Assembly: GCF_900116205.1 (NCBI RefSeq)
Contig: NZ_FOZS01000001.1
Coordinates: 434,001 to 498,000, forward strand
Direction of reading: 5' to 3'
From: Halostagnicola kamekurae
GTDB lineage: Archaea > Halobacteriota > Halobacteria > Halobacteriales > Natrialbaceae
Length of the DNA stretch: 64,000 nucleotides
Below the pieces are notes generated by a model, which worked only from the letters and a program-made list of their open reading frames with translations, did not search any database and was not told where the DNA came from. Positions 1 through 64,000 of this stretch are shown here, one piece after another. The position numbers and the translations under genes were made by a program. Numbering within the stretch: position 1 is the stretch's first letter; the number at the start of each line of letters is the position of its first letter.

Positions 1-104
1 GATTCGTGTGAGAACCTCAAACTTTGCGTGGGACTCGCAGGCTCGAAGCGCACGATCTGTGCGTGACGACGCCGTTAAGGCCGTGTGGCCAATAGGCTCA
101 CGGA
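1..104. other. Left-edge spacer upstream of the AAA+ gene
   Basis: No gene is visible before the first ATG at 105. The stretch CGTTAAGG near 72-79 lies about 28 bases upstream of that ATG and could serve as an archaeal TATA-like element, giving an almost leaderless transcript. Nothing else stands out. Confidence 0.4.
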
Positions 105-1514
105 ATGAGTGATGCGGCGCTCGATGTCGTCGAGTTCTTGCTCACGACGAGCGTATATTCGGACGATCGATCGCTAGACGAGAACGACCTGCAACCCAGC
201 GTTCGGCAGGTGTTCTGGACGAGCAACGCGGGGGACGCCGACGAACAGGGCGGCACTAGCCGGGGCGGGATCACCCGGCCGCTGTCGGCGACCAACCAGA
301 CGATTCGAGAGGCCACCGGCGTCGAGGCCCCGTGGAACGCCGTCGGCGACCTCATGTTCACCGACCGCGACGAGTTCTCCGGGACCGTCTCGCTCACCCA
401 GCGGGACATGGCCGAAGACTGGTTCGCGGACCGGGCGAGCGACGAGCGGGTGCTCGAGAACCCGACCCTCGCCAAGCACTTCGAGGACCACGAGGATCTC
501 GATGTCGACCACGAGGAAGCCAGAGAGCGAAACCGGCCGATTCAGGCCGATCGCGTCTGGATCGACGGCCTGCTCGAGGAGTACTTCGACGAGGAAGAAG
601 ACGAAGACATGCTCGACCTCGTCGAGATCCGCGCGCCCGAGGAGGTCGACATCACGCTCGACGATCTGGTGTTGACCGAGAGCCAGGAGGACGAGATCGA
701 CAAGATCGCGAAGGCGATCGAACACCGCGACTACCTCGCGAACATCGGCCTCCGGGAGATCGGCAAACTCCTGTTCGTCGGACCGCCGGGAACCGGGAAA
801 ACCTCGACCGCACAGGCGCTGGCTCGAGACATGGACCTGCCGTTCGTCGAGGTCAAACTCTCGATGATCACGAGCCAGTACCTGGGAGAGACGGCAAAGA
901 ACGTCGACAAGACCTTCGAGGTCGCAAAGCGGCTCTCGCCGTGTATCCTCTTTATCGACGAGTTCGACTCCGTCGCGAAGACCCGCCGGAGCGACGAGCA
1001 CGCGGCGCTCAAGCGCGCGGTCAACACGCTCTTGAAGAGCATCGACAACATCTCGCTGATCCAAGACGACGTGTTGCTCATTGGGGCGACGAACCACCCC
1101 GACCAACTCGACGCGGCGGCGTGGCGGCGCTTCGACGAGATCGTCAACTTCCCGAAACCGGACTCTCGGATGCGATCTGACATCCTCCAGGTCATCACGA
1201 GCACGATGGACATCGAGGAGTTCGACCCCAGCGTCATCGCCGAGGCGACCGAGGGGCTCACCGGAAGCGACCTCCGGATGGTGCTTCGGGAAGCCGTCCT
1301 CGAGGCCCTGACCGAGAACAGGCGGGAACTCACCCAGGAGGACCTCCTCAACGCCGTCGAGGAGTTCGAAGAGCGCGACAACCTGAAGAACATGGACATG
1401 ATCGACGGCGACCACGACGCGCTGGTCGCCGGCGGCGACATCGGCGGCAGCGAGAGCGGTGGTGACGGCGAGCACTCACACGACCACGATCACGCCCACG
1501 CGCACGATCACTGA
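105..1514 (+). CDS. AAA+ ATPase with histidine-rich C-terminal tail
   Basis: A 469-residue protein. Residues 1-200 are acidic and not recognised. An AAA+ module follows: Walker A GPPGTGKTS near residue 226, Walker B LFIDEFDS near 281, an ATN sensor-1 motif in IGATNHP, and an arginine-containing WRRFDE stretch typical of the second region of homology. Residues after about 445 are rich in Gly, Ser and His and end in a run of alternating His, Asp and Ala, a likely metal-binding tail. It resembles cytosolic haloarchaeal AAA ATPases of unknown substrate; the core is closest in style to the Cdc48/proteasome-regulator group, but it has a single AAA domain and no visible substrate-threading N domain. 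The ATG at 105 is chosen because a TATA-like element lies just upstream. The specific role is unknown. Confidence 0.85.
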   Translation: MSDAALDVVEFLLTTSVYSDDRSLDENDLQPSVRQVFWTSNAGDADEQGGTSRGGITRPLSATNQTIREATGVEAPWNAVGDLMFTDRDEFSGTVSLTQRDMAEDWFADRASDERVLENPTLAKHFEDHEDLDVDHEEARERNRPIQADRVWIDGLLEEYFDEEEDEDMLDLVEIRAPEEVDITLDDLVLTESQEDEIDKIAKAIEHRDYLANIGLREIGKLLFVGPPGTGKTSTAQALARDMDLPFVEVKLSMITSQYLGETAKNVDKTFEVAKRLSPCILFIDEFDSVAKTRRSDEHAALKRAVNTLLKSIDNISLIQDDVLLIGATNHPDQLDAAAWRRFDEIVNFPKPDSRMRSDILQVITSTMDIEEFDPSVIAEATEGLTGSDLRMVLREAVLEALTENRRELTQEDLLNAVEEFEERDNLKNMDMIDGDHDALVAGGDIGGSESGGDGEHSHDHDHAHAHDH

Positions 1515-1650
1515 GCACGACGACTGACTCGCGATTGTCCACTCGAGCCAGTTGCCGTCCGCCGACTCGGCGGACTAGCCGAGACCTCGACCGGTCTGCC
1601 CCGCGAGCGCTGACGCCACGCTTTTCGTCCCCCCGTTCGATTCTGCACGT

Positions 1651-2100
1651 ATGGCCACCGATCGGAACGTCTACGGAACCGAACTCGAGCCCTGTAGCGC
1701 CGATCCGGAGACGGGCTTTCTCCGCGACGGCTGCTGTCGGCGCGTCGAGGGCGACCGCGGCCGACACGAACTCTGTGCCGTGATGACCGAGGAGTTCCTC
1801 TCCTTCAGCGCGGCACGGGGCAACGACCTCACGACGCCAAAACCCCAGTTCGAGTTCCCCGGCCTCGAGCCGGGCGATCGCTGGTGTCTCTGTCTCGGCC
1901 GCTGGCTTGAGGCCGAGGACGCCGATTGCGCCCCGCCGGTCGTTCTCGAGGCGACCAACGAGGCGGTGCTTCGCGACGTCGATCCGGATCTGTTGCGCGA
2001 GCACGAGTACGAACGCCCGCGGGTCAGCGACGCGTGGCAGACCGACGAGGGGCGAACGGACCCCGGCGACAATCGTGACTCCGCCGACGGCGGGCAGTGA
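1651..2100 (+). CDS. DUF2237 family protein
   Basis: A 149-residue protein matching the DUF2237 pattern: NVYGTELEPC near the start, TGFLRDGCC, a central CAVMTEEFLSFSAARGND block, then FPGLEPGDRWCLCLGRW and APPVVLEATNE. The conserved cysteines and the WCLC motif suggest a metal or redox site, but the family has no established function. The C-terminal 25 residues are acidic and variable. The stop overlaps the possible GTG start of the MBL-fold gene that follows, so the two are probably co-transcribed. Confidence 0.88.
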   Translation: MATDRNVYGTELEPCSADPETGFLRDGCCRRVEGDRGRHELCAVMTEEFLSFSAARGNDLTTPKPQFEFPGLEPGDRWCLCLGRWLEAEDADCAPPVVLEATNEAVLRDVDPDLLREHEYERPRVSDAWQTDEGRTDPGDNRDSADGGQ

Positions 2101-2102
2101 CG

Positions 2103-2927
2103 ATGCGGGTCACGCTACTCGGGACCGGCGACACGACGGGGACCCCGACGGTGGGCTGTGACTGTGACACCTGCGAGGCCGCTCGAGACCGCGGCGTCGA
2201 ACGCACCCGGTTTTCGGTCCACGTCGAGAACGAGCGCACGGATGAGTCGCTGTTGATCGACTTCAGCCCCGACTTTCGCTACCAGTTTCTGCGCGAGGAC
2301 GTGGCGCTTCCCGACGCCGCCGTCGTCACGCACATCCACTTCGATCACCTCGACGGCCTGGGCAACGTCTTCCGGGTCATCGACGAACTCGACGTGTACG
2401 CCGCGGACGAAACCGATCCGAAGACGGGAAAGAGCGTCGCCGAGACGGTCGAAAGCGACTACCACTACCTCGATCCGGTGACGGTCCACTCGACGACGCC
2501 GCTCGAGCCGGTTCGCATCTGCGGGCTCGACGTCACCTTCGTCCCGGTGACCCACCCGCCGCTTCTCTGTTACGGGCTGGCAATCGAGGACCCGGAAACG
2601 GGCGCGAAGCTCTCGCTCTCGGGCGACACGAGCTACGACGTACCCGAGGCGTCTCGGGAGGCCCTCGCCGATCCGGACCTCCTGCTGGCCGACGCGATCG
2701 TGCCGGCCCACCTCTGTGAGTTCCACCCGATCGGCGGCCGCCACGAGAACGACGAGGGGGTCCCCCGCACGTTCGGCACGAAACACATGACTCGAGAGGG
2801 CGCGCTCGAACTCGCCGCGGAGCTAGACGCCGATCGGACGCGGCTGGTCCACCTCGCTCACTACTACCCGGCCGGGGAAGCGTTCGAGGAGCCGCTGGCG
2901 ATCGACGGCGAGCAGTATGATCTCTGA
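2103..2927 (+). CDS. MBL-fold metallo-hydrolase, PhnP-like
   Basis: A 274-residue metallo-beta-lactamase-fold protein. It begins with the LLGTGDTTGTP strand-loop and a CDCDTC pair of cysteines as in PhnP-type phosphodiesterases. The HxHxDH signature is present (THIHFDHLDG, about residue 75-84), followed by PVTHPP and SGDTSYD motifs that supply later metal ligands, and a C-terminal LVHLAHYYP. PhnP hydrolyses cyclic phosphodiesters such as cyclic ribose phosphate; the substrate here is not known. A GTG at 2097 overlaps the stop of the DUF2237 gene; the ATG at 2103 keeps the N-terminal beta strand intact and is preferred. Confidence 0.85.
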   Translation: MRVTLLGTGDTTGTPTVGCDCDTCEAARDRGVERTRFSVHVENERTDESLLIDFSPDFRYQFLREDVALPDAAVVTHIHFDHLDGLGNVFRVIDELDVYAADETDPKTGKSVAETVESDYHYLDPVTVHSTTPLEPVRICGLDVTFVPVTHPPLLCYGLAIEDPETGAKLSLSGDTSYDVPEASREALADPDLLLADAIVPAHLCEFHPIGGRHENDEGVPRTFGTKHMTREGALELAAELDADRTRLVHLAHYYPAGEAFEEPLAIDGEQYDL

Positions 2928-2935
2928 TTCGGTGG

Positions 2936-3829
2936 TTACAGCCCGCGGCGGGTCGCCTCGCCGCGAACCGTCCAGGTGAAGACGTCGCCGATTTCGACCA
3001 ACGGCCGCTCGCTTCGAAGCTCGAGCAGCCCTTCCATCGCCGCCGAGTCCGAGATGGAGCCCTCGAGCGAGAGCGTGACGGCGTCGTCGTGCTCGGCGGT
3101 GATCGTCCCCTCGCCCGCTGGCCAGTGTTGTTCGTAGCCGGCCGCCCAGCCGCTCTCGAGCTCCGTCGAGAACCCCATCTGGCACTGGCCGCTGTCGGGG
3201 GTGATCGGCCGTTCCGGAAGCACCGATCGAACCTCGACGGCCGGGTCGACGGCGAGTTCGTGCTCGAGCCGTCGGAGGCGCAATCGCTCGAGACGATCGC
3301 TTTCGACACCACACAGCGAGTAGAGTCGAACGCCGTAGAGATACGAGCCGTCGACGCGATCCGACGCTTTCTCCAGACTGATCGTGTTCTGGACGTCGAT
3401 GCCGCTCGAGTCGCTGTCGTCGATATCGCCAGTTTCGACATTCGAGCCGTTCCCGTCACTCTCGTTCGTTTCGGTATTCGAGTCACCCCCGTCGCCCCAG
3501 ATTCGGTATCGCTCGTTCCACGCGTCGATCATCGTCAGATTGGCGGTGTGGCTTCCCGAACTCAGTCGATCCGGATTCGGCTCACACTGTTGGAAAGCTC
3601 CGTCGGATCGGTCCGGTTCGTACTCTTCGGGGGCGGGATCCGGCGGGTCCTCGTCGATGTCGAACGCCTCGTCGACGGTCAGCGTCCGCTCGAGTTCGAC
3701 GTCTTCGCGCTCTTCGGAGAGGGCTCGGTACCCGGTGACGGTGCCGACGCCACCGAGACCGACCAGACCGGCGGTAGCCAGCACGGTTCGTCGTCGGAGA
3801 CGCGGGGAATCGTCGGTGTCGGAGGGCAT
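2936..3829 (-). CDS. Putative secreted/anchored protein with Tat-like signal
   Basis: A 297-residue protein with RRR then VLATAGLVGLGGVGTVTGY at residues 9-31, a twin-arginine-like signal or N-terminal anchor. The rest is acidic with a Ser/Asp/Asn-rich low-complexity stretch around residues 110-145, four scattered cysteines, and no family I recognise. An upstream ATG at 3838 is also in frame. The TATA-like ATTATTAG at about 3853-3860 favours a leaderless start at 3829. It converges on the MBL-fold gene with only 8 bases between stops. Confidence 0.7.
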   Translation of the reverse strand: MPSDTDDSPRLRRRTVLATAGLVGLGGVGTVTGYRALSEEREDVELERTLTVDEAFDIDEDPPDPAPEEYEPDRSDGAFQQCEPNPDRLSSGSHTANLTMIDAWNERYRIWGDGGDSNTETNESDGNGSNVETGDIDDSDSSGIDVQNTISLEKASDRVDGSYLYGVRLYSLCGVESDRLERLRLRRLEHELAVDPAVEVRSVLPERPITPDSGQCQMGFSTELESGWAAGYEQHWPAGEGTITAEHDDAVTLSLEGSISDSAAMEGLLELRSERPLVEIGDVFTWTVRGEATRRGL

Positions 3830-3956
3830 ACCCGCCACGTGAACGTGAACTAACTAATAATCTAGTATACTCGCTGGGTCTGTCGTCATTTCAGATCAAT
3901 TGGAAGAGCAGCCCGACGACACCGGCGATGACCGCCGACAGGAACGGCTTCTCGAG

Positions 3957-5021
3957 CTATCCGAACCGATCCAGCCCGGACTGGCGTCGCCGCCGCCCGC
4001 TCGGGTCGCGCCGCCACGGCGTTCGCCGATCGCGTTCTTCCTCGAGATCGACCTCGGGCTCCGCAGCGGGCTCGTAGCCCGGACACGCGGGCCCACACTC
4101 CGATTCCGCGTCGACGATTCGGCCCTTCCACCGACAGAACGGGAGCGGCGTCGCCGTCCCCGGCTCGGGGCCGTCGGAGCGCTCTTCGTCGGCGGGGCTC
4201 CCCGCTTCGCAGGCCTCACAGTCGGGGAACCGGAACGTCCGCCATCCCTTGCCGAAGGCCCGCTCGGCGATCCGCCTGCGCGTTCGGGCCTTTCGCTCCG
4301 GCGGGACGATCGCGACCTCGGTGTGGCCCGGGTGGTACTCGAGCGGTTCGACGCCGGGTTCGTCCACGGCGAGCGGGATCGGCTCTCGGATCACGTCGAT
4401 CTCGAGTGGTCTCCCGTCCGCCACGTCGTCGGCGTCTCCCCTCGAGACGCGCCAGACGCCGATCTCCTCGGGGATTCGATTGAGGTGGGCCCGCGTGACG
4501 TAGCTCTCGGTCGCGAGGATAGCCTCGTCGACCAGCCCGAGGCTCGCGTCGGTTCGAAGCTGAGCCTCGAGGTCGCCGGGCGTTCCCAGATCGGGCTTGT
4601 TCTCGATGCCGACGAGTCGCCCGAACCAGTCGGGGTAGCGCGCGACCTGCCGGACGTACCGGCGACCGTTTCGGCGTTCCCCCTCGAAGAAGTCGATCTC
4701 GAGCGCGCGCTCGACGGCGCTCCTGGCGCGTTCGGGGTGACAATCGTCGGGGAACGCCGCCTTCCAGTAGCGGGCGGTTCCCGGGCCGACGTCGGATTCG
4801 ATCGCCGCATCGGGGATCGTCTCGCTCGTCAGCGCCAGTCGATCCGCGAACGCCGGTCCCGGCTCGACGCAGACGATATCGAGGATGCGACCGCCCGGTT
4901 TCGCGACGGCCCCGCCCAGTTGGCGGGCGACGACGTCCGTGCCGGCGGCTCCGGGCCTGCCGGCCGACTCGAGGTGGGCGCACAACTCGAGTTCGAACGC
5001 AAACTCGGACACGATTGCCAT
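3957..5021 (-). CDS. DUF5787-like haloarchaeal protein
   Basis: A 354-residue protein beginning [13 protein letters not shown], an N-terminus I associate with haloarchaeal DUF5787 proteins. It contains an acidic-aromatic central region ([21 protein letters not shown], which resembles a nuclease-like IENKPD core) and a C-terminal cluster of cysteines (CEACEAG, FCRW, CGPAC) that could bind a metal. The GxENKPD motif recalls PD-(D/E)xK nucleases, but that is inference. The C-terminus is arginine-rich and ends in DRFG at a TAG codon, after which the same frame encodes a hydrophobic helix (see findings). Divergent from the aIF2 gamma operon. Confidence 0.7.
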
Positions 5022-5133
5022 GAGGGCCCCAGTGGCGAAAAGGGGTCTGATCTACCGGCGCTCGAAACCGTCCAATCTGGCCGACCGACAGCGACTCGAG
5101 TACGTTCCGGCGGGGGGATTCGCCCCGAGAACA

Positions 5134-5150
5134 GTAGGTTTATCAAGCGC
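5134..5150 (+). promoter_or_regulatory. Putative promoter of the aIF2 gamma operon
   Basis: The stretch GTAGGTTTATCAAGC contains a TTTATC TATA-like box about 40 bases before the ATG at 5187. Downstream AT-rich sequence precedes the start codon, so a short leader is likely. It sits in the 165-base divergent gap with the DUF5787-like gene. Confidence 0.5.
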
Positions 5151-5186
5151 ACACGGGAAGGAATATTCAAGATTACTCATCGTCTT

Positions 5187-6419
5187 ATGACAGGAATCCA
5201 ACAACCGGAGGTGAACATTGGGCTCGTCGGTCACGTCGACCACGGCAAGACGACGCTTGTACAGGCGCTCAGTGGGTCGTGGACGGACCAGCACTCAGAG
5301 GAGATGAAACGCGGAATCTCCATCAGGCTCGGCTACGCGGACGCGACGTTCCGCACGTGCCCAGGCGTCGACGAACCCGAATGCTACACCGTCGAGGAAG
5401 AGTGTCCAGACGGCTCCGAGAGCGAACCGCTCCGGACCGTCTCGTTCGTCGACGCGCCGGGTCACGAGACCCTGATGGCGACGATGCTCTCGGGCGCGTC
5501 GCTGATGGACGGCGCCGTGCTCGTCGTCAGCGCCAACGAACCCGTTCCCCAGCCCCAGACCGAAGAGCACCTGATGGCGCTGGATCTCATCGGCATCGAC
5601 AACATCGTCATCGCCCAGAACAAGGTCGACCTCGTCGACGGCGAGACCGCACGCTCGAACTACGAACAGATTCAGGAGTTCGTCGAGGGGACCGTCGCCG
5701 AAGACGCCCCCGTCGTCCCCGTCAGCGCGGGACAGGACGTGAACATGGATCTGCTCATCAGCGCAATCGAGGAGGAGATTCCGACCCCCGAGCGCGACCC
5801 CGACACCGACGCGCGACTCCACGTCGCACGCAGTTTCGACATCAACAAGCCGGGAACGACGTTCGAAGACCTCACCGGGGGCGTCCTCGGCGGCAGTCTC
5901 GTCGCCGGCGAACTCGAGGTCGAGGACGAACTTGAGGTCAAACCCGGCCGCGAGGTCGAAGAGGGCGGCCAGAGCGAGTACGTCCCGATCGAGACGACGA
6001 TCCGGTCGCTGCAGGCCGGCGGCGAAGACGTCGACACCGTCACGCCCGGCGGCCTGCTCGGCGTCGGAACGGGACTCGATCCGTCGCTGACGAAAGGCGA
6101 CGCGCTGGCGGGCCAGATGGCCGGTCCGCCCGGCTCGCTACCGCCGACGTGGGAGCAGTTCACGATGGACGTCGACCTGCTCGAGCGCGTCGTCGGCGTC
6201 GACGGCGGCGAGACCGTCGAGGAGATCAGCACGGGCGAGCCGCTCATGATGACCGTCGGCACGTCGACGACCGTCGGCGCGGTCACGAGCGCGCGCGAGG
6301 GCGAGTGCGAGGTCAAACTCAAGCGGCCGGTCTGTGCCGATCCGGGCGCGAAAATCGCGATCAACCGCCGGATCGGTGCGCGCTGGCGGCTGATCGGCCT
6401 CGGAACGTTGACGGAGTAA
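5187..6419 (+). CDS. eif2g: Translation initiation factor IF-2 subunit gamma
   Basis: A 410-residue GTPase, the usual length for aIF2 gamma. It binds GTP and initiator tRNA within the aIF2 heterotrimer. Motifs: G1 GHVDHGKTT near residues 14-22, the switch-1 [11 protein letters not shown], a cysteine-containing zinc knuckle ([17 protein letters not shown]), G3 DAPGHE, G4 NKVD, then the two beta-barrel domains ending in [11 protein letters not shown]. The open frame runs far upstream to 3900, but residues before [10 protein letters not shown] have no family similarity and lie antisense to another gene, so 5187 is the start. First gene of a tight operon with a PIN protein, Rpo7 and Spt4. Confidence 0.97.
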
Positions 6420-6425
6420 TCTCCG

Positions 6426-6812
6426 ATGGCCTCGCGGGTCGCTCTCGATACGAGTGCGCTGATGATGCCGGTCGAACTCGACGTGCGACTGTTCGACGAA
6501 CTCGACAGACTCCTGGGGGAGTTCGAGCCAACGACGCCCCAGTCGGTTGTCGAGGAACTTCGCCGTCTCGGCGAGAAAGGCGGCACGGAGGGCACCGCGG
6601 CGTCCGTCGGCCACGACTTAGCGACCGACCGCTGTCTCGTGGTCGACACCGAGGAATCGTACGCAGACGACGCGCTGGTCGAACTCGCCCGCGAGGGTGC
6701 AGTCGACTACGTCGTCACGAACGACCGCCCGCTACGCGACCGGGTCCTCGAAGCGCGGAGACCGGTAATTGCATTACGCGGGAGAAACAAGTTGGCAGTA
6801 ACTCAACCATAG
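6426..6812 (+). CDS. PIN-domain protein, archaeal rRNA-processing (FCF1-like) type
   Basis: A 128-residue single PIN domain. It starts with the VALDTSALM strand containing the first catalytic Asp, carries acidic residues in the middle (ADDALVELA) and ends with VDYVVTNDRPLRDRV, the usual TND motif. In many archaea this gene sits between aIF2 gamma and RpoE, as here, and is regarded as a PIN nuclease related to eukaryotic Fcf1/Utp24 of ribosome biogenesis rather than a VapC toxin; there is no antitoxin gene beside it. It starts 7 bases after the aIF2 gamma stop, and its TAG abuts the ATG of rpo7. Confidence 0.88.
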   Translation: MASRVALDTSALMMPVELDVRLFDELDRLLGEFEPTTPQSVVEELRRLGEKGGTEGTAASVGHDLATDRCLVVDTEESYADDALVELAREGAVDYVVTNDRPLRDRVLEARRPVIALRGRNKLAVTQP

Positions 6813-7385
6813 ATGTACAAACGGGCTAGATTAACTGACACCGTCGAAGTACCGCCAGCAGAGCTGGGCGACGTTTCGCCCCAGCTCGTCAAGCGACTGC
6901 TCCAGGACAAACTGGAGGGACGAATGGACGAGGAAGTCGGCAGCGTCGTCTCCGTCACCGAGGTTCACGATATCGGCGAGGGGACCGTTTTGCCGAACGA
7001 ACCCGGCGTCTACTACGAAGCCGAGTTCGACGCGATCACGTTCGACCCGCAGATGCAGGAAGTCGTCGACGGCACCGTCGTCGAGGTCGTCGAGTTCGGT
7101 GCCTTCATCGGCATCGGCCCCGTCGACGGACTGCTCCACGTCTCGCAGATCAGCGACGAGTACCTCGCGTTCGACGCCGAGAATCAGCAACTCGCGTCGA
7201 ACGAATCGAATCGCACGCTCGGCGTCGACGACGCCGTCCGCGCGCGCATCGTCACCAAGAGCATCGACGAGCGCAATCCGCGGGACTCGAAGATTGGCCT
7301 GACCGCCAAACAGCCCGGCCTCGGGAAACACGGCTGGCTGCAGGAAGACCGAGAGCAACGCGAAGAAGCCGCGGCGGGTGAGTGA
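6813..7385 (+). CDS. rpo7: DNA-directed RNA polymerase subunit Rpo7 (RpoE')
   Basis: A 190-residue protein matching archaeal Rpo7, which forms the stalk of RNA polymerase with Rpo4. It begins MYKRARLTDTVEVPP, has the N-terminal RNP-like half (residues 1-80) with the GEGTVLPNEPGVYYEAEFDAITF stretch in two parts, and a C-terminal S1/OB fold from about residue 82 (VEVVEFGAFIGIGPVDGLLHVSQ). The tail is short and acidic. It starts on the base after the PIN gene stop and its own stop overlaps the spt4 region, so translation is coupled. Confidence 0.97.
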   Translation: MYKRARLTDTVEVPPAELGDVSPQLVKRLLQDKLEGRMDEEVGSVVSVTEVHDIGEGTVLPNEPGVYYEAEFDAITFDPQMQEVVDGTVVEVVEFGAFIGIGPVDGLLHVSQISDEYLAFDAENQQLASNESNRTLGVDDAVRARIVTKSIDERNPRDSKIGLTAKQPGLGKHGWLQEDREQREEAAAGE

Positions 7386-7387
7386 CG

Positions 7388-7585
7388 ATGGCGTCGAACC
7401 GTCTCGTCTGTCGCGAGTGCCACCGGGTCAACGACGCCGACGCCGAGACCTGCGAAAGCTGCGCCTCGTCGTCGCTGACCGAGGACTGGGCCGGTTACGT
7501 CGTCATCGCCCACCCTCAGGAAAGTCAGATCGCAACGGAGATGCAGGTCACCGAACCCGGCGCGTACGCGCTCAAAGTCCGGTGA
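7388..7585 (+). CDS. spt4: Transcription elongation factor Spt4 (RpoE'')
   Basis: A 65-residue zinc-finger protein. Cysteine pairs CREC and CESC form the zinc site, followed by LTEDWAGYVVIAHPQESQIA, the conserved Spt4 core that pairs with Spt5 to hold RNA polymerase in a processive state. A GTG at 7382 overlaps the rpo7 stop, giving two extra residues; ATG at 7388 gives the more usual N-terminus. It follows rpo7 as in most euryarchaea. Confidence 0.95.
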   Translation: MASNRLVCRECHRVNDADAETCESCASSSLTEDWAGYVVIAHPQESQIATEMQVTEPGAYALKVR

Positions 7586-7597
7586 TCCGTTCGTCCC

Positions 7598-8245
7598 GTG
7601 ACTCCTGGCGATCCCGACCCCGACGATGCAGAGCGAGACCGAACTGACGCGGAGAGCGCCGACGAAACCGAATCCGTTCCTCCGAGCACTACCGACTCGA
7701 GCAGCGATGCCCAGGCTTCACTTTCGCTTCCCGTCGAGGCTCGAGGCGACCTCAAAGACCCCTTCGGACCGATCGAGACCGACGCCGACATCTTGCTGTC
7801 GTCGGTTTCCGGCCCGTTGATCGCCATCGGCGACGTCGTTACCTATCACCTGCTGCAGGCCGGCCGCCAGCCGGACGTCTCGCTGGTCGACGGCCGAACC
7901 AAACGCAGCGCGGTCGACGAGGAGATAGAACAGGCCGTCACCGAGGGCGTGAGCCTCGAGGTCGAGAACCCGCCGGGGCAGATCACCGAGGACCTCGTCG
8001 AGACGCTCCTGACCGCGATGGCCGCCGACGAACCGACCACGATACTCGTAGACGGCGAGGAGGACCTCGCCGCGCTCCCGGCGATCGTCGCAGCGCCGGA
8101 CGGCGCGAGCATCGTCTACGGCCAACCCGACGAGGGGATGGTTCACGTTCGGGTCGACGACGAGATTCGAAAGCAGGTCCGCGCTCTCCTCGAGCGCTTC
8201 GAGGGCGACGGCGACGCCATCTGGGAGTTGCTCTCGGACGCCTGA
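7598..8245 (+). CDS. GTP-dependent dephospho-CoA kinase (DUF359)
   Basis: A 215-residue protein. The first 45 residues are a Ser/Asp/Glu-rich haloarchaeal extension. From about residue 50 it follows DUF359: DPFGPIETD, then VSGPLIAIGDVVTYHLLQAG, VSLVDGRTKR, ENPPGQITEDL, ILVDGEEDLAALP and YGQPDEGMVHVRV. The Thermococcus member TK1697 was shown to phosphorylate dephospho-CoA with GTP, the last step of archaeal CoA synthesis. The start is GTG at 7598; no in-frame ATG lies upstream of the domain. It is last in the eif2g-rpo7-spt4 operon, a placement common in archaea. Confidence 0.9.
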   Translation: MTPGDPDPDDAERDRTDAESADETESVPPSTTDSSSDAQASLSLPVEARGDLKDPFGPIETDADILLSSVSGPLIAIGDVVTYHLLQAGRQPDVSLVDGRTKRSAVDEEIEQAVTEGVSLEVENPPGQITEDLVETLLTAMAADEPTTILVDGEEDLAALPAIVAAPDGASIVYGQPDEGMVHVRVDDEIRKQVRALLERFEGDGDAIWELLSDA

Positions 8246-8327
8246 GGCCCTTTTCAGATACCGAACTGGATCGGACGAGCCGAGAGACTCGAGAAACTAT
8301 TTACTCGACCGCGCGAACGTGACGTGT

Positions 8328-9419
8328 ATGTACGATTTCGTCGTCGTCGGCGTCGGCCCGCCGGGGGCGAGGTTCGCCCGTCGGGCGGCCGAGAACGGCC
8401 ACGACGTGCTCGCACTCGAGAAGGGATCGATCGGCGAGCCGCTGGCCTGCTCGGGACACGTCAGCACCGACCTCTGGGAGTTCACCGGCGCGGATGCTCG
8501 CGAGGACCTCCTACAGAACGAGGTTCGCGGCGCTCGATTTCACGTGGGTGGACCGGGCAGCGACGCCTACCCGTTCTACAAGGACGAGGTCGTTTCGAAC
8601 GTGATCGACCGGGTGGGGTTGGATCGCCACCTCGCGGACCTCGCCCGGGACGCGGGCGCGGACGTTCGGGACGAACACACCGTGACCGCCGTTCGCGAGT
8701 CGACCGATTCCGTCGAGGTCGACGTCTCGGGCCCCGACGGAACCGAGACGTTCGAGGCGAAGATGGTCGCCGGCTGCGACGGCCCGCGCTCGAGGGTTCG
8801 AGACGCTTTGTCGCTGCCGGAACCGGACGAACTGCTCCACGGGGTGCTCGCCTTTTCGGACGAGGCAGACCACGAGGACTTCGTCGACGTACATCTCACC
8901 GCGCCGCGGTTTTTCGCGTGGCGGATCCCCCGCGGCGACGCCGGCGTGGAGTACGGCCTCGCCGCGCCGCCGGGCGTGCAGGTGAACAAACACTTCGAAG
9001 AACTCGTCGACGGCTACGAGGTCGACGTTTCACACCGCTGTTCGGGGGCGATCCCGATCGGCCCGCCGGATCGAGTGACGACGCGTCGGGGCTTCCTACT
9101 CGGGGACGCGGCCGCCCAGACGAAACCGTTCACCGGGGGCGGCATCCTCTACAGCATGACCTGCGCCGACCACGCCGCCCGCGAGATCGATCCCGACCGT
9201 CCGACGACGCTCGCGGCCTACGAACACGCCTGGCGCGCGGAACTCGAGCGCGAACAGCGACTCGGCCACCTCATTCGTCGAGCTTACTCGCTGCCCGAAC
9301 CCGTCCAGCGAATCGGACTCGGTGCGCTCTCCGGCGAGATCGGCGTCCACATGGACCGGCCGACCTCCGCGTTCTCGCTCGAGCACGTCCAGGCGATGGT
9401 CTCGAGCCTGCGGCGGTAG
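8328..9419 (+). CDS. Geranylgeranyl reductase family flavoprotein
   Basis: A 363-residue FAD-dependent oxidoreductase. The N-terminus has VVVGVGPPGARFARRAAENG, a variant dinucleotide-binding GxGxxG loop, followed by an acidic residue at the end of strand 2. Further features are GCDGPRSRVRD (the DG motif of this group) and GDAAAQTKPFTGGGILYSM, the FAD-binding GD motif of geranylgeranyl reductases. Members saturate isoprenoid chains of archaeal lipids or quinones; the exact substrate is not evident. The GTG at 8319 would add three residues; ATG 8328 is 25-30 bases after an AT-rich CTATTTACT box, fitting a leaderless message. Confidence 0.85.
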   Translation: MYDFVVVGVGPPGARFARRAAENGHDVLALEKGSIGEPLACSGHVSTDLWEFTGADAREDLLQNEVRGARFHVGGPGSDAYPFYKDEVVSNVIDRVGLDRHLADLARDAGADVRDEHTVTAVRESTDSVEVDVSGPDGTETFEAKMVAGCDGPRSRVRDALSLPEPDELLHGVLAFSDEADHEDFVDVHLTAPRFFAWRIPRGDAGVEYGLAAPPGVQVNKHFEELVDGYEVDVSHRCSGAIPIGPPDRVTTRRGFLLGDAAAQTKPFTGGGILYSMTCADHAAREIDPDRPTTLAAYEHAWRAELEREQRLGHLIRRAYSLPEPVQRIGLGALSGEIGVHMDRPTSAFSLEHVQAMVSSLRR

Positions 9420-9469
9420 TACAGGAGTGGTTCTGAGCCCTGCGTCGGATACACTTCATCAGGTGCCGA

Positions 9470-9482
9470 ACACTTATACGAA
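9470..9482 (+). promoter_or_regulatory. Putative promoter of hicBA
   Basis: CACTTATACG forms a TATA box about 30 bases upstream of the hicB ATG at 9506, consistent with a leaderless or nearly leaderless message for the toxin-antitoxin pair. Confidence 0.5.
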
Positions 9483-9505
9483 TCGTTCGCCAATTTGCAT
9501 CTACC

Positions 9506-9775
9506 ATGGCCAGTTCGACGAGCGAAGGGAGTGGCCACGACCACGAGATCCGCCTCTGGCGAGAGGACGACTGGTGGATCGCAAAAGACGTTGATTCGGG
9601 CGTAACTACGCAAGGTCCGTCCCGTAGTCGTGCACTCGATAATCTCGATGAAGCAGTCGCACTCCACAATGGCGAAACTGGCAGCCAGCCAACCGATGAG
9701 GAGCTTCGAGAGCTGGGAATCGATCCTGCAGAGAATACGACTGGTGACCAAGAACTGCCGGATATCCTGAAGTGA
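9506..9775 (+). CDS. hicB: HicB-family antitoxin
   Basis: An 89-residue HicB-like protein: a short HicB half-fold with DDWWIAKDVDSGVTTQGPSRSRALDNLDEAVAL, the characteristic pattern of a strand, a G-containing turn and an alpha helix. It lacks an obvious C-terminal DNA-binding helix-turn-helix, as many archaeal HicB proteins do. It would neutralise the HicA toxin encoded immediately downstream; the stop overlaps a GTG in the HicA frame. Antitoxin-first order is the reverse of the E. coli hicAB order but is common in archaea. Confidence 0.88.
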   Translation: MASSTSEGSGHDHEIRLWREDDWWIAKDVDSGVTTQGPSRSRALDNLDEAVALHNGETGSQPTDEELRELGIDPAENTTGDQELPDILK

Positions 9776-9777
9776 GG

Positions 9778-10029
9778 ATGGGGAGACGGACGTTTTCCGG
9801 TATGGAAGTCATAAAAGTGCTGGTTAACGGCGGCGGGTTCGAATGGCGACGAACGACCGGTGACCACGCCCAACTGTATTACGAACATCCAACGAATGAG
9901 GACGACCGAAGACGCGTCACGGTCCCGCTACACGACGAGCTCCGAACGGGGACGCTACGCGCCATTGCCGACGATGCGGGCGCACGAAACTTTGACGCCT
10001 TCTGTACGTGGATCGACCACAATTCGTGA
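9778..10029 (+). CDS. hicA: HicA-family mRNA interferase toxin
   Basis: An 83-residue double-stranded-RNA-binding-like HicA fold. It shows the family pattern FSGMEVIKVLVNGGGFEW, then TTGDHAQL, where the catalytic histidine normally sits, and RVTVPLHDELRTGTLRAIADDAG, the conserved VP-H-E-GTL segment. The Ser before the catalytic His in many HicA proteins is Asp here. A GTG at 9772 would add two residues; ATG 9778 is preferred. It is translationally coupled to hicB. Confidence 0.9.
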   Translation: MGRRTFSGMEVIKVLVNGGGFEWRRTTGDHAQLYYEHPTNEDDRRRVTVPLHDELRTGTLRAIADDAGARNFDAFCTWIDHNS

Positions 10030-10114
10030 TCTATCTCCCAAAATTCGGTCTCGAGCGGTGTTGTCGACGACAAAAGCTTCATCTACGAGTGTCACGTTGT
10101 GTAACTATACTCAT

Positions 10115-10588
10115 ATGAAGGATTTGTTGACGGCTGCGGCTGTGCTGTTCGGTTCGCTGGTTTTGTTCGTTCCGCTGACCGTCGTGACGATCCTCGTCGC
10201 GGCCGATACGTTGTGGATCGTCGGGACGAGCGCTCTGCTCCAGAATGAACTCGCCTACGCGGCCGTCTGCCTCCTCGCGTTGGGTTTCGGATACGTGACT
10301 GCGATGGAGATCTGTCGCGTCCGGTTGCACGGGTTCGACCAGCTTCACCGCGGGACGCGCCCCCGGCGACTTGCTCGACACGGCGTGTTAGGTGTTGTCT
10401 CGGTCGCAGCAGCCATCGCTCTCGGTCGTATCCTGCTCGATGCGATATCCGTCGGCTTCGCGAACGGCGATCCAGAAATCATCGGTCTCGGTGTTGCGGG
10501 GCTACTGGCGCTCTCGTGGGTCGGTGTTCGCTCTCTCAGTGCGTTTCGCGCTGGAACCCGGCGGTTTCGGGACGGCGCGGCGGAGTGA
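10115..10588 (+). CDS. Small multi-pass membrane protein
   Basis: A 157-residue protein with about four hydrophobic helices: residues 3-33, 42-66, 86-112 and 120-141. The loop between helices 2 and 3 is Arg-rich (RVRLHGFDQLHRGTRPRRLARH), suggesting it faces the cytoplasm. I do not recognise the family. The open frame extends upstream to 9860, but that part overlaps hicA and has no hydrophobic character, so ATG 10115 is chosen. It is convergent with the YgfZ-like gene. Confidence 0.65.
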   Translation: MKDLLTAAAVLFGSLVLFVPLTVVTILVAADTLWIVGTSALLQNELAYAAVCLLALGFGYVTAMEICRVRLHGFDQLHRGTRPRRLARHGVLGVVSVAAAIALGRILLDAISVGFANGDPEIIGLGVAGLLALSWVGVRSLSAFRAGTRRFRDGAAE

Positions 10589-10652
10589 GCGGTGCTCGAG
10601 TCGATCACCCGCCCAGCTACGATTCTCGGAGTCTCCGACGAGCGCCTCTGCC

Positions 10653-11789
10653 CTACTCGTAGACGGGTAGTCGCGCCGATTGATCCGACCCCTCGACGAA
10701 CGGCAGCGGCTCTCGCGTCGCGGGCACCTCTTCGCCGTCGACGCGAACCGTTAGCTCCGTGGTCTCGAGGTCGTAATCGACCGTCGCGAGCGCGATCGGG
10801 TACTCAAGCATCGGGCTCACGTCGGCGCGGGTGATCTCGCCGACGGCGTCGTCGCCGTCGAACACGGCCGCGCCGCTCGCGGGAATCGCGCGGTCGCCGT
10901 CGTCGTCTTCCCCCTCGCCGTCTCCGTCCGCCGCTCGGTCTTCGAGCGACAGCCCCACGAGGCGCTTGCTCGGCCGCCCGCGGTTCTCGACCCTCGAGAC
11001 GACCTCCTGGCCGACGAAACAGCCCTTCTCGTAGTCGACGGCGTGGTCGAGCCCGAGGACGTTCGGAATCCGTCCCTCGAGTTCGGTCTCGAAGAGGGGC
11101 GAACCGGCCTCGAGCGAGAGCGTGTCCCAGGTTCGGTAGCCGAAGGGTGCGGCGTTCAGTCCCTGGTTCAGGAGGGTGTCGTAGACGGCCGCCGCGTCGT
11201 CGGCCCCACAGATCACCTCGTAGCTCTCCTCGCCGGTGAGCGCGTCGGTTCGGATCACGGTCACGCCCTCATCGCCCATCGACCCGCGGACGAACGAGTA
11301 GCGCTCGTCGGGCGTCGAGGTCTGGTTCAACACGCTTGCGACCTTCTCGGTCGCCTTCGGGCCGTGGACGCCGAAGGTCCCGAACTCGTCGGTCGCGACC
11401 CGAATCTCGACGTCCTGGATGAACACCTTTTCCGACCACTCCGAGGCCAGGTCGTCGGCGCGGTCTGGCGGGGTGAACAACAGCAGTCGCTCGCCCGCGT
11501 TGTAGACGTAGAGTTCGATCTCGATGCCGCCCTGGGGATCGAGGACGAGCGCGTAACAGCCCTCGCCGTCCGCGCTCGGCACTCGATTCGTCACGACGTT
11601 GTCGACGTACTCGAGGCGGTCCGCTCCCTCCACCACGACGACGCCATAGGCGGATTCGATCAGTCCGACCGCGTTTCGAACGGCCATGTGTGCCCGTTCC
11701 GGCCGTCCGTAATGTTCGACGACGGTCCGATCGCCTCGGTCGCCGAACGTCGCTCCGTGGTCCTCGTGTCGCGACTCGATAACGCTCAT
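10653..11789 (-). CDS. YgfZ/GcvT-like folate-binding protein
   Basis: A 378-residue aminomethyltransferase-fold protein. It contains the YgfZ signature KGCFVGQE (from the DYEKGCFVGQEVVSR segment) and the preceding DTLSLEAGSPLFETEL and IPNVLGLDHAVD pattern. Real GcvT uses tetrahydrofolate in glycine cleavage; YgfZ/IBA57-type proteins assist Fe-S cluster or tRNA-modifying enzymes. No other glycine-cleavage genes are adjacent, which favours the YgfZ-type role. A Gly/Asp/Glu-rich insertion lies near residues 295-310. The frame opens at 11882, but the first 31 residues are Arg/Ser-rich and unlike the family; ATG at 11789 (MSVIESRHEDHGATF) is the better start. Confidence 0.85.
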   Translation of the reverse strand: MSVIESRHEDHGATFGDRGDRTVVEHYGRPERAHMAVRNAVGLIESAYGVVVVEGADRLEYVDNVVTNRVPSADGEGCYALVLDPQGGIEIELYVYNAGERLLLFTPPDRADDLASEWSEKVFIQDVEIRVATDEFGTFGVHGPKATEKVASVLNQTSTPDERYSFVRGSMGDEGVTVIRTDALTGEESYEVICGADDAAAVYDTLLNQGLNAAPFGYRTWDTLSLEAGSPLFETELEGRIPNVLGLDHAVDYEKGCFVGQEVVSRVENRGRPSKRLVGLSLEDRAADGDGEGEDDDGDRAIPASGAAVFDGDDAVGEITRADVSPMLEYPIALATVDYDLETTELTVRVDGEEVPATREPLPFVEGSDQSARLPVYE

Positions 11790-11906
11790 AGGAAAGGAGA
11801 CGGGCCAGACGCTATCAGGCGTTTCGATCTCTCGAGTCTGCCGGCGAGTTCTCGAGGGCGGTACTCGGCCGCTCGAGGACACGGCTGCTCGCGGGGGCGT
11901 CGGGTC

Positions 11907-12209
11907 CTAAAACGGGAGCCGCTCGCGAATCCACTCCCCGAGTGACTCTTCCCCCGCTTCCTCGTCCTCCGAAACGTCGGGAACGACTCGATCGTCGGGT
12001 TTGATGACCGCCCGCCCGCCGGTTCGATCGACGTCGATCAGCCCGTCGTCTTTGAGCGTCGCCAGCGCGTCCTCGAGCTCGTCGATCTCGACGGAGACGG
12101 CAGCGCGAAGTTCGAAGACGGTCATGCCGTCCTCGAGGTTGTTGACGAGTTCGTCGAGTACCGCCACCTGCGTTCGCTCTCGATCCCGGTACTCAGACTT
12201 CGCTTTCAT
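11907..12209 (-). CDS. Haloarchaeal DUF6432-like winged-helix protein
   Basis: A 100-residue protein starting MKAKSEYRDRERTQVAVLDEL. It contains a probable winged-helix fold: MTVFELRAAVSVEIDELEDALATLKDDGLIDVDRTGGRAVIKP, with helices followed by a two-stranded wing. The pattern fits a haloarchaeal family I recall as DUF6432; DNA targets are unknown. The longer frame to 12329 adds an Arg-rich segment without similarity, so ATG 12209 is preferred. It lies upstream of the YgfZ-like gene on the same strand, with 117 bases between. Confidence 0.72.
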   Translation of the reverse strand: MKAKSEYRDRERTQVAVLDELVNNLEDGMTVFELRAAVSVEIDELEDALATLKDDGLIDVDRTGGRAVIKPDDRVVPDVSEDEEAGEESLGEWIRERLPF

Positions 12210-12426
12210 CCAGTCTCGTATTTGTTGACCCGGGATTTGACGTTTGCCGTTCCGTCGTCTCCGCGCCGGTCTTCGTCCGTCTTCTCTGACTCGATCGAAA
12301 ACACCTCTCTGTCCGGAGAGTCTATCCACCTGGAAACTCCCGTTCCGACGCCGTGGCTCGTCTAGCCGTCAACGAGTATACCACTTGCAGTACGTTTTTT
12401 ATGCCGTGACTAGATACGACTTGATA

Positions 12427-13503
12427 ATGGTACTGCGATGTTCGCTGCTCGGTCACAACTACGGCGAGCCCGAAGTCGACCGCGAGCGCGAAGAACGGGG
12501 CAGCGAAGTCGTCCTCACTGTTACCGAGTTTCAAGCGTGTCAACGCTGCGGTGAGCGAAACGTCATCAGCGAAAACACGGAGGTGACGAGTATCGTTCCC
12601 GGTGACAGAGCGGCTCGATCCCGTGACGAACCCGTTGAACCCGACGAGCAGCGCCCATCGACCAGCGAATCCGACGGGCAGCAGCCGGCGGTCGGCGAGT
12701 CGCCCGGTCAAGGGCCACCGGCCGGCGACGCGGCTCCGACCCGCGAGCGCGAGCCGACCGCCACATCGGACGCCGTCGGTTCTACCGACGATCAGGCCGC
12801 GGCTTCGGGACCGGATTCCGCTGCCGGTGCGCACGCTGCGGGCGGAGAGACCGGAGCGACCGCGGCCGAAGGCGACGAGGAACTCGAGGTTCCGACGGAC
12901 GAAAACGGTGACCCGATCGTCGATGACGGCGAAATTCTCGAGGACGAGCCGACCGACTCGAGCGTCGGCGACCGACGCCACGGCGAGTGGCCCGATTCCG
13001 AAGACGTCGGACCGCCGGTCGACACGTCCGACGAGCCGCCCGCCTGGCCCGAGGACGAGCAGGCCGACGGCGACGTCGATACCGACGACCGAGCAGCCGA
13101 ACCCGAAACCCAGCCCGAAGACGACGCGGTGATTCTCGAGAACGATTCGGGTTCTGCGTCGGCCTCGACGACCGAAACCGACAAACAGTTCGATTACAGC
13201 GTCAGTGCGACCGGCGAGTCGGAGGCGTCGGAGACTGATTCCAAGGCCGCCGCTGGCGTCGACGCCACGGCGTCCGCTCCCGAACGCGAGGCGACGGCTG
13301 CGGAGTCGACGGGGCCCGAAACCGGCATCGCCAGCGCCCAAAGCGCACCCGTTCCCGGCGAAAGTTCGCCGACGGACGGTGCGAGAACGGAGTTTTACTG
13401 TCCGCAGTGTTCCTTCGTCGCGCCGGGTGACAGTGGTTCGCTCCGAACCGGCGACATCTGTCCGGAGTGCAAGAAGGGCTATCTCGGCGAGCGAAACGCG
13501 TAG
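12427..13503 (+). CDS. Two-zinc-ribbon protein with long acidic linker
   Basis: A 358-residue protein. The N-terminus (residues 1-60) has CSLLGH and CQRCGE, forming one zinc site. Residues 70-310 are low-complexity, rich in Asp, Glu, Ser, Thr, Pro and Ala, probably disordered. The C-terminus has a second zinc ribbon, FYCPQCSFV and ICPECKKGYLG. The N-terminal part matches a haloarchaeal family (DUF7093-like, from memory). The frame opens at 12244, but ATG 12427 starts directly at the conserved MVLRCSLLGH. Role unknown; zinc ribbons at both ends suggest a scaffold or nucleic-acid contact. Confidence 0.78.
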   Translation: MVLRCSLLGHNYGEPEVDREREERGSEVVLTVTEFQACQRCGERNVISENTEVTSIVPGDRAARSRDEPVEPDEQRPSTSESDGQQPAVGESPGQGPPAGDAAPTREREPTATSDAVGSTDDQAAASGPDSAAGAHAAGGETGATAAEGDEELEVPTDENGDPIVDDGEILEDEPTDSSVGDRRHGEWPDSEDVGPPVDTSDEPPAWPEDEQADGDVDTDDRAAEPETQPEDDAVILENDSGSASASTTETDKQFDYSVSATGESEASETDSKAAAGVDATASAPEREATAAESTGPETGIASAQSAPVPGESSPTDGARTEFYCPQCSFVAPGDSGSLRTGDICPECKKGYLGERNA

Positions 13504-13518
13504 CAAGGCGGGTTCCGT

Positions 13519-13929
13519 ATGCACCCGTCCCGATTCGGGACGCTCTGTTTCATCTATAGCGGTGTGTTACTGCCCGTGACCCGGCCGTTGATCTATCGCC
13601 CAGACCTCAGTCTTGCCGTGGTCGGGAACGCAGTGACGGCTCTCTGTCTTCTGTTCGTGGGGGTGTTTCGGCTGTATTCGGAGCAGGAAGAAGAACGGCC
13701 CGCAGCGTATGGTTCGTTCGCCTGTGGAATGGCGCTCTCCTCGCTTCTGGCCACGACCTCTTTCTGGCCGGCGTCTCTATGCGCTGGTGGTAGGAACGCG
13801 GTATCCGTTTTGGCCTCGAAAAGCGCCTGTCCGCTCGCCCCAATCTCACGACAGAGTCACTGGAGCCAGTCCCGCCCGACGACCGTCCTCGAGTTGCGAT
13901 TTCGGGATTCGTCCGGTCAGCGGCTATGA
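13519..13929 (+). CDS. Small membrane protein, C-terminus possibly frameshifted
   Basis: A 136-residue frame with three hydrophobic helices: residues 8-26, 32-52 and 68-85. After residue 88 the protein turns into Arg/Ser-rich sequence unlike the first part. A different reading frame at 13749-13793 encodes SGHDLFLAGVSMRWW followed by TAG, which would make a natural short C-terminus, so a one-base frameshift near 13741-13750 is possible. It begins 15 bases after the zinc-ribbon gene and may be co-transcribed. Family not recognised. Confidence 0.5.
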   Translation: MHPSRFGTLCFIYSGVLLPVTRPLIYRPDLSLAVVGNAVTALCLLFVGVFRLYSEQEEERPAAYGSFACGMALSSLLATTSFWPASLCAGGRNAVSVLASKSACPLAPISRQSHWSQSRPTTVLELRFRDSSGQRL

Positions 13930-13964
13930 AAAGAGGTAAACACTCCGCCGTATATCTCCAATTC

Positions 13965-14348
13965 ATGAAGGAGTACAAGATGCGACGTGGTGAGCACCTC
14001 GAGGATCGGATTCCCGACATGGAAGCCACGGTCGAGGAGTACTTCGGACCAATCACCGGCACCGAGGAGTACAAGGGAAGCGACCTCTACGTCGTCGAGG
14101 AACCGGACAACCCGGTTTTCGAGCGTATCGTCGTCGGCGCGGTCGAGTACTCCGGCAAGAAGGACAAACTCGGTGTCGACTTCGTCGAGCGCGACCCCGC
14201 CGAACTCGGCCCCGACGAACTCGAGGCCGCAGGCGACGCCGTCTCGGCGAAAAACGAGTTCCTCCTCGAGGCGACCGCTCGGGACGCCAAATCTCGACGC
14301 GACTCGCTGAAGCGATCCGTCGAGGACGACCCGGACCACGACCTGTAG
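13965..14348 (+). CDS. DUF5611 family protein
   Basis: A 127-residue protein beginning MKEYKMRRGEHLEDRIPDM, the usual start of the haloarchaeal DUF5611 family. It continues EATVEEYFGPITG and a beta-rich core (LYVVEEPDNPVFERIVVGAVEYSGKKDKLGVDF, described in parts), then an acidic helix. Function unknown. An upstream in-frame ATG at 13926 would add 13 residues, but a TATATCTCC element lies between the two starts, favouring 13965. Confidence 0.82.
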   Translation: MKEYKMRRGEHLEDRIPDMEATVEEYFGPITGTEEYKGSDLYVVEEPDNPVFERIVVGAVEYSGKKDKLGVDFVERDPAELGPDELEAAGDAVSAKNEFLLEATARDAKSRRDSLKRSVEDDPDHDL

Positions 14349-14462
14349 CTCGCGACGTTTCGTTCGCGTTTCTCGTCACAGCCAAACACACTCTCGAGCG
14401 CTCCCACTGGCGATCGGCTCGCCTTCGAAATAGCTAACAGAGTCCCGCCGTAACCCCCGATA

Positions 14463-14651
14463 ATGGAGCTACAGGCGTTCGTCTTCGCGACGGCGATCAC
14501 ACACGTCGGATTCGCGGCGTTCGTCGTCGGACACGCGTACTGGACCGACGAGGACGCCGAGTACTGGCCGTATCTCACCCTCGCGTTCGGACTCGCGGGG
14601 CTGGCCGGCTATTTCTTCTACGACGAACTCGAGGGAAGCGCGAACATCTGA
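14463..14651 (+). CDS. Two-helix small membrane protein
   Basis: A 62-residue protein with two hydrophobic helices (residues 5-25 and 36-54), separated by the acidic loop YWTDEDAEYWPY, ending in an acidic tail. Codon usage and GC match the neighbours. I do not recognise the family. It lies in the same direction as the DUF5611 gene and converges on pitA. Confidence 0.62.
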   Translation: MELQAFVFATAITHVGFAAFVVGHAYWTDEDAEYWPYLTLAFGLAGLAGYFFYDELEGSANI

Positions 14652-14702
14652 ACGGCGGCGAAACGAATCCGCGACGCGTCGGCGACCGGTTACAGCACTC
14701 TC

Positions 14703-16229
14703 TCAGGCGAGGAAGACGTGTCGCGGTCGGTCCGCCAGCACGTCGCGGCCGAACTCGACGGTCTCGGAGAACGCGTCGCTTCGGAAGAACTCCATCGCGT
14801 CCTCGCGCGAATCCCACCGACTGGCGATGAACATGTCGAGTTCGTTCTCGCGATTGACCAGCAGATCCGTCTTGCGGTGGCCGTCCATGTCCGCGAGCAC
14901 GCCGGCCACGTCGCCGAAGGTGTCGACGAAATCCCCGTGGTACTCGTCCTTGACGGTGTAGAACATCCCCATCGTTCCCCAGGAATCTGACTCGTCGTCG
15001 CCGGCCTGTCGGACGATTTCGGGCAGATCCGAGAGGAACCCGGCCGCGGTGCTCGCCGCGCGTTCGGTCTCCCAGAGGCTCACGACCGCCGTCTCGGCGT
15101 CGTCGCTCGAGCCCTCGTAGACCGCCGTCTTCACGTGCGTATCGTAGTGATCGAAGTTACTCCGCAGGCCCTCGACTTCCTCGAAGAGGTCCTCGGGATC
15201 GGCTTCTGAGTAGAGGACGACCGCGTGGACGTCCTCGCCGTGTGGCTGGCCCGCGTAGACCCCGACGTCCTCGAGTTCCTCGCGGATGCTCGCGTCGTCT
15301 TCGTCGCCGTGGTCGTCCCCGCCGCCATGACCGGCGCCGTGATGACTGCCTTCGTTCGAGTCGCCGTGGCCTTCAGATCCGCCGTGGTGGTGGCCGTCTC
15401 CTGTCTCGCCGTGGCCGTGTCCGTGCCCCGAACTCGCGGCCTCCTGGGGGACGAACTCGCCGGCGAGGTACGCGCCGAGATTCTCGGGTGCGAACCGGCG
15501 GCCGAAGAGGAAGCGGCCGAATTCCCCGAAGCGCGAACTCGAGGGATCAAAGCGCATCTCGTACAGTAGTTCCTTGATGTCGGTCGGATCGTCACCGAAG
15601 AGCGTGACGCCCCACTCGAAGTCGTCGAGGCCGATGCTGCCGGAGATGATCTGGGTGACCCGGCCGGCGTACTGCTTGCCGATCTCGCCGTGGCCGGACA
15701 TGTACTCGGCGCGCTCCTCGAAGGAGAGATCGTACCAGTTCCACTCCTCGTCGCGGCGCTTGTCCATCGGGTAGAAGTTCGCGTACTCGTAGTCCGGAAT
15801 CTCGGGTTTAAGCCGCGACTCGATGTACTGGGCCATCCCGGTGTCCTCGACCTCGCTGTCTTCCTCGAAGTACTCCTCGGACATGTACCCCGAGACTTCG
15901 GTCACCGAGACGTAGGAGTCGACCTGTTCGGTGAACTCCGCGAGCGCGGTGTGTTCGAACCGCCGCTCGAGCACGTCGAGATCGGCCGGCGACGGCCGCA
16001 GGTGCAAGAACATGAGATCGGCCTTGTGGCCGAGGATTCCGTACGTCGCCGAGTCGCCTTCCGCGGCGTCCTCGAGTCGCTCGCACGCCGAGAGATACTC
16101 GATGCCTTCCTCGATCGCCTGCTGGCGGCGACGTTCGGGGGCGTCTCGCCAGGCGTCCCAGTCGATCGCCCGGAAGTCGTGAAAGACGTACCAACCCTCC
16201 TCGGTCTGTGGCGGTCTGCGTCGTTCCAT
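14703..16229 (-). CDS. pitA: PitA: chlorite dismutase-like (HemQ) domain fused to ABM domain
   Basis: A 508-residue haloarchaeal fusion. Residues 1-265 are a chlorite-dismutase/coproheme-decarboxylase domain: NFYPMDKRRDEEWNWYDL carries the tyrosine equivalent of the HemQ radical site, MSGHGEIGKQY has the histidine region, and SIGLDDFEWGVTLFG plus YEMRFDPSSSRFGEFG are HemQ signatures. Residues 268-318 are a Gly/His/Asp-rich linker. The rest is an ABM (antibiotic-biosynthesis-monooxygenase-like) dimeric ferredoxin fold. In haloarchaea this architecture is called PitA; the HemQ part is expected to make heme b from coproheme. A TATA-like TTCTTAGC lies 20-30 bases before the ATG, so the message is probably leaderless. 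Confidence 0.92.
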   Translation of the reverse strand: MERRRPPQTEEGWYVFHDFRAIDWDAWRDAPERRRQQAIEEGIEYLSACERLEDAAEGDSATYGILGHKADLMFLHLRPSPADLDVLERRFEHTALAEFTEQVDSYVSVTEVSGYMSEEYFEEDSEVEDTGMAQYIESRLKPEIPDYEYANFYPMDKRRDEEWNWYDLSFEERAEYMSGHGEIGKQYAGRVTQIISGSIGLDDFEWGVTLFGDDPTDIKELLYEMRFDPSSSRFGEFGRFLFGRRFAPENLGAYLAGEFVPQEAASSGHGHGHGETGDGHHHGGSEGHGDSNEGSHHGAGHGGGDDHGDEDDASIREELEDVGVYAGQPHGEDVHAVVLYSEADPEDLFEEVEGLRSNFDHYDTHVKTAVYEGSSDDAETAVVSLWETERAASTAAGFLSDLPEIVRQAGDDESDSWGTMGMFYTVKDEYHGDFVDTFGDVAGVLADMDGHRKTDLLVNRENELDMFIASRWDSREDAMEFFRSDAFSETVEFGRDVLADRPRHVFLA

Positions 16230-16348
16230 GTATCGGGGTTAGGCCGGGACCGCTAAGAAGGACAGGGTTTTCCCCGGCGTCCGGCGATTCCGGGCGACGA
16301 TCGCGGTGACCGAAACCATTTACGGCCGCCGAATCAACTCGGAGTTAC

Positions 16349-16732
16349 ATGCGGAAAAGTGGGCCGCCGAGGGGACTCATCGCCTATCTCGTCCTCGAAC
16401 TCCTCGAGGAAAAGCCCCGGTACGGCTACGAGATTCTCAAAGAGATTCGCGACATCAGCGGCGGCCACTGGGAGCCCTCCTACGGCTCCGTCTACCCCAT
16501 CCTCTACAAGTTCGAGGAGAAGGGGTGGGCCGAACGACTCGAGCGCGAGGACGAACCCGACCGGAAGTACTTCGAACTCACCGACGCCGGCCTCGAGGAA
16601 CTCGAAGAACGGCGCGCGAGCGGCCCTGAGAAGGCTCGAGACTTCGCCGACGTCATCCTCGGCTTTTTCCACGTCTACGCGGCCTTCTCGACGGACGACA
16701 GGTTCGAGATCCCGGATATAGAGGGCGAGTGA
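16349..16732 (+). CDS. PadR-family transcriptional regulator, truncated by an in-frame TGA
   Basis: A 127-residue reading frame with the PadR winged helix: LIAYLVLELLEEKPRYGYEIL, HWEPSYGSVYPILYKFEEKGW and a wing RKYFELTDAGLEELEE. PadR proteins repress efflux or stress genes, usually as dimers through C-terminal helices. The frame stops at TGA 16730-16732, but the same frame continues for 46 codons to TAA at 16871-16873 with sequence that looks like the missing C-terminal region (see findings). The wing helix and most of the DNA-binding part are intact. A CCATTTACG box 29 bases before the ATG supports a leaderless start. Divergent from pitA. Confidence 0.8.
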   Translation: MRKSGPPRGLIAYLVLELLEEKPRYGYEILKEIRDISGGHWEPSYGSVYPILYKFEEKGWAERLEREDEPDRKYFELTDAGLEELEERRASGPEKARDFADVILGFFHVYAAFSTDDRFEIPDIEGE

Positions 16733-16873
16733 CGCTTCGACGAGGAGTTCAGCGCCTGGGTCGTCGAACAGGTCGTCCGCCACCACGAACACTACTTCGA
16801 TACCGATTTCGAACGCGTAGCGGACACGCCCGAGGAGTTCTACGAGCGACACGGCGTCGATTCCGACGAGTAA

Positions 16874-17263
16874 GTACGGACGTATCCGGACCAGTTGTTC
16901 GGCGTGGATCTGCTTGAGCTCTTGCGGCAGTGTTCAGCTAAGGTTGAAGGAATGAAACGTAGCGTTTTCAAAGTGATTCATACCCGAAAACGCACGTATC
17001 TGTCCTATTATCTGTAAGTTGGATTGGGTTTTGTAGAGCGAGAAGCAACACCGCTGCTGTTGATGTGATTTAGTATTCAGCTATATCTTGCCGGTCTTTC
17101 GCTCTTGAAGACTGTTTAATTTCTCGCGATTTTCGGTGTTGGACGTGCTCGACCGACCGTTCATAACTGGGTTCTCAAAGCCGATTACAGCTCGATTCTG
17201 GTCGGAATACAGATCACGTTGCGGTTAACGAAACCGTGATCCGACTCGACGAACCGTTTAGAC
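16874..17263. other. AT-richer spacer at the left end of the mobile-element graveyard
   Basis: About 390 bases between the PadR frame and the decayed transposase. A short frame from 16953 (starting MKRSVFKVIHTRKR) encodes only about 20 residues. The sequence near 16926-16950 (GGCAGTGTTCAGCTAAGG) has the look of an insertion-sequence end, but I found no matching inverted copy. No gene supported. Confidence 0.4.
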
Positions 17264-18586
17264 TTAACCTCCGGTGGCTGTGACCGAAACGGTGCAACGA
17301 ATCTTGCTGTGAACTGACCGCTGCAGGAACTCATCGAAAAATGATCGGTAGCGGCCTGGACAGCATATTTCACGAGGTACAGTTGCAACAGGACCTCTAA
17401 CCCGTCTTTTGAACATCTCAGTCCATCGCGTTTGCACCGCTTGGCGACTTCACCCATCGTCCGCCCCACAGGATTCGAGGTGCCGTGGACCTCGAATCCG
17501 GTGAGTGTATCCTCCACAAACGTCACTATCGACGGCACCCTCGTAGCAGATACTCCGCAGCGTTCGGAGACGAGAGCGGCTCTAACTGCTATGCTATCCT
17601 CCTCACCCCTCTATTGTTCGGGCGATCTGCGAGCGGATCGCCACATGGTTCCCTTCGAACCGTGTTTCTCAACAGAATTCTTCAGATGGAAAATCTCTCC
17701 TGCAACTTCCGAGACGATCTTTTTGCGGTCATCTAATGAGATGCCACCATCGTCCCACAGCTTGTAGCTGAGTGTTCGTGGGACATGAGCTAAATTGAGT
17801 TGTGTGCACATGAGCCATCGGTAAATGCCGTGCCGAGACGCTGTTCTGCGTCACTGACGATGTGACGGTCGTCAGTGATCGCATTGGTTTCAGCAAGCGA
17901 AGTTGCCGTTTCATTCCAGTTAGCATTGATCGAGACGTCCAGTAAAGACTGCGTGTCTTCGGTGGTATCCTCCTAGAGGGCCACTTGGATGTCGTGGTAG
18001 TTACGGCCGTCGTCCTGATTATAGCACTTTGTGCCGTCAGGAATGCCGGTATCGGTGTCTATGCCGGGGAGATGGTCTGCGATAAACTCTCTGAGTTCGT
18101 TGCCGTATTCCTTGACGCGGCAGTGGTTGGTACTGGACGACGGCATCGTTTCGAAGCGGTCACCATGAGAAGCAGCGTCGCGATAGGAGAGTGTGGTATC
18201 TATATCGACGCTTTGGGCGGGGATACCTGTTAATAGCGTCATTTCCTATCGGAGTCGATGAGGTCTTCGATAGTGCAGAAGTGAGAAGATTCATCGTTAG
18301 TGGTAGCCCTGTCTTCGACGTAATTGAGGGTGAATTGGTGCTTGCCGGCGGTGGTAACCGCCGAGCGAGTGATGGTTGCCGGACGTTGGAATCGTTTGTT
18401 CCCGTTGATATATACGTGTTTATCGCCGCAGTACGTCTCAACGAGCGCCTCAAGAAGTGTTGATCCGACACTCCGGTCGGTGAGAAACTCCGCAAAGGCG
18501 TCAAGGGGATACTGCTCGGTCGGATCAGTGGACAGAATGAAGTGACTGGTGAGTGTGAGCTCAATTCGGGGCGTTCCTGTGTGCAT
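17264..18586 (-). pseudogene. Decayed ISH6-family-like transposase
   Basis: Minus-strand sequence reads as an ISH6-type transposase once frame changes are allowed. Intact blocks: ILSTDPTEQYPLDAFAEF and VETYCGDKHVYINGNKRFQR after ATG 18586; TTLSYRDAASHGD and IPDGTKCYNQDD at 18000-18240; SIVTFVEDT and GFEVHGTSNPVGRTMGEVAKRC near 17420-17540; FFDEFLQRSVHSKIRC before a final TAA near 17264. Interruptions include TGA at 18239-18241 with a frameshift just after, TAG at 17970-17972, and frame changes near 17810, 17620 and 17330. ISH6 elements are common haloarchaeal insertion sequences; this copy cannot make an intact transposase. Confidence 0.8.
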
Positions 18587-18635
18587 ACTAGAACTATTCT
18601 CTTTCTTATAGGTGTCAGCTACGACTTCGTATTGA

Positions 18636-18951
18636 CGGCATTGAGCTATAGGCGTCCATGTCGGATTATCGTAGCCCGCTTCCGATGGCGACGCCGCCAG
18701 CCGTCGCCGTCGGTTCTGTCCACTGGTCTTTAGTGAGATGAGTAGATTGACCGGGGCGACAGTGCCAAGCCAATCGTACACCGTTTGTTCGGGAAATCCG
18801 AGCAATTCTCAATTTCTGCCGGTAATTTCCCCTGTCGATATAGCAGAGCACTCGTGAGACGTTTGACTGCTTTCCCATCGGTTTCCATGCGTAGTTGCTG
18901 TAGCAACTGCTCCTCATTGATACCCTCCAACTTGCCGCCCCACGTCGTCAT
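18636..18951 (-). pseudogene. N-terminal fragment of an IS630-like transposase
   Basis: Starting at ATG 18951 on the minus strand, the reading frame gives MTTWGGKLEGINEEQLLQQL and RLTSALLYRQGKLPAEIEN, then a one-base loss near 18806 shifts the frame to LLGFPEQTVYDWL and later SPSEAGYDNPTWTP. This is the helix-turn-helix N-terminus of IS630/winged-helix transposases. It stops resembling that family just upstream of the ISH6-like start, so the ISH6-like copy probably inserted into or next to it. Confidence 0.65.
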
Positions 18952-19058
18952 GAGACACTTTATGCGTCCTGCGGATATGAACTAGTCTGCTAATCTCTAT
19001 CTGACTCATTAACAATGTTCTTCACAAGACTGATTTCCATATAATGTAATGGTAGAAA

Positions 19059-19072
19059 CGTTTATCAATATG
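19059..19072 (+). promoter_or_regulatory. Putative promoter of the small secreted peptide gene
   Basis: CGTTTATCAATATGG contains a TTTATC TATA-like box about 28 bases before the ATG at 19091, the spacing expected for a leaderless archaeal message. Confidence 0.45.
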
Positions 19073-19090
19073 GATGGTAATAAGTAAGTG

Positions 19091-19354
19091 ATGTCGAGAA
19101 AAATAATCAATTGTTGTATTGCGCTATTACTGATGAGTATGCTTTTGGTTGTGCCAGCAGCAGCGTCACCAGCTATTACTAGTTCATCACCTAACCAACC
19201 AGACGAAAATATGAGGTCTGGGGAGGTTACCACCACATGCATTATTTGTGATCCCGGGGCTGTTATTCTCCCATATGTTGGCAAGACAATATGCCAGGCT
19301 AATGACGCTTATAGGTGGGATGAAGATGAAGGTCAATGCTATGAGCTGATATAG
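19091..19354 (+). CDS. Small secreted cysteine-containing peptide
   Basis: An 87-residue protein. Residues 1-24 form a classic Sec signal: basic MSRK, then IINCCIALLLMSMLLVVPAAA, with a likely cleavage at AAA-SP. The mature part of about 62 residues has CIIC, then single Cys residues at ICQAND and EGQCYELI, four cysteines in total. GC content is clearly lower than in core genes around it, and it sits between transposase debris and a conserved protease gene. A GTG at 19088 directly precedes the ATG. I recognise no family; a secreted antimicrobial (halocin-like) peptide is possible but unproven. Confidence 0.55.
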   Translation: MSRKIINCCIALLLMSMLLVVPAAASPAITSSSPNQPDENMRSGEVTTTCIICDPGAVILPYVGKTICQANDAYRWDEDEGQCYELI

Positions 19355-19560
19355 ACTCGTTTTCACTAGTACCGTTCCAAGCCTGAAATGATTGGTGGAA
19401 TCAATATCGGCTGTCGGTTTCAACTATTAATCAACAGTTGAAGCGGTACTAACTGTTTCGACTCAATTAGTGACTTCAAGCGGTCATCCCGTTAATATAC
19501 AATATAATAATGTGTTTGAATGTAATATTCCCCATGGATCATAACTCAATTTAGTAATAT
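19355..19560. other. AT-rich spacer
   Basis: About 200 bases of AT-rich sequence between the secreted peptide gene and the convergent site-2 protease gene. The AT-rich stretch near 19495-19560 may include termination signals for both. No gene seen. Confidence 0.45.
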
Positions 19561-21411
19561 TCAATTTAACATTCCCGGCGCGAACAACATCGCGAGGAAG
19601 CTCCCCAACATCGTGATGCCGACGGCCGTCGTGACCGCACGGACCATGCCTCGAGTCGCCTCGAACGGTAACCGGGAGGCGATCGCTTCCGTGCTCGTCC
19701 GGAGGATGTGGCCCCCGTCGAGCGGGAACGCGGGGACGCAGTTGAAAAAGCCGAGTTGGACGTTGATCCACCCGGTCCAGAAAAGCAGGTTCGCGGCGAC
19801 GAACACCGGCCCGTCGCCGAACGCCGCAAGCGCTCCCTGTGCCTCGTAGAAGTTCTGGACCCCGCCGGTGAAGCCGGCGAAGTTGAACGGCATCATCGGC
19901 GTGATGCCGATGATCGGGAGGAACAACACGAGGGCGGCCTTTCCGAGGAACGAGTCGACGATCCCGCCGCCGAATCCGCCGCTTTGCTCGCCGCCGAGAA
20001 TCGCGAGGTAGTCGCCCGCGGGGTAGTACTGCACACCGAGATCACTCATCGAGATTCCCGACGCTTCCTCGAACGTGCTCTGTACCCCGATTAGTTCGTA
20101 GTCGAACTCCGGATGTTCGTCGAGGGTCACGTCGTACTCGACGCGTTCACCGTCGGCGTAGCCCGACACGGCGACGTCCTGGCCGGGTTCGGTCTCCGAA
20201 AGGAAGTCGCTGAGGTCCTCGGTCGACTGGATGCGTTGGTCGCCGAGCGCCGTGATCGTGAGCGGCTCGTCCGTCGACGCGCCCGCCTCGGCAAGCGGCG
20301 CGTCGGGGGCGACTTGCACCGTCGAACCGATCGGCACGTCCTCGAGCTGGATCGTCTCTCCGCCGTCGCCGCGTTCGACCGTGAGTGCGACGGTTTCGGC
20401 GTCCCCGACGGCGTCGTAGAAGCCGGCTTCAGTGCCGACCTCCTCTCCGTCGACCTCGAGGATCCGATCGCCGACGCCGACGTCGACGGGGCCGCCCTCG
20501 ATCGCGGCGGTCACGAGCAAGGAGCGCTCGACGGTCGTCGTTTCCTCGCCGTTGAGTTCGATCTCGACTTCCTCGCTGTCGGTCTCTGCGAGCAGGCTCT
20601 CGAGGTCGCCGTTGGATTCGACCGGCGTGCCGTCGACGGCGGTGATCCGATCGTTCGCGCCGATGTCGGCGGTCGCAGCCGGAGAGCCGGGTGCCGAGCC
20701 GGCGATCGTCGCGCCGGGCGCGACGGCGATCGAGCCCGCGACCGGGCCGAACAACAGCGCGAACGCGACGATCGTGATCGCGAAGTTGTTCGTCACGCCA
20801 GCGGCGAACATGCGCGTCTGCCCGCCGCGGCTCGCGTTTCTCGAGCTCTCCTGTTCGGGCTCGACGAACGCGCCGATCGGCAGGACGGCGAGCATCGCGA
20901 CGCCCATCGAGTCGATCTCGATGTCCTCGACGCGACAGAGCAGACCGTGTCCGCCCTCGTGGACGACCAATCCGACGAGCAGTCCGAACACGATACCCGG
21001 CGTCGCAGAGAGCGGGAGGAAGTCGTTGACGCCGGGGATCACCAGCACGTTTCGGGGCGTCTGTACGCTCGAGGGCTCCTGCGACATGATCGCACCGAAG
21101 GCCGCGAACAGGAGGAAGACGAACATGCTCACCATCACCACGATGGCGATGCCGACGCCGAAGTTCGCCCACGCTCGCCAGAACCGCTTCGGTTTCGCGA
21201 GCCAGTCGAGGAAGGCTCGCCCGCGTTTCGTGTGAACCGTCAGAATGGGCCCCTGCGTCTCGACGTACGACGGGAGCCACCCTCGATTCCGAAGCGCGAT
21301 GATCCCGAGCCAGTAGGCCGCGATACCCACGAGAATCCACGATACGATTCCGCCCGACGTGATCGGCTCGAGGAACGCGGGCGACGCGGCTGCGAGGGGA
21401 CCGTACTCCAT
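19561..21411 (-). CDS. Site-2 protease family metalloprotease with PDZ domains
   Basis: A 616-residue polytopic membrane protein. The first helix spans about residues 22-40 and the next 83-108. The zinc motif HEGGH is at about residue 151 within a hydrophobic segment, and the second S2P motif FPLDGGH is near 567. Between them lie an insertion of about 240 residues with PDZ-like units (GSPAATADIGANDRITAVDGTPV and VGVGDRILEVDGEEVG) and more hydrophobic helices. S2P enzymes cleave membrane-bound substrates such as anti-sigma-like or transmembrane regulators; the substrate here is unknown. ATG 21411 is preferred to the GTG at 21417. Confidence 0.9.
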   Translation of the reverse strand: MEYGPLAAASPAFLEPITSGGIVSWILVGIAAYWLGIIALRNRGWLPSYVETQGPILTVHTKRGRAFLDWLAKPKRFWRAWANFGVGIAIVVMVSMFVFLLFAAFGAIMSQEPSSVQTPRNVLVIPGVNDFLPLSATPGIVFGLLVGLVVHEGGHGLLCRVEDIEIDSMGVAMLAVLPIGAFVEPEQESSRNASRGGQTRMFAAGVTNNFAITIVAFALLFGPVAGSIAVAPGATIAGSAPGSPAATADIGANDRITAVDGTPVESNGDLESLLAETDSEEVEIELNGEETTTVERSLLVTAAIEGGPVDVGVGDRILEVDGEEVGTEAGFYDAVGDAETVALTVERGDGGETIQLEDVPIGSTVQVAPDAPLAEAGASTDEPLTITALGDQRIQSTEDLSDFLSETEPGQDVAVSGYADGERVEYDVTLDEHPEFDYELIGVQSTFEEASGISMSDLGVQYYPAGDYLAILGGEQSGGFGGGIVDSFLGKAALVLFLPIIGITPMMPFNFAGFTGGVQNFYEAQGALAAFGDGPVFVAANLLFWTGWINVQLGFFNCVPAFPLDGGHILRTSTEAIASRLPFEATRGMVRAVTTAVGITMLGSFLAMLFAPGMLN

Positions 21412-21514
21412 TATCACTCTATCGGGGTGGCGTTCTCAAATGGCTTTTGTCTGTGACCGTCAGTCGACCGGCGGATGACGGCTCGAACGCGAGTCGTTCG
21501 TATGTCCTGCCGAC

Positions 21515-23203
21515 CTATCGTTCGCGCCGCAGGCGGGCGACGACGAACTCCCGATCGACCTTCGCGAGGAACGGTCCGAGCTTGGGTCCCTGTTCTTCGT
21601 CGAAAAAGAGCCTGTAACCCGCGCCGAAAAAGGAGCCCATGTCGACCTCGTGGCGCTTTGCCGTCTCGTAGATCTCCTCTTGAATCTCGTCGGGGCCGTG
21701 GCCCTCCTCGACGAAGTCCGCGAGCTCCTCGAGTGCGACTTCGGTCGTCTCGTCGAAGTCGTGGTCCGGGATCGCCTCGCGTTTGAGTTCGTAGTCGAAC
21801 TCGTTCTCGGTGCGACGCGCCCAGTTGCGAGCCTGCTCGACGCGACCGAGCGCGTCTGCGATCGCCTGCTCCGATGCGTCCTCCGGAATGTGGCCCTCTC
21901 GGCGGGCGATCTCCTCCCGAAGGTCAGGATCGTCGGTCATGCCGAGCACCGCGGCGAAGGTGTAGGGCAGCCGGATTCGGTCTTCGTCCGGCTCGTCGAC
22001 GACCAGCGGATAGACCCGTTCTGCGAACGCCCGCTCGTCCTCGCTCGCCTCGACCTCGCCGTAATACACCGCCTCGAAGCGGTCGAACTCGTCGACCAGC
22101 AGGTCGAGCCGTTCGACGCTGAAGTCTCGAGCCTTGCTCGGATCCTTCGCGAAGAAGTATCGGAGGACTTCCGGCTCGATCAGTTCCAGTACGTCCGAGA
22201 CAAGAATCACGTTCCCCGCGGACGACGAGAAGGGTTCGCCGTCGAGCGTGAACCACTCGTAGACCATCGGAACGGGCGGTTCGATGCCGAGGACGTTCTC
22301 CGCGACGTCGATACCGCTCGGCCACGAGCCTTCGGCGTGGTCCTTGCCGAACGGCTCGAAGTCGACGCCCAGCGCCTGCCACTGGGCCGGCCACTCGAAG
22401 CGCCACGGCAGCTTTCCGTCTCGGAGTGTGGCGGTTCCCTCGTGGCCACAGCCCTCGATCGTCTGGTCGCCGGCGTCCATGTCCGTACAGCGGTACTCGA
22501 CGGTTCCCGCTTCGAGATCGACGTCGGTCACCGTCTCCGTTATCTTGCCACACTCGGCACAGATCGGATTGAAGGGGACGTAGTCGCCGTTTTCGTCGAC
22601 CTTGTCCTGGTACTTCGAGAGTACCTCGCGGGCGGTGTCGCGGTTCTCGAGGACGTGTCGGGTGATCTCCTCGAGCTCGCCGCTCTCGTAGAGTTCGGTG
22701 GTCGAGACGAACTCGATCGGCACGTCGACGGCCGCCGCGCTGTCTTCGATGATCCGCGAGAAGTGCTCGCCGTAGGAGTCACAGCACCCGAAGGGATCGG
22801 GGATGTCGGTGTATGGCGAGCCGAGGTTTCGACCGAGCGCGCCGGCGTTTACCTCGCCCAAATCGACGAGGTTCCCCTCGAGATCACAGAGCGTTCGCGG
22901 GAGCCCGCGAAGCGGATCGCGGTCGTCGGCGGTGAACACCTGCGTGACCTCGTGGCCGCGTTCCCGAAGGACCTCGGCGACGAAGTAGCCGCGCATGATC
23001 TCGTTTACGTTTCCGAGGTGGGGAACGCCCGACGGCGAGATGCCGCCCTTGATCACGATCGGTTCGTCGGGGTCTCGGTCCTCGACCCTGTCTGCAACGT
23101 CGTCGGCCCAGAAGGCGTGGTGGGTCTCGCTCCCGTCCTCGTGCTGGAGCGTGTAGGGGCTGCTCGAGTCGGTCGTTTCGTCGGCGTTCGGTTCGGGGCT
23201 CAT
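21515..23203 (-). CDS. lysS: Lysyl-tRNA synthetase, class I
   Basis: A 562-residue class I enzyme that charges tRNA-Lys, the archaeal type unrelated to bacterial class II LysRS. The HIGH-like motif is PSGVPHLGN near residue 57, and the KMSKS-equivalent is FSSSAGNV near 295. A zinc-ribbon insertion carries CAEC and CGH cysteines. The N-terminal extension of 40 residues is acidic, typical for haloarchaea. Its ATG overlaps the stop of pyrH by four bases (ATGA), so the two genes are co-transcribed, pyrH first. Confidence 0.96.
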   Translation of the reverse strand: MSPEPNADETTDSSSPYTLQHEDGSETHHAFWADDVADRVEDRDPDEPIVIKGGISPSGVPHLGNVNEIMRGYFVAEVLRERGHEVTQVFTADDRDPLRGLPRTLCDLEGNLVDLGEVNAGALGRNLGSPYTDIPDPFGCCDSYGEHFSRIIEDSAAAVDVPIEFVSTTELYESGELEEITRHVLENRDTAREVLSKYQDKVDENGDYVPFNPICAECGKITETVTDVDLEAGTVEYRCTDMDAGDQTIEGCGHEGTATLRDGKLPWRFEWPAQWQALGVDFEPFGKDHAEGSWPSGIDVAENVLGIEPPVPMVYEWFTLDGEPFSSSAGNVILVSDVLELIEPEVLRYFFAKDPSKARDFSVERLDLLVDEFDRFEAVYYGEVEASEDERAFAERVYPLVVDEPDEDRIRLPYTFAAVLGMTDDPDLREEIARREGHIPEDASEQAIADALGRVEQARNWARRTENEFDYELKREAIPDHDFDETTEVALEELADFVEEGHGPDEIQEEIYETAKRHEVDMGSFFGAGYRLFFDEEQGPKLGPFLAKVDREFVVARLRRER

Positions 23204-23925
23204 TGCTCGTCGCTCGCCCAGTAGGTCGGCTCCTCGCCCGCTCGCTCCGGAATGACGTCGGTCCCGTCGTGTTCCCCGCGTCGAACGGCCTCCGCGATTC
23301 GGTCCGGGTCGGTGCCGTCGAGGACGATCGTGCGCATGCCCGACCGCTCGATGATTTTGGCCGCCAGCAGGTCGACTGGCGCGGACGCCCCCGCGTTCAT
23401 CTCGAGGCCCGCGATCACGTCGACGAGTTCGCTCGCGGTGAGTTCGTCGTACTTCGTGGCGCCGTCGGTTTCGTTGGGGTCGTCGCTGTAGACGCCCGAG
23501 ACGCTCGTCGCGTAGATCAACAGGTCGGCGTCGACGTATTCCGCGAGGGCCGCCCCCACGGCGTCGGTCGTCTGTGCGGGTGCGACGCCGCCCATGACGC
23601 AGATGTCTCCCCGGCGCAGCGCCTCACTGGCTTCCTCGTAGTTGTGTGCGGGCGCGGTGACCGACTCCTCGCTGAGTGCGGCGATGAGCAATCGGGCGTT
23701 CAGCCGGGTTACGTCGATCCCGAGCTGATCGAGTTCGATCTCGTTCGCGTCGAGTTCGCGGGCGGCGCCGATGTAGTCCCGAGCGACGCCGCCGCCCCCG
23801 ACGACGGCGCCGACGCGACACCCTTCCGAGACGAGGGTTTCGACGACGTCGGCGTGTTCTGCGACTCGAGCCGAACTCGGGTCCGGCACGAGAACGCTGC
23901 CACCGATAGAAACGACCACTTTCAT
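23200..23925 (-). CDS. pyrH: UMP kinase
   Basis: A 241-residue amino-acid-kinase-fold enzyme that phosphorylates UMP to UDP. It shows MKVVVSIGGSVL at the N-terminus, VVGGGGVARDYIGAAR, MGGVAPAQTTDAVGAALAEYVDADLLIYAT and SGVYSDDPNE. The archaeal form is not regulated like the bacterial enzyme. The frame opens at 23967, but the 14 extra residues have no similarity, so ATG 23925 is used. A hairpin at 23948-23973 overlaps its promoter region. Confidence 0.95.
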   Translation of the reverse strand: MKVVVSIGGSVLVPDPSSARVAEHADVVETLVSEGCRVGAVVGGGGVARDYIGAARELDANEIELDQLGIDVTRLNARLLIAALSEESVTAPAHNYEEASEALRRGDICVMGGVAPAQTTDAVGAALAEYVDADLLIYATSVSGVYSDDPNETDGATKYDELTASELVDVIAGLEMNAGASAPVDLLAAKIIERSGMRTIVLDGTDPDRIAEAVRRGEHDGTDVIPERAGEEPTYWASDEQ

Positions 23926-23947
23926 ACTACAGCGGTGTAGCGTGGTG

Positions 23948-23973
23948 GCGGGCTTAAGGATTATCAAGCCCGC
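23948..23973. promoter_or_regulatory. Perfect inverted repeat in the divergent pyrH / moaE promoter region
   Basis: GCGGGCTT at 23948-23955 and AAGCCCGC at 23966-23973 are exact reverse complements with a 10-base spacer. On the minus strand the spacer plus arms include a CTTAAG TATA-like element 25-30 bases before the pyrH ATG, so the repeat overlaps the pyrH promoter and could be an operator. Confidence 0.6.
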
Positions 23974-24126
23974 TCGCGAGAGGGTGTGAGTCTCTTACAT
24001 TCACTCAGCGATTGGTCGGTCTCAGTCGCCGCGTCGGAGCCTCCGGGCGGGATATCCTCGGCGCGGGCGGTAGGAACTTCGGCGCGGGCGACAGTTACAA
24101 ACGCGAACGCACGCTATCTGTCTCGT

Positions 24127-24960
24127 ATGCACGTACTCGGAGTTCTCGACCGCGCCTCGAGCGATCCGGCGCGCCTCGAGGCGGTCGTCGACCGCGTGGT
24201 CGATCGCCTCTCTCGAGCAGGGCGCGTCGGCGTCGTCCGCTACGACGCGACGATCGCCGACGGGACCCAGGAATCGCTGACTCCCGGCGGCGACGTGACC
24301 TACGAACTGGGGGCCGACGGCGACTGGGCCGCCGCCGGCACCGGCCTCTCGATCGGCGACGCGCTCGATACGCTCGCTCGAGACTGCGCGTACGCGGTCG
24401 TCGTGGGCGTCTCGATGCCGCGGTATCCGTCGATCGTGGTCGGCGAGTCGGACTCCAACGAGGAGAGCGGTCCCGTCCTCGCGTCGATCGCCTCGCCCGC
24501 CGACCTGGAATCGGTACCCCTCCGCGAGGAACTCGAGGGCTACGAACCGCACGAAACCCTCGACTCCCTCGTCAGCGAGCTAAAGCGCTCGCCGAAAGCC
24601 GATCGCGCCGGTGCGATCGCGACGTTTACCGGCCGGGTGCGCGCGAGAGACGACCCCGAGGACGACCGGACGGAGTACCTCGAGTTCGAGAAGTACGAGG
24701 GCGTCGCAGCACAGCGGATGGCGGCGATTCGCGAGGAACTCGAGGCTCGAGACGGCGTCTACGAGGTCCGCATGTATCACCGAACAGGTATCGTCGAAGA
24801 CGGCGAAGACATCGTGTTCGTCGTCGTCCTCGCCGGACATCGTGCGGAGGCGTTTCGGACGGTCGAAGACGGGATCGACCGGCTGAAAGACGAGGTCCCG
24901 CTGTTCAAAAAGGAGGTCACCGTTGAGGACGAATTCTGGGTGCACGACCGGACCAGTTGA
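24127..24960 (+). CDS. moaE: Molybdopterin synthase catalytic subunit MoaE with N-terminal extension
   Basis: A 277-residue protein. The C-terminal half, from about residue 155, is MoaE: RAGAIATFTGRVRARDD, YLEFEKYEGVAAQRM, RTGIVEDGEDIVFVVVLAGHRAEAF and VPLFKKEVT, containing the lysines that act in sulfur transfer to cyclic pyranopterin. The first 150 residues resemble a MobB-like fragment (MHVLGVLDRA, RAGRVGVVRYD, ACAYAVVVGV-type strands) but lack a clear P-loop. Haloarchaea carry such fused MoaE proteins. The 47 residues before ATG 24127 in the open frame have no similarity. Confidence 0.88.
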   Translation: MHVLGVLDRASSDPARLEAVVDRVVDRLSRAGRVGVVRYDATIADGTQESLTPGGDVTYELGADGDWAAAGTGLSIGDALDTLARDCAYAVVVGVSMPRYPSIVVGESDSNEESGPVLASIASPADLESVPLREELEGYEPHETLDSLVSELKRSPKADRAGAIATFTGRVRARDDPEDDRTEYLEFEKYEGVAAQRMAAIREELEARDGVYEVRMYHRTGIVEDGEDIVFVVVLAGHRAEAFRTVEDGIDRLKDEVPLFKKEVTVEDEFWVHDRTS

Positions 24961-25214
24961 GTTTCACTCTGTTTCGACACATATACAACAACTACATAAT
25001 CATAGGAATTGAAATATATGGTTTCCGTGAAGCTCAAATAATCGATAATGTATTAGATTCGGTTATAAAACTTCTAACTCGATATGAAACAGTCCTTGAG
25101 GTGTGTATAAAGGGTCGTGAAACGTCTATTCACCCCTTTCTGCCTGAATATATCCGAAAATCTGCTAACCGACCTCCCTTTATAACATACTTCCCCGACA
25201 AGGCGTAATCGTCG
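24961..25214. other. Strongly AT-rich leader/spacer before the DUF7123 gene
   Basis: About 254 bases much richer in A/T than the flanking genes. A TATA-like CTTTATAACATAC sits at 25172-25186, about 30 bases before the DUF7123 ATG. The rest shows no recognisable gene, although one frame (from a TTG at 24957) stays open throughout. It could be a relic of inserted DNA or hold regulatory elements. Confidence 0.45.
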
Positions 25215-25454
25215 ATGAGCACTACAGCCCACCCCTCCACGGAAAGCAAGGAACGTCGCCTGAAGAACTACCTGCGCAAACGCGTAGAAGACGGCGAACT
25301 GTACTTCAAAGGCAAGTTCATCGCTGACGACGTCGGCATGTCCCCCAAAGAGATCGGCGCGATGATGGTCAAACTCTCGGAGTCCGCGACGGACCTCGAG
25401 GTCGAGAAGTGGTCCTACACGAGCGCGACCACCTGGCGCGTCGAGTCCGCGTAA
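25215..25454 (+). CDS. DUF7123 family protein
   Basis: A 79-residue protein, STTAHPSTESKERRLKNYL at the start, then a winged-helix-like core GELYFKGKFIADDVGMSPKEIGAMMVKL and VEKWSYTSATTWRVE. This sequence is highly conserved across haloarchaea (DUF7123 from memory), and its fold suggests a small DNA-binding regulator. A strong TATA box lies just upstream. No operon partner: the neighbour on each side is over 250 bases away. Confidence 0.85.
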   Translation: MSTTAHPSTESKERRLKNYLRKRVEDGELYFKGKFIADDVGMSPKEIGAMMVKLSESATDLEVEKWSYTSATTWRVESA

Positions 25455-25708
25455 CCGGCTGCTCGATCTCCGTTTACACGAACGACTACACTCCAACTCG
25501 ACGATAATACGGTTGCTCGAACGACTACACCGCACTGAACGACCACACACTCACTATTCGATCACACAGTGTTCCCCTCTGTTCGTATTGGACGCCGTGA
25601 CCCGATCCGACACCCGGCGCGTCGGCCTCGTTCGAACCCCCGTCGATCGATCGTCAGCGGCTGCCGTCCGGCAGTCGATTTATACGACACGAGGGTGAAC
25701 CTCCGGTG
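25455..25708. other. Spacer
   Basis: About 254 bases between the DUF7123 and site-2 protease genes. CGATTTATACGACAC at 25676-25690 contains a clear TATA box about 28 bases before the protease ATG at 25709. No gene seen. Confidence 0.5.
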
Positions 25709-26884
25709 ATGGACGGTCCGGATTCGTCCGCCGTTGGACGACACTGGTATTCCTCCGCGAACGACGACGCCGCCGATCCGCCCGACGAGGGACCGCCGCT
25801 CGAGCGGATCGAGTCGACGTTCGTCGTTTCCGAAACACGACGGGAGGGCGAGACGCTTCTGTACGTCGGGACGCCGCTCGTTTCGCCCGAGTCGATGATG
25901 CGCGAACTGTGGTCGGTCTTTCGCGAAGCCGGCTACGAGGCGCGTTTGACGGTTCGGGACGGCCGGTACGTTATCGTCGCCGAGCCGACTCGCCTCGGAA
26001 TCGGCGGCATCCCCTGGACGAACATCCTTCTGTTCGTGGCGACGGTCGTCTCGACGCTGTTTGCCGGTTCCATGTGGTACTACATCGATCCGTTTTCGAA
26101 TCCGACGGAGATCTGGCGAGCCTGGCCGTTTACCGCGGCCATCCTCGGCGTCCTCGGCGTTCACGAGATGGGACACTACCTGATGAGTCGGTACCACAGG
26201 GTCAGCGCCTCGCTTCCCTATTTCATCCCCATTCCGACGCTCATCGGAACGATGGGTGCGGTGATCAAGATGAAAGGTCGAATGCCGAATCGAAAGGCGC
26301 TGTTCGATATCGGCGCTGCTGGACCGCTCGCGGGACTCGTCGCGACGGTCGGCGTGATCAGCGTCGGCCTCCACCTGCCGCCGGTCACCGTTCCCGACGC
26401 GCTTCTCAATAATCCGAACACGGTCGAGATCCAACTCGGCTATCCGCCGTTGCTCGAGTTTCTCGCATCGGCGTTCGACCAGCCGCTGTACCGAAACAAT
26501 CCCGCGAGGGACGTCAATCCGGTCGTGATCGGCGGCTGGGTCGGGCTATTCGTCACGTTCTTGAATCTCATCCCCGTCGGCCAACTCGATGGCGGACACA
26601 TCCTACGTTCCATGGCCGGATCCGTCCAGCAAACGATCGCCGCTATCGTCCCCGGCGCGCTGTTCGCGCTCGCGGGCTATCTCTACTACGTCGGCGATCA
26701 CAGCCTCAACACGGTCACGATCTGGGGGTTCTGGGGACTGATCACGCTCTTCGTCGCGGCCGCCGGTCCCGCCCAGCCGGTCCACGACGAGCCGCTCGAC
26801 CCGAAGCGCTTCGCGCTCGGCGCGGTGACGTTCGGGGTCGGACTCCTCTGTTTCACGCCGGTTCCGGTCATGATCGTCGGCTGA
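25709..26884 (+). CDS. Site-2 protease family protein (EGY1-like)
   Basis: A 391-residue integral membrane metalloprotease. The N-terminal 95 residues are soluble (RIESTFVVSETRREGETLLYV). Hydrophobic helices begin at about 103. The zinc site is HEMGH near residue 152 and the second motif LDGGH lies near 292 in VGQLDGGHILRSM. GRMPNRKALFDIGAAGPLAG is typical of the EGY/Rv2869-like S2P group. Distinct from the PDZ-containing S2P gene at 19561-21411, so the window has two unlike intramembrane proteases. The GTG at 25706 directly precedes the ATG. Confidence 0.9.
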   Translation: MDGPDSSAVGRHWYSSANDDAADPPDEGPPLERIESTFVVSETRREGETLLYVGTPLVSPESMMRELWSVFREAGYEARLTVRDGRYVIVAEPTRLGIGGIPWTNILLFVATVVSTLFAGSMWYYIDPFSNPTEIWRAWPFTAAILGVLGVHEMGHYLMSRYHRVSASLPYFIPIPTLIGTMGAVIKMKGRMPNRKALFDIGAAGPLAGLVATVGVISVGLHLPPVTVPDALLNNPNTVEIQLGYPPLLEFLASAFDQPLYRNNPARDVNPVVIGGWVGLFVTFLNLIPVGQLDGGHILRSMAGSVQQTIAAIVPGALFALAGYLYYVGDHSLNTVTIWGFWGLITLFVAAAGPAQPVHDEPLDPKRFALGAVTFGVGLLCFTPVPVMIVG

Positions 26885-26982
26885 CCGCTCGAAGGATGCC
26901 TCGACCTCGGCTGATCGCCCGAAGTCGGTGCTCCGACCTCGACTGACCGCTCGAAATCGGCGACTCGACTGATCGATTCGAG
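26881..26982. repeat. Degenerate tandem repeat between convergent genes
   Basis: Units starting at 26881, 26911, 26943 and 26969 share the pattern CTGA(C/T)CG(C/A)(C/T)(C/T)CGA followed by a variable CGG/TCGA tail, each 26-32 bases. They fill the gap between the site-2 protease stop and the thiL stop. Function unknown. Confidence 0.5.
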
Positions 26983-27927
26983 CTAGCCGTGCGTGTATCC
27001 CCGATCCGAGAGCGGTTCGCCGTCGATCGTGATGTCGCTCTCGACGACGGTCCCGATCGGTGTGAGCGGCACCGTCGTCGCGGCCTGTGCGGCTTCGAGC
27101 GCAGTCTCTGGAATCGTCGCGACGAGTTCGAAGTCCTCGCCGAAGGTGATCGTGCGCTCGAGGGCCGCCTCGTCCGTTTCGGTCGTCTCGAAGACGGCGT
27201 CGTCGACCGGGATCGTCTCGGCGTCGACGGCGAACCCGCAGTCCGACGCTTCGGAAAGCTGGTGGAGCGACCGGGCGAGCCCGTCGCTCGAGTCCATCAT
27301 CGCGCTCGCGTGAGGGGCGAGCGCCCGTCCGGCCCCGACTCGCGGCTCGAACCGAAACAGCTCGTTCGCCCGCTCGAGCGCGGCGTCTCGTTCGTTCGCG
27401 TCCGTTTCGGTGCTACCCGACCAGTCACCGGATCCGTCGTCGCGCTCGAGTTTAGCACGGTCGAACAACTCGAGGGCGGCCGCGCTGCGGCCGAGCGTCC
27501 CGGTGACGCAGACGCGGTCGCCGACCGCCGCGCCGCTCCGGCGGACGGGTGCGTCCGTCGTTCCGAACGCCGTCGTCGCGACGGTGAACTCCTCGTGGCC
27601 GTCGAGGTCGCCGCCGACGTACTCCGCGCCGACGCGCTCGCAGACGTCGCTCGCGCCGCGAACGAACGCCAGTAGCTCCTCCTCGTCGAACTCTGGCGCG
27701 GCGTAGGCCGCGACGGCAGCGGTCGCTTGTCCGCCCATCGCGGCGACGTCGGAGAGCGACGCGCCGACGGCCCGCCAACCCGCGGTGTATCGGGTGGTTC
27801 CCGGCGGGAAGTCGGTCGTCTCGTGGAGCATGTCCGTCGTCACGACGAGGTCGTCGACGACGGCAGCATCGTCCCCGACCGGCCCGAGTTCGTCCTCGAG
27901 CACTGCCAGCGCGGCCCGTTCGTCCAT
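26983..27927 (-). CDS. thiL: Thiamine-monophosphate kinase
   Basis: A 314-residue PurM/ThiL-superfamily ATP-dependent kinase that makes thiamine diphosphate. N-terminal GPVGDDAAVVD holds metal and ATP ligands, followed by TTDMLHETTDFPP, GWRAVGASLSDVAAMG, YVGGDLDGHEEFTV, VCVTGTLGRS and MMDSSDGLARSLHQL. An acidic insertion near residues 155-180 is typical of haloarchaea. ThiDN elsewhere in the window (46626-47987) makes its substrate TMP. Confidence 0.94.
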   Translation of the reverse strand: MDERAALAVLEDELGPVGDDAAVVDDLVVTTDMLHETTDFPPGTTRYTAGWRAVGASLSDVAAMGGQATAAVAAYAAPEFDEEELLAFVRGASDVCERVGAEYVGGDLDGHEEFTVATTAFGTTDAPVRRSGAAVGDRVCVTGTLGRSAAALELFDRAKLERDDGSGDWSGSTETDANERDAALERANELFRFEPRVGAGRALAPHASAMMDSSDGLARSLHQLSEASDCGFAVDAETIPVDDAVFETTETDEAALERTITFGEDFELVATIPETALEAAQAATTVPLTPIGTVVESDITIDGEPLSDRGYTHG

Positions 27928-28023
27928 ACCCCTCCTTTCGACTCGAGTGCGAAAAATCGTCCGACGTTTGCGCAGTTGTGACGCGGTGGATCGACTCGAG
28001 CGCCAGCGACGGCCACAACGATG

Positions 28024-28034
28024 GTCTTAAATGC
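28024..28034 (+). promoter_or_regulatory. Putative promoter of rps19e
   Basis: GTCTTAAATGC is a TATA-like element 25-30 bases before the ATG at 28057. It overlaps the alternative upstream ATG at 28021, which argues for the downstream start. Confidence 0.55.
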
Positions 28035-28056
28035 CGCGGAAGGGAACCAAACGCCA

Positions 28057-28512
28057 ATGGCTACGATGTACGACGTTCCGGCGGACGCGCTGATTCAGGC
28101 GCTCGCCGCGGACCTCGAGGACCGACTCGACGAACCCGACTGGGCACAGTTCACGAAAACCGGCGCGAGCCGCGAGCTTCCGCCGGAACAGGAGGACTTC
28201 TGGGCAGTTCGGGCTGCCAGTCTGCTCCGCAAGGTCGCCGACACCGGCCCGGTCGGCGTCGAGCGACTCTCGACCGAGTACGGCGGCGCGAAAGGCGGCA
28301 CGAACCGCTATCAGGTCTCCGCCGACAAGCGAACCGACGGCTCGCGAAACGTGATCCGGACCATCCTCCAGCAACTCGAAGAGGAAGACCTCGTCGAGAC
28401 CGCGGAGGGACAGGGCCGCCGAATCACCGCCGAGGGACGCAGCCTCCTCGACGAGACCGCCGGCGACGTCCTCGAAGACCTCGATCGTCCGGAACTCGAG
28501 CGCTACGCATAA
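28057..28512 (+). CDS. rps19e: 30S ribosomal protein S19e
   Basis: A 151-residue archaeal/eukaryotic ribosomal protein. It has the S19e pattern: TMYDVPADALIQALA, PDWAQFTKTGASRELPPEQEDFW, VRAASLLRKVADTGPVGVERL and an end RNVIRTILQQLEEEDLVE, GRRITAEGRSLLD. Usually found near PDCD5 in euryarchaea, as here. The in-frame start at 28021 is rejected because the TATA element lies within that extension. Confidence 0.97.
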   Translation: MATMYDVPADALIQALAADLEDRLDEPDWAQFTKTGASRELPPEQEDFWAVRAASLLRKVADTGPVGVERLSTEYGGAKGGTNRYQVSADKRTDGSRNVIRTILQQLEEEDLVETAEGQGRRITAEGRSLLDETAGDVLEDLDRPELERYA

Positions 28513-28662
28513 CGACACCTTCTCGAACGCTCCTCACGCGGACTTCTACCGGCCGCGAGACGAGCGAGGAACGTATCGGTCGACTCGGTTTCGAACTGAC
28601 CGCCCGGCGAGCGATTAGGCCGGTCCGTAATCATTTTCCCCGCCGCGAGAGTAGATGCGCGT

Positions 28663-29013
28663 ATGAGTGGCACGCCTTCGGACGACGACATCGAAGAGCT
28701 TCGAAAGCAGAAAATGGAGGAGCTACAGAACCGCGCGGAGAATCAGGGCAACGAACAGGCCCAGGAGGCCGCCCAGCAGCAGGCCGACGCCCAGAAACAG
28801 GCATTGCTCCGCCAGCACCTGACCGACGACGCTCGAAAGCGACTCAACACCGTCAAGATGAGCAAAGAGCAGTTCGGTGAACAGGTCGAACGCCAGGTCG
28901 TCGCGCTCGCACAGAGCGGCCGCATTCAGGGCAAGATCGACGACGAGAAGATGAAACAGCTGCTCAAGGAACTCCAGCCCGAGAAGAAGAGCTTCGACAT
29001 CAAGCGGCGCTGA
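28663..29013 (+). CDS. PDCD5-family DNA-binding protein
   Basis: A 116-residue highly charged helical protein: [18 protein letters not shown], a Gln/Ala-rich segment, then the conserved [20 protein letters not shown] and [27 protein letters not shown]. Archaeal homologues of human programmed cell death protein 5; structures show a three-helix bundle that may bind DNA or chaperonins. The stop TGA shares a base with the next ATG (TGATG), so the next gene is translationally coupled. Confidence 0.95.
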
Positions 29014-29603
29014 TGCGGCTCGGAGTGCTCTACAGCGGCGGCAAGGATTCGACGCTCGCGGCCGTCCTCCTCGATCGGTTCTACGACGTGACGCTGGTGA
29101 CGGCCCACTTCGGCGTCACCGACGACTGGAAACACGCTCGAGCGACCGCTCGCGCGACGGACTTTCCGTTCGAACGCCTCCGGCTCGACCCGGACGTCGC
29201 CGAGGAGGCCGTCGGCCGGATCCGCGAGGACGGCTTTCCCCGCAACGGCATTCAGCTCGTCCACCAGCACGCCTTAGAACGGGCGGCCGAAGCGGGGTAC
29301 GACGCGGTCGCCGACGGCACGCGCCGGGACGACCGGGTGCCGACAGTTTCGCGCGCGCAGGCCCAGAGCCTCGAGGACCGACACGGTGTCGACTACATCG
29401 CGCCGCTCTCCGGGTTCGGACGGACTGCCGTCGACCGGATCGTCGAGGACACGCTCGACGTGACCGTCGGTCCGAGCGAGGAGATCACGCGAGCGGATTA
29501 TGAGGCCGAACTCAGAGCGCTTCTCGTCGAAGCGGACGGCGAGGCCGCGATCGAGGAGTGCTTTCCCGACCACGAGCAGACGTACGTGACGGATCTGCAG
29601 TGA
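29013..29603 (+). CDS. PP-loop ATPase, adenosine nucleotide alpha-hydrolase superfamily
   Basis: A 196-residue protein with the PP-loop LYSGGKDSTLAA at residues 6-16, then VTAHFGVTDDW and VADGTRRDDRVPT, where the ADG-x-RDD motif resembles tRNA-modifying or diphthamide-type PP-loop enzymes. The product is unknown; the SGGKDS loop implies adenylation chemistry. Its ATG overlaps the PDCD5 stop, a common haloarchaeal pairing. Confidence 0.85.
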   Translation: MRLGVLYSGGKDSTLAAVLLDRFYDVTLVTAHFGVTDDWKHARATARATDFPFERLRLDPDVAEEAVGRIREDGFPRNGIQLVHQHALERAAEAGYDAVADGTRRDDRVPTVSRAQAQSLEDRHGVDYIAPLSGFGRTAVDRIVEDTLDVTVGPSEEITRADYEAELRALLVEADGEAAIEECFPDHEQTYVTDLQ

Positions 29604-29686
29604 GAAGGCGACGACTTTGGGCGGAGAAGCGCTCGTCTCGTCCGCGAACGAAAGGTTAGAAGTTCGCGCTGCCCGAACGGGTGGTT

Positions 29687-30985
29687 ATGTACGACCGGAT
29701 CAAGGGCTTTCGTGACGTCTACCCCGACGAGATGGCCGCCAGACGGCGGACCATCGACACCATCGAGGAGACGGCCCGCCAGTACGGCTTTCGCGAGATC
29801 GAAACGCCGGCCCTCGAGCGGGCAGCGATGTGGACGGACAAAAGCGGCGACGACATCGTCGACGAACTGTACTCCTTCGAGGATCAGGGCGGCCGCCACG
29901 TCACGCTCACGCCGGAGCTGACGCCGACCGTGGCACGGATGGTCGTCGCCAAGCAACAGGAGCTGTCGAAACCGATCAAGTGGTTCTCGACGCGGCCGTT
30001 CTGGCGCTACGAGCAAGTCCAGCAGGGCCGCCAGCGCGAGTTCTACCAGACGAACGTCGACATCTTCGGCTCGAGCGAGCCCGAGGCCGACGCCGAGATT
30101 CTAGCGTGGGCCGCCGACGCGATGACGGGGCTCGGGCTCGACGCGGCGGACTTCGACTTTCGTATCTCCCACCGTGACATCCTCGGAGGCGTCCTCGAGA
30201 CCTACGACGCCGACATCGACACCGAGGCGGCGATCCGCGCCGTCGATAAGTCCGACAAAATTCCTCGAGCGGAGTATCACGACCTGCTCGTCGGCGCCGG
30301 GCTCACGGCCGAGCAGGCCGAGGAATTCGACGACCTGATCGCGGCGGGCGACCTCGAGGCTGTCGAGGAATTCGCCAGCACCGAACGCGTCACCGACGCG
30401 GTCGAAAACCTCCGGAACGTGCTCGAGGCCGCCGAGGACTTCGGCGTTCGGGAGTACTGTACGATCTCGCTCGAGACCGCGCGGGGGCTCGATTACTACA
30501 CGGGGATCGTCTTCGAGTGCTTCGACTCCGCGGGCGAGGTCTCGCGATCCATCTTCGGCGGCGGTCGCTACGACGACCTCATCGAGCAGTTCGGCGGCCA
30601 GCCGACGCCCGCGGTCGGCGTCGCGCCGGGACACGCGACCCTGTCGCTGCTCTTACAGCGGGCGGACGTCTGGCCCGAAGAGGCGGTGCAAACTGACTAC
30701 TACGTCCTGCAGGTCGGCGACACGCGCTCGGAAGCCGCGCGGATCACCCGCGCGCTCCGCGACCGCGGTCACGTCGTCGAGACCGATATCGCGGGCCGAT
30801 CGTTCGGCGCGCAACTCGAGTACGCCGACTCGATCAACGCCGAGACGACGGTCATCGTCGGCGAGCAGGACCTGGCGAACGACGAGGTGACGATCAAGGA
30901 GATGGAGTCGGGCGACCAGGTTCAGGCTCCCGTCGAGGAGTTCCCCGGCGACCTCAAGCGGCCGACCGCTGCGGACTTCTCCTGA
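29687..30985 (+). CDS. hisS: Histidyl-tRNA synthetase
   Basis: A 432-residue class II aminoacyl-tRNA synthetase. Motif 1 region YDRIKGFRDVYPDE, motif 2 region RPFWRYEQVQQGRQREFYQ, the histidine A motif ARGLDYYTGIVFE and motif 3 GGGRYDDLIEQFGG are present, followed by an alpha/beta anticodon-binding domain (YVLQVGDTRSEA to the end). ATG 29687 is chosen; the frame also allows a GTG two codons earlier. Confidence 0.96.
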   Translation: MYDRIKGFRDVYPDEMAARRRTIDTIEETARQYGFREIETPALERAAMWTDKSGDDIVDELYSFEDQGGRHVTLTPELTPTVARMVVAKQQELSKPIKWFSTRPFWRYEQVQQGRQREFYQTNVDIFGSSEPEADAEILAWAADAMTGLGLDAADFDFRISHRDILGGVLETYDADIDTEAAIRAVDKSDKIPRAEYHDLLVGAGLTAEQAEEFDDLIAAGDLEAVEEFASTERVTDAVENLRNVLEAAEDFGVREYCTISLETARGLDYYTGIVFECFDSAGEVSRSIFGGGRYDDLIEQFGGQPTPAVGVAPGHATLSLLLQRADVWPEEAVQTDYYVLQVGDTRSEAARITRALRDRGHVVETDIAGRSFGAQLEYADSINAETTVIVGEQDLANDEVTIKEMESGDQVQAPVEEFPGDLKRPTAADFS

Positions 30986-31100
30986 CACCGGTCCGGTCGT
31001 CTCCGAATTCCGATACCGCCCACGAGCGACTCGAGAGAAGTAGAGCGATCACCATCGTGTATGGCCTGCACAAGCCCGAGCGCCAACGAGATCGACCCGA

Positions 31101-32927
31101 TTACGAGTCGAGGATCCGCGCCCCGATCGGGGATTCGAGGACCGTCATGAGTCGGTAGAGGTCCTCACCGGCGTCTATCTCACCCGCCCGGTGGCGTCGG
31201 TAGGTCTCCCGAACCTGCGACCACTCGAGCGAGGACAGCGCGCGTCCTCGAGATTCGGTGCGCTCTAGGGCCGTCTCGAGGAAGTCGGTCGCGCGGATCA
31301 CTTCGTCCTTGTCCTGTAGCGGCCCCTCCGTTCGGAACGATTCCGGCCCGCGCACCTTCGCAAGCTGGTTCGTGACCCGGTTGCCAACCATGTGGACCGC
31401 CTTGTGTGAGGAGACCGGAACGGCCGAGGAGGCGTCCCTGACGGCGGCGAGTGACGGGTCCAGTTTCGCCATCGCCCGGTGGACCGGGTCGTACCGGAGC
31501 CGGTATTTCAGCGGCATCTCGAGGTGGAGGTCGATGAGCCGGCGATCCAGCAGCGGCGTTCTCGTCCGGGTGATCTGGGACGACGCGAAGAGGTCGAAGC
31601 CGATGCCGTTCGTGATCGGGTAGAGGAAGGTACTGAGCGACATGGCTTCGGGCGACTCGTACTCGACGCCGTGATCGGAGACGCGTCCGTTCGGCTTCCG
31701 GCCGACGTTCTCCGTCATGATTTCCTCGTAGGAGGGGGCGCGGAGCGCGGGCGGTTGGCGCGTCGGATCGTCGGCGACCCGGCGGGCGACGAACTCGTCC
31801 GTCGTCGTGGGGACCTGCGAGACCGGCGGCCAGAGCGTGACGCCGAAGGGGAGGGAGATCTCGCGCTGTGGCACCCCCCACGATCCGAAGAGCACGTCGC
31901 AGTACAACCCCGTGAACAGCACGTCCATCTCGGCGAGCCGTTCCGCGTACCCGAGCATGTGGCCGGACTGGAACGAGCCGACGAACTCCTGAATGGGCGC
32001 CGCACGCTCTAACAGCGTCGCGTGATAGTCGCGACCGCGCTCGAGGAGTTCGAACTCGGCACCGGCCGCGTTCGCCGCCTGTTTGGCGTATCTGGCCTCG
32101 CGATTCCACCCATCGCCCATGTGAAAGCAGGTCAGCTCGGAGCCGCCGGCCGCCAGCACCGACCGAGAGTCGCTCCCCCCGCTCAAAAGCAAGCCGGCGT
32201 CGCCGTCGTCTCGCGGCATTCGATCGGCGACCGCCCGCTCGAACCGATCGGCGAGTTCGGACACGAAGTACGACAGCGGCTTGTCGACGGGCCGGTACCT
32301 GGGCTCCCAGTACTGCCGCTCGTCGAGAACGCCGGCCTCGAGATCGTAGCTCAGTCGAGTCGCCGGAGCGATCTGTTCGATCCCCTCGACGGGCGTCTTC
32401 GTGCCGTGAACGCGCCGGGAGTAGAGATACTCCGCGAGATACGACTCCGAAAACGTCGGCGTGTAGCCGGGGATCTCCGGCACCGCCTGAACGCTGGTCG
32501 AGAAGGCGATGGCGTCGTCGCCGACGGCGTAGTAGAGCGGGCGCGCGCCGACGCGGTCGGAGAAGAACGTCGCCGTTTCCGCGCTCGGATCGTACAGCAG
32601 AACGATGAACTCTCCGTCGAGGCGTTCGACGAACCGGTCGCCGTACTCGTCGTACAGGTCGGCACACACCCGCGCGGTCTCGAACGGGTCGACTCGCGTT
32701 CGCTCGCCCCGGTCGTCGGTCACGCCGAAGACTTCGCCCCACACCCAGACGAGCGGGCCGCCTTCGGTTTCGACGGGTTGCTCGACCGTCGTCCCCTCGT
32801 GAAACGCCGTTCGGACGACGATCCGCTCGTCGCGATAGCTGTTCGTTCGTTCGTCGCTCACCGTCGGTCGCACCGTCTCGACCTCGAGTCCCCCGTGTTC
32901 GCCGACGACGCCAGAGAGCCCCACCAT
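31101..32927 (-). CDS. Asparagine-synthetase-like protein without the glutaminase cysteine
   Basis: A 608-residue AsnB-like protein. The N-terminal Ntn-type domain starts MVGLSGVVG, where working glutaminases have MCG with Cys as nucleophile; no Cys is available at position 2. The rest of that domain is recognisable (DRVGARPLYYAVGDDAIAFSTSVQAV). The synthetase domain has the PP-loop LLLSGGSDSRSVLAA near residue 248 and later RTRTPLLDRRLIDLHLEMPLKYR. Similar Cys-less relatives use ammonia or act as amide-forming ligases; homologues are often found near polysaccharide genes. A perfect 16-base palindrome lies upstream at 33034-33049. Confidence 0.85.
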   Translation of the reverse strand: MVGLSGVVGEHGGLEVETVRPTVSDERTNSYRDERIVVRTAFHEGTTVEQPVETEGGPLVWVWGEVFGVTDDRGERTRVDPFETARVCADLYDEYGDRFVERLDGEFIVLLYDPSAETATFFSDRVGARPLYYAVGDDAIAFSTSVQAVPEIPGYTPTFSESYLAEYLYSRRVHGTKTPVEGIEQIAPATRLSYDLEAGVLDERQYWEPRYRPVDKPLSYFVSELADRFERAVADRMPRDDGDAGLLLSGGSDSRSVLAAGGSELTCFHMGDGWNREARYAKQAANAAGAEFELLERGRDYHATLLERAAPIQEFVGSFQSGHMLGYAERLAEMDVLFTGLYCDVLFGSWGVPQREISLPFGVTLWPPVSQVPTTTDEFVARRVADDPTRQPPALRAPSYEEIMTENVGRKPNGRVSDHGVEYESPEAMSLSTFLYPITNGIGFDLFASSQITRTRTPLLDRRLIDLHLEMPLKYRLRYDPVHRAMAKLDPSLAAVRDASSAVPVSSHKAVHMVGNRVTNQLAKVRGPESFRTEGPLQDKDEVIRATDFLETALERTESRGRALSSLEWSQVRETYRRHRAGEIDAGEDLYRLMTVLESPIGARILDS

Positions 32928-33033
32928 CTCAGGATCGGTTGGGTCCCCACGCGGTCGGCGGCGCTCGAGAGCGCTCGATAGTACGTCTGTTTCTCCTGAC
33001 TTGCTGCATCGTCGGTATCTCGTTCGACCACTA

Positions 33034-33049
33034 TTTAGGCTAACCTAAA
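33034..33049 (-). promoter_or_regulatory. Palindromic putative operator, site 1
   Basis: TTTAGG-CTAA-CCTAAA, perfect 6-base arms with a 4-base spacer, 107 bases upstream of the asparagine-synthetase-like start. On the minus strand it reads through CCTAAATAG, which may double as a TATA element. The same palindrome occurs at 60055-60070 and in degenerate form at 58497-58512. It resembles operators for DtxR/IdeR-like metal-dependent repressors; that assignment is inference. Confidence 0.6.
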
Positions 33050-33288
33050 ATCATTTTCCATCCGTCGGTTCCAATCTGGCTCGAGCGACGACCGGCGTAT
33101 CGGCGTTCGGTGAGCCGGTCGCCGCCGAAATCCGGTCGCCGCTAAACGAGCTTTCGCGATGGCGTTCGACCGCGGACCCGACACGGGTGGTCGGTTCACG
33201 CCCTCGAAGCGGCCCAAACCAGCGTCGTCCCCGGCTTCGAAATCCTTTTAGGCGCTACAGAGGGATACTAGAGCAACTGAGTGATATC
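33050..33288. other. Spacer before rps24e
   Basis: About 240 bases without a supported gene. CCTTTTAGGCGC near 33243-33254 is a TATA-like element 40 bases before the rps24e ATG and contains one half of the palindrome arm (TTTAGG) but no second arm. Confidence 0.4.
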
Positions 33289-33621
33289 ATGGACGTCGAC
33301 ATCATCTCCGAATCGGAGAATCCCATGTTGCACCGAACGGACGTCACGTTCGAGTTGACCCACGACGAAGCGACGCCGTCTCGTCTCCAGGTCCGTGACA
33401 GTCTCGCGGCGAAACTGAACAAGGAAGCCGGCGAAGTCGTCATCCGCAAACTCGACACCAAGTTCGGGATGCGAAAGACGGTCGGTCAGGCGAAGGTCTA
33501 CGAAACCGCGGACTTCGCTCGAGACGTCGAACAGGACCACATGCTCGAGCGCAACAAGATCGTCGCCGATGCCGAGGGCGACGCCGAGACCGAAGAAGCC
33601 GCCGAGGCGGAGGAAGCATAA
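33289..33621 (+). CDS. rps24e: 30S ribosomal protein S24e
   Basis: A 110-residue ribosomal protein: MDVDIISESENPMLHRTDV, FELTHDEATPSRLQVRDSLA and ASLNKEAGEVVIRKL-type core, then TKFGMRKTVGQAKVYETADFA. The C-terminal tail is acidic. The frame opens at 33187, but the extension is Arg/Pro-rich and upstream of the TATA-like element. First of a three-gene operon with S27ae and Kae1-Bud32. Confidence 0.96.
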   Translation: MDVDIISESENPMLHRTDVTFELTHDEATPSRLQVRDSLAAKLNKEAGEVVIRKLDTKFGMRKTVGQAKVYETADFARDVEQDHMLERNKIVADAEGDAETEEAAEAEEA

Positions 33622-33756
33622 ATGGCCCGACACGACATCTACAACGACGACGGCTCGGCCGACCGCGAACACTGTCCGCGCTGTGGCGACACGTTCCTCG
33701 CCGACCACGGTGACCGCCAGCACTGCGGCAAGTGCGGCTACACCGAGTGGGAGTAA
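33622..33756 (+). CDS. rps27ae: 30S ribosomal protein S27ae
   Basis: A 44-residue zinc-finger ribosomal protein encoded immediately after the S24e stop: [20 protein letters not shown], with [12 protein letters not shown] and [10 protein letters not shown]. Two cysteine pairs bind zinc. Three bases separate its stop from the Kae1-Bud32 ATG. The order S24e-S27ae-Kae1 is conserved in archaea. Confidence 0.96.
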
Positions 33757-33759
33757 CGA

Positions 33760-35490
33760 ATGCGAATCCTCGGAATCGAGGGCACCGCCTGGGCGGCCAG
33801 CGCGGCCGTCTACGATTCCGACGCTGACGCCGGCGGGGCGAATTCTTCCGACGCGGTCTTCATCGAGAGCGACGCGTACGAACCCGAAAGCGGCGGCATC
33901 CACCCGCGCGAGGCCGCCGAACACATGCATGAAGCGATCCCGCGCGTCGTCGAGACGGCCCTCGAGCACGCTCGAGACCTGGAGGAGTCGGCGGCCGATC
34001 GCGACACGAACGCGCAAGCGGCGAGCGGGCCGACGACCGACGACCTCGCCGAGCATCGCTCGTCGGGCCAACAGGCTGCGCCTGTTGATGCCGTCGCCTT
34101 TTCGCGCGGGCCGGGGCTCGGTCCCTGCCTCCGGATCGTCGGAACCGCGGCCCGCGCGCTGAGCCAGGCACTCGAGGTGCCGCTGGTCGGCGTCAACCAC
34201 ATGGTCGCCCACCTCGAGATCGGCCGTCACACGTCGGGGTTCGACTCGCCGGTGTGTTTGAACGCGAGCGGCGCGAACGCGCATCTGCTTGCCTACCGGA
34301 ACGGGCGCTATCGCGTGCTCGGAGAGACGATGGACACGGGCGTCGGCAACGCCATCGACAAGTTCACCCGTCACGTCGGCTGGAGTCACCCCGGCGGGCC
34401 GAAAGTCGAGGCCGCGGCCGAAGACGGCGAGTACGTCGACCTCCCCTACGTCGTCAAGGGGATGGACTTCTCCTTCTCGGGGATCATGAGCGCGGCGAAA
34501 CAGCGGTCCGACGACGGAGTGGCGGTCGAGGACATCTGTTACTCGCTGCAGGAGAACATCTTCGCCATGCTCACCGAAGTCGCAGAGCGCGCGCTCTCGC
34601 TGACCGGCAGCGACGAACTCGTCCTCGGGGGCGGCGTCGGGCAGAACGAACGCCTGCGCGAGATGCTCGCCGAGATGTGCGACCAGCGCGGGGCCGAGTT
34701 TCACGCCCCCGATCCGCGATTCCTGCGGGACAACGCGGGCATGATCGCCGTCCTCGGGGCGAAGATGTACGAGGCCGGTGACACGCTCGAGATCGAGGAC
34801 TCGCACGTCGATCCGGACTTTCGGCCCGATCAGGTGCCGGTCACGTGGCGTGGGCGGTCCGAACGACGGGTCGAGAACGGAGACGAGGACACGAGCGGCG
34901 ACGTTCGCGGTGCCGAGGCGCTGGTCACCCTCGAGCCGGATCGCGGACAGCTCGGCCGAGTGACCAAGAATCGCCGATCGAAGTCCTATCGCCACCCGGA
35001 ACTCGACGAGCGACTGCGCCGCGAGCGGACGCGAATCGAGGCGCGACTGACGAACCTGGCGCGACGCGAGGGCGTCCCGACGCCGGTGCTGACAGATATC
35101 GACGCGCGGGAGGCGACCCTCGCGTTCGAGTACGTCGGCGAGACAGACCTCCGCGAGTCGCTGTCTACCGAGCGGGTTCGCACCGTCGGCCGCCACCTCG
35201 CGAAACTGCACCGGGCGGGGTTCGTCCACGGCGATCCGACGACGCGAAACGTTCGGGTCGCCCCGGAGCGGACGTTCCTGATCGACTTCGGTCTCGGCTA
35301 TCACACCGATCACGTCGAGGACTACGCGATGGACGTTCACGTCTTCGACCAGAGCCTCGTCGGGACGGCCGACGAGCCCGAACCCCTCCGAGCGGCGCTT
35401 CGCGAGGGGTACCGAAGCGAGGGCAAAGTGCGCGTTCTCGAGCGACTCGCGGACGTCGAAGGGCGCGGACGGTATGTCTCGGAGTCCTAA
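33760..35490 (+). CDS. Bifunctional Kae1-Bud32 (tRNA t6A synthase / KEOPS kinase)
   Basis: A 576-residue fusion of two KEOPS subunits. Residues 1-350 are Kae1, which transfers the threonylcarbamoyl group to A37 of tRNA: MRILGIEGTAWAASAAVYDS, HMVAHLEI with two metal histidines near residue 147, ANAHLLAYR and a GGGVGQNERLREML segment. Residues 350-576 are Bud32, a small atypical kinase/ATPase: LTNLARREGVPTPVL, HGDPTTRN near 490 and LIDFGLGYHT near 507. An acidic insertion at about 85-115 is haloarchaeal. The fusion is common in euryarchaea. Confidence 0.96.
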   Translation: MRILGIEGTAWAASAAVYDSDADAGGANSSDAVFIESDAYEPESGGIHPREAAEHMHEAIPRVVETALEHARDLEESAADRDTNAQAASGPTTDDLAEHRSSGQQAAPVDAVAFSRGPGLGPCLRIVGTAARALSQALEVPLVGVNHMVAHLEIGRHTSGFDSPVCLNASGANAHLLAYRNGRYRVLGETMDTGVGNAIDKFTRHVGWSHPGGPKVEAAAEDGEYVDLPYVVKGMDFSFSGIMSAAKQRSDDGVAVEDICYSLQENIFAMLTEVAERALSLTGSDELVLGGGVGQNERLREMLAEMCDQRGAEFHAPDPRFLRDNAGMIAVLGAKMYEAGDTLEIEDSHVDPDFRPDQVPVTWRGRSERRVENGDEDTSGDVRGAEALVTLEPDRGQLGRVTKNRRSKSYRHPELDERLRRERTRIEARLTNLARREGVPTPVLTDIDAREATLAFEYVGETDLRESLSTERVRTVGRHLAKLHRAGFVHGDPTTRNVRVAPERTFLIDFGLGYHTDHVEDYAMDVHVFDQSLVGTADEPEPLRAALREGYRSEGKVRVLERLADVEGRGRYVSES

Positions 35491-35852
35491 CCGGACCGAG
35501 AAGCGGTCTTACTCGAGTGTAGTTGCGGAGCGAGATACGTCTGCATCGACTCGACCACAGTCTGTACGAACGTCTCGCGCAGACGGCCCTGTCGGCGCAC
35601 GATCGCAGCGTGTTTCGGAGATGCAGTCGACCACGGCGATGCGTAACTCTGTCGAGGCATTCCCCCCTCCACCCAGTCCTCAGACTCGATCGGGACGGTG
35701 CCGTCGTGCGGCGTCGTCGTTAGTGTCACGGTCATATACTGCTCGTTGCCAAACGGATGCGTATCGTTGTTGAGAATAAGCCATGGGCGAGGATTTTCAG
35801 TCGATTTGAAAGGGTCAGGTCCCCAGACGACATCGCCTCGCCGATAGCTCAT
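35487..35852 (-). CDS. MazF/PemK-type toxin
   Basis: A 121-residue protein starting MSYRRGDVVWGPDP, with RPWLILNND, VTLTTTPHDGTVPIE and GGMPRQSYASPWS; this is the MazF/PemK beta-barrel pattern, an mRNA endoribonuclease. The frame opens at 35888, but the first 12 residues are unlike the family. It overlaps the kae1-bud32 stop by four bases in convergent orientation and overlaps the upstream HTH gene by four bases (ATGA), so the latter pair is translationally coupled. Confidence 0.88.
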   Translation of the reverse strand: MSYRRGDVVWGPDPFKSTENPRPWLILNNDTHPFGNEQYMTVTLTTTPHDGTVPIESEDWVEGGMPRQSYASPWSTASPKHAAIVRRQGRLRETFVQTVVESMQTYLAPQLHSSKTASRSG

Positions 35853-36208
35853 TCGTGGTCCTCGTCTTCGACCGCATGTTCCAGCCACTCGTCCATATCC
35901 TCCTCGCCGAACCGGTCGTTTGCAGCGCGCGTGCTCTCGAGCGTGTCTGCGTATGCTGCGATATCATCGCTCGAACCGAGCGCCCAGTAGTTGCCCTTGT
36001 GTCGGACGAGGTCGCGGTCCTCGAGACGAGAGAGGACGACGCTGATGCTACCGGCTTTGACCCCGGTCGAATCGCGTATTTCACTCTGCGTGAACGCTTT
36101 ATCGGGGTTCGTCGCAAGAAAGTGCATGACCCGTTCAGCGTTCGTCTCGCCACCAGCAGTGAGGCGATCCTCGCCGGAGGATTCGAACGTCTCGATATCG
36201 ATCGGCAT
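35849..36208 (-). CDS. HTH protein, probable MazF antitoxin/repressor
   Basis: A 119-residue winged-helix protein: AERVMHFLATNPDKAFTQSEIRDSTGVKAGSISVVLSRLEDRDLVRHKGNYWAL, a MarR-like HTH with recognition helix SISVVLSRLEDRDLV. The C-terminal 40 residues are acidic and helical (STRAANDRFGEEDMDEWLEH), a plausible toxin-binding tail. Encoded first and overlapping the MazF-type toxin gene, it most likely both neutralises the toxin and represses the operon. Confidence 0.78.
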   Translation of the reverse strand: MPIDIETFESSGEDRLTAGGETNAERVMHFLATNPDKAFTQSEIRDSTGVKAGSISVVLSRLEDRDLVRHKGNYWALGSSDDIAAYADTLESTRAANDRFGEEDMDEWLEHAVEDEDHE

Positions 36209-36374
36209 GTGTATGGGTTGTCTTCGAGTGTATTAGGTGTATCGTCGGTATCCTTCTCGTTCTTGGATAATTCGATCGGGCGATCGGCGACGATACCGCC
36301 GGCGCTGGGGACGATTCTTCGAAAGCCGAGACAGTCACACAATATTCTTATCAGGCGAGGCCGTAAGCCCGTGC

Positions 36375-36671
36375 ATGGCAGACAAGCCGACCTCCGGAGA
36401 GATTCTCGGGGTACCGTACAACTTCGAACGTCCAAGTATCGGCCGGATGCTCTCCTCGTACTGGAAACCGGGCGAAGGCATGCTCGTCGAGAAGCCCTTC
36501 GGCGTCGGCTACACCCTGAACCTCGCCAACTGGCGGTCGTGGGTCGTCGTCCTCGTCGCGGGCGCGTTGCTCTATCAACAGGAAACGAGCGAATCCGACG
36601 CCGACGACCTCGAGGACGACACGGAGGACGAACCGGTCGAAGTGATCGTCGACGACGACAACGACGACTGA
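36375..36671 (+). CDS. DUF5808-like small protein
   Basis: A 98-residue protein: SGEILGVPYNFERPSIGRML and SYWKPGEGMLVEKPFGVGYTLN, then one hydrophobic helix LANWRSWVVVLVAGALLYQQ and an acidic tail. The GVPYNFERPS pattern is what I recall for DUF5808. The helix suggests a membrane-anchored soluble domain. The frame opens at 36237, but ATG 36375 begins at the conserved region; TATTCTTATCAGG near 36345 may be its promoter. Confidence 0.78.
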   Translation: MADKPTSGEILGVPYNFERPSIGRMLSSYWKPGEGMLVEKPFGVGYTLNLANWRSWVVVLVAGALLYQQETSESDADDLEDDTEDEPVEVIVDDDNDD

Positions 36672-36706
36672 TCGCCGCTGCACGGGTCGACTCCGCCGTT
36701 TTCTAG

Positions 36707-38389
36707 CTACCGATCGACTTCACCCATGATACAGTCGAGGCTGCCGATCGAGGCGATCAGGTCGGCGACGTACTCGCCGCGGGAGATCTCGGGGAGGACG
36801 GAGAGATTCGAGAAACAGGGACTTCGGATTTTAAACCGTGCTGGCGTGTCGGTGCCGTCCGCCCGAATGTAGATCCCCAGTTCGCCCTTGGCTCCCTCGA
36901 CGGCGCGGTAGATTTCGGAATCCGCGTCGGGCTTGAGCGTGCGCGGGACGTTGGCCTGGACCGTTCGTTCGTCCTCGGGCCACTCCTCGATCAGGTCGAG
37001 ACACTGCTCGATGATTTTCGCGGATTCCTCGACTTCCCGCATTCGGACGAGAAGCCGACTGTAGTTGTCGCCGTCGTCTTCGGTGACGACGTCCCACTCG
37101 AGATTTTCGTAGTAGCCGTAGGGGTCGTCGCGCCGGAGGTCGTAGTCGATCCCCGATCCGCGTGCGACGGGGCCCGTACAGCCGTACTCTTTGGCGACTT
37201 CGGGTTCGAGGATCCCGGTATCGACACAGCGGATCTGGAAGATCTCGTTGGTCGTGAGCAGGTTGTGGTACTCGTCGATCTTCGCGGGTAATTCGGCGAG
37301 AAAGTCACGCACCTGTGTGACGAATTCCTCGCGAGGTTCGGGGAGGTCCCAGACGACGCCGCCGAGTCGAAGGTAGTTGAACATCATCCGCTGGCCGGTC
37401 AGGTCCTCCAGAATATCGAGGACGAGTTCGCGGTCGCGGATCGCGTACTGGAAGGCGACGGTAAACTCGCCGATGACGTCGAGCGCGTACGTCCCGAGCG
37501 CGATGAAGTGCGAGGCCATTCGAGAGAGTTCCGCACCCATCGTCCGGATGACCTGTGCGTACTCCGGCACCTCGATATCCGCGAGATCCTCGGCGGCCCG
37601 TGCGTACGCCCACTCGTTCAACAGTCCCGACGAGACCCAGTCCCAGCGGTCGGGGTAGGGCATGATCTGGTGGCGGTAGGTGCTCTGTTGGCACAGTTGC
37701 TCCTCACAGCGGTGGATGTACCCGATGTCCGGGTCGGCGTCGATCACCGTCTCGCCGTCGAGCACGGCCTCGACGTGGAGCACGCCGTGCGTGGAGGGGT
37801 GGTGCGGACCGATATTGAGGAACATCGTCTCCGACTCGGGATCGCGTTCGTCGCCCGCGATCGGGTTCGCGTTCTCGGAGAGCGTGACGACCTGCGGTTT
37901 CGTCTGGTCGTAATCGAGACGGAGCGGATGGCCCTGCCACGTTTCCGGCAGGAGGATTCGTCGCGGGTCAGGATGGCCCTCGTAATCGATTCCGAGGAGG
38001 TCGAACGCCTCGCGCTCGTGCCACTCTGCGGTCCGGTACACCGACGCGGCGGAATCGCTCACCGGGTCGTCGACCGCGGTGGGAACCACGACGCTCAGTT
38101 CCCGCGTCGGATCGGCGTACGATCGGAGGTGATAGATCGTCTCGAACCGATCGTGGTACTGCTGGGCGGTCACGCAGGCGCAGTGATCGAACCCTGCCTC
38201 CTCGCGAAGGGTTTCCAGTACAGCCACCACTTCGTCAGGTCGTACCACGATTCCCGGCGCGTTGTCGTGATCGTCTCGAGCGAGGATCGCCCCGCCGAGC
38301 AGGGTCTCGAGATCGATTCCGTCCTCCCGGTCCTCGATTTCGGTTCGCCCACTCGTCTCGAGCGCCTCGGATTCAGAACCCGTCGACAT
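36707..38389 (-). CDS. NADH dehydrogenase-like subunit CD (NuoCD-type fusion), isolated gene
   Basis: A 560-residue fusion. Residues 20-180 are the NuoC/30-kDa part (YRTAEWHEREAFDLLGIDYEGHPDPRRILL). From about 190 is the NuoD/49-kDa quinone-pocket part: GPHHPSTHGVLHVEAVLDGE, IGYIHRCEEQLCQQSTYRH, LTGQRMMFNYLRLGG, PVARGSGIDYDLRRDDPYGYY and FKIRSPCFSNLSVLPE. In haloarchaea nuoCD normally sits inside the full nuo operon; here no other complex I gene is nearby. It is divergent from an HTH regulator with a shared 83-base gap. A paralogue or relocated copy is likely; function as a complex I subunit is not certain. Confidence 0.88.
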   Translation of the reverse strand: MSTGSESEALETSGRTEIEDREDGIDLETLLGGAILARDDHDNAPGIVVRPDEVVAVLETLREEAGFDHCACVTAQQYHDRFETIYHLRSYADPTRELSVVVPTAVDDPVSDSAASVYRTAEWHEREAFDLLGIDYEGHPDPRRILLPETWQGHPLRLDYDQTKPQVVTLSENANPIAGDERDPESETMFLNIGPHHPSTHGVLHVEAVLDGETVIDADPDIGYIHRCEEQLCQQSTYRHQIMPYPDRWDWVSSGLLNEWAYARAAEDLADIEVPEYAQVIRTMGAELSRMASHFIALGTYALDVIGEFTVAFQYAIRDRELVLDILEDLTGQRMMFNYLRLGGVVWDLPEPREEFVTQVRDFLAELPAKIDEYHNLLTTNEIFQIRCVDTGILEPEVAKEYGCTGPVARGSGIDYDLRRDDPYGYYENLEWDVVTEDDGDNYSRLLVRMREVEESAKIIEQCLDLIEEWPEDERTVQANVPRTLKPDADSEIYRAVEGAKGELGIYIRADGTDTPARFKIRSPCFSNLSVLPEISRGEYVADLIASIGSLDCIMGEVDR

Positions 38390-38439
38390 AGTTTCGAATG
38401 GGAGCGACCCTCGGGAGTCGATTCTGCATCAGCCACTAG

Positions 38440-38453
38440 GCTATTTATATACT
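38440..38453. promoter_or_regulatory. Shared TATA region of the nuoCD / HTH divergent pair
   Basis: GCTATTTATATACTC is AT-rich and near-palindromic at its core. It lies about 25 bases before the HTH ATG at 38472 and about 55 bases before the nuoCD ATG, so both genes may use it. Confidence 0.5.
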
Positions 38454-38471
38454 CGAGCGGATCTGCGAACG

Positions 38472-39125
38472 ATGAAAACGGTTCGGCTGACGCTTCACCA
38501 CGATGCCGAGACGATCCACCCCATGCATCGGTTCGTCGCCGAGAGCGACGCGTTCGACTCCTACCGGATGGTACACGGCAACCTCACGGATGACGACGAG
38601 CGCTCGTTTATCTTTCACGTCGTCGGCGACGCTGCGGCCTACGAACGAGCCATTGCGGAGTTCGGTGGAACAGTCTCGTACGACCTGACGGAGTTAGGGG
38701 AACGGTCCTTTTCGGTCTACGTCCGCGACGTTCCCGAGGACGTCGGCGAACAGCTTCTCGAGACGTTCACTCGGGGGACGCTCGTCGCCTTGCCGCCGCT
38801 CGAGTATCGCTCGGACTGGACGCTTCGATTCTCGGTCGTTGGCGAACCGACCGACCTCCAACGGGCCCTCGAGTCGATTCCGGACGGCATCAGGGCGGAC
38901 GTCAAACGGGTCGGTGAGTACGAACGCCCCCTTGGCTCGGGAACGACCGGCCTGACACGGAGACAGCGTGAGGCGCTCAGAATCGCTCGAAACGAGGGGT
39001 ACTACGCGGTTCCGCGCGAGGCGAGCGTCGAGGACGTCGCCGCGGAACTGGATGTCTCCCCGGGGACGGCAGCAGAACACCTTCAGAAAGCCGAGTCGAG
39101 GGTGATACGCAGCCTCGAGCTGTGA
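38472..39125 (+). CDS. Bat-like HTH regulator (HTH_10 type)
   Basis: A 217-residue haloarchaeal transcription factor. The N-terminal two thirds form a ligand/dimerisation region. The C-terminal HTH has GLTRRQREALRIARNEGYYAVPREASVEDVAAELDVSP, then TAAEHLQKAESRVIRSLEL, the pattern of bacterio-opsin activator-type (HTH_10) proteins. Divergent from the lone nuoCD gene, which suggests it controls that gene. Confidence 0.85.
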   Translation: MKTVRLTLHHDAETIHPMHRFVAESDAFDSYRMVHGNLTDDDERSFIFHVVGDAAAYERAIAEFGGTVSYDLTELGERSFSVYVRDVPEDVGEQLLETFTRGTLVALPPLEYRSDWTLRFSVVGEPTDLQRALESIPDGIRADVKRVGEYERPLGSGTTGLTRRQREALRIARNEGYYAVPREASVEDVAAELDVSPGTAAEHLQKAESRVIRSLEL

Positions 39126-39426
39126 TCTGGCGACTGGAAAGGAGTATCGACAGACGGTGGTGCGCGCTGTGTTGGGGCGAACGGAGAGTGAGCCGCGACA
39201 CAGCGCGCGAGGGGCGAGTGAGCGAGCGACGCGGGGCGGCGCGGGACAGCGAGCGAACGAGTCGGCTGGGGAGGGCGAGGCCCGGTACTCGTTGTGGCCC
39301 GTGCGAGTAGGGCGCTCGCCGATCGATCTCGCGACCCGATACCGAAACGAGCGACCCGATCTGAATGAGCGACCCGAATCGGGAGACACCGACGACGCTT
39401 TAGCCCTCCCGGACGCCCCCTCTCGT
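39126..39426. other. GC-rich low-complexity spacer
   Basis: About 300 bases. Around 39200-39265 the sequence is dominated by GCGAGCGA/GAGCGAAC repeats, and three copies of a GCGACCCGA(T/A) unit occur at about 39330-39375. No gene is supported; one frame runs into the ITPase gene but its residues are Arg/Glu-rich noise. Confidence 0.45.
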
Positions 39427-39975
39427 ATGCCCGTCCAGTTCGTCACCGGAAACGAGGGAAAAGTGCGCGAGGCGACCGCTTACCTCGAGGGGATCGAACC
39501 CGTCGAACAGGTCGACTACGACTACACGGAGATCCAGAGCGATGACCTCGCGGCTATCGCGTCCCAGGGGGCGCTCGAGGCCTACGAGGAACTGGGAGCC
39601 GAGGAACCGGTGCTGGTCGACGACGCGGGGCTGTTCGTCGACGCACTCGGGGGCTTTCCCGGCCCCTACTCCGCCTACGTCGAGGACACAGTCGGCGTCG
39701 AGCGCCTCTGGCGACTGGCCCGCGAAGAGGACGACCGCCGCGCGCGATTCCGAACCGTGCTGGCCTACTGCGACGAGAACGGCACCGAGACGTTCGCGGG
39801 CTCCGTGGCCGGGACGCTGGTCGCGCCTCGAGGCGAGGGCGGGTTCGGCTACGATCCGATCTTCGAGTACAACGGCCAGACGATGGCCGAGATGAGCACC
39901 GAGGAGAAAAACGCTATCTCCCACCGCGGCCGGGCGCTGGCGACGTTCGCCGAGTGGTACGCCGACGAACGATAG
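39427..39975 (+). CDS. XTP/dITP diphosphatase (RdgB/HAM1 family)
   Basis: A 182-residue house-cleaning nucleotidase that removes deaminated purine triphosphates. It has PVQFVTGNEGKVREATAYL, DDAGLFVDALGGFPGPYSAYV, GGFGYDPIFEY and ISHRGRALATF. ATG 39427 starts directly at the conserved VTGNxxK strand; the frame upstream is unrelated. Confidence 0.95.
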   Translation: MPVQFVTGNEGKVREATAYLEGIEPVEQVDYDYTEIQSDDLAAIASQGALEAYEELGAEEPVLVDDAGLFVDALGGFPGPYSAYVEDTVGVERLWRLAREEDDRRARFRTVLAYCDENGTETFAGSVAGTLVAPRGEGGFGYDPIFEYNGQTMAEMSTEEKNAISHRGRALATFAEWYADER

Positions 39976-40080
39976 TTCGGCGGAGCCACTGGCGAAGCTG
40001 TTCTCTCCGGCTTTCTCACCAATACCGACTGATGCGAACAGTATCTTCAAGAGGACGTGTCAACAAAAAACCAGCCACAC

Positions 40081-40977
40081 ATGGCTCCGCTTCGATCCGC
40101 CCTTCCCTCGCTTCAACCCGTCCGCGACGGCCTGACGGACGACTCGCTCCGATTTGCGATCCTTGCCGGACTCGCGACGATTCCGTTCACCCTGCTTCTG
40201 TCCTGGGAACCCGTTCCGGACGACGGAGTCGTCGTCGGCGGCTCCGTCTCGGGACTGCCGTTACTGGTGGCCGCGGTCGTCGTCGGCTACCGCTACAGCG
40301 ACCGCGAAACGGAGAGTCGCCGCGCCGGCGTCTGGACCGGGCTCGTTGGCTCGATCGGAACGGTCCTCCTCTATCTCGCGAACTCGGCTACCACGATGTG
40401 GACCGGATCGCAGGAGATGACCGTGTTCGCCGCCGTCTTCACGCCGCCCGCCCTCATCCTCGGCGTCGGGCTGACCACAGCGATAACGGCGGTGATCGCG
40501 GCGATCACCGCTCGAGCGGTCAATCGACTCGATCGAGAGCATCGGATCGTTCCACCGGGGGAGACTCGAGCGCGCGACGTTCGGGACTCGCGCTGGTGGA
40601 TCCCGCTCGCGGCGTACGTGCTCCTGGCCCCGCCGGCGGCAGTCGTTTTGATCGTTAGCGAGGGACAGAGCGACGGCTGGTTCCTGCTGTCGGCACTCTT
40701 CTTGCTGGTACTGATACCGCTGTCGTTCGTCGCGTTCGTCGCGCTGTTCATCGACGGTACTGAACCGCGACCGGACGGAGTCACGTGGATCCCGAGTATG
40801 TGGGTGTACGTCGGTCTCCCGATCACCGGTTACGCCCTCGTTTACCTGGTGGCGGCGTATCAGGGGATTCCGACGCCGTCTGCACCGGGCATCTACGGGT
40901 TCATCGTCGCACTTTGGGTGACCGCCGTCGGGTACCTTATCGCCAGATACCGCCACGTCGGCGGGAGGATCCGATAA
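40081..40977 (+). CDS. Polytopic membrane protein
   Basis: A 298-residue protein with about seven hydrophobic helices (starting near residues 24, 55, 90, 118, 176, 212 and 245), some in pairs. No family is recognised with confidence; it resembles haloarchaeal DUF5518-like membrane proteins only in general style. A GTG at 40057 would add eight residues. It converges on a PIN-like gene with 19 bases between stops. Confidence 0.6.
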   Translation: MAPLRSALPSLQPVRDGLTDDSLRFAILAGLATIPFTLLLSWEPVPDDGVVVGGSVSGLPLLVAAVVVGYRYSDRETESRRAGVWTGLVGSIGTVLLYLANSATTMWTGSQEMTVFAAVFTPPALILGVGLTTAITAVIAAITARAVNRLDREHRIVPPGETRARDVRDSRWWIPLAAYVLLAPPAAVVLIVSEGQSDGWFLLSALFLLVLIPLSFVAFVALFIDGTEPRPDGVTWIPSMWVYVGLPITGYALVYLVAAYQGIPTPSAPGIYGFIVALWVTAVGYLIARYRHVGGRIR

Positions 40978-40996
40978 CTGCTGGCCGGAAACGCGA

Positions 40997-41491
40997 CTAC
41001 TCGAATGGCTCACCGTTTCGCGGATCCCGATCGGGGCCCGGATACTCCCCGTCGTGGCCCTCGACCGTTCTGTACAGGCTTTCGGGATCGAAGAGAGTCG
41101 CGAATGCGTCCGGCGGTCGGACACTGACCGAGACTCGAGGCTGGAGCGTCAACCCGGCTTTCGCCGACCCGAGCCGTTCGTCGTAGCTCAAGAGGTGTGC
41201 GGCGTCGCCCTGATAGGCCGACGCGAGCGCGGGGTGGTCCTCCGGGGGCTGTTCGACCCGAACGCGTTCGGCCTCGAGTCGCTCGCGGTGGTCGGCCGCC
41301 AGGTCCGCGTCGGCCAGAGCGGCCACGAGGCGCTCGGTCTCGGCGAGCAGTTCGTCGCTCGCGACGAGGTCGACCCAGGAGTGGCGTCGGACGTGATCGA
41401 GCGCCGCGCGGGCGTCGCCGTCGACGAGGAGGTCGGCCGCGAGCACGTCGGTGGCCGCGACGACGCGGGTCGGGTTCGGTTGCTCACTCAT
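40997..41491 (-). CDS. PIN-like protein (haloarchaeal)
   Basis: A 164-residue protein with PIN-like spacing: VVAATDVLAADLLVDGD at the start with an Asp, VDLVASDELLAETERLV in the middle, and GDAAHLLSYDERLGS with two acidic residues near 95-105. I recall a haloarchaeal family (DUF7384) with this pattern but am not sure. Its ATG overlaps the stop of a small upstream gene, so the pair is co-translated. Confidence 0.6.
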   Translation of the reverse strand: MSEQPNPTRVVAATDVLAADLLVDGDARAALDHVRRHSWVDLVASDELLAETERLVAALADADLAADHRERLEAERVRVEQPPEDHPALASAYQGDAAHLLSYDERLGSAKAGLTLQPRVSVSVRPPDAFATLFDPESLYRTVEGHDGEYPGPDRDPRNGEPFE

Positions 41492-41639
41492 CCTCGCTCA
41501 CCTCGTCTCCCGCAGGGTGGGGTTCGGGATCGTCCGATCCATCGCCGTCGCGCTGGACCTCGAGGGTTTCCCGGATCGTCTCGAGGTCGGCGTCGATCGT
41601 CTCGGCCCGTTCGAAGAGGTCCGCCCAGGTCGTCGTCAT
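41484..41639 (-). CDS. Small acidic helical protein
   Basis: A 51-residue protein: MTTTWADLFERAETIDADLE then TIRETLEVQRDGDGSDDPEP and an acidic end. The first half looks like an amphipathic helix or coiled coil. It overlaps the PIN-like gene by 8 bases, a spacing that suggests translational coupling. It could be a partner of the PIN-like protein, possibly a toxin-antitoxin-like arrangement, but nothing proves it. Confidence 0.55.
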   Translation of the reverse strand: MTTTWADLFERAETIDADLETIRETLEVQRDGDGSDDPEPHPAGDEVSEDE

Positions 41640-41734
41640 GGATGCGGGTTGGGGACGGAGCGAAAAAGGGGTGTGCTTTGTTCGGCGGGGGACGGCCGAT
41701 ACACTGCGGGCGTCTAAACGCCCTACTCGAGGGA

Positions 41735-42526
41735 CTATGGCGTGGGCGGCGCGCCTTCCTCCGCGTTCTCGGCGTCGGCCGGCAGCTCGATGTCGACGGG
41801 TTCGTTGTGGTCGGTGATCGTCATCTCCGTCGAGGAGGTGGTCGTCTGGTTGCCGGTTGTCGTCGTCAACTCGGTGTCTATCTTGTGGATGTAGTTCGTC
41901 TCCTCGTCGACGTAGAGTTCGTAGGAGACGTCGTCGACGGTCGCACCGGTCGCCTGAAAGGTCGGCGAGTTCTGGAGTTCCGATTTCAGTTCGTCGGTTG
42001 CTTCAACCGAGACGACGGTCGTTTCGACCCCGTTTACCGTCTCGGTCCCTTCCTCGGTCAGCGTCCCGGTTTCGATAAAGTCCGTCTGAGCCGCGAGCTG
42101 GGCGCTTTCCTCCCAGACGTTGCCCTCGAGTTCCATCTGGAACCAGTCGCCGCCGATCGACGCGTACAGCGTGTCCTCGACGATGTACTCGTCGATTCGA
42201 ACCGACTCGTTCTCCGAGATGAGTTCGGTGTCGGCCGTCGAACTCACGTGCGAGCGGTTCGCGGACTCGTTGATCCGTCCTTCGGAGACGATCGTTTCGT
42301 CGCCATCTTCAGTCTCGACTGTCCGCGTCATCTCGTACTGATACGAGTCGACCGCCTCGATCTCCTCGAGAATGTCGGTTTGTGCGACTTCGTCTTCGTC
42401 GGCGGATTCCTGGCCGCCGGGCATCGCACCGGAGCAGCCGGCCAGCGCCACGACCAGTACGACGGCGAGGATCGCGCCAGTTCGGGTTGAGTGTGTCACG
42501 TTCTGTGAAGGCTCAACAGATTGCAT
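41735..42526 (-). CDS. Haloarchaeal lipoprotein (DUF6612-like)
   Basis: A 263-residue lipoprotein: signal AILAVVLVVALAGCSGAMPG with the lipobox LAGC near residue 31, then an acidic mature domain with beta-rich segments (YQYEMTRTVETEDGDETI, LYASIGGDWFQMELEGNVWEE). It resembles LolA-like fold lipoproteins (DUF6612 from memory) that may bind hydrophobic ligands. A GTG at 42499 is an alternative start that still keeps the signal. Confidence 0.75.
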   Translation of the reverse strand: MQSVEPSQNVTHSTRTGAILAVVLVVALAGCSGAMPGGQESADEDEVAQTDILEEIEAVDSYQYEMTRTVETEDGDETIVSEGRINESANRSHVSSTADTELISENESVRIDEYIVEDTLYASIGGDWFQMELEGNVWEESAQLAAQTDFIETGTLTEEGTETVNGVETTVVSVEATDELKSELQNSPTFQATGATVDDVSYELYVDEETNYIHKIDTELTTTTGNQTTTSSTEMTITDHNEPVDIELPADAENAEEGAPPTP

Positions 42527-42907
42527 CTAAACGGTTGTCCCGCGGTTCACTCAGCGAGAGAAGACAGTCATGTAAACGTGATAAACAGCAAAACAAACCA
42601 GCACTTCCCGTGATGCTGAGTAACATTCCACAACTATCCCCATTGTCTCGAGGGGAGCAGACAACAGTTCTCGTATCTTCCCCATTGGGTCTGTTCACCG
42701 ATAAGTACAGACTCACATACCGGTTGGGATCGAAATCTTCCCGAGTTCTGTCAAGAACCACCTGCAAAATATAGAGGATGAGTACAGCACGCCACTTTCC
42801 TTTTGTTTCGTGCCGAAACCGACGAACCATCCGTTCAGTAGACTTGCGTACTGAGCGCGTGTTTCACTCCCGATTTGAATAAAGAGATCCGTATTACTCA
42901 ACTGATT
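42527..42907. other. AT-richer spacer with a possible frameshifted remnant
   Basis: On the minus strand one frame gives TRAQYASLLNGWFVGFGTKQK (to about 42820), and another continues GKWRAVLILYILQVVLDRTR and EDFDPNRYVSLYLSVNRPNG (to about 42680). Joined, they read like one protein broken by a frameshift. The family is not recognised. No intact gene is supported. Confidence 0.35.
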
Positions 42908-44374
42908 CTATAACGGTGAGTTATCTTTCAGTTTTTGAAACGCGAGTCGTCCAAGTAGTTGTACCGGGCCACGTTTCGGTAGGTTACGAGTGGTTTCCAA
43001 TTCACTCGGCGGGTTACTTCCACCGATATCTAGGTTCCAACTTGTCTCCTTATTCAAGCGGTTAATGGAAGTTTTAACGGCCTCGCGCACTCCTTCTGAA
43101 TCCATCGTTCTGACATTACTGTCTCGCATCACAATCTCACCATCTACAATAACAGTTTCCACGTCAGACGGTGTTGCATTGTTCACAATATGTGCGGGAA
43201 GATTCGTAAGTGGTGTGAACTTCGGCTTCTCCACATCAAGAAGAATCACATCAGCATGCTTGTCTGGCTCAAGACTCCCAATTTTGTCTCCGATACCGAG
43301 GGTACGAGCTCCCTCAATCGTGAGCATTCGTACTAGTTCCATCGAAGTGAACTGACCAGCTGACCGTTTGAGATTCGCCGCGAGCCGTGCCTGTCGAGCC
43401 TCACCGAACAAGTTGTATGAGTCATGCCAGTAGTGGTCATCAATACCTAACCCAACATCGACACCCGCTGCCCGGAGTTCCGGCACTGGTGTCCACTGCA
43501 TGTCGCCGCCCGGATTCCAGTAACAGAACACTGACGGGCAGTGCACGACCGACGCGCCCGTGTCAGCAGTCCGTCGGATGTCATCGTCATCAGCGAGGCG
43601 GAAATGAGCAGCTACCAGCCGGTCGTTGAGGAGACCGATATCGTCAAGCAGGTCAAGCGAGTCCTTTGCACCGTTCGATCGTGCCATCACGTTGCTCTCT
43701 TCGAGTTCGAGCAGGTGAGTATGGACGAGCAGGTCGGGGAACTCGGCAGCGAGATCGGCGGTTCGATCCCATAACTCCCGGGTACACGACCAGTCATCGT
43801 GTGGGTTGATCGTAGCTCGGATACGCCCGTCGTACGTGTCATGGTATTCACCAATGAATTTGCGGGCACGGGCAAACTGCTCGTCCACAGGCACATCCCA
43901 GAAGAGGTCGGAGATCATCGGTCCGAAGAATCCACGGAGGCCCGCCTCACCAAATGTCTTGGCAGCGGCACTCGGGTGGACATCTTGTGAGTTGACGGTG
44001 GTGACACCACCGGCGAGGAAGTTGAGCGCAGCGAGTTCGTATCCTGCTTCCGCGAGGTACTCATACTTTCCATCCTCAAGGCGATTGATGAGGGCCGTCA
44101 TATGACCCATCATCTCCATCAGATCGAAGTCGCTGAATGCACCGATGAGCGGTGTCATTTCGAGGTGTGTGTGAGCATTGATCAGTCCGGGCATCGCAAC
44201 CATCCCATCACCGTTGATAACATGATCAGCAGAGATGTGCTGATCGCCTTCCCTAGTAGTTCGTACCTCGGTGATGCGGCCGTTCTCAATAAGGAGTGTC
44301 CCCCGTTCATAGAGTTGGTTCTTATCGTTGACCGTAAGGATGTACGCATCATGAATCACAATATCATGACTCAT
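42908..44374 (-). CDS. Amidohydrolase (cytosine-deaminase/TrzA-like)
   Basis: A 488-residue metal-dependent hydrolase. The first metal motif is NAHTHLEM near residue 62-69; further ligands are in VHTHLLELEE, AAHFRLADDDD and GIDDHYWHDSYNLF. The C-terminal part KIGSLEPDKHADVILLDVEKP is the typical second beta-domain of TrzA/AtzB/cytosine-deaminase relatives. Substrates in this group are pyrimidines, purines or triazines; this one cannot be assigned. The frame opens at 44485; ATG 44374 starts at MSHDIVIHDAYI. GC is clearly lower than in core genes, suggesting recent transfer. Confidence 0.85.
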   Translation of the reverse strand: MSHDIVIHDAYILTVNDKNQLYERGTLLIENGRITEVRTTREGDQHISADHVINGDGMVAMPGLINAHTHLEMTPLIGAFSDFDLMEMMGHMTALINRLEDGKYEYLAEAGYELAALNFLAGGVTTVNSQDVHPSAAAKTFGEAGLRGFFGPMISDLFWDVPVDEQFARARKFIGEYHDTYDGRIRATINPHDDWSCTRELWDRTADLAAEFPDLLVHTHLLELEESNVMARSNGAKDSLDLLDDIGLLNDRLVAAHFRLADDDDIRRTADTGASVVHCPSVFCYWNPGGDMQWTPVPELRAAGVDVGLGIDDHYWHDSYNLFGEARQARLAANLKRSAGQFTSMELVRMLTIEGARTLGIGDKIGSLEPDKHADVILLDVEKPKFTPLTNLPAHIVNNATPSDVETVIVDGEIVMRDSNVRTMDSEGVREAVKTSINRLNKETSWNLDIGGSNPPSELETTRNLPKRGPVQLLGRLAFQKLKDNSPL

Positions 44375-44721
44375 CAAATCTATCACCCAAATGTTAATTA
44401 ATATTCTCTTGATAAATAATTTGTCCTTATTGACACAATATTCACTTCTCGCGCTGTACTGAACAATCTCCACCCTGGCAATCAATCAGAATCTCGTGCG
44501 ACATTCGCACGCTATATCTCGCATCAAAGGAAGAACATCTGTCGCAGCTGGCAGGTTAATCGGCAGTACATTCGCATATGTAGTTGCCGTCCAGTAGCGG
44601 CTGTTCAGACTCTGTTGAGGTCCTCCTCTTCAGGGGTGTTCGAATCTGGAACACACGTACACTACAGATACGTACTGACTGCGACTGGGGACCGCTGTGT
44701 GTTTCGGTTAGTGGTTGTGTG
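44375..44721. other. AT-rich spacer with a perfect inverted repeat
   Basis: CGTGCGA (44495-44501) and TCGCACG (44505-44511) are exact reverse complements around CAT, about 121 bases upstream of the amidohydrolase start; a possible operator or RNA hairpin. TATTTATC near 44412-44420 on the minus strand is a probable TATA box for the amidohydrolase. No gene seen. Confidence 0.5.
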
Positions 44722-45192
44722 TCAGTCACTGCGACGGCCATTCCATACTCCACCAACAACGAGCGTAATTCCGGCGATTCCACTGAGAACACCGCCTCCC
44801 ATCGACAACGGACTCATCACTACGACGACGTGTACTAGATATACTGATCCATCATGACTGACGAAATAACGGTTTACAACGTCGTTTCGGTACTCAAAAT
44901 GGCTTCCACTATCGGACGCCCCACGATCTGTATAGGTCAGTTGCGGGGATTGACTGGCACGTGTAACGGCTGTCTGTTCTGCCGATGAAAGCGTGGAAAA
45001 TTCGATAATGTTACTTTCAGATGCAGAGTACGATTCCACGACGGTAGCCATCGCTTCCTCGCTTGGTTCCTGTTCGATTATCGAGGTAGTGTGCGTTGGG
45101 AAGCCGAGATACAATAATCCAGTACCCGCTACCAGACAGATGATACCGATGCCCAGAATGATTTGGGACCGCTCTGGGAACGCCAGATCCAT
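44722..45192 (-). CDS. Two-helix membrane protein
   Basis: A 156-residue protein with an N-terminal hydrophobic helix (residues 10-31) and a C-terminal one (residues 130-148), separated by a soluble, Ser/Thr-rich extracytoplasmic-looking domain. Similar layouts are common among haloarchaeal membrane proteins of unknown role. GC is lower than in core genes. Confidence 0.6.
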   Translation of the reverse strand: MDLAFPERSQIILGIGIICLVAGTGLLYLGFPTHTTSIIEQEPSEEAMATVVESYSASESNIIEFSTLSSAEQTAVTRASQSPQLTYTDRGASDSGSHFEYRNDVVNRYFVSHDGSVYLVHVVVVMSPLSMGGGVLSGIAGITLVVGGVWNGRRSD

Positions 45193-45487
45193 AGCGTGTT
45201 AGAGATACCGACAACCGTCTTATTATTTTTGAATTATAATTATTCGCTCTGATCGTACGGAGCGATGGATAATTCTCCCGCACTTAGAATCTCTCTCAAA
45301 ACTACCAATAAACTGAAACATTCAACAAAGATACTTTTCATTATTATCGGTGGATGTCTCCCGGGAGAATATTTCTCTGACAGCCTCTCGCCCAGAAACT
45401 GACCAACATCACTCCTGTAACTCTCGCTTACAGCGGCGCTGTGACTCGATCAGTACCGATAAGAGGGCGCGACGGAAACGCCATCGC
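45193..45487. other. Spacer
   Basis: About 295 bases, AT-rich at first. TCATTATTATCGG near 45339-45350 may be a promoter, although it is far (over 130 bases) from the GTG start at 45488. An open frame from 45350 joins the PurM-like gene, but its first 46 residues are not family-like. Confidence 0.35.
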
Positions 45488-46561
45488 GTGAGCGAGCTTG
45501 GTAAAATCGACCGCACGTTCTTCGAGCGCCGCGTCGCCTCGAATCTCGGCGCGCGGCGAGACGACGTTTCGATCGGTCCCCAGCACGGCGTCGATTTCGG
45601 CGTCCTCGACGTCGACGGGCGTGCGCTGGTCACCGCGACCGACCCGCTGTCGATCCTCCCGGCGCTCGGTCTCGAGCGCGCCGCGCGGTTCGCGCTCGAC
45701 CTGGTGCTCGCCGACGTCGCAGTCAGCGGCGTCCCGCCGTCGCACCTCTCGATCTGTTTTACGCTCCCCGAGTCGATGAGCGACGAGGCGTTCGGGACCG
45801 TTTGGGAGACGATCCACGCCGAATGCGAGGCCCTCGGCGTGTCCGTCGTCACCGGCCACACCGCCCGCTACTCGGACCCCTCCTACCCGTGGGTGGGCGC
45901 GGCGACCGCCATGGGCGTGGGCGACCACGACGATATCGTCCGCCCCGACGGCGCTCGAGTCGGCGACAGACTCCTCCTGACGACCGGCCCCGGCGTCGAG
46001 TCGGTCGGCCTGCTGAGCACGCTGTTCGGCGACCAACTGGATCTTTCCGAAGGCGTCCTCGAGGACGCGCGGGAACGACTCGAGGACGTCCACTGCGTCC
46101 GCGACGCGCTTTCGGCCGCCGCGGCGGGACCCGTGACCGCGATGCACGACGTCACCGAGGGCGGCCTCGCGGGCGCGCTCAACGAGATGGCCGACGGCGC
46201 ACAGCGGGCCAGCGCCGAGCGAGACGTTCGGTTCGAAATCGACGGCGCGGCCGTTCCGATGCGCCCCGGTGTGGCCGAGGTCTGTGACGCCCTCGAGATC
46301 GACCCGTGGCACGCGACCAGCTGCGGCTCGCTCGTGATCGCCGTCGACCCGGGCGGCGTCGACGCCGTTCGCGACGCGCTCGAGGAACGGGACACCGTCG
46401 TCGCCGAGATCGGACGGGTGGTCGACGAGGGTGGATTGGGTGAGGTTGGGAAAGCAGGGACGGACCCGGACGGCGGTTCCGTCTTCGTTGACGGAACGCG
46501 GGTCGACCATCCTCACGTCGACCCCTCGTGGGCCGCGTACGCCGAGTTGGCCGACGAGTAA
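45488..46561 (+). CDS. PurM/HypE-superfamily protein (AIR-synthase-related)
   Basis: A 357-residue ATP-binding PurM-superfamily protein. It has ALVTATDPLSILPALGLERAA (in parts), FALDLVLADVAVSGVPPSHLS, VVTGHTARYSDPSYPWVGAATAMG and AMHDVTEGGLAGALNEMA. Members include HypE, SelD, PurM and ThiL; the DVTEGGL motif and lack of SelD/HypE C-terminal features leave the substrate open. It sits 64 bases upstream of thiDN, which may hint at thiamine metabolism, but this is a weak link. Start is GTG 45488. Confidence 0.8.
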   Translation: MSELGKIDRTFFERRVASNLGARRDDVSIGPQHGVDFGVLDVDGRALVTATDPLSILPALGLERAARFALDLVLADVAVSGVPPSHLSICFTLPESMSDEAFGTVWETIHAECEALGVSVVTGHTARYSDPSYPWVGAATAMGVGDHDDIVRPDGARVGDRLLLTTGPGVESVGLLSTLFGDQLDLSEGVLEDARERLEDVHCVRDALSAAAAGPVTAMHDVTEGGLAGALNEMADGAQRASAERDVRFEIDGAAVPMRPGVAEVCDALEIDPWHATSCGSLVIAVDPGGVDAVRDALEERDTVVAEIGRVVDEGGLGEVGKAGTDPDGGSVFVDGTRVDHPHVDPSWAAYAELADE

Positions 46562-46625
46562 TCCCATTGACTAGGAGTCGTCGCCAGCCCACCACCGATT
46601 TATATAGCGGAGGAATAGAGCAGGT

Positions 46626-47987
46626 ATGCGCACGCCAGCACCAGAGACGCCACCGATCGCCCTGACGATCGCCGGAAGTGACTCCGGCGGCGGTGCCGGC
46701 ATCCAGGCCGACCTCGCGACGATGGCCGCCCACGATGTCTACGGGACCAGCGCCATCACCGCCGTCACGGCCCAGCACAGTCGCGGCGTCGAACGCTCCT
46801 ATTCGCTTCCCCTCGAGGAGGTCGAAGCCCAGCTAGCCGCGGTAACCGACGATTTCGACGTCGGCGCTGCCAAGACGGGGATGCTCGCGACGACCGAAAT
46901 CGTCAGCGCCGTCGCGAGCGAGGCGGCGGATTTCGAGTTCCCGCTCGTCGTCGATCCCGTGATGGTCGCGACCTCCGGCGATCGGCTGCTCGAGCCGGCG
47001 GCCGAGCGAGCGTACGAGGACCTCATCGGCGAGGCGAGAGTCGTCACGCCGAACGCGGACGAAGCCGAGGTGCTGACCGACGTCGCGGTCGAAGACCAGC
47101 CGAGCGCTATCGAGGCGGGCGACGCGCTCCTCGAGCTGGGGGCAGACGCCGCGTTGATCAAGGGCGGGCACGTCCCCGGCGAGACGATCAGCGACGTGCT
47201 CGTCACCGCCACGGGAACCACGACGTTCGAACACGCCCGCGTCGACACCGACGCGACCCACGGCTCGGGCTGTACGCTCGCCGCGGCCGTCGCCGCCCGA
47301 CTCGCCCGCGGCGAGTCGCTCGAGGCCGCCGTCGGCGGTGCGACCGACTTCCTCACTCGCGCGGTTCGATACCACTACGACGTCGGGAGGGGCCCTGGCG
47401 CGGTCAATCACGGCGTCGAACAGCGAAACCGGGCGGCCATGGAGGTGACCGCGGAATCGGTCCGAAACGCCGTGAACCGGATCGTCGAGGCAGACATCTC
47501 GCCGCTCGTGCCCGAAGTCGGAACGAACGTCGTCGGCGCGACGCCGTACGCCGAGTCCCTCGAGGAGATCGCGGCCGTCGAGGGGCGGATCACTCGCACA
47601 CTCGCCGGGATCAGTTCCAACGGCGCGGTTCGGTTCGGTGCCTCGCGGAACGTCGCACGATTCGTCCTCGACGCGCGGGAAGTGTGCCCGAACGTGCGCT
47701 TCGCGTGTAACCTCCGGTTCAACGAGGACGTAGAGCACGCGCTCGAGGAACTCGAGTGGCGGACGACGGAACTGCCCCGCGAGTCCGACCCCGGGAACGG
47801 TCCTGAAACGGACGAGTGGATGCCGCCAGCGGTCGTCGAGGGACTCTTCGACGGCGACGATGAGCACCCCACCGCCGTCGTCGACCGCGGCACGGTCGGC
47901 AAGGAGGCGATGACGTGTCTCGTCGCGACGGAGGCCGAGACGCTGGCGGATCGGGTTCTCGAACTCTCCGATCAGTTCGCCGAGTGA
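46626..47987 (+). CDS. thiDN: ThiDN: HMP-phosphate kinase / thiamine-phosphate synthase
   Basis: A 453-residue fusion. Residues 1-260 are ThiD (ribokinase fold): TIAGSDSGGGAGIQADLATM, TAVTAQHSRGV, VDPVMVATSGDRLL and HGSGCTLAAAVAARLARGES. From about 275 is ThiN, which condenses HMP-PP and HET-P to thiamine phosphate: SPLVPEVGTNVVGATPYAES, GAVRFGASRNVARFVLDAREV and PTAVVDRGTVGKEAMTCLV. TMP is then phosphorylated by ThiL (26983-27927). Confidence 0.95.
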   Translation: MRTPAPETPPIALTIAGSDSGGGAGIQADLATMAAHDVYGTSAITAVTAQHSRGVERSYSLPLEEVEAQLAAVTDDFDVGAAKTGMLATTEIVSAVASEAADFEFPLVVDPVMVATSGDRLLEPAAERAYEDLIGEARVVTPNADEAEVLTDVAVEDQPSAIEAGDALLELGADAALIKGGHVPGETISDVLVTATGTTTFEHARVDTDATHGSGCTLAAAVAARLARGESLEAAVGGATDFLTRAVRYHYDVGRGPGAVNHGVEQRNRAAMEVTAESVRNAVNRIVEADISPLVPEVGTNVVGATPYAESLEEIAAVEGRITRTLAGISSNGAVRFGASRNVARFVLDAREVCPNVRFACNLRFNEDVEHALEELEWRTTELPRESDPGNGPETDEWMPPAVVEGLFDGDDEHPTAVVDRGTVGKEAMTCLVATEAETLADRVLELSDQFAE

Positions 47988-48036
47988 ACGCGTCGTTCCG
48001 CCGTCGTTTTTGTCCCCCGGTCTTGTCCAGTACCGT

Positions 48037-48363
48037 ATGGTCGAGAGTCCATTCGACGCCGAAATTCAGGTTGGCGAGATACGCGAGGCCGAATCGTTTC
48101 CAGAGGCGAACAAACCGAAGATGACGAAATTGTGGATCGATCTCGGTGAGGACGGCGAGATTCAGTCGGCCGGACAGCTCGATCACCACTACGAGCCCGA
48201 CGAACTGGTGGGTCGGCAGGTCCTCTGTGCGACGAACCTCGGCAGCGTCCGGATCGCCGGGTTCAAATCCGAAGCCCTGACCGTCGGCGTGCCAGACGAA
48301 GACGGATTCCCGGTGCTCGTCGAACCTGATGAGGCGGTTCCCCTCGGCGGCGTACTGTTCTGA
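48037..48363 (+). CDS. tRNA-binding domain (CsaA/MetG C-terminal-like OB fold)
   Basis: A 108-residue OB-fold protein: FDAEIQVGEIREAESFPEANK, TKLWIDLGEDGEIQSAGQL, VLCATNLGSVRIAGFKSEAL and FPVLVEPDEAVPLGGVLF, the EMAP-II/Trbp111 pattern. Such free domains bind tRNA or act as chaperone-like CsaA. ATG 48037 is preferred; residues before it are not family-like. Confidence 0.87.
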   Translation: MVESPFDAEIQVGEIREAESFPEANKPKMTKLWIDLGEDGEIQSAGQLDHHYEPDELVGRQVLCATNLGSVRIAGFKSEALTVGVPDEDGFPVLVEPDEAVPLGGVLF

Positions 48364-48471
48364 GTGCCGAGACGGGGCTGTCACCATGTAAGCGAGTGCG
48401 CCGTGCAAGCGAGCGACCACTTTCGCCCCGGAACCCGCAGGTCTTTTGCGGTGGAAGGACAGTCCCCGTGT

Positions 48472-51183
48472 ATGACAGAGGCGACGGGTATCGTCGGCGA
48501 GTTTCTCTCGCTCAAGGAGACCACCGACGCCGAGGTGCTGGCGATGCAGTGTGGCGACTTCTACGAGTTCTTCGATGCTGACGCCGAACTCGTGGCCGAG
48601 GAACTCGACCTCAAACTCTCACAGAAGTCCTCCCACGGGTCGTCGTACCCGATGGCCGGCGTGCCGCTCGACGACCTGACGCCCTACCTCAAGGCGCTCG
48701 TCGAGCGCGGCTACCGCGTTGCCGTCGCCGACCAGTACGAGACCGACGACGGGCACGCACGCGAAATCGTTCGCGTCGTGACCCCCGGGACGCTCCTCGA
48801 GACGAGCGACGCCGACGCCCAGTATCTCGCGGCCGTCGTCGAGGACGGTTCCGACGGCGCTCACGCCGATACCCCATCGTACGGCCTGGCGTTCGCGGAC
48901 GTCACGACGGGACGCTTCCTCGTCGCGGCCGGCGAGGACAGGGCCGACACGCTGACCGAACTCTATCGGTTCGATCCCGTCGAGGTGCTGCCGGGGCCCG
49001 CGGTTCGAAACGACGATGAACTCGTCCAGCAGATTCGCGAGCGGACCGACGCGACGCTGACCCTCCACGAGGCCGAGTCGTTCGCCCCGAAACGCGCCGA
49101 ACACGTCGTTCGCGAGCAGTTCGGGCGCGAACCGCTCGAGGGCCTCGACGTTCCCCGGCCCGCGATTTCGGCGGCGGGATCGATCCTCTCGTACGTCGAG
49201 GAGACCGGAGCCGGCGTACTCGCGTCGATGACCCGGATCGCGACTCACCACAGCGACGACCACGTGACCCTCGACGGGACGACCCAGCGCAACCTCGAGC
49301 TCACGGAGACGATGCAGGGCGACCGCGAGGGGTCGCTGTTCGCGACCGTCGACCGCACCGAGACGAGCGCCGGCGGCCGGCTGCTAAAGGAGTGGCTCCA
49401 GCGACCGCGCAGGTCGCTGTCGGTCCTCGAGGAGCGCCAGCGAAGCGTCGGGGCGCTCGCCTCGGCCGCGCTGGCTCGCGACGAACTCCGCGAGGTGCTC
49501 GGAGCCGCCTACGACCTCGAGCGACTGGCCTCGAAGGCGACCCACGGGAGCGCCGACGCGCAGGACCTGGTCGCGGTTCGAGAGACCCTCGGGGTGCTGC
49601 CACAGATTGCCGACGTGATCGACTCGGACGCGGAGTTAGGCGAGTCACCGCTCGCGTCGATCGTCGACCGGCCGGATCGAACGGCGGTCGCCGACCTCCG
49701 GGAGATGCTCGAGGAAGCGATCGCAGCGGACCCACCATCGACGGTGACCCAGGGCGGCCTGCTCCAGCGGGGCTACCACGAGGAACTCGACGAGGTGATC
49801 GACCGCCACGAGGAGGTCCGACGGTGGCTCAAGAACCTCGCCGACCGCGAGAAGCGCCAACACGGCCTGAGCCACGTCACCGTCGACCGGAACAAGACCG
49901 ACGGCTACTACATTCAGGTGGGCAAGTCGGTCGCCGACGCGGTGCCCGACCACTACGAGCAGATCAAGACGCTAAAAAATTCGAAGCGGTTCACGACCCC
50001 GGAACTCGAGGAGAAAGAACGCGAAGTGTTGCGACTCGAGGAGCGACGGGGCGAGTTGGAGTACGAACTCTTCGAGCAACTCCGCGAGGACGTCGCCGCG
50101 GAGGCGGCGCTCCTGCAGGACGTCGGGCGAGCGCTCGCGACGGTCGACGCGCTCTCGAGCCTGGCGACCCACGCCGCCGAAAACGGCTGGGTTCAGCCCG
50201 ACCTGCGCCGGGACGGCGACCTCGAGATCGATCAGGGCCGCCACCCCGTCGTCGAACAGACGACCGAGTTCGTGCCAAACGACGTGCGGATGACCGACGA
50301 CCGGGGCTTTCTGGTCGTCACGGGTCCGAACATGTCCGGGAAATCGACGTATATGCGCCAGGTCGCCTGCATCGTCCTGCTCGCGCAGGTCGGCAGCTTC
50401 GTGCCCGCTCGAGAGGCCGAGATCGGGCTGGTCGACGGCATCTTCACCCGCGTCGGGGCCCTCGACGAGTTGGCACAGGGGCGCTCGACGTTCATGGTCG
50501 AGATGAGCGAGCTCTCGAACATCCTCCACACCGCGACCGAGGAGTCGCTGGTGATTTTGGACGAGGTGGGTCGGGGTACCGCGACCTACGACGGCATCTC
50601 GATCGCGTGGTCGGCGACCGAGTACCTGCACAACGAGATTCGGGCGAAGACGCTCTTTGCGACGCACTATCACGAACTGACCGGACTCGCCGAGCACCTG
50701 CCGCGGGTCGCGAACGTCCACGTCGCGGCGGACGAACGCGACGGCGACGTGACCTTTCTCCGAACGGTTCGGGACGGCCCGACGGACCGCTCCTATGGCA
50801 TCCACGTCGCCGACCTCGCCGGGGTTCCGGACCCCGTCGTCGACCGGGCGCGGGACGTGCTCGGACGCCTGCGTGAGGAGAAGGCCATCGAGGCGAAAGG
50901 CGACGGCTCCTCGGAGCCGGTCCAGGCCGTCTTCGACCTCTCGAGTGGCACGATGGAACGCTCGGCGACGACCGACGGCGGCGAGGCCGCGTCGAAATCG
51001 GGTGCCCGGGCCAGTCTCGAGACGGCGGTGAGTAGCGAGACGGACGCCGACCGCGAAACCGGACTCGAGCCCGAGAAAGCCGACGTGCTCGCGGATCTCG
51101 AGGAGGTAGACGTGAACGAAACGTCACCCGTCGAGTTGCTCTCGAAGGTACAGGAGTGGCAACGGAGGCTCGAGGATGAGTGA
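48472..51183 (+). CDS. mutS: DNA mismatch repair protein MutS
   Basis: A 903-residue MutS1-type protein. The mismatch-reading domain begins with MQCGDFYEFFD (Phe-x-Glu equivalent). The ATPase has GPNMSGKST near residue 618, DEVGRGTATYDG and THYHELTGL. The C-terminal region after about residue 795 is acidic and low-complexity, then a short helical end. The frame opens at 48364, but the first 36 residues have no similarity. It overlaps mutL by 8 bases. Confidence 0.96.
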   Translation: MTEATGIVGEFLSLKETTDAEVLAMQCGDFYEFFDADAELVAEELDLKLSQKSSHGSSYPMAGVPLDDLTPYLKALVERGYRVAVADQYETDDGHAREIVRVVTPGTLLETSDADAQYLAAVVEDGSDGAHADTPSYGLAFADVTTGRFLVAAGEDRADTLTELYRFDPVEVLPGPAVRNDDELVQQIRERTDATLTLHEAESFAPKRAEHVVREQFGREPLEGLDVPRPAISAAGSILSYVEETGAGVLASMTRIATHHSDDHVTLDGTTQRNLELTETMQGDREGSLFATVDRTETSAGGRLLKEWLQRPRRSLSVLEERQRSVGALASAALARDELREVLGAAYDLERLASKATHGSADAQDLVAVRETLGVLPQIADVIDSDAELGESPLASIVDRPDRTAVADLREMLEEAIAADPPSTVTQGGLLQRGYHEELDEVIDRHEEVRRWLKNLADREKRQHGLSHVTVDRNKTDGYYIQVGKSVADAVPDHYEQIKTLKNSKRFTTPELEEKEREVLRLEERRGELEYELFEQLREDVAAEAALLQDVGRALATVDALSSLATHAAENGWVQPDLRRDGDLEIDQGRHPVVEQTTEFVPNDVRMTDDRGFLVVTGPNMSGKSTYMRQVACIVLLAQVGSFVPAREAEIGLVDGIFTRVGALDELAQGRSTFMVEMSELSNILHTATEESLVILDEVGRGTATYDGISIAWSATEYLHNEIRAKTLFATHYHELTGLAEHLPRVANVHVAADERDGDVTFLRTVRDGPTDRSYGIHVADLAGVPDPVVDRARDVLGRLREEKAIEAKGDGSSEPVQAVFDLSSGTMERSATTDGGEAASKSGARASLETAVSSETDADRETGLEPEKADVLADLEEVDVNETSPVELLSKVQEWQRRLEDE

Positions 51184-53500
51184 CGAAAACGGCGCTGACG
51201 ACCGCGCTCCCGACGGCCGCGAGGTCGATTCTGACGCCCGCGACACCAACTCCGGCAGCCACGAAATCCGCGAACTCGACGAGGACACCGTCGCGCGCAT
51301 CGCCGCGGGCGAGGTCGTCGAGCGACCCGCGAGCGCGGTGAAAGAACTCCTCGAGAACAGCCTCGACGCCGATGCATCGCGGATCGACATCGCCGTCGAG
51401 GACGGCGGGACGGAGCTGATCCGGGTCGCCGACGACGGCCGTGGGATGACCGAATCGGCGGTCCGGGCGGCGGTCCGCCAGCACACGACCAGCAAGATCG
51501 ACGGCCTCGAGGACCTCGAGTCCGGCGTCGCGACGCTCGGATTCCGCGGCGAAGCGTTGCACACGATCGGGTCGGTGTCCCGGCTGACCGTGGAGACGCG
51601 ACCTCGAGCCGACGGCGACGGAACCGGTCGGGACGAAGCGGCCGGGGCGGGCACGAAACTCGTCTACGAAGGCGGTGAGGTCACCGCCGTCGAGCCGACG
51701 GGCTGTCCGGAGGGAACCACCGTCGAGGTGGCGGACCTGTTCTACAACACGCCCGCCCGCCGGAAGTTCTTAAACACGACGGCGACGGAGTTCGCCCACG
51801 TCAATCGCGTCGTCACCCGCTACGCGCTGGCTAATCCCGACGTCGCTATCTCGCTGACCCACGACGACCGCGAGGTCTTCGCGACGACGGGCCAGGGCGA
51901 CCTGCAGGAGGCGATCCTCTCGGTGTACGGCCGCGAGGTCGCGAAGGCGATGATCCCCGTCGAGGCCGACGGCGACGAACTCCCCGTCGGCCCGCTCGAG
52001 TCCGTGACGGGGCTCGTCTCCCACCCCGAGACGACCCGCTCGAGCCGGGACTACCTCGCAACGTACGTCAACGGCCGGGCGGTCACCTCCGACGCCATCC
52101 GGGAGGGGATCATGGGCGCCTACGGTACGCAACTCGGCAGCGATCGCTACCCCTTTGTCGTGCTCTTTCTCGAGGTGCCAGGCGAGGCCGTCGACGTGAA
52201 CGTTCACCCGCGCAAGCGCGAGGTTCGCTTCGACGACGACGATGCGGTGCGCAGAGCGGTCGATTCGGCCGTCGAATCCGCGCTCCTCGAGCACGGTTTG
52301 CTCCGCTCGAGCGCGCCGCGGGGCCGTTCTGCGCCGCGCGAAACCCGAATCGAGCCGGATCGGTCTGGCGGGGGATATGGCGAACCAAACGAGCACGAAT
52401 CGGGGCGAGCGCTCGAGACCGACGCCGCCGGGGAGAACGCGGACGAAACGAGCGACGGCGAGGTGACTCGAGGACCGAACGCGAAGTCGGAATCGGCTCG
52501 AGCGACGAACGCGCGGTCTGATTCGACGGTTCGGTCGGAGACGAGCGCGGAATCGACGGCGAACGCGGAGACGGCTGGCGACGACTCCACGACGGCGCGC
52601 GGTTCCGATCGCTCGGCGGCGACGGCTCGAACGCAACGAACCTCGAGAACCGAGGACGACGCGACGGAGTCCGTCACAACGCACGCGGGGGTGGACGCCG
52701 CGAGCGAAGAGACGCAGTCATCCGAGCGTCCCGATCCGATCGAGTCGGGCTCCGAAACCGCTTCCGAAACTGGGTCGGCCGGATTGGGTGGCGGGCGGAG
52801 CGGCGACCTCGAGCCCGCGCGCAAGTTCTCGGGCGACACCGAACAGCGGACGCTCGCGGGCGAGGCCGCGACCGGCGAGGAGGCGTCGTTCGATACCCTT
52901 CCTAACCTTCGGGTTCTCGGGCAGTTACGGGAGACCTACCTCGTCTGTGAAACCGCCGACGGGCTCGCACTGGTCGATCAGCACGCAGCGGACGAACGCG
53001 TGAACTACGAACGGCTTCAGGAGGCCTTCGCCGACGATTCGACGGCGCAGGCACTCGCCTCGCCGGTCGAACTCGAGCTCACGGCGGCCGAAGCCGAGGC
53101 GTTCGAACACTACCGCGAGGCGCTCGAGCGCCTCGGCTTTTACGCCGACCGGACCGACGACAGGACGGTGGCCGTGACGACCGTCCCCGCGGTGCTCGAG
53201 AAGACCCTCGAGCCGAGCCGGCTGCGCGACGTGCTGGCGTCGTTCGTCGAGGGCGACCGCGAGGCCGGCTCCGAGACGGTCGACGCGCTGGCCGACGACT
53301 TCCTCGGCGATCTGGCGTGTTACCCCTCGATCACCGGCAACACGTCGCTGACCGAGGGATCCGTTCTCGAGTTGCTCGAGGCGCTCGACGCCTGCGAGAA
53401 CCCCTACGCCTGCCCGCACGGCCGCCCGGTGATCGTTCGCTTCGACGAAGCCGAGATCGAGGACCGGTTCGAGCGGGACTATCCGGGCCACGGCGGCTGA
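51176..53500 (+). CDS. mutL: DNA mismatch repair protein MutL
   Basis: A 774-residue MutL. The GHKL ATPase domain has VVERPASAVKELLENSLDA, ADDGRGM and STLGFRGEAL-type motif (ATLGFRGEALHTI). Residues about 390-560 are a long acidic Ser/Thr/Ala-rich linker. The C-terminal domain carries DQHAADERVNYE near residue 601, the endonuclease metal site, and ACPHGRPVI near the end; so this MutL should nick DNA. Coupled to mutS. Confidence 0.96.
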   Translation: MSDENGADDRAPDGREVDSDARDTNSGSHEIRELDEDTVARIAAGEVVERPASAVKELLENSLDADASRIDIAVEDGGTELIRVADDGRGMTESAVRAAVRQHTTSKIDGLEDLESGVATLGFRGEALHTIGSVSRLTVETRPRADGDGTGRDEAAGAGTKLVYEGGEVTAVEPTGCPEGTTVEVADLFYNTPARRKFLNTTATEFAHVNRVVTRYALANPDVAISLTHDDREVFATTGQGDLQEAILSVYGREVAKAMIPVEADGDELPVGPLESVTGLVSHPETTRSSRDYLATYVNGRAVTSDAIREGIMGAYGTQLGSDRYPFVVLFLEVPGEAVDVNVHPRKREVRFDDDDAVRRAVDSAVESALLEHGLLRSSAPRGRSAPRETRIEPDRSGGGYGEPNEHESGRALETDAAGENADETSDGEVTRGPNAKSESARATNARSDSTVRSETSAESTANAETAGDDSTTARGSDRSAATARTQRTSRTEDDATESVTTHAGVDAASEETQSSERPDPIESGSETASETGSAGLGGGRSGDLEPARKFSGDTEQRTLAGEAATGEEASFDTLPNLRVLGQLRETYLVCETADGLALVDQHAADERVNYERLQEAFADDSTAQALASPVELELTAAEAEAFEHYREALERLGFYADRTDDRTVAVTTVPAVLEKTLEPSRLRDVLASFVEGDREAGSETVDALADDFLGDLACYPSITGNTSLTEGSVLELLEALDACENPYACPHGRPVIVRFDEAEIEDRFERDYPGHGG

Positions 53501-53532
53501 TCTCGAGTGCGGGGACCTCGAACGCGCTCGGA

Positions 53533-53549
53533 ACGTGCTACTAGCACGT
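53533..53549. terminator. Hairpin after mutL
   Basis: ACGTGCT (53533-53539) and AGCACGT (53543-53549) are exact reverse complements with a three-base loop, located 33 bases after the mutL stop and before the convergent cheR stop. A transcript hairpin or terminator is plausible, though archaeal termination usually relies more on T-runs. Confidence 0.45.
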
Positions 53550-53563
53550 CTCCACGAGGCGGA

Positions 53564-53631
53564 TACGATTCCGCGTCGGTGGGTGGAAGTTACGATGCTG
53601 ATCGCTGGGAGGAGATTACGATTCCGCGTCG
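53564..53631. repeat. Short direct repeat containing the cheR C-terminal codons
   Basis: TACGATTCCGCGTCG occurs at 53564-53578 and again at 53617-53631, 53 bases apart. The second copy encodes the last residues of CheR on the minus strand; the first lies beyond the stop. A local duplication is likely. Confidence 0.6.
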
Positions 53632-54434
53632 CCGGGATACTGGTAGGTCTTATCGCCCGCGTTCACCGAGTCGAACTCCGTTCGCATCCCGATCGGGATC
53701 GTCTCGGACTTGCCGATGACCATGTAGCCGCCGTCGACGAGCGAGTCCCGAATCGTCTCGAAGATCGGCGTCTTGTGCTCGTCGTTGATGTAGATGAGAA
53801 TGTTCCGACAGACGACCATGTCGAAGCCGGACTTCGATCTGCCGTTGATCAGGTCGTGGCGTTCGAACTCGACGGGTTCTCGAATCGTCTCGGCGACTTT
53901 GACGGAGTCTTCCCGCTTCGTGATGTACTGGGTCGGGCGCTCGAGAAAGTCCAGTTGGCTCGAAACGTCGTCGGTCTGGAGGTCCTGATAGACGCCGCCG
54001 CGGGCCGTCTCGAGGGCGTCCTCGCTGATGTCGGTCGCGAGGATACTGATGCGGGAGTCGTCGATTTCCCGGTCGCTGTGGGCGAGCATCGACAGCGAGT
54101 AGGGCTCGCGGCCGTCCGCACACGCCGCGCTCCAGATGCGGACCGAGGACTTTTCGGCGGTCAGTTTCCGGAGGAGCGCCTGAATCCCCTCCCAGACGCT
54201 CGGATTCCGAAAGAAGCCGGTGACGTTGATGCTCAGGGCGTCGAGCAGTTCCGCCTGTTCGGCTTCGTCGCGTTTCAGTAGCGAGTAATACTCTCCGTAG
54301 GAGTCGGAGTTCGTCCGACGCATGCGAGAGGAGACGCGCCGGTCGAGGTAGCGTTCGTTGTAGTAACTCGTCGCGAAGGACAGTTCCTCCTCGACGAACC
54401 TGAGAATCGGCTGAATAGTATCTGATGTACTCAT
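53616..54434 (-). CDS. cheR: Chemotaxis protein methyltransferase CheR
   Basis: A 272-residue SAM-dependent methyltransferase that methylates glutamates of transducer proteins. N-terminal helical domain (FVEEELSFATSYYNERYLDRR, described in parts), then the SAM fold: RIWSAACADGREPYSLSM, ILATDISEDALETARGGVY and DMVVCRNILIYINDEHK. It stands apart from other chemotaxis genes in this window, next to a small protein often placed near flagella genes. Confidence 0.93.
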   Translation of the reverse strand: MSTSDTIQPILRFVEEELSFATSYYNERYLDRRVSSRMRRTNSDSYGEYYSLLKRDEAEQAELLDALSINVTGFFRNPSVWEGIQALLRKLTAEKSSVRIWSAACADGREPYSLSMLAHSDREIDDSRISILATDISEDALETARGGVYQDLQTDDVSSQLDFLERPTQYITKREDSVKVAETIREPVEFERHDLINGRSKSGFDMVVCRNILIYINDEHKTPIFETIRDSLVDGGYMVIGKSETIPIGMRTEFDSVNAGDKTYQYPGDAES

Positions 54435-54669
54435 AGCACGCGATGCGAGACGTATCGACCCATGTAACCGGTGGCCTTATACGTACCGGCAACCGGAAAG
54501 TACGACGATATTACACGTTCTCGAGCGGAACGGACGACGGGGAAGGGATGGTCACTCGAGTGGAGCGTGATTTCGCCACACGAACGTCGGCGTGCCATCT
54601 ATCATCCAGTGTGGGTCCCGCCAGCAGTGACACTCAAATGGGTTCGCCGGGACGTACACTGTGAACGAT
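54435..54669. other. Divergent spacer between cheR and the small zinc-ribbon-like gene
   Basis: About 235 bases. GGCCTTATACGTACC at 54473-54487 contains a TATA-like box in the plus direction, but it is almost 190 bases from the next plus-strand start. No gene supported. Confidence 0.35.
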
Positions 54670-54915
54670 ATGGGACGGATCGACATCACCGGCGGCTTCA
54701 GCATTCACGACTACCGGGCGAAACTGAAGCTCTTACACGACGACGGAGAGACGCGAACGCTCGAGAACCGCGCGGAACTGGGCTGTCCCGCCTGCGGGCG
54801 GGCGTTTGATCGGCTGTTCGTCACCGAAGACGCGACGGCGTCGTTCGACACACCACCCGAACGGCCGTTCTGTCTCGCCCGAACGGAGGCGAAGCTGCTG
54901 TTGATGACACACTGA
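54670..54915 (+). CDS. Small zinc-ribbon-like protein, flagella-cluster type
   Basis: An 81-residue protein: FSIHDYRAKLKLLHDDGETR then LGCPACGRAFDRLFVTED, and ERPFCLARTEAKLLLMTH. The CPAC pair and a later Cys may hold zinc. Similar proteins are often annotated as flagella-cluster proteins in haloarchaea, which fits the adjacent cheR. A GTG at 54661 is an alternative start. Confidence 0.7.
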   Translation: MGRIDITGGFSIHDYRAKLKLLHDDGETRTLENRAELGCPACGRAFDRLFVTEDATASFDTPPERPFCLARTEAKLLLMTH

Positions 54916-54955
54916 GTTGGGAGATCCAGCGGTGCTCGACGACCGATGCTGGGGC

Positions 54956-56470
54956 CTACTCGAGCGTCTTGGGAACCCACGCCCGGTTCGGATCGTCGGT
55001 TTCCGCCATCCACTCGACCAGTCGGTCGCTCATCTCCGCTCGAACCTCCTCGTAGGCCGGATGCTCGATCAAATTGTGGAGTTCCGCCGGGTCCGCCTCG
55101 AGGTCGTACAGTTCGTTCGCGTCGGGGCCGTTGTAGACGAACTTGTACCGATCCGTGCGGACCATCCGCTGGGTGTAGAGACCGAACTCGTCGCCGTGGT
55201 ACTGGGCGTACACTGAGTCCGGCCACTCTGTGCGGTGATCTCGCTCGCGTTCGCGCTCGGGGTCCCCCTCGAGCAGCGGGACGAGACTCCGCGCGTGAAA
55301 CGAGTCGGGAACCGACACGTCGCCGATCTCGAGGAACGTCGCCGCCAGATCGTGGAGCATGACGGGTTCCTGGCAGACCGACCCGCCCTCGACGACGCCC
55401 GGCCAGCGGACCTGCAATGGGATGTGGTAGGTGTCGTCGTACATCAGCGGCCCCTTGTTGAACTGCCGGTGTGACCCCGCGAAATCGCCGTGGTCGGACG
55501 CGTGGACGACCACCGTCTCCTCGGCCAGTCCCGCCCGTTCGAGCGCCGCGAGGATCCGCTCGAGCTGGTCGTCGATCAGACTGACGAACCCCCAGTACTT
55601 CGCGATGGCCTCGGCCCACAGCTCCCAGTCGAAGTCGGCAACGCCGCGGTACTCGAGGTACTGTTTCTGAACTCGCGGCTTCCCGTCGTAGGTCTCGGCG
55701 TAGCTCGCCGGCGGTTCGATTTCCGCGGGGTCGTACATCGACGCGTAGGGCTCGGGGACGACGTAGGGGTGGTGCGGGCCGTAGAAATCTGCCCGGTGGA
55801 AAAACGGACGGTCACCGTCGGCTTCGATCCCAGCGTGTTCTCGCTCGCCGCTACCGTCCTCGTCCGCGTGGGCTTCGATCGCCTCGATCGTCCGCTCCGC
55901 GAGAAACCAGGCGCGCGTATCTTCGACGTCGACCGGCGTCTTCGCGGCCACGAACGTCCCCTCGCTACCGTCTCGCGGATCGTCGCCGGTGTAGATGGCC
56001 TCCTCGAGTTCGACGTCGTCTTCGGGAACGCCGCGTTCGTCGCGGTAGGCACGAAACGCCTCGTCGATGTCGTCGTGGTGTCTGTCGCTGCCACCGAGAT
56101 ACGAGAAACCGAAGTCGTCCGGGGTGGCGTCGCGCCCGACGTGCCACTTTCCGGTGTAGGTCAGCTCGTAGCCGGCATCCGCGAGCAGTTCCGAGAAGGT
56201 CGGCAGTTCAGTCGGTAGGTTCGGCTGGATGGCGTCCGCTTCGTGGCAGTTGTTGAGCATCCCGTGACCGTGGGGAAAGAGGCCGGTCAGCAGCGACGCG
56301 CGCGCGCTCGAGCAGATGCTGATCGGCGTGAACGCCCGCTCGAAGCGCATCCCTTCACTCGAGAGTCGGTCCATCGTCGGCGTCTCGACCGGCGGTCCGT
56401 CGGGCGCGCTACAGTCGTAGCGCTCCTGATCGGTGAGAACGAGCAAGACGTTCGGCGGTGTCTCGGCCAT
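54956..56470 (-). CDS. Sulfatase family hydrolase
   Basis: A 504-residue alkaline-phosphatase-fold sulfatase. N-terminal PNVLLVLTDQERYDC carries the first metal Asp; the active-site motif is ICSSARASLLTG with Cys 53 as the residue that would become formylglycine. The usual CxPxR proline is Ser here. HASDHGDFAG has the metal DH pair and TGKWHVG the conserved Lys/His region. It probably desulfates surface polysaccharide, in line with the glycan genes next to it. No sulfatase-modifying enzyme is in the window. Confidence 0.88.
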   Translation of the reverse strand: MAETPPNVLLVLTDQERYDCSAPDGPPVETPTMDRLSSEGMRFERAFTPISICSSARASLLTGLFPHGHGMLNNCHEADAIQPNLPTELPTFSELLADAGYELTYTGKWHVGRDATPDDFGFSYLGGSDRHHDDIDEAFRAYRDERGVPEDDVELEEAIYTGDDPRDGSEGTFVAAKTPVDVEDTRAWFLAERTIEAIEAHADEDGSGEREHAGIEADGDRPFFHRADFYGPHHPYVVPEPYASMYDPAEIEPPASYAETYDGKPRVQKQYLEYRGVADFDWELWAEAIAKYWGFVSLIDDQLERILAALERAGLAEETVVVHASDHGDFAGSHRQFNKGPLMYDDTYHIPLQVRWPGVVEGGSVCQEPVMLHDLAATFLEIGDVSVPDSFHARSLVPLLEGDPERERERDHRTEWPDSVYAQYHGDEFGLYTQRMVRTDRYKFVYNGPDANELYDLEADPAELHNLIEHPAYEEVRAEMSDRLVEWMAETDDPNRAWVPKTLE

Positions 56471-56592
56471 CCGACCGGCTACACCGCACGACCAGTTAAC
56501 GCTTGCACCGGATCGACTCGAGGACGGGACGCCCGTCGGCTATCGCTCTCGTGACCCCGTCTCGGCCCCCGATCCCGTATCCGGGTCTCGTC

Positions 56593-58398
56593 TCATCGGC
56601 GGCCCTGTACGGCGTAGAGATCGGCGTACTCCCCGTCGTTTTCGACGAGTTCGTCGTGCGAGCCGACTTCCGTGACGACGCCGTCGTCGAGCGTGTAGAT
56701 GCGGTCCGCGTTCTGGACGGTCGAGAGGCGGTGGGCGACGGTGACGACGATGTACTCTCGATCCATCGTCTCGAATCCGCGCTGTACCTCTCGTTCTAAG
56801 TTCGTGTCCAGATCGCTCGTCGCTTCGTCCAAAAGCAACACGTCGACGTCGTCTATGAGCGCTCGAGCGATGGCGACGCGCTGTTTCTGGCCGCCGGAGA
56901 GGCGGACGCCGTCGTCGCCGACGGACGTGTCGTAGCCGTTCGGGAGGTCCTCGAGGAACTCGTCCACCCGCGCGAGTTCGCAGGCTCGGTCGATCTCGGC
57001 ATCCGTGGCGTCCCTGTCGGCGATCGTCAGGTTGTACCGGAGCGTGTCGTCGAAGATGTACGGGTCTTGGCTGACGACCGCGATCCGGTCGCGCCAGGCC
57101 GAAATGTCCATCTCCCCGATCGGGACGCCGTTCGCCCTGATCTCGCCGCCGGTCGGCTCGTACATGCGCGAGAGCAGGGAGACGACGGTCGACTTTCCGG
57201 CCCCGGACTGTCCGACGAACGCCACGAACTCCCCTCGCTCGACGGCGAAGTCCACTTCCTTCAGCACGTCGGTCTCGCCGTCGTACGAGAAGGTGACGTC
57301 GGTTGCGGTGATCGACTCGACCCGGTCTGGAACCGCGCGTTCGGCGGTGTCCGGTTCGGCGTTCTGGGCGAGATCGCGCGTGAACTGGCGGGTCCGCACT
57401 AGGTGGGGGAGGTCGTGGCCGATCCGGTAGAACAGCTCGTTCGCCCGACTCGCCTTCGGCCCCAGCCTGAACATCGCGAACAGAAAGAGCCCGAGCGAGC
57501 TGAGCGTCAGGTCGACGTAGGTGAGCGAGACGTAAATGAGCGCGAACACGGACACCGCGACGGTCAGCTGATAGAAGTTGTTGATCGCGGCCTGATTTCG
57601 CCGGAGCTTGATTCGTGCGCTCGTATACTGCTCGACTGAGTCGACGAAATCCCCGTACAACTCGTCGACGAGCCCGAAGATCCGGCTCTCTCGCATCCCC
57701 TGAATGCCGGCCTGGGCGGTTTGCTGGCGCCGTTCGTTCGCGTCCGCGACCCTGTCGCCGATGTCGCCGTCCGGCTCGATGACGACTCGCAGTAACAGCG
57801 TCACGCTCCCGAGAACGGCGACGGTAAGTACCGTCAGACGGGGCGAGATGACGAACGCGATGAGTCCGTAGACGGCCCCGAGAAACGATTGCTCGAGGAA
57901 CAACACCAGCCGCCGAATAACCTGTCCCGCGTGAAACGTCTGGGTGATGATCGCGTTCAGCGTGTCGTCGGACCCGACGTCGTCTACGTACGCGATCTCG
58001 GCCTCGAACGCGTTCGCGAACGCCTCCGTCTGGAGGTCTCGTATGTAAGACATCCGGAGGATTTCGCGGAGCCACGCCACGAGAAAACTCGCCGCGAACC
58101 GTATCGTCATGACGACGGCGACGCCGATCACCGCCGTCCCCAGTGTCAGCGGAACGTTCACGGTCTGATACACCGTCGCGAACGCGCCGAGGTTTCCGCT
58201 CTGTCCGGGCTGGCCGCCTGACTGGACCAGCTCGATGATCGGCAGCAAGAAGCTCAGCCCCACTCCCTCCAACACGGCGGCGACGATTCCGACGCCTACG
58301 ATCAGTACCGTGAGTCGCGGGTCGTACTTGAGAACGCTGATCAGGGCGTCGATCTTCTCTCGTCTCGACGCGGTCGGCGTATCGACATCTGCTACCAT
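56593..58398 (-). CDS. ABC exporter, fused membrane and ATPase domains
   Basis: A 601-residue MsbA/PglK-like half-transporter. Six hydrophobic helices in residues 30-345, then the ATPase: GQSGAGKSTVVSLL near residue 389, VVSQDPYIF (Q-loop), RLSGGQKQRVAIARALI (signature), LLLDEATSDLD (Walker B) and TVAHRLSTVQ (H-loop). PglK-like enzymes flip lipid-linked glycans, so this is a plausible flippase for the locus. A degenerate copy of the palindrome lies about 100 bases upstream; a TATA-like TTTATACGC lies at 58441-58449 on the minus strand. Confidence 0.93.
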   Translation of the reverse strand: MVADVDTPTASRREKIDALISVLKYDPRLTVLIVGVGIVAAVLEGVGLSFLLPIIELVQSGGQPGQSGNLGAFATVYQTVNVPLTLGTAVIGVAVVMTIRFAASFLVAWLREILRMSYIRDLQTEAFANAFEAEIAYVDDVGSDDTLNAIITQTFHAGQVIRRLVLFLEQSFLGAVYGLIAFVISPRLTVLTVAVLGSVTLLLRVVIEPDGDIGDRVADANERRQQTAQAGIQGMRESRIFGLVDELYGDFVDSVEQYTSARIKLRRNQAAINNFYQLTVAVSVFALIYVSLTYVDLTLSSLGLFLFAMFRLGPKASRANELFYRIGHDLPHLVRTRQFTRDLAQNAEPDTAERAVPDRVESITATDVTFSYDGETDVLKEVDFAVERGEFVAFVGQSGAGKSTVVSLLSRMYEPTGGEIRANGVPIGEMDISAWRDRIAVVSQDPYIFDDTLRYNLTIADRDATDAEIDRACELARVDEFLEDLPNGYDTSVGDDGVRLSGGQKQRVAIARALIDDVDVLLLDEATSDLDTNLEREVQRGFETMDREYIVVTVAHRLSTVQNADRIYTLDDGVVTEVGSHDELVENDGEYADLYAVQGRR

Positions 58399-58496
58399 GG
58401 TCTCGAGGGGATAGTTCGTACAACATCACTTCCGAGACTGGCGTATAAATCCATCTATTTCAGAATCTATCCGATATTATCGTCCGAATGTTATTG

Positions 58497-58512
58497 TTTA
58501 GGCTCGCCGAAT
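58497..58512 (-). promoter_or_regulatory. Degenerate palindromic putative operator, site 2
   Basis: TTTAGG-CTCG-CCGAAT matches the 12 arm bases of the perfect palindrome at 10 positions. It lies 99 bases upstream of the ABC exporter start, almost the same distance as site 1 from its gene. Less certain than the two perfect copies. Confidence 0.4.
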
Positions 58513-58529
58513 GATATGCCAGGTTCGTT

Positions 58530-60047
58530 TCACCGTCCGTTTTCGCGACCGATTCGTTTCGAAACCCCCGAAACGAGTAGCGAGAGCGCGTCGCGGAGCA
58601 CTCGCCCGACCTGTCGCGTAACGATTTTCGCGTCGAGCCAGAGCGATTGGGTCTCGATGTACGCCAGATCGTATCGCAGTTTCGTTCTGGGGGTCTCGCT
58701 CGAGGCGTCGTTCACCTGTGCGAGTCCGGTCAGGCCCGGCTTTACGAACCACCGTTTCTTCCACGTTCGAACCTCCTCCTCGAGGAGTCGTTCCTCTTCG
58801 GTCCAGGCCGCTCGCGGTCCGACGACGCTCATCCTCCCGGTGAGGATGGCCCAGAGCTGCGGCAGTTCGTCGAGGTGCGTTTTCCGAAGGACCCACCCGA
58901 CCCGCGTGATGCGGTCGCGAGGCTGGCCGGGCGTCGCAGATTCGCTCTCCGGGAGCATGCTCCGGAACTTGTAGACCTGGAACGTGTCGCCGAACTGTGT
59001 CGTTCGCTCCTGAGTGTAGAAGACTGGACCGGGGCTGTCGAGTTTCACGGCGGCGGCGACGACGACCATCACCGGGAGCGCACAGAGGAGCCCGAGCCCG
59101 GCGAAACACAGATCGAACAGCCGCTTTCCGACACGACTTCGAAACCCCCATGGCTGCAGGTCGATCCCGACGAGGTTCGAACGCGCGTCCGTGCCGGCCC
59201 GCTCGTCTTCTACCAGCACGCTCCGGTCGTGTTCCGCGAGCGTCTCGACCTCGACGTTGTGACGGTGACACGCCTCGAGAACGCCGAAGAACTCGTTTCG
59301 GTCGGCTCGGGGAAGGGCCGGAATGACGGTTCCGACGGTCGACTGCGCCAGGATTTCCTCGAGCGCTGCGCGATCGCTCAGTCGGTCGAAGTTCGCCAGT
59401 TCGGGCACCGACCGCTCGACGCCCCCGTCGGTACTGATTCGGTTCGTCCGCCCGTCCTCGCCCGAGCGGACCGACGTGTACGTGTAGCCGACGACGGGTT
59501 TCGTCGTCGCCCGCATCGCGGCCTCGATCTGGCTCGGATCGGTGCCGACGATCAGCGTTCCCTCGGTTCGGTTGCGCAGGAAGCGCTGGAGGCCGACGAA
59601 CCAAAGCGACAGCGAGAGAGCCAGAAACCCGATCGAGAGCGCGAGCGTCTTCGGTGGGAGACGAACTGCGAACCCGACGTAGCCGATCGTCCCCAGAACG
59701 AGGCCGACGAGGGCGAGCGATCGAAGTGTCGTTCGAACCGTCTCGAGAACGCGCCGCGACTTCGGTTTGCACAGCGGCGCCATTCCGGCGACCGCCACGG
59801 CGACCACCACTCCGAGCGCCAGTAGCGGTTCGGCGCTGGCGACGGACTGTTCGGACGGTCCGCTCGTCGGTGAGAGGTCCCTGTCGAGTACTGCCCGAAT
59901 CAGGGGGGTATTTACGAGGAGAAAACAAAGCACCGTTATCGTAGCCGTACCCGTGACGGCGAGCGCGCGATAGGCGGTTTTCGGATGCACGCCACTCTCT
60001 TCCCCCCCAATCGTCACCGACGATTGCGACTGTGCGTCCGCGGTCAT
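58530..60047 (-). CDS. Polyprenyl-phosphate sugar-phosphate transferase (WbaP/PglC-like)
   Basis: A 505-residue protein that starts a glycan on a lipid carrier. About five N-terminal hydrophobic helices, a nucleotide-binding-like middle (GTLIVGTDPSQIEAAM), then the catalytic domain from about residue 310: KRLFDLCFAGLGLLCALP, DSPGPVFYTQERTTQFG, FQVYKFRSM, KTHLDELPQLWAIL, MSVVGPRA and KPGLTGLAQV. The start ATG lies eight bases from the perfect palindrome at 60055-60070. First committed enzyme of the locus. Confidence 0.94.
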   Translation of the reverse strand: MTADAQSQSSVTIGGEESGVHPKTAYRALAVTGTATITVLCFLLVNTPLIRAVLDRDLSPTSGPSEQSVASAEPLLALGVVVAVAVAGMAPLCKPKSRRVLETVRTTLRSLALVGLVLGTIGYVGFAVRLPPKTLALSIGFLALSLSLWFVGLQRFLRNRTEGTLIVGTDPSQIEAAMRATTKPVVGYTYTSVRSGEDGRTNRISTDGGVERSVPELANFDRLSDRAALEEILAQSTVGTVIPALPRADRNEFFGVLEACHRHNVEVETLAEHDRSVLVEDERAGTDARSNLVGIDLQPWGFRSRVGKRLFDLCFAGLGLLCALPVMVVVAAAVKLDSPGPVFYTQERTTQFGDTFQVYKFRSMLPESESATPGQPRDRITRVGWVLRKTHLDELPQLWAILTGRMSVVGPRAAWTEEERLLEEEVRTWKKRWFVKPGLTGLAQVNDASSETPRTKLRYDLAYIETQSLWLDAKIVTRQVGRVLRDALSLLVSGVSKRIGRENGR

Positions 60048-60054
60048 TGGAGGT

Positions 60055-60070
60055 TTTAGGCATACCTAAA
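60055..60070 (-). promoter_or_regulatory. Palindromic putative operator, site 3
   Basis: TTTAGG-CATA-CCTAAA, perfect 6-base arms. It lies between the minus-strand TATA-like TTTTATTTT (60068-60077) and the sugar-phosphate transferase ATG, a position where a bound repressor would block initiation. Same arms as site 1 at 33034-33049. Confidence 0.65.
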
Positions 60071-60280
60071 ATAAAAGTGTGCAGGTTTCGTCGTCGCGAG
60101 CCGAAATGTCGAGAGAGTTACGTTTCCGTCCGATAATTCGCCGTGTCCGTCGGTTCAGGTCCCACGACCGTTTCACGATAGATAGCGACCAGCACCCGTT
60201 CGGGCGCGATGTTCGTATCGACGTCCCCTCGGTATAGTCAGGGTTATCTTCGTGTGAAGTGTCTCACACTCAGATGGGCC
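60071..60280. other. Divergent spacer in the polysaccharide locus
   Basis: About 210 bases between the sugar-phosphate transferase and the polymerase. Contains the AT-rich promoter of the former near 60068-60080. An open frame from 60209 joins the polymerase gene, but its first 24 residues are unlike a membrane-protein start. Confidence 0.4.
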
Positions 60281-61765
60281 ATGGGAAGCAGGTCATCTAT
60301 CCCGGACCCCCGTTCGCCCCTCGGTCGTTCCTCGACCTCGAGTAGTCGCCCCTATACCGCATCTGCAGCCCTCCTGACCGCGCTCTTCGTGTTCGTCGTC
60401 CCGTCGGTTGCTATCGTGACGGACTTCTCCGTTTTTCGGTTGCTCGTCGCGGCGGTTCTCGCGTACGCCCTCGCGGTATATTGGCTGGACGCCGCCTTCG
60501 AGGGAGCCTGTGCGGCGGTTATCGTCCTCGCGGTCTTCAATATAACCGCCTCCGCGGTCGTTCCCGTCACCGGCGGCCGCTCCGTCCGCATCGTCGACGT
60601 ACTGCTCGTTGGGACGCTGTGCTGGCTACTCGCCCGCCGCCAGTACGCGCCCTTCTCGAGCCTCCGAAAGAGCGGTCGGCTGATCGTCGCCTTCTTCCTG
60701 ATTTTCGTCCTCTGGACGTTTCTCGCGGGCGTCGTCGGGAACGGCCCCTCGAGCGAAGCGGCGTTTCTGTACGCTCGAGCACAGTTCCGATACGGGCTGT
60801 TGTGCGTGACGGCGGCCCTGCTCGTCGAGACGACGGATGTCCGCTCCGTCCTTTATCCGCTCGTCGTCGCGCTCGGCGGTTCGCTCGCGTTCGCCGTCGA
60901 CGAGATATTCTCCGGCGCGAGCGGGTATCCGAGCCACTTCGGCGCTCTCGGGACGACGCTGCAGGGAATCTGGCCGACGCCGTCGCTCACGTCGTTTCCG
61001 GTCGATTCGTCGATTCTCTACGCCGGCCCGCCGGTCGGTCAGAATCGGATCGTGGTCGGGATGGCGATCTTTTTCGTCCCGCTGGTCGTCGCGGCGGTGG
61101 CACGCTCGCGACTGCACCCGGCGCTTTCGGTCGCCGGCGTACTCGGCGTCGTGAGCGTTCTTGCCAGCACGGCGGATTCGGCGTATATCGCCCTGTGTGT
61201 TGCGATCGCGGTCGTCGCGGTCTACTGGTGTCACGTCGTTCTCGGACGCTACGGGCTGTCTCGAGCCCAGTCGCTGTTCCTCCCGCTGTCGATGCTCGTC
61301 GGGGCGATCGCGATCCTCTGGGGAATCGGCGCGATCGCGGCCGGACGAGAGGAGATTTTGTTCGTCCAGACGAATCATCTGGGCGTCCGCCTGCGAGAGT
61401 ATGCGGTCGCCGTCGACGTCGCCGCCCGGTATCCGCTGTTCGGGGTCGGTGGGGGCGAAAACTTCGAACGGCTGATGGACCGACGGTGGGGCGTCCACAA
61501 CCTGTTTCTGGCGAATCTGGTCGCGACGGGCGTTCCGGGCTTTCTGGCGTACGTGTTTTCCGTGATAGGTGCAACCTGGCTCTGTGTCGAACGACTCCTG
61601 CGGTCTGGCCTCGACGAGCGGTGGATCTGGGTCGGTGTCCTCGCCGCCGTGCTCGGATTCTACGCGTACGCGTTCTGGACGATCGCGTTCCAGCGGGAGA
61701 CGCTGAACGCGGTCTACTGGATACTCGTCGGGACCACGATCGGGGCCTCGTGGGGAGGTCAGTGA
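60281..61765 (+). CDS. Wzy/O-antigen-ligase-like polymerase
   Basis: A 494-residue polytopic membrane protein with ten or more helices. The region GVGGGENFERLMDRRWGVHNLFLANLVATGVPG is given here in parts: VGGGENFERL and VHNLFLANLVATG resemble the Wzy_C loop, with a conserved HN in front of a helix. Such proteins polymerise or ligate lipid-linked repeat units on the outer face of the membrane. ATG 60281 is chosen over the frame opening at 60209. Confidence 0.82.
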   Translation: MGSRSSIPDPRSPLGRSSTSSSRPYTASAALLTALFVFVVPSVAIVTDFSVFRLLVAAVLAYALAVYWLDAAFEGACAAVIVLAVFNITASAVVPVTGGRSVRIVDVLLVGTLCWLLARRQYAPFSSLRKSGRLIVAFFLIFVLWTFLAGVVGNGPSSEAAFLYARAQFRYGLLCVTAALLVETTDVRSVLYPLVVALGGSLAFAVDEIFSGASGYPSHFGALGTTLQGIWPTPSLTSFPVDSSILYAGPPVGQNRIVVGMAIFFVPLVVAAVARSRLHPALSVAGVLGVVSVLASTADSAYIALCVAIAVVAVYWCHVVLGRYGLSRAQSLFLPLSMLVGAIAILWGIGAIAAGREEILFVQTNHLGVRLREYAVAVDVAARYPLFGVGGGENFERLMDRRWGVHNLFLANLVATGVPGFLAYVFSVIGATWLCVERLLRSGLDERWIWVGVLAAVLGFYAYAFWTIAFQRETLNAVYWILVGTTIGASWGGQ

Positions 61766-61915
61766 CGACCGGTGCCAGACGCCGCGTTCTCCCGGGAAAT
61801 TTGTGTCAGTCCGCAAATCGAAGTCCTTTTCAATACCTCATACGCAGCGAAATTATGGCCGCTCGAGAGACGCCGCTCGTGAGAGACTGACTCCGCGATC
61901 CGTTCCACTCGATCA

Positions 61916-63031
61916 ATGTCACCGAACACAGCAACCGACGACGCGGTCAACGTTCTGCAGGTGTGTACGTACTACTACCCGTTTACCGGCGGTATACAGA
62001 ACGTCGTTGAGAGTCTGGTTACCGGAATCGACTCCGTCCGGTTTCGCATTCTCGCCTCACAGCCCCGCGGACGCCCCAGCGTCGACGAGGTCGACGGAAC
62101 GACGGTCGTCCGGGCCGGGAGTCTTGGCGCCGTCGCGTCGACGCCGATCAGCCCGACGTTTCCGTATCTGCTACGGAAACAACTCGAGTGGGCTGACGTC
62201 GTTCACTACCACCTGCCGTTTCCGCTCGGTCCAGTCAGTCACCTGCTCAATCGAGCGGCCGTTCCGGTCGTCGTGACGTTTCACGACGACATCATCGACA
62301 AGGAGCCGTTCGTCTATCCGTACAACCGGGTGCTCGATCGGTTCCTCCGCGGGGTCGATACTATCATCGTCTCCTCGCCGAACATGCGAGACGAGTGCGC
62401 TCGCATTTCGAAATTCTCGGCGAAAACGACGGTGATCCCGCTCGGGATCGACGTCGACGAGACGTCGGTCGAGCCCCGGACCCGCGAGGGAACGAGGCTC
62501 CTGTTCGTCGGTCGACTGGTGGAGTTCAAGGGCGTCGAATACCTCATCTCTGCGATGCGGAACCTCGACGCGTCGCTTTCGATCGTCGGAAAAGGTCCCG
62601 CTCGAGAGAGTCTCGAGCGACACGCCGAGGCAGAAGGCGTCTCGCAGAAAGTGACGTTCGAGGGCTTCGTCTCAGACGAGCGATTGGAGCAGTTGTACCG
62701 CGACGCGGACGTCTTCGTCCTGCCGTCGGCGGGCGAAAACGAATCGTTCGGCATCGTCCAACTCGAGGCGATGAGCCACGGACTGCCGGTCATCAACACG
62801 GCGCTTCCGACCGGCGTCCCCTTCGTGAGCGTCGACGGGGAGACCGGCCTCACCGTCGACCCGGGCGAACCAGACCAGATCGCCGACGCCGCCAGAACGC
62901 TGTTCGAAGACGACAATCGGTATCGTCGCTATTCGGCCAACGCACAGCGTCGCGTTATCTCGAAGTTCGACGAGCAGGAGATGCTCGAGCAAACCGCCGA
63001 CGTCTATCGAGACGTGCTAGAGCGCGCGTGA
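61916..63031 (+). CDS. Glycosyltransferase family 4
   Basis: A 371-residue GT-B fold enzyme. N-terminal half: LQVCTYYYPFTGGIQNVVESL, VVHYHLPFPLGPVSHLL. C-terminal half: LLFVGRLVEFKGVEYLISA, GKGPARESLERH and GENESFGIVQLEAMSHGLPVI, the donor-binding E-x7-E pattern of GT4. It adds a sugar to the lipid-linked glycan on the cytoplasmic side. Confidence 0.94.
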   Translation: MSPNTATDDAVNVLQVCTYYYPFTGGIQNVVESLVTGIDSVRFRILASQPRGRPSVDEVDGTTVVRAGSLGAVASTPISPTFPYLLRKQLEWADVVHYHLPFPLGPVSHLLNRAAVPVVVTFHDDIIDKEPFVYPYNRVLDRFLRGVDTIIVSSPNMRDECARISKFSAKTTVIPLGIDVDETSVEPRTREGTRLLFVGRLVEFKGVEYLISAMRNLDASLSIVGKGPARESLERHAEAEGVSQKVTFEGFVSDERLEQLYRDADVFVLPSAGENESFGIVQLEAMSHGLPVINTALPTGVPFVSVDGETGLTVDPGEPDQIADAARTLFEDDNRYRRYSANAQRRVISKFDEQEMLEQTADVYRDVLERA

Positions 63032-63089
63032 ATCCGGACCGACCACTCGTCTCGAGCGCCCCTCGCTGGTCCTCCTGCCGGGATTCCCC

Positions 63090-63103
63090 GAGTTATTATA
63101 CGC
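63090..63103 (+). promoter_or_regulatory. Putative promoter of the last membrane gene
   Basis: GAGTTATTATACGCC holds a TTATTATA TATA box about 28 bases before the ATG at 63126, consistent with a leaderless message. Confidence 0.5.
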
Positions 63104-63125
63104 CACTCACGTAGACACGCCCCGA

Positions 63126-64000
63126 ATGGGAGTGCTGGCGACCGTCGTCGTGGCGTGTCTGTTCGCGCTGGTTAGCCGACACCGTTCGCGGGTCTATCGA
63201 TACGCCGGCGGCGTCGCGCTCGCGGGGCACGTTTTCGTCGCCGTCGCCGTCGTTCCCCGGCTTCCCTACCAGTGGGACGTTCCGCTCTTTCACGAGAACG
63301 CGATGCGAATACTCGCCGGCGGCGAGACGGCGCCGCTGTCGGTCCTCGACGCCTTCGGGACGGTTCAGGCGCTCGTATACGCGCTCTTCGGCGCCGATCC
63401 GACGACGCTCGCGATCGTCAACGGACTGTTCGCGGTGCTCATCCCGCTCCCCGCGTGCTATCTCGCCGATCGGCTCTACGGGTCGCTCGAGTCGACTGAC
63501 GGCCTCCTGCTCGCCTTGCTTTTTCTCCCCGCCCCGTTCGTGTTCAACAGCCTCCCCATGCGCGACGCGCTGTCGACGCTGCTCGCGCTGGCGCTGATCG
63601 CGCTCGTCGTTCGGGTTCTCGTCGACGGCCGGTACTGGTCGGCGCCCGCTCTGCCGCCGCTCTGGGGGATGTTGTTCCTGCTTCGGGAGGAACTCGCCCT
63701 GCTCATCCTCCTAGGGGCCGCCGGGTCGATTCTCGTCGCGGTGGCCACGGAACTCACCGGTGGACGACTCTCGCTCGCGTCGCTCTCGCTGGTCGCGACC
63801 CCGATCGGCCTCGCCGGATTCGCGTTGTTCTCCCGGCTGTTCCCGGTCGACATCCTCAACGCTCGACTGCAGTACCGGTCTGTGGGCGGGGCGGCCTACC
63901 TCGAGCCCATGCACTACGAGTCGTGGTTCGACGTGGTTCTCGCCGCGCCGGTCCGCGCGATCTACTTCCAGTTCGCGCCGTTTCCGCTCCACGTCGATTC
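63126..64000 (+). CDS. Polytopic membrane protein, GT-C-like, cut by window end
   Basis: The frame from ATG 63126 stays open to the window end, giving 291 residues without a stop. Hydrophobic helices are frequent (MGVLATVVVACLFALVS, LVYALFGADPT onward, LLLALLFLPAPFVFNSLP, LSTLLALALIALVVRVLV). Short loops with QWDVPLFHENA and MRDALSTLL resemble dolichyl-phosphate-mannose-type or EpsG-like membrane glycan enzymes, where an Asp in the first loop is catalytic. Assignment is tentative because the C-terminus is missing. Strand and position fit the polysaccharide locus. Confidence 0.65.
   Translation, partial: MGVLATVVVACLFALVSRHRSRVYRYAGGVALAGHVFVAVAVVPRLPYQWDVPLFHENAMRILAGGETAPLSVLDAFGTVQALVYALFGADPTTLAIVNGLFAVLIPLPACYLADRLYGSLESTDGLLLALLFLPAPFVFNSLPMRDALSTLLALALIALVVRVLVDGRYWSAPALPPLWGMLFLLREELALLILLGAAGSILVAVATELTGGRLSLASLSLVATPIGLAGFALFSRLFPVDILNARLQYRSVGGAAYLEPMHYESWFDVVLAAPVRAIYFQFAPFPLHVD

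What the first reader, a model, noticed from the sequence alone, without database searches (positions are those of the whole stretch)
31101..32927. Asparagine-synthetase-like enzyme without the nucleophilic cysteine
The N-terminus is MVGLSGVVG instead of MCG, so the glutaminase cannot work, while the SGGSDS PP-loop of the synthetase domain is intact. Cys-less relatives include beta-lactam synthetase and lasso-peptide cyclases, which close amide bonds without glutamine. With the shared palindrome, it may modify a glycan or peptide precursor for the cell surface.
Basis: partly seen in the sequence, partly recalled or inferred. Interest (0 to 1): 0.5.

Follow-up and report, generated by a model that had tools for sequence, protein, structure and literature searches.

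The report
Iron-regulated archaeal siderophore ligase candidate
In a few salt-loving archaea, an asparagine-synthetase-like enzyme that has lost its glutamine-using cysteine sits in an apparently iron-controlled gene cluster for making an iron-scavenging molecule, in the place usually taken by the enzyme that joins the pieces, which suggests a new way of assembling such molecules.

Summary
In detail: window 32927-31101 (-) is an intact 608-aa asparagine-synthetase-like gene with Val at the nucleophile position, an intact SGGSDS loop and no upstream MCG start. Cys-lessness is not special to it: none of 33 haloarchaeal homologues aligned has Cys2. What is special is the context. Its clade occurs in 7 of 391 haloarchaeal genomes sampled (plus 2 found otherwise). 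In 8 of these 9 genomes a member follows, by 1-15 bp, an IucB-type acetyltransferase and an N-hydroxylase, where 5 of 5 schizokinen-type loci examined have the NIS synthetase IucC. Six of the nine show no IucA/IucC match; five of five tested show no NRPS condensation domain. The shared palindrome looks like an iron box (TTAGGN4CCTAA): exact at the window gene and its G042 orthologue, with one mismatch at all eight operons. Best reading: an iron-regulated amide ligase that assembles a hydroxamate siderophore in place of a NIS synthetase; the window copy is a diverged, solitary second paralogue. This genome also has IucA/IucC genes, so its own pathway may be mixed. Iron-box-bearing glycan genes beside the operon allow a bolder reading, a glycan-linked siderophore. 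The reaction itself is inferred, not shown.

The parts
31101..32927 (-). Cys-less asparagine-synthetase-like gene, 608 aa (paralogue 'A' of the siderophore clade)
32481..32741 (-). degenerate glutaminase (GATase_7) domain as matched, residues 63-149; Val2 (outside the match) in place of Cys, Trp63 in place of the NGE Asn
31491..32258 (-). synthetase (Asn_synthase) domain as matched, residues 224-479
32166..32183 (-). PP-loop SGGSDS, residues 249-254, invariant in 10 of 10
33035..33048 (.). iron box TTAGGCTAACCTAA, 107 bp from the start codon; on the gene's strand it runs into a TATA-like CCTAAATA (by eye)
60056..60069 (.). second iron box TTAGGCATACCTAA, between the divergent sugar-transferase and Wzy_C genes
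58530..60047 (-). polyprenyl glycosylphosphotransferase-like gene (EPS_sugtrans 284.1 bits against cut-off 295.55), iron box 8 bp upstream
56593..58398 (-). ABC exporter, likest to HepA/MsbA models but below their cut-offs; conserved in the cluster; one-mismatch box upstream
60209..61765 (+). O-antigen ligase/polymerase-like membrane protein (PF04932)
61916..63031 (+). GT4 glycosyltransferase of the cluster
63126..64000 (+). 410-aa membrane-protein-like gene of the cluster (no Pfam match), cut by the window end; the GNAT-hydroxylase-AsnS operon follows outside the window at G000:C1:502461-506243 (L005:7461-11243)

Best explanation
The gene encodes one of two paralogous amide ligases of an iron-regulated hydroxamate-siderophore pathway. 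Shown: its clade is operonic with an N-hydroxylase and an IucB-type acetyltransferase, is preceded by iron-box-like sites, and takes the place of the NIS synthetase in genomes most of which show none. Inferred: the hydroxylase and acetyltransferase make an N-acetyl-N-hydroxy amine (from lysine or a diamine); the AsnS-like enzyme adenylates a carboxylate in its PP-loop domain and, having no glutaminase, uses the free amine of this building block as nucleophile, much as beta-lactam synthetase uses an internal amine, so joining hydroxamate arms to a scaffold. The window copy (paralogue A) is a diverged second ligase, perhaps for a second coupling step, with its own iron-controlled promoter.
For: Operon GNAT-MO-AsnS co-directional in 8 of 8 clusters (GNAT/MO overlap 4-8 bp, MO-to-AsnS gap 1-15 bp). 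GNAT is PF13523 (2.8e-52), MO is PF13434 (2.4e-112); MO's second and third best PDB matches are the desferrioxamine hydroxylase and putrescine N-hydroxylase, GNAT's include MbtK and DfoC. In 5 of 5 other IucB loci examined the GNAT-MO pair is followed by a PF04183 protein, the order published for Haloferax (PMC7407949, passages); these 5 were picked from the 77 GNAT-bearing genomes that lack the clade. PF04183 unmatched in 6 of 9 genomes with the clade; PF00668 in 5 of 5 tested. The only strong PF13434 match (E about 1e-110 or better) is the one beside AsnS in 5 of 6 genomes tested, the sixth, G004, having none. Clade in 7 of 391 genomes, all 7 among the 84 with PF13523. One branch, support 100/100; 0 of 14 stretches around more distant homologues (14 of the 20 found) show GNAT or MO relatives. 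Boxes (up to 1 mismatch, 250 bp upstream): AsnS-A 2 of 2, GNAT 8 of 8, FbpA 8 of 8, against 14 of 368 other genes. Elsewhere in this genome exact boxes lie just before FecCD, siderophore-binding (PF01497) and IucC genes.
Against: No chemistry is shown. G000 itself carries three PF04183 genes and a bdb relative on another contig without hydroxylase or acetyltransferase of their own, so here the GNAT-MO pair could feed a NIS synthetase; G187 (2) and G004 (1) also have PF04183. GNAT also resembles aminoglycoside acetyltransferases (best NCBIfam models, all far below cut-off; AAC(6')-Ib second among PDB matches), and MO's best NCBIfam model is a histamine N-monooxygenase (438 of 700 bits). The clade lacks the Tyr of CarA (TGYGSD) at the aligned position (Leu341), so a BLS/CarA-type catalytic dyad is not supported. 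G004 (A56) has the gene split over two frames and no strong hydroxylase. All eight GNAT-operon boxes carry one mismatch, and the exporter has a box in only 5 of 8. The importer is of FbpABC (ferric ion) type, not a classic siderophore type. The AlphaFold model was too poor to use (pLDDT 39.9).
Confidence: 0.6

Rival explanations
1. Ammonia-dependent tailoring: the enzyme converts a carboxyl group of a siderophore or sugar acid into a primary carboxamide with free ammonia, and some other ligase assembles the backbone.
For: AsnS-like SidA is reported as required for a late conversion in siderochelin biosynthesis, where it was sought as the amidotransferase (PMC11481915, section title and one passage). 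The PP-loop domain is intact.
Against: SidA is predicted to be glutamine-hydrolysing, whereas the glutaminase here is altered at two positions. Six of nine genomes show no PF04183 and five of five tested no PF00668, leaving no evident backbone ligase of the two known kinds; the position is that of IucC.
Confidence: 0.15
2. Surface-glycan enzyme: it joins an amino compound to a sugar acid of an exopolysaccharide or glycolipid, and the siderophore genes are only neighbours.
For: GT4, GT2, sugar transferase and exporter genes recur in the cluster; sugar-transferase genes have boxes in 5 of 5 plus 2 more that turned up among the control hits; some distant homologues lie near glycan genes (L115, L119).
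Against: The clade is operonic with GNAT-MO in 8 of 8, 1-15 bp apart, and directly followed by a co-directional glycosyltransferase in only 2 of 8 (L071, L073). AP308 and GT4b genes have no box (0 of 6 each), and relatives of AP308 are widespread without the clade (182 of 391 genomes at E 1e-60).
Confidence: 0.15
3. The window copy alone is a relic or has been recruited to another iron-stress role, only the cluster paralogue being the siderophore ligase.
For: The window copy lies about 36 kb from the operon between hisS-like and Kae1-like genes (names by eye); a 62% paralogue stays in the operon; relative A56 has a split gene.
Against: dN/dS 0.18-0.26; exact iron box kept here and at the G042 orthologue, which lies inside the siderophore cluster; A paralogues form their own branch 100/100.
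Confidence: 0.1

Closest known systems
IucA/IucC (NIS synthetase) schizokinen/aerobactin-type pathway of haloarchaea and bacteria
   Same: Same hydroxylase and acetyltransferase families, same gene order IucB-IucD-ligase, iron-linked regulation
   Different: Ligase is of the asparagine-synthetase superfamily; no dat/bdb genes seen in the cluster; importer is FbpABC type; glycan genes recur beside it
Beta-lactam synthetase and carbapenam synthetase (CarA)
   Same: Cys-less (recalled) N-terminal domain plus a PP-loop synthetase domain; matches 1jgt at 3.3e-08 (profile) and 1q15 at 1.1e-06 (single sequence)
   Different: Intermolecular coupling proposed here, not ring closure; CarA's TGYGSD Tyr column is Leu; 608 aa against 503-513; different pathway
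Hydroxyamidotransferase 7ylz (TsnB9 of trichostatin biosynthesis, name recalled) and AsnB-like ActJ/MatC of hydroxamate metalloproteinase inhibitors (PMC5719088, one passage)
   Same: 7ylz is the best PDB sequence match (7.2e-16 with the profile); AsnB-like proteins in hydroxamate pathways
   Different: Here the hydroxamate would be made by hydroxylase plus acetyltransferase; the AsnS-like enzyme would form the backbone amide
Haloarchaeal 'asparagine synthase-related protein' family
   Same: Cys-less, SGGxDSR in nearly all, 32-41% identical; the clade nests among them
   Different: 0 of 14 distant stretches show the siderophore pair; contexts include ATP-grasp-like partners and glycan genes
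SidA of siderochelin biosynthesis
   Same: Asparagine-synthetase-like protein in a siderophore cluster
   Different: Predicted glutamine-hydrolysing and sought as a primary-amide maker; siderochelin is not a hydroxamate (recalled)

Membership tests
Asparagine synthetase B (glutamine-hydrolysing) | N-terminal catalytic Cys at position 2 of the precursor | tested here: not met
   Val2, no upstream start; 0 of 10 clade members
Asparagine synthetase B (glutamine-hydrolysing) | NGE motif (oxyanion-hole role recalled) | tested here: not met
   WGE, Trp63 invariant 10 of 10
Asparagine synthetase B (glutamine-hydrolysing) | Passes the equivalog score TIGR01536 | tested here: not met
   107.7 bits against cut-off 267.1
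Asparagine-synthetase superfamily (PF00733) | PP-loop ATPase domain with SGGxDS | tested here: met
   50.9 bits against cut-off 21, SGGSDS invariant
Beta-lactam synthetase / CarA | Cys-less N-domain | tested here: met
Beta-lactam synthetase / CarA | Catalytic Tyr in TGYGSD (role recalled) | tested here: not met
   Aligned residue is Leu341 in TGLYCD; Tyr342 is one position on (CarA only; the BLS alignment does not reach this motif)
Beta-lactam synthetase / CarA | Intramolecular ring closure of an amino acid | not testable with these tools
   needs enzymology
Lasso-peptide / macrolactam cyclase | Passes family model score | tested here: not met
   NF033535 51.8 bits against 525; NF033561 42.8 against 300
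Lasso-peptide / macrolactam cyclase | Precursor peptide and leader peptidase beside it | not tested
   none noticed among the genes called, but short ORFs were not searched systematically
NIS synthetase (IucA/IucC) | PF04183 domain | tested here: not met
   Pfam scan of all 10 members gives only PF00733, PF13537, PF13522
NIS synthetase (IucA/IucC) | Operonic with hydroxylase and acetyltransferase | tested here: met
   8 of 8 clusters for the clade; the window copy itself stands alone
Iron regulon | TTAGGN4CCTAA-type box upstream | tested here: met
   that it is an iron-repressor site is inferred from neighbours, binding not tested

The most novel reading that the evidence does not exclude
A glycan-borne siderophore: the Cys-less AsnS ligases couple N-acetyl-N-hydroxy-amine arms to sugar acids of a lipid-linked oligosaccharide built and flipped by the co-regulated glycosyltransferases, sugar transferase and PglK/MsbA-like exporter. 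The resulting surface or secreted glycan carries several hydroxamates, captures Fe(III) and passes it as bare ion to the FbpABC importer, so iron is scavenged by a polymer instead of a small free siderophore.
Probability: 0.18. Interest if true: 0.85.

Novelty: new variant of a known kind. Interest (0 to 1): 0.62.

Why it matters
Siderophore backbones are known to be joined by NRPS or by NIS synthetases (recalled). A pathway where an asparagine-synthetase-like ligase does this would be a third chemical route, would predict siderophores in haloarchaea that lack IucA/IucC, and would give a function to one branch of a large family now annotated only as 'asparagine synthase-related'. The glycan genes with the same boxes raise the testable possibility of a glycan-linked chelator.

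Tried and rejected
One search translated the gene one base out of frame and was replaced. The first class survey found 5 of 391 genomes and missed G244 and G395, noticed through; the profile search gave 7 of 391. Substrate choice: MO matches diamine hydroxylases well, but a relative of bdb, which supplies diaminopropane in the schizokinen pathway, was not found (E 1e-30) in G030, G042, G133, G187, G220 and was found in G000, G244, G395 and the control G057, so lysine, diaminopropane or another diamine cannot be told apart. In the full alignment the Enterobacter AsnB row is misaligned around residues 334-352, so the comparison of that motif rests on the CarA alignment. AP308 (phosphatase-like by eye; no Pfam or NCBIfam match) as marker of the cluster was rejected: 182 of 391 genomes have a relative.

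Literature: searches combining asparagine synthetase/synthase or siderophore terms with hydroxamate, amide bond, archaea, haloarchaea, glycan, exopolysaccharide, Halarchaeum showed no paper on such a pathway among those listed; the lists were capped (30 of 187, 20 of 112, 10 of 72), and most subscription papers are not held. The archaeal DtxR regulon paper (PMC4285986) is not held.

Full report
1. Observation. The ORF at 32927-31101 (-) encodes 608 aa starting MVGLSGVVG. Upstream in frame there are 39 codons without ATG/GTG/TTG before a stop, so no MCG start was missed. Pfam gives Asn_synthase (2.4e-13) and GATase_7 (1.3e-10). It scores below the curated cut-offs of the asparagine synthase, lasso cyclase and macrolactam cyclase models. 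The PP-loop SGGSDS is intact. Besides Cys2, the Asn of NGE is replaced by Trp63; Val2 and Trp63 are invariant in the ten clade members aligned.

2. Cys-lessness is a family trait. I aligned 33 haloarchaeal homologues: 10 of the clade, 20 others (19 from genome-search loci or stretches, one plasmid copy) and 3 more distant ones. None has Cys2; five have Cys at position 5. Starts came from my own gene-calling script or the record, and H_L033 and H_L119 may lack their true N-terminus. The missing Cys alone therefore says little about the role of this gene.

3. The clade. A 62% paralogue lies at G000:C1:504414-506234, 6.4 kb past the window end. Apart from the 93% A56 relative, members in other haloarchaea are 52-73% identical. 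A profile search finds the clade in 7 of 391 genomes drawn from the class; G030 and G004 add two. The ten full-length members form one branch with support 100/100; window gene plus G042 copy A form a sub-branch with 100/100. G004 is of the window's genus and its contig has the length of a Halostagnicola sp. A56 contig, so the window is probably from a Halostagnicola.

4. The operon. In G000, G042, G030, two Halarchaeum, G220, G187 and G133 a clade member follows a GNAT and a monooxygenase: GNAT/MO overlap 4-8 bp, MO-AsnS gap 1-15 bp. The ninth genome, G004, has only the solitary copy. GNAT is Acetyltransf_8 and MO is Lys_Orn_oxgnase. PDB matches of MO: an unnamed monooxygenase (6xbb), then the desferrioxamine hydroxylase and putrescine N-hydroxylase; of GNAT: BH2621, AAC(6')-Ib enzymes, MbtK, DfoC. 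NCBIfam gives only sub-cut-off matches, AAC(6') models for GNAT and histamine N-monooxygenase for MO. Five other IucB loci, picked from the 77 GNAT-bearing genomes without the clade (L131, L135, L136, L138, L139), show GNAT-MO followed by a PF04183 protein in 5 of 5, as published for Haloferax (PMC7407949, passages only). The AsnS gene thus stands where IucC stands.

5. No other ligase of the known kinds is evident. PF04183 is unmatched in G030, G042, G061, G062, G133, G220 and present in G000 (3), G187 (2), G004 (1). PF00668 is unmatched in G000, G030, G042, G061, G062. G061 and G062 are the genomes of the Halarchaeum loci L052 and L054, 4-kb pieces of which recur exactly in G395 and G244. 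The strong PF13434 match is the operon gene in 5 of 6 genomes tested; G004 has none; four of them have further weak matches over the family cut-off. All 7 clade genomes are among the 84 of 391 with PF13523 at E 1e-30 (hypergeometric 1.7e-5, which ignores relatedness). By contrast 0 of 14 stretches around homologues at 32-41% identity (14 of the 20 such matches) show a GNAT or MO relative; in L108 my gene caller left about 7 kb around the AsnS gene uncalled, so 13 are fully informative.

6. Iron control. With up to one mismatch to TTAGGN4CCTAA within 250 bp upstream: AsnS-A 2 of 2 (exact), GNAT operon 8 of 8 (all with one mismatch), FbpA 8 of 8, exporter 5 of 8, sugar transferase 5 of 5, GT4b 0 of 6, AP308 0 of 6; other genes of these and 14 non-cluster stretches 14 of 368 (overlapping stretches make some genes count twice). 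The heads were chosen after I had seen some boxes, so this is a description more than a blind test. Nine of the 14 control hits are themselves cluster genes (sugar transferase, GT4a, GT2, DUF4330). I looked at 15 of the loci around the 19 exact sites of this genome: some lie directly before FecCD, Peripla_BP_2 and IucC genes; ferritin-like and Fe_dep_repress genes lie within about 0.9 kb of one but not directly behind it; several sites have neighbours without an evident iron role. That the box is bound by a DtxR-type repressor is inference from its likeness to the bacterial DtxR site (recalled; PMC1382209 seen in the listing only).

7. Glycan genes. Three GT4, AP308, a 410-aa membrane protein, an MsbA/HepA-like exporter and a sugar transferase recur with the operon at 50-80% identity in most clusters (sugar transferase 34-40% in G030 and G042, where the gene is cut by the stretch end); GT2 is seen in five stretches and DUF4330 in five. 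Several have boxes. The importer beside it, with FbpA in 8 of 8, is of ferric-ion type (7w3w, 1.2e-46). These facts are the basis of the novel case and equally of a plain co-localised EPS locus.

8. Mechanism. Shown: loss of two glutaminase residues, retention of the PP-loop, operon partnership, iron-box-like sites, no NIS match in six of nine carriers. Inferred: adenylation of a carboxylate and attack by the free amine of an N-acetyl-N-hydroxy amine. The acceptor scaffold and whether the amine comes from lysine or a diamine are unknown. CarA's TGYGSD aligns with TGLYCD here, so the catalytic base differs from CarA and remains to be found.

9. The window copy. It is solitary between hisS-like and Kae1-like genes, has its own exact box 107 bp from the start codon, and is under purifying selection (NG86 dN/dS 0.18 and 0.19 for the two A56 pieces, 0.26 against G042 A). 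Its orthologue in G042 lies in the cluster beside FbpABC, so the solitary place is probably secondary.

10. Limits. G000 has NIS genes without their own hydroxylase and acetyltransferase, so precursors may be shared; no expression or chemistry data exist here; gene calls come from a simple codon-bias script.

Noticed in passing
L074:5479-13819 (G000:C4): A second siderophore locus with IucA/IucC, decarboxylase and aminotransferase-like genes and several exact iron boxes, but no hydroxylase or IucB-type gene of its own; the only strong ones found in the genome are in the AsnS cluster.
   Followed up: partly
L051 / L053 (Halostagnicola sp. A56): The 93% identical relative of the window gene is split over two overlapping frames; assembly error or decay cannot be told apart, and no strong hydroxylase gene was found in that 83% complete genome.
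   Followed up: partly
L052:17821-19251 and L054:17999-19429: A 476-aa probably exported protein (by eye) with an exact iron box 20 bp upstream in both Halarchaeum loci and no Pfam match.
   Followed up: partly
L109, L110, L111, L113, L120: Distant Cys-less AsnS homologues are directly followed by a ~350-400-aa protein; three of them scanned match ATPgrasp_Ter weakly (6.2e-07 to 1.2e-04, one over its cut-off): a recurring AsnS/ATP-grasp pair of unknown function.
   Followed up: partly
L005:4996-5922 (AP308): 308-aa phosphatase/sulfatase-like protein (by eye) with no Pfam or NCBIfam match, yet relatives in 182 of 391 haloarchaeal genomes.
   Followed up: partly
L006:5191-6885, L007:4888-6693: Two further divergent AsnS-like proteins in the same genome, also without Cys2; one has SAGYDSR in place of SGGxDS.
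   Followed up: no
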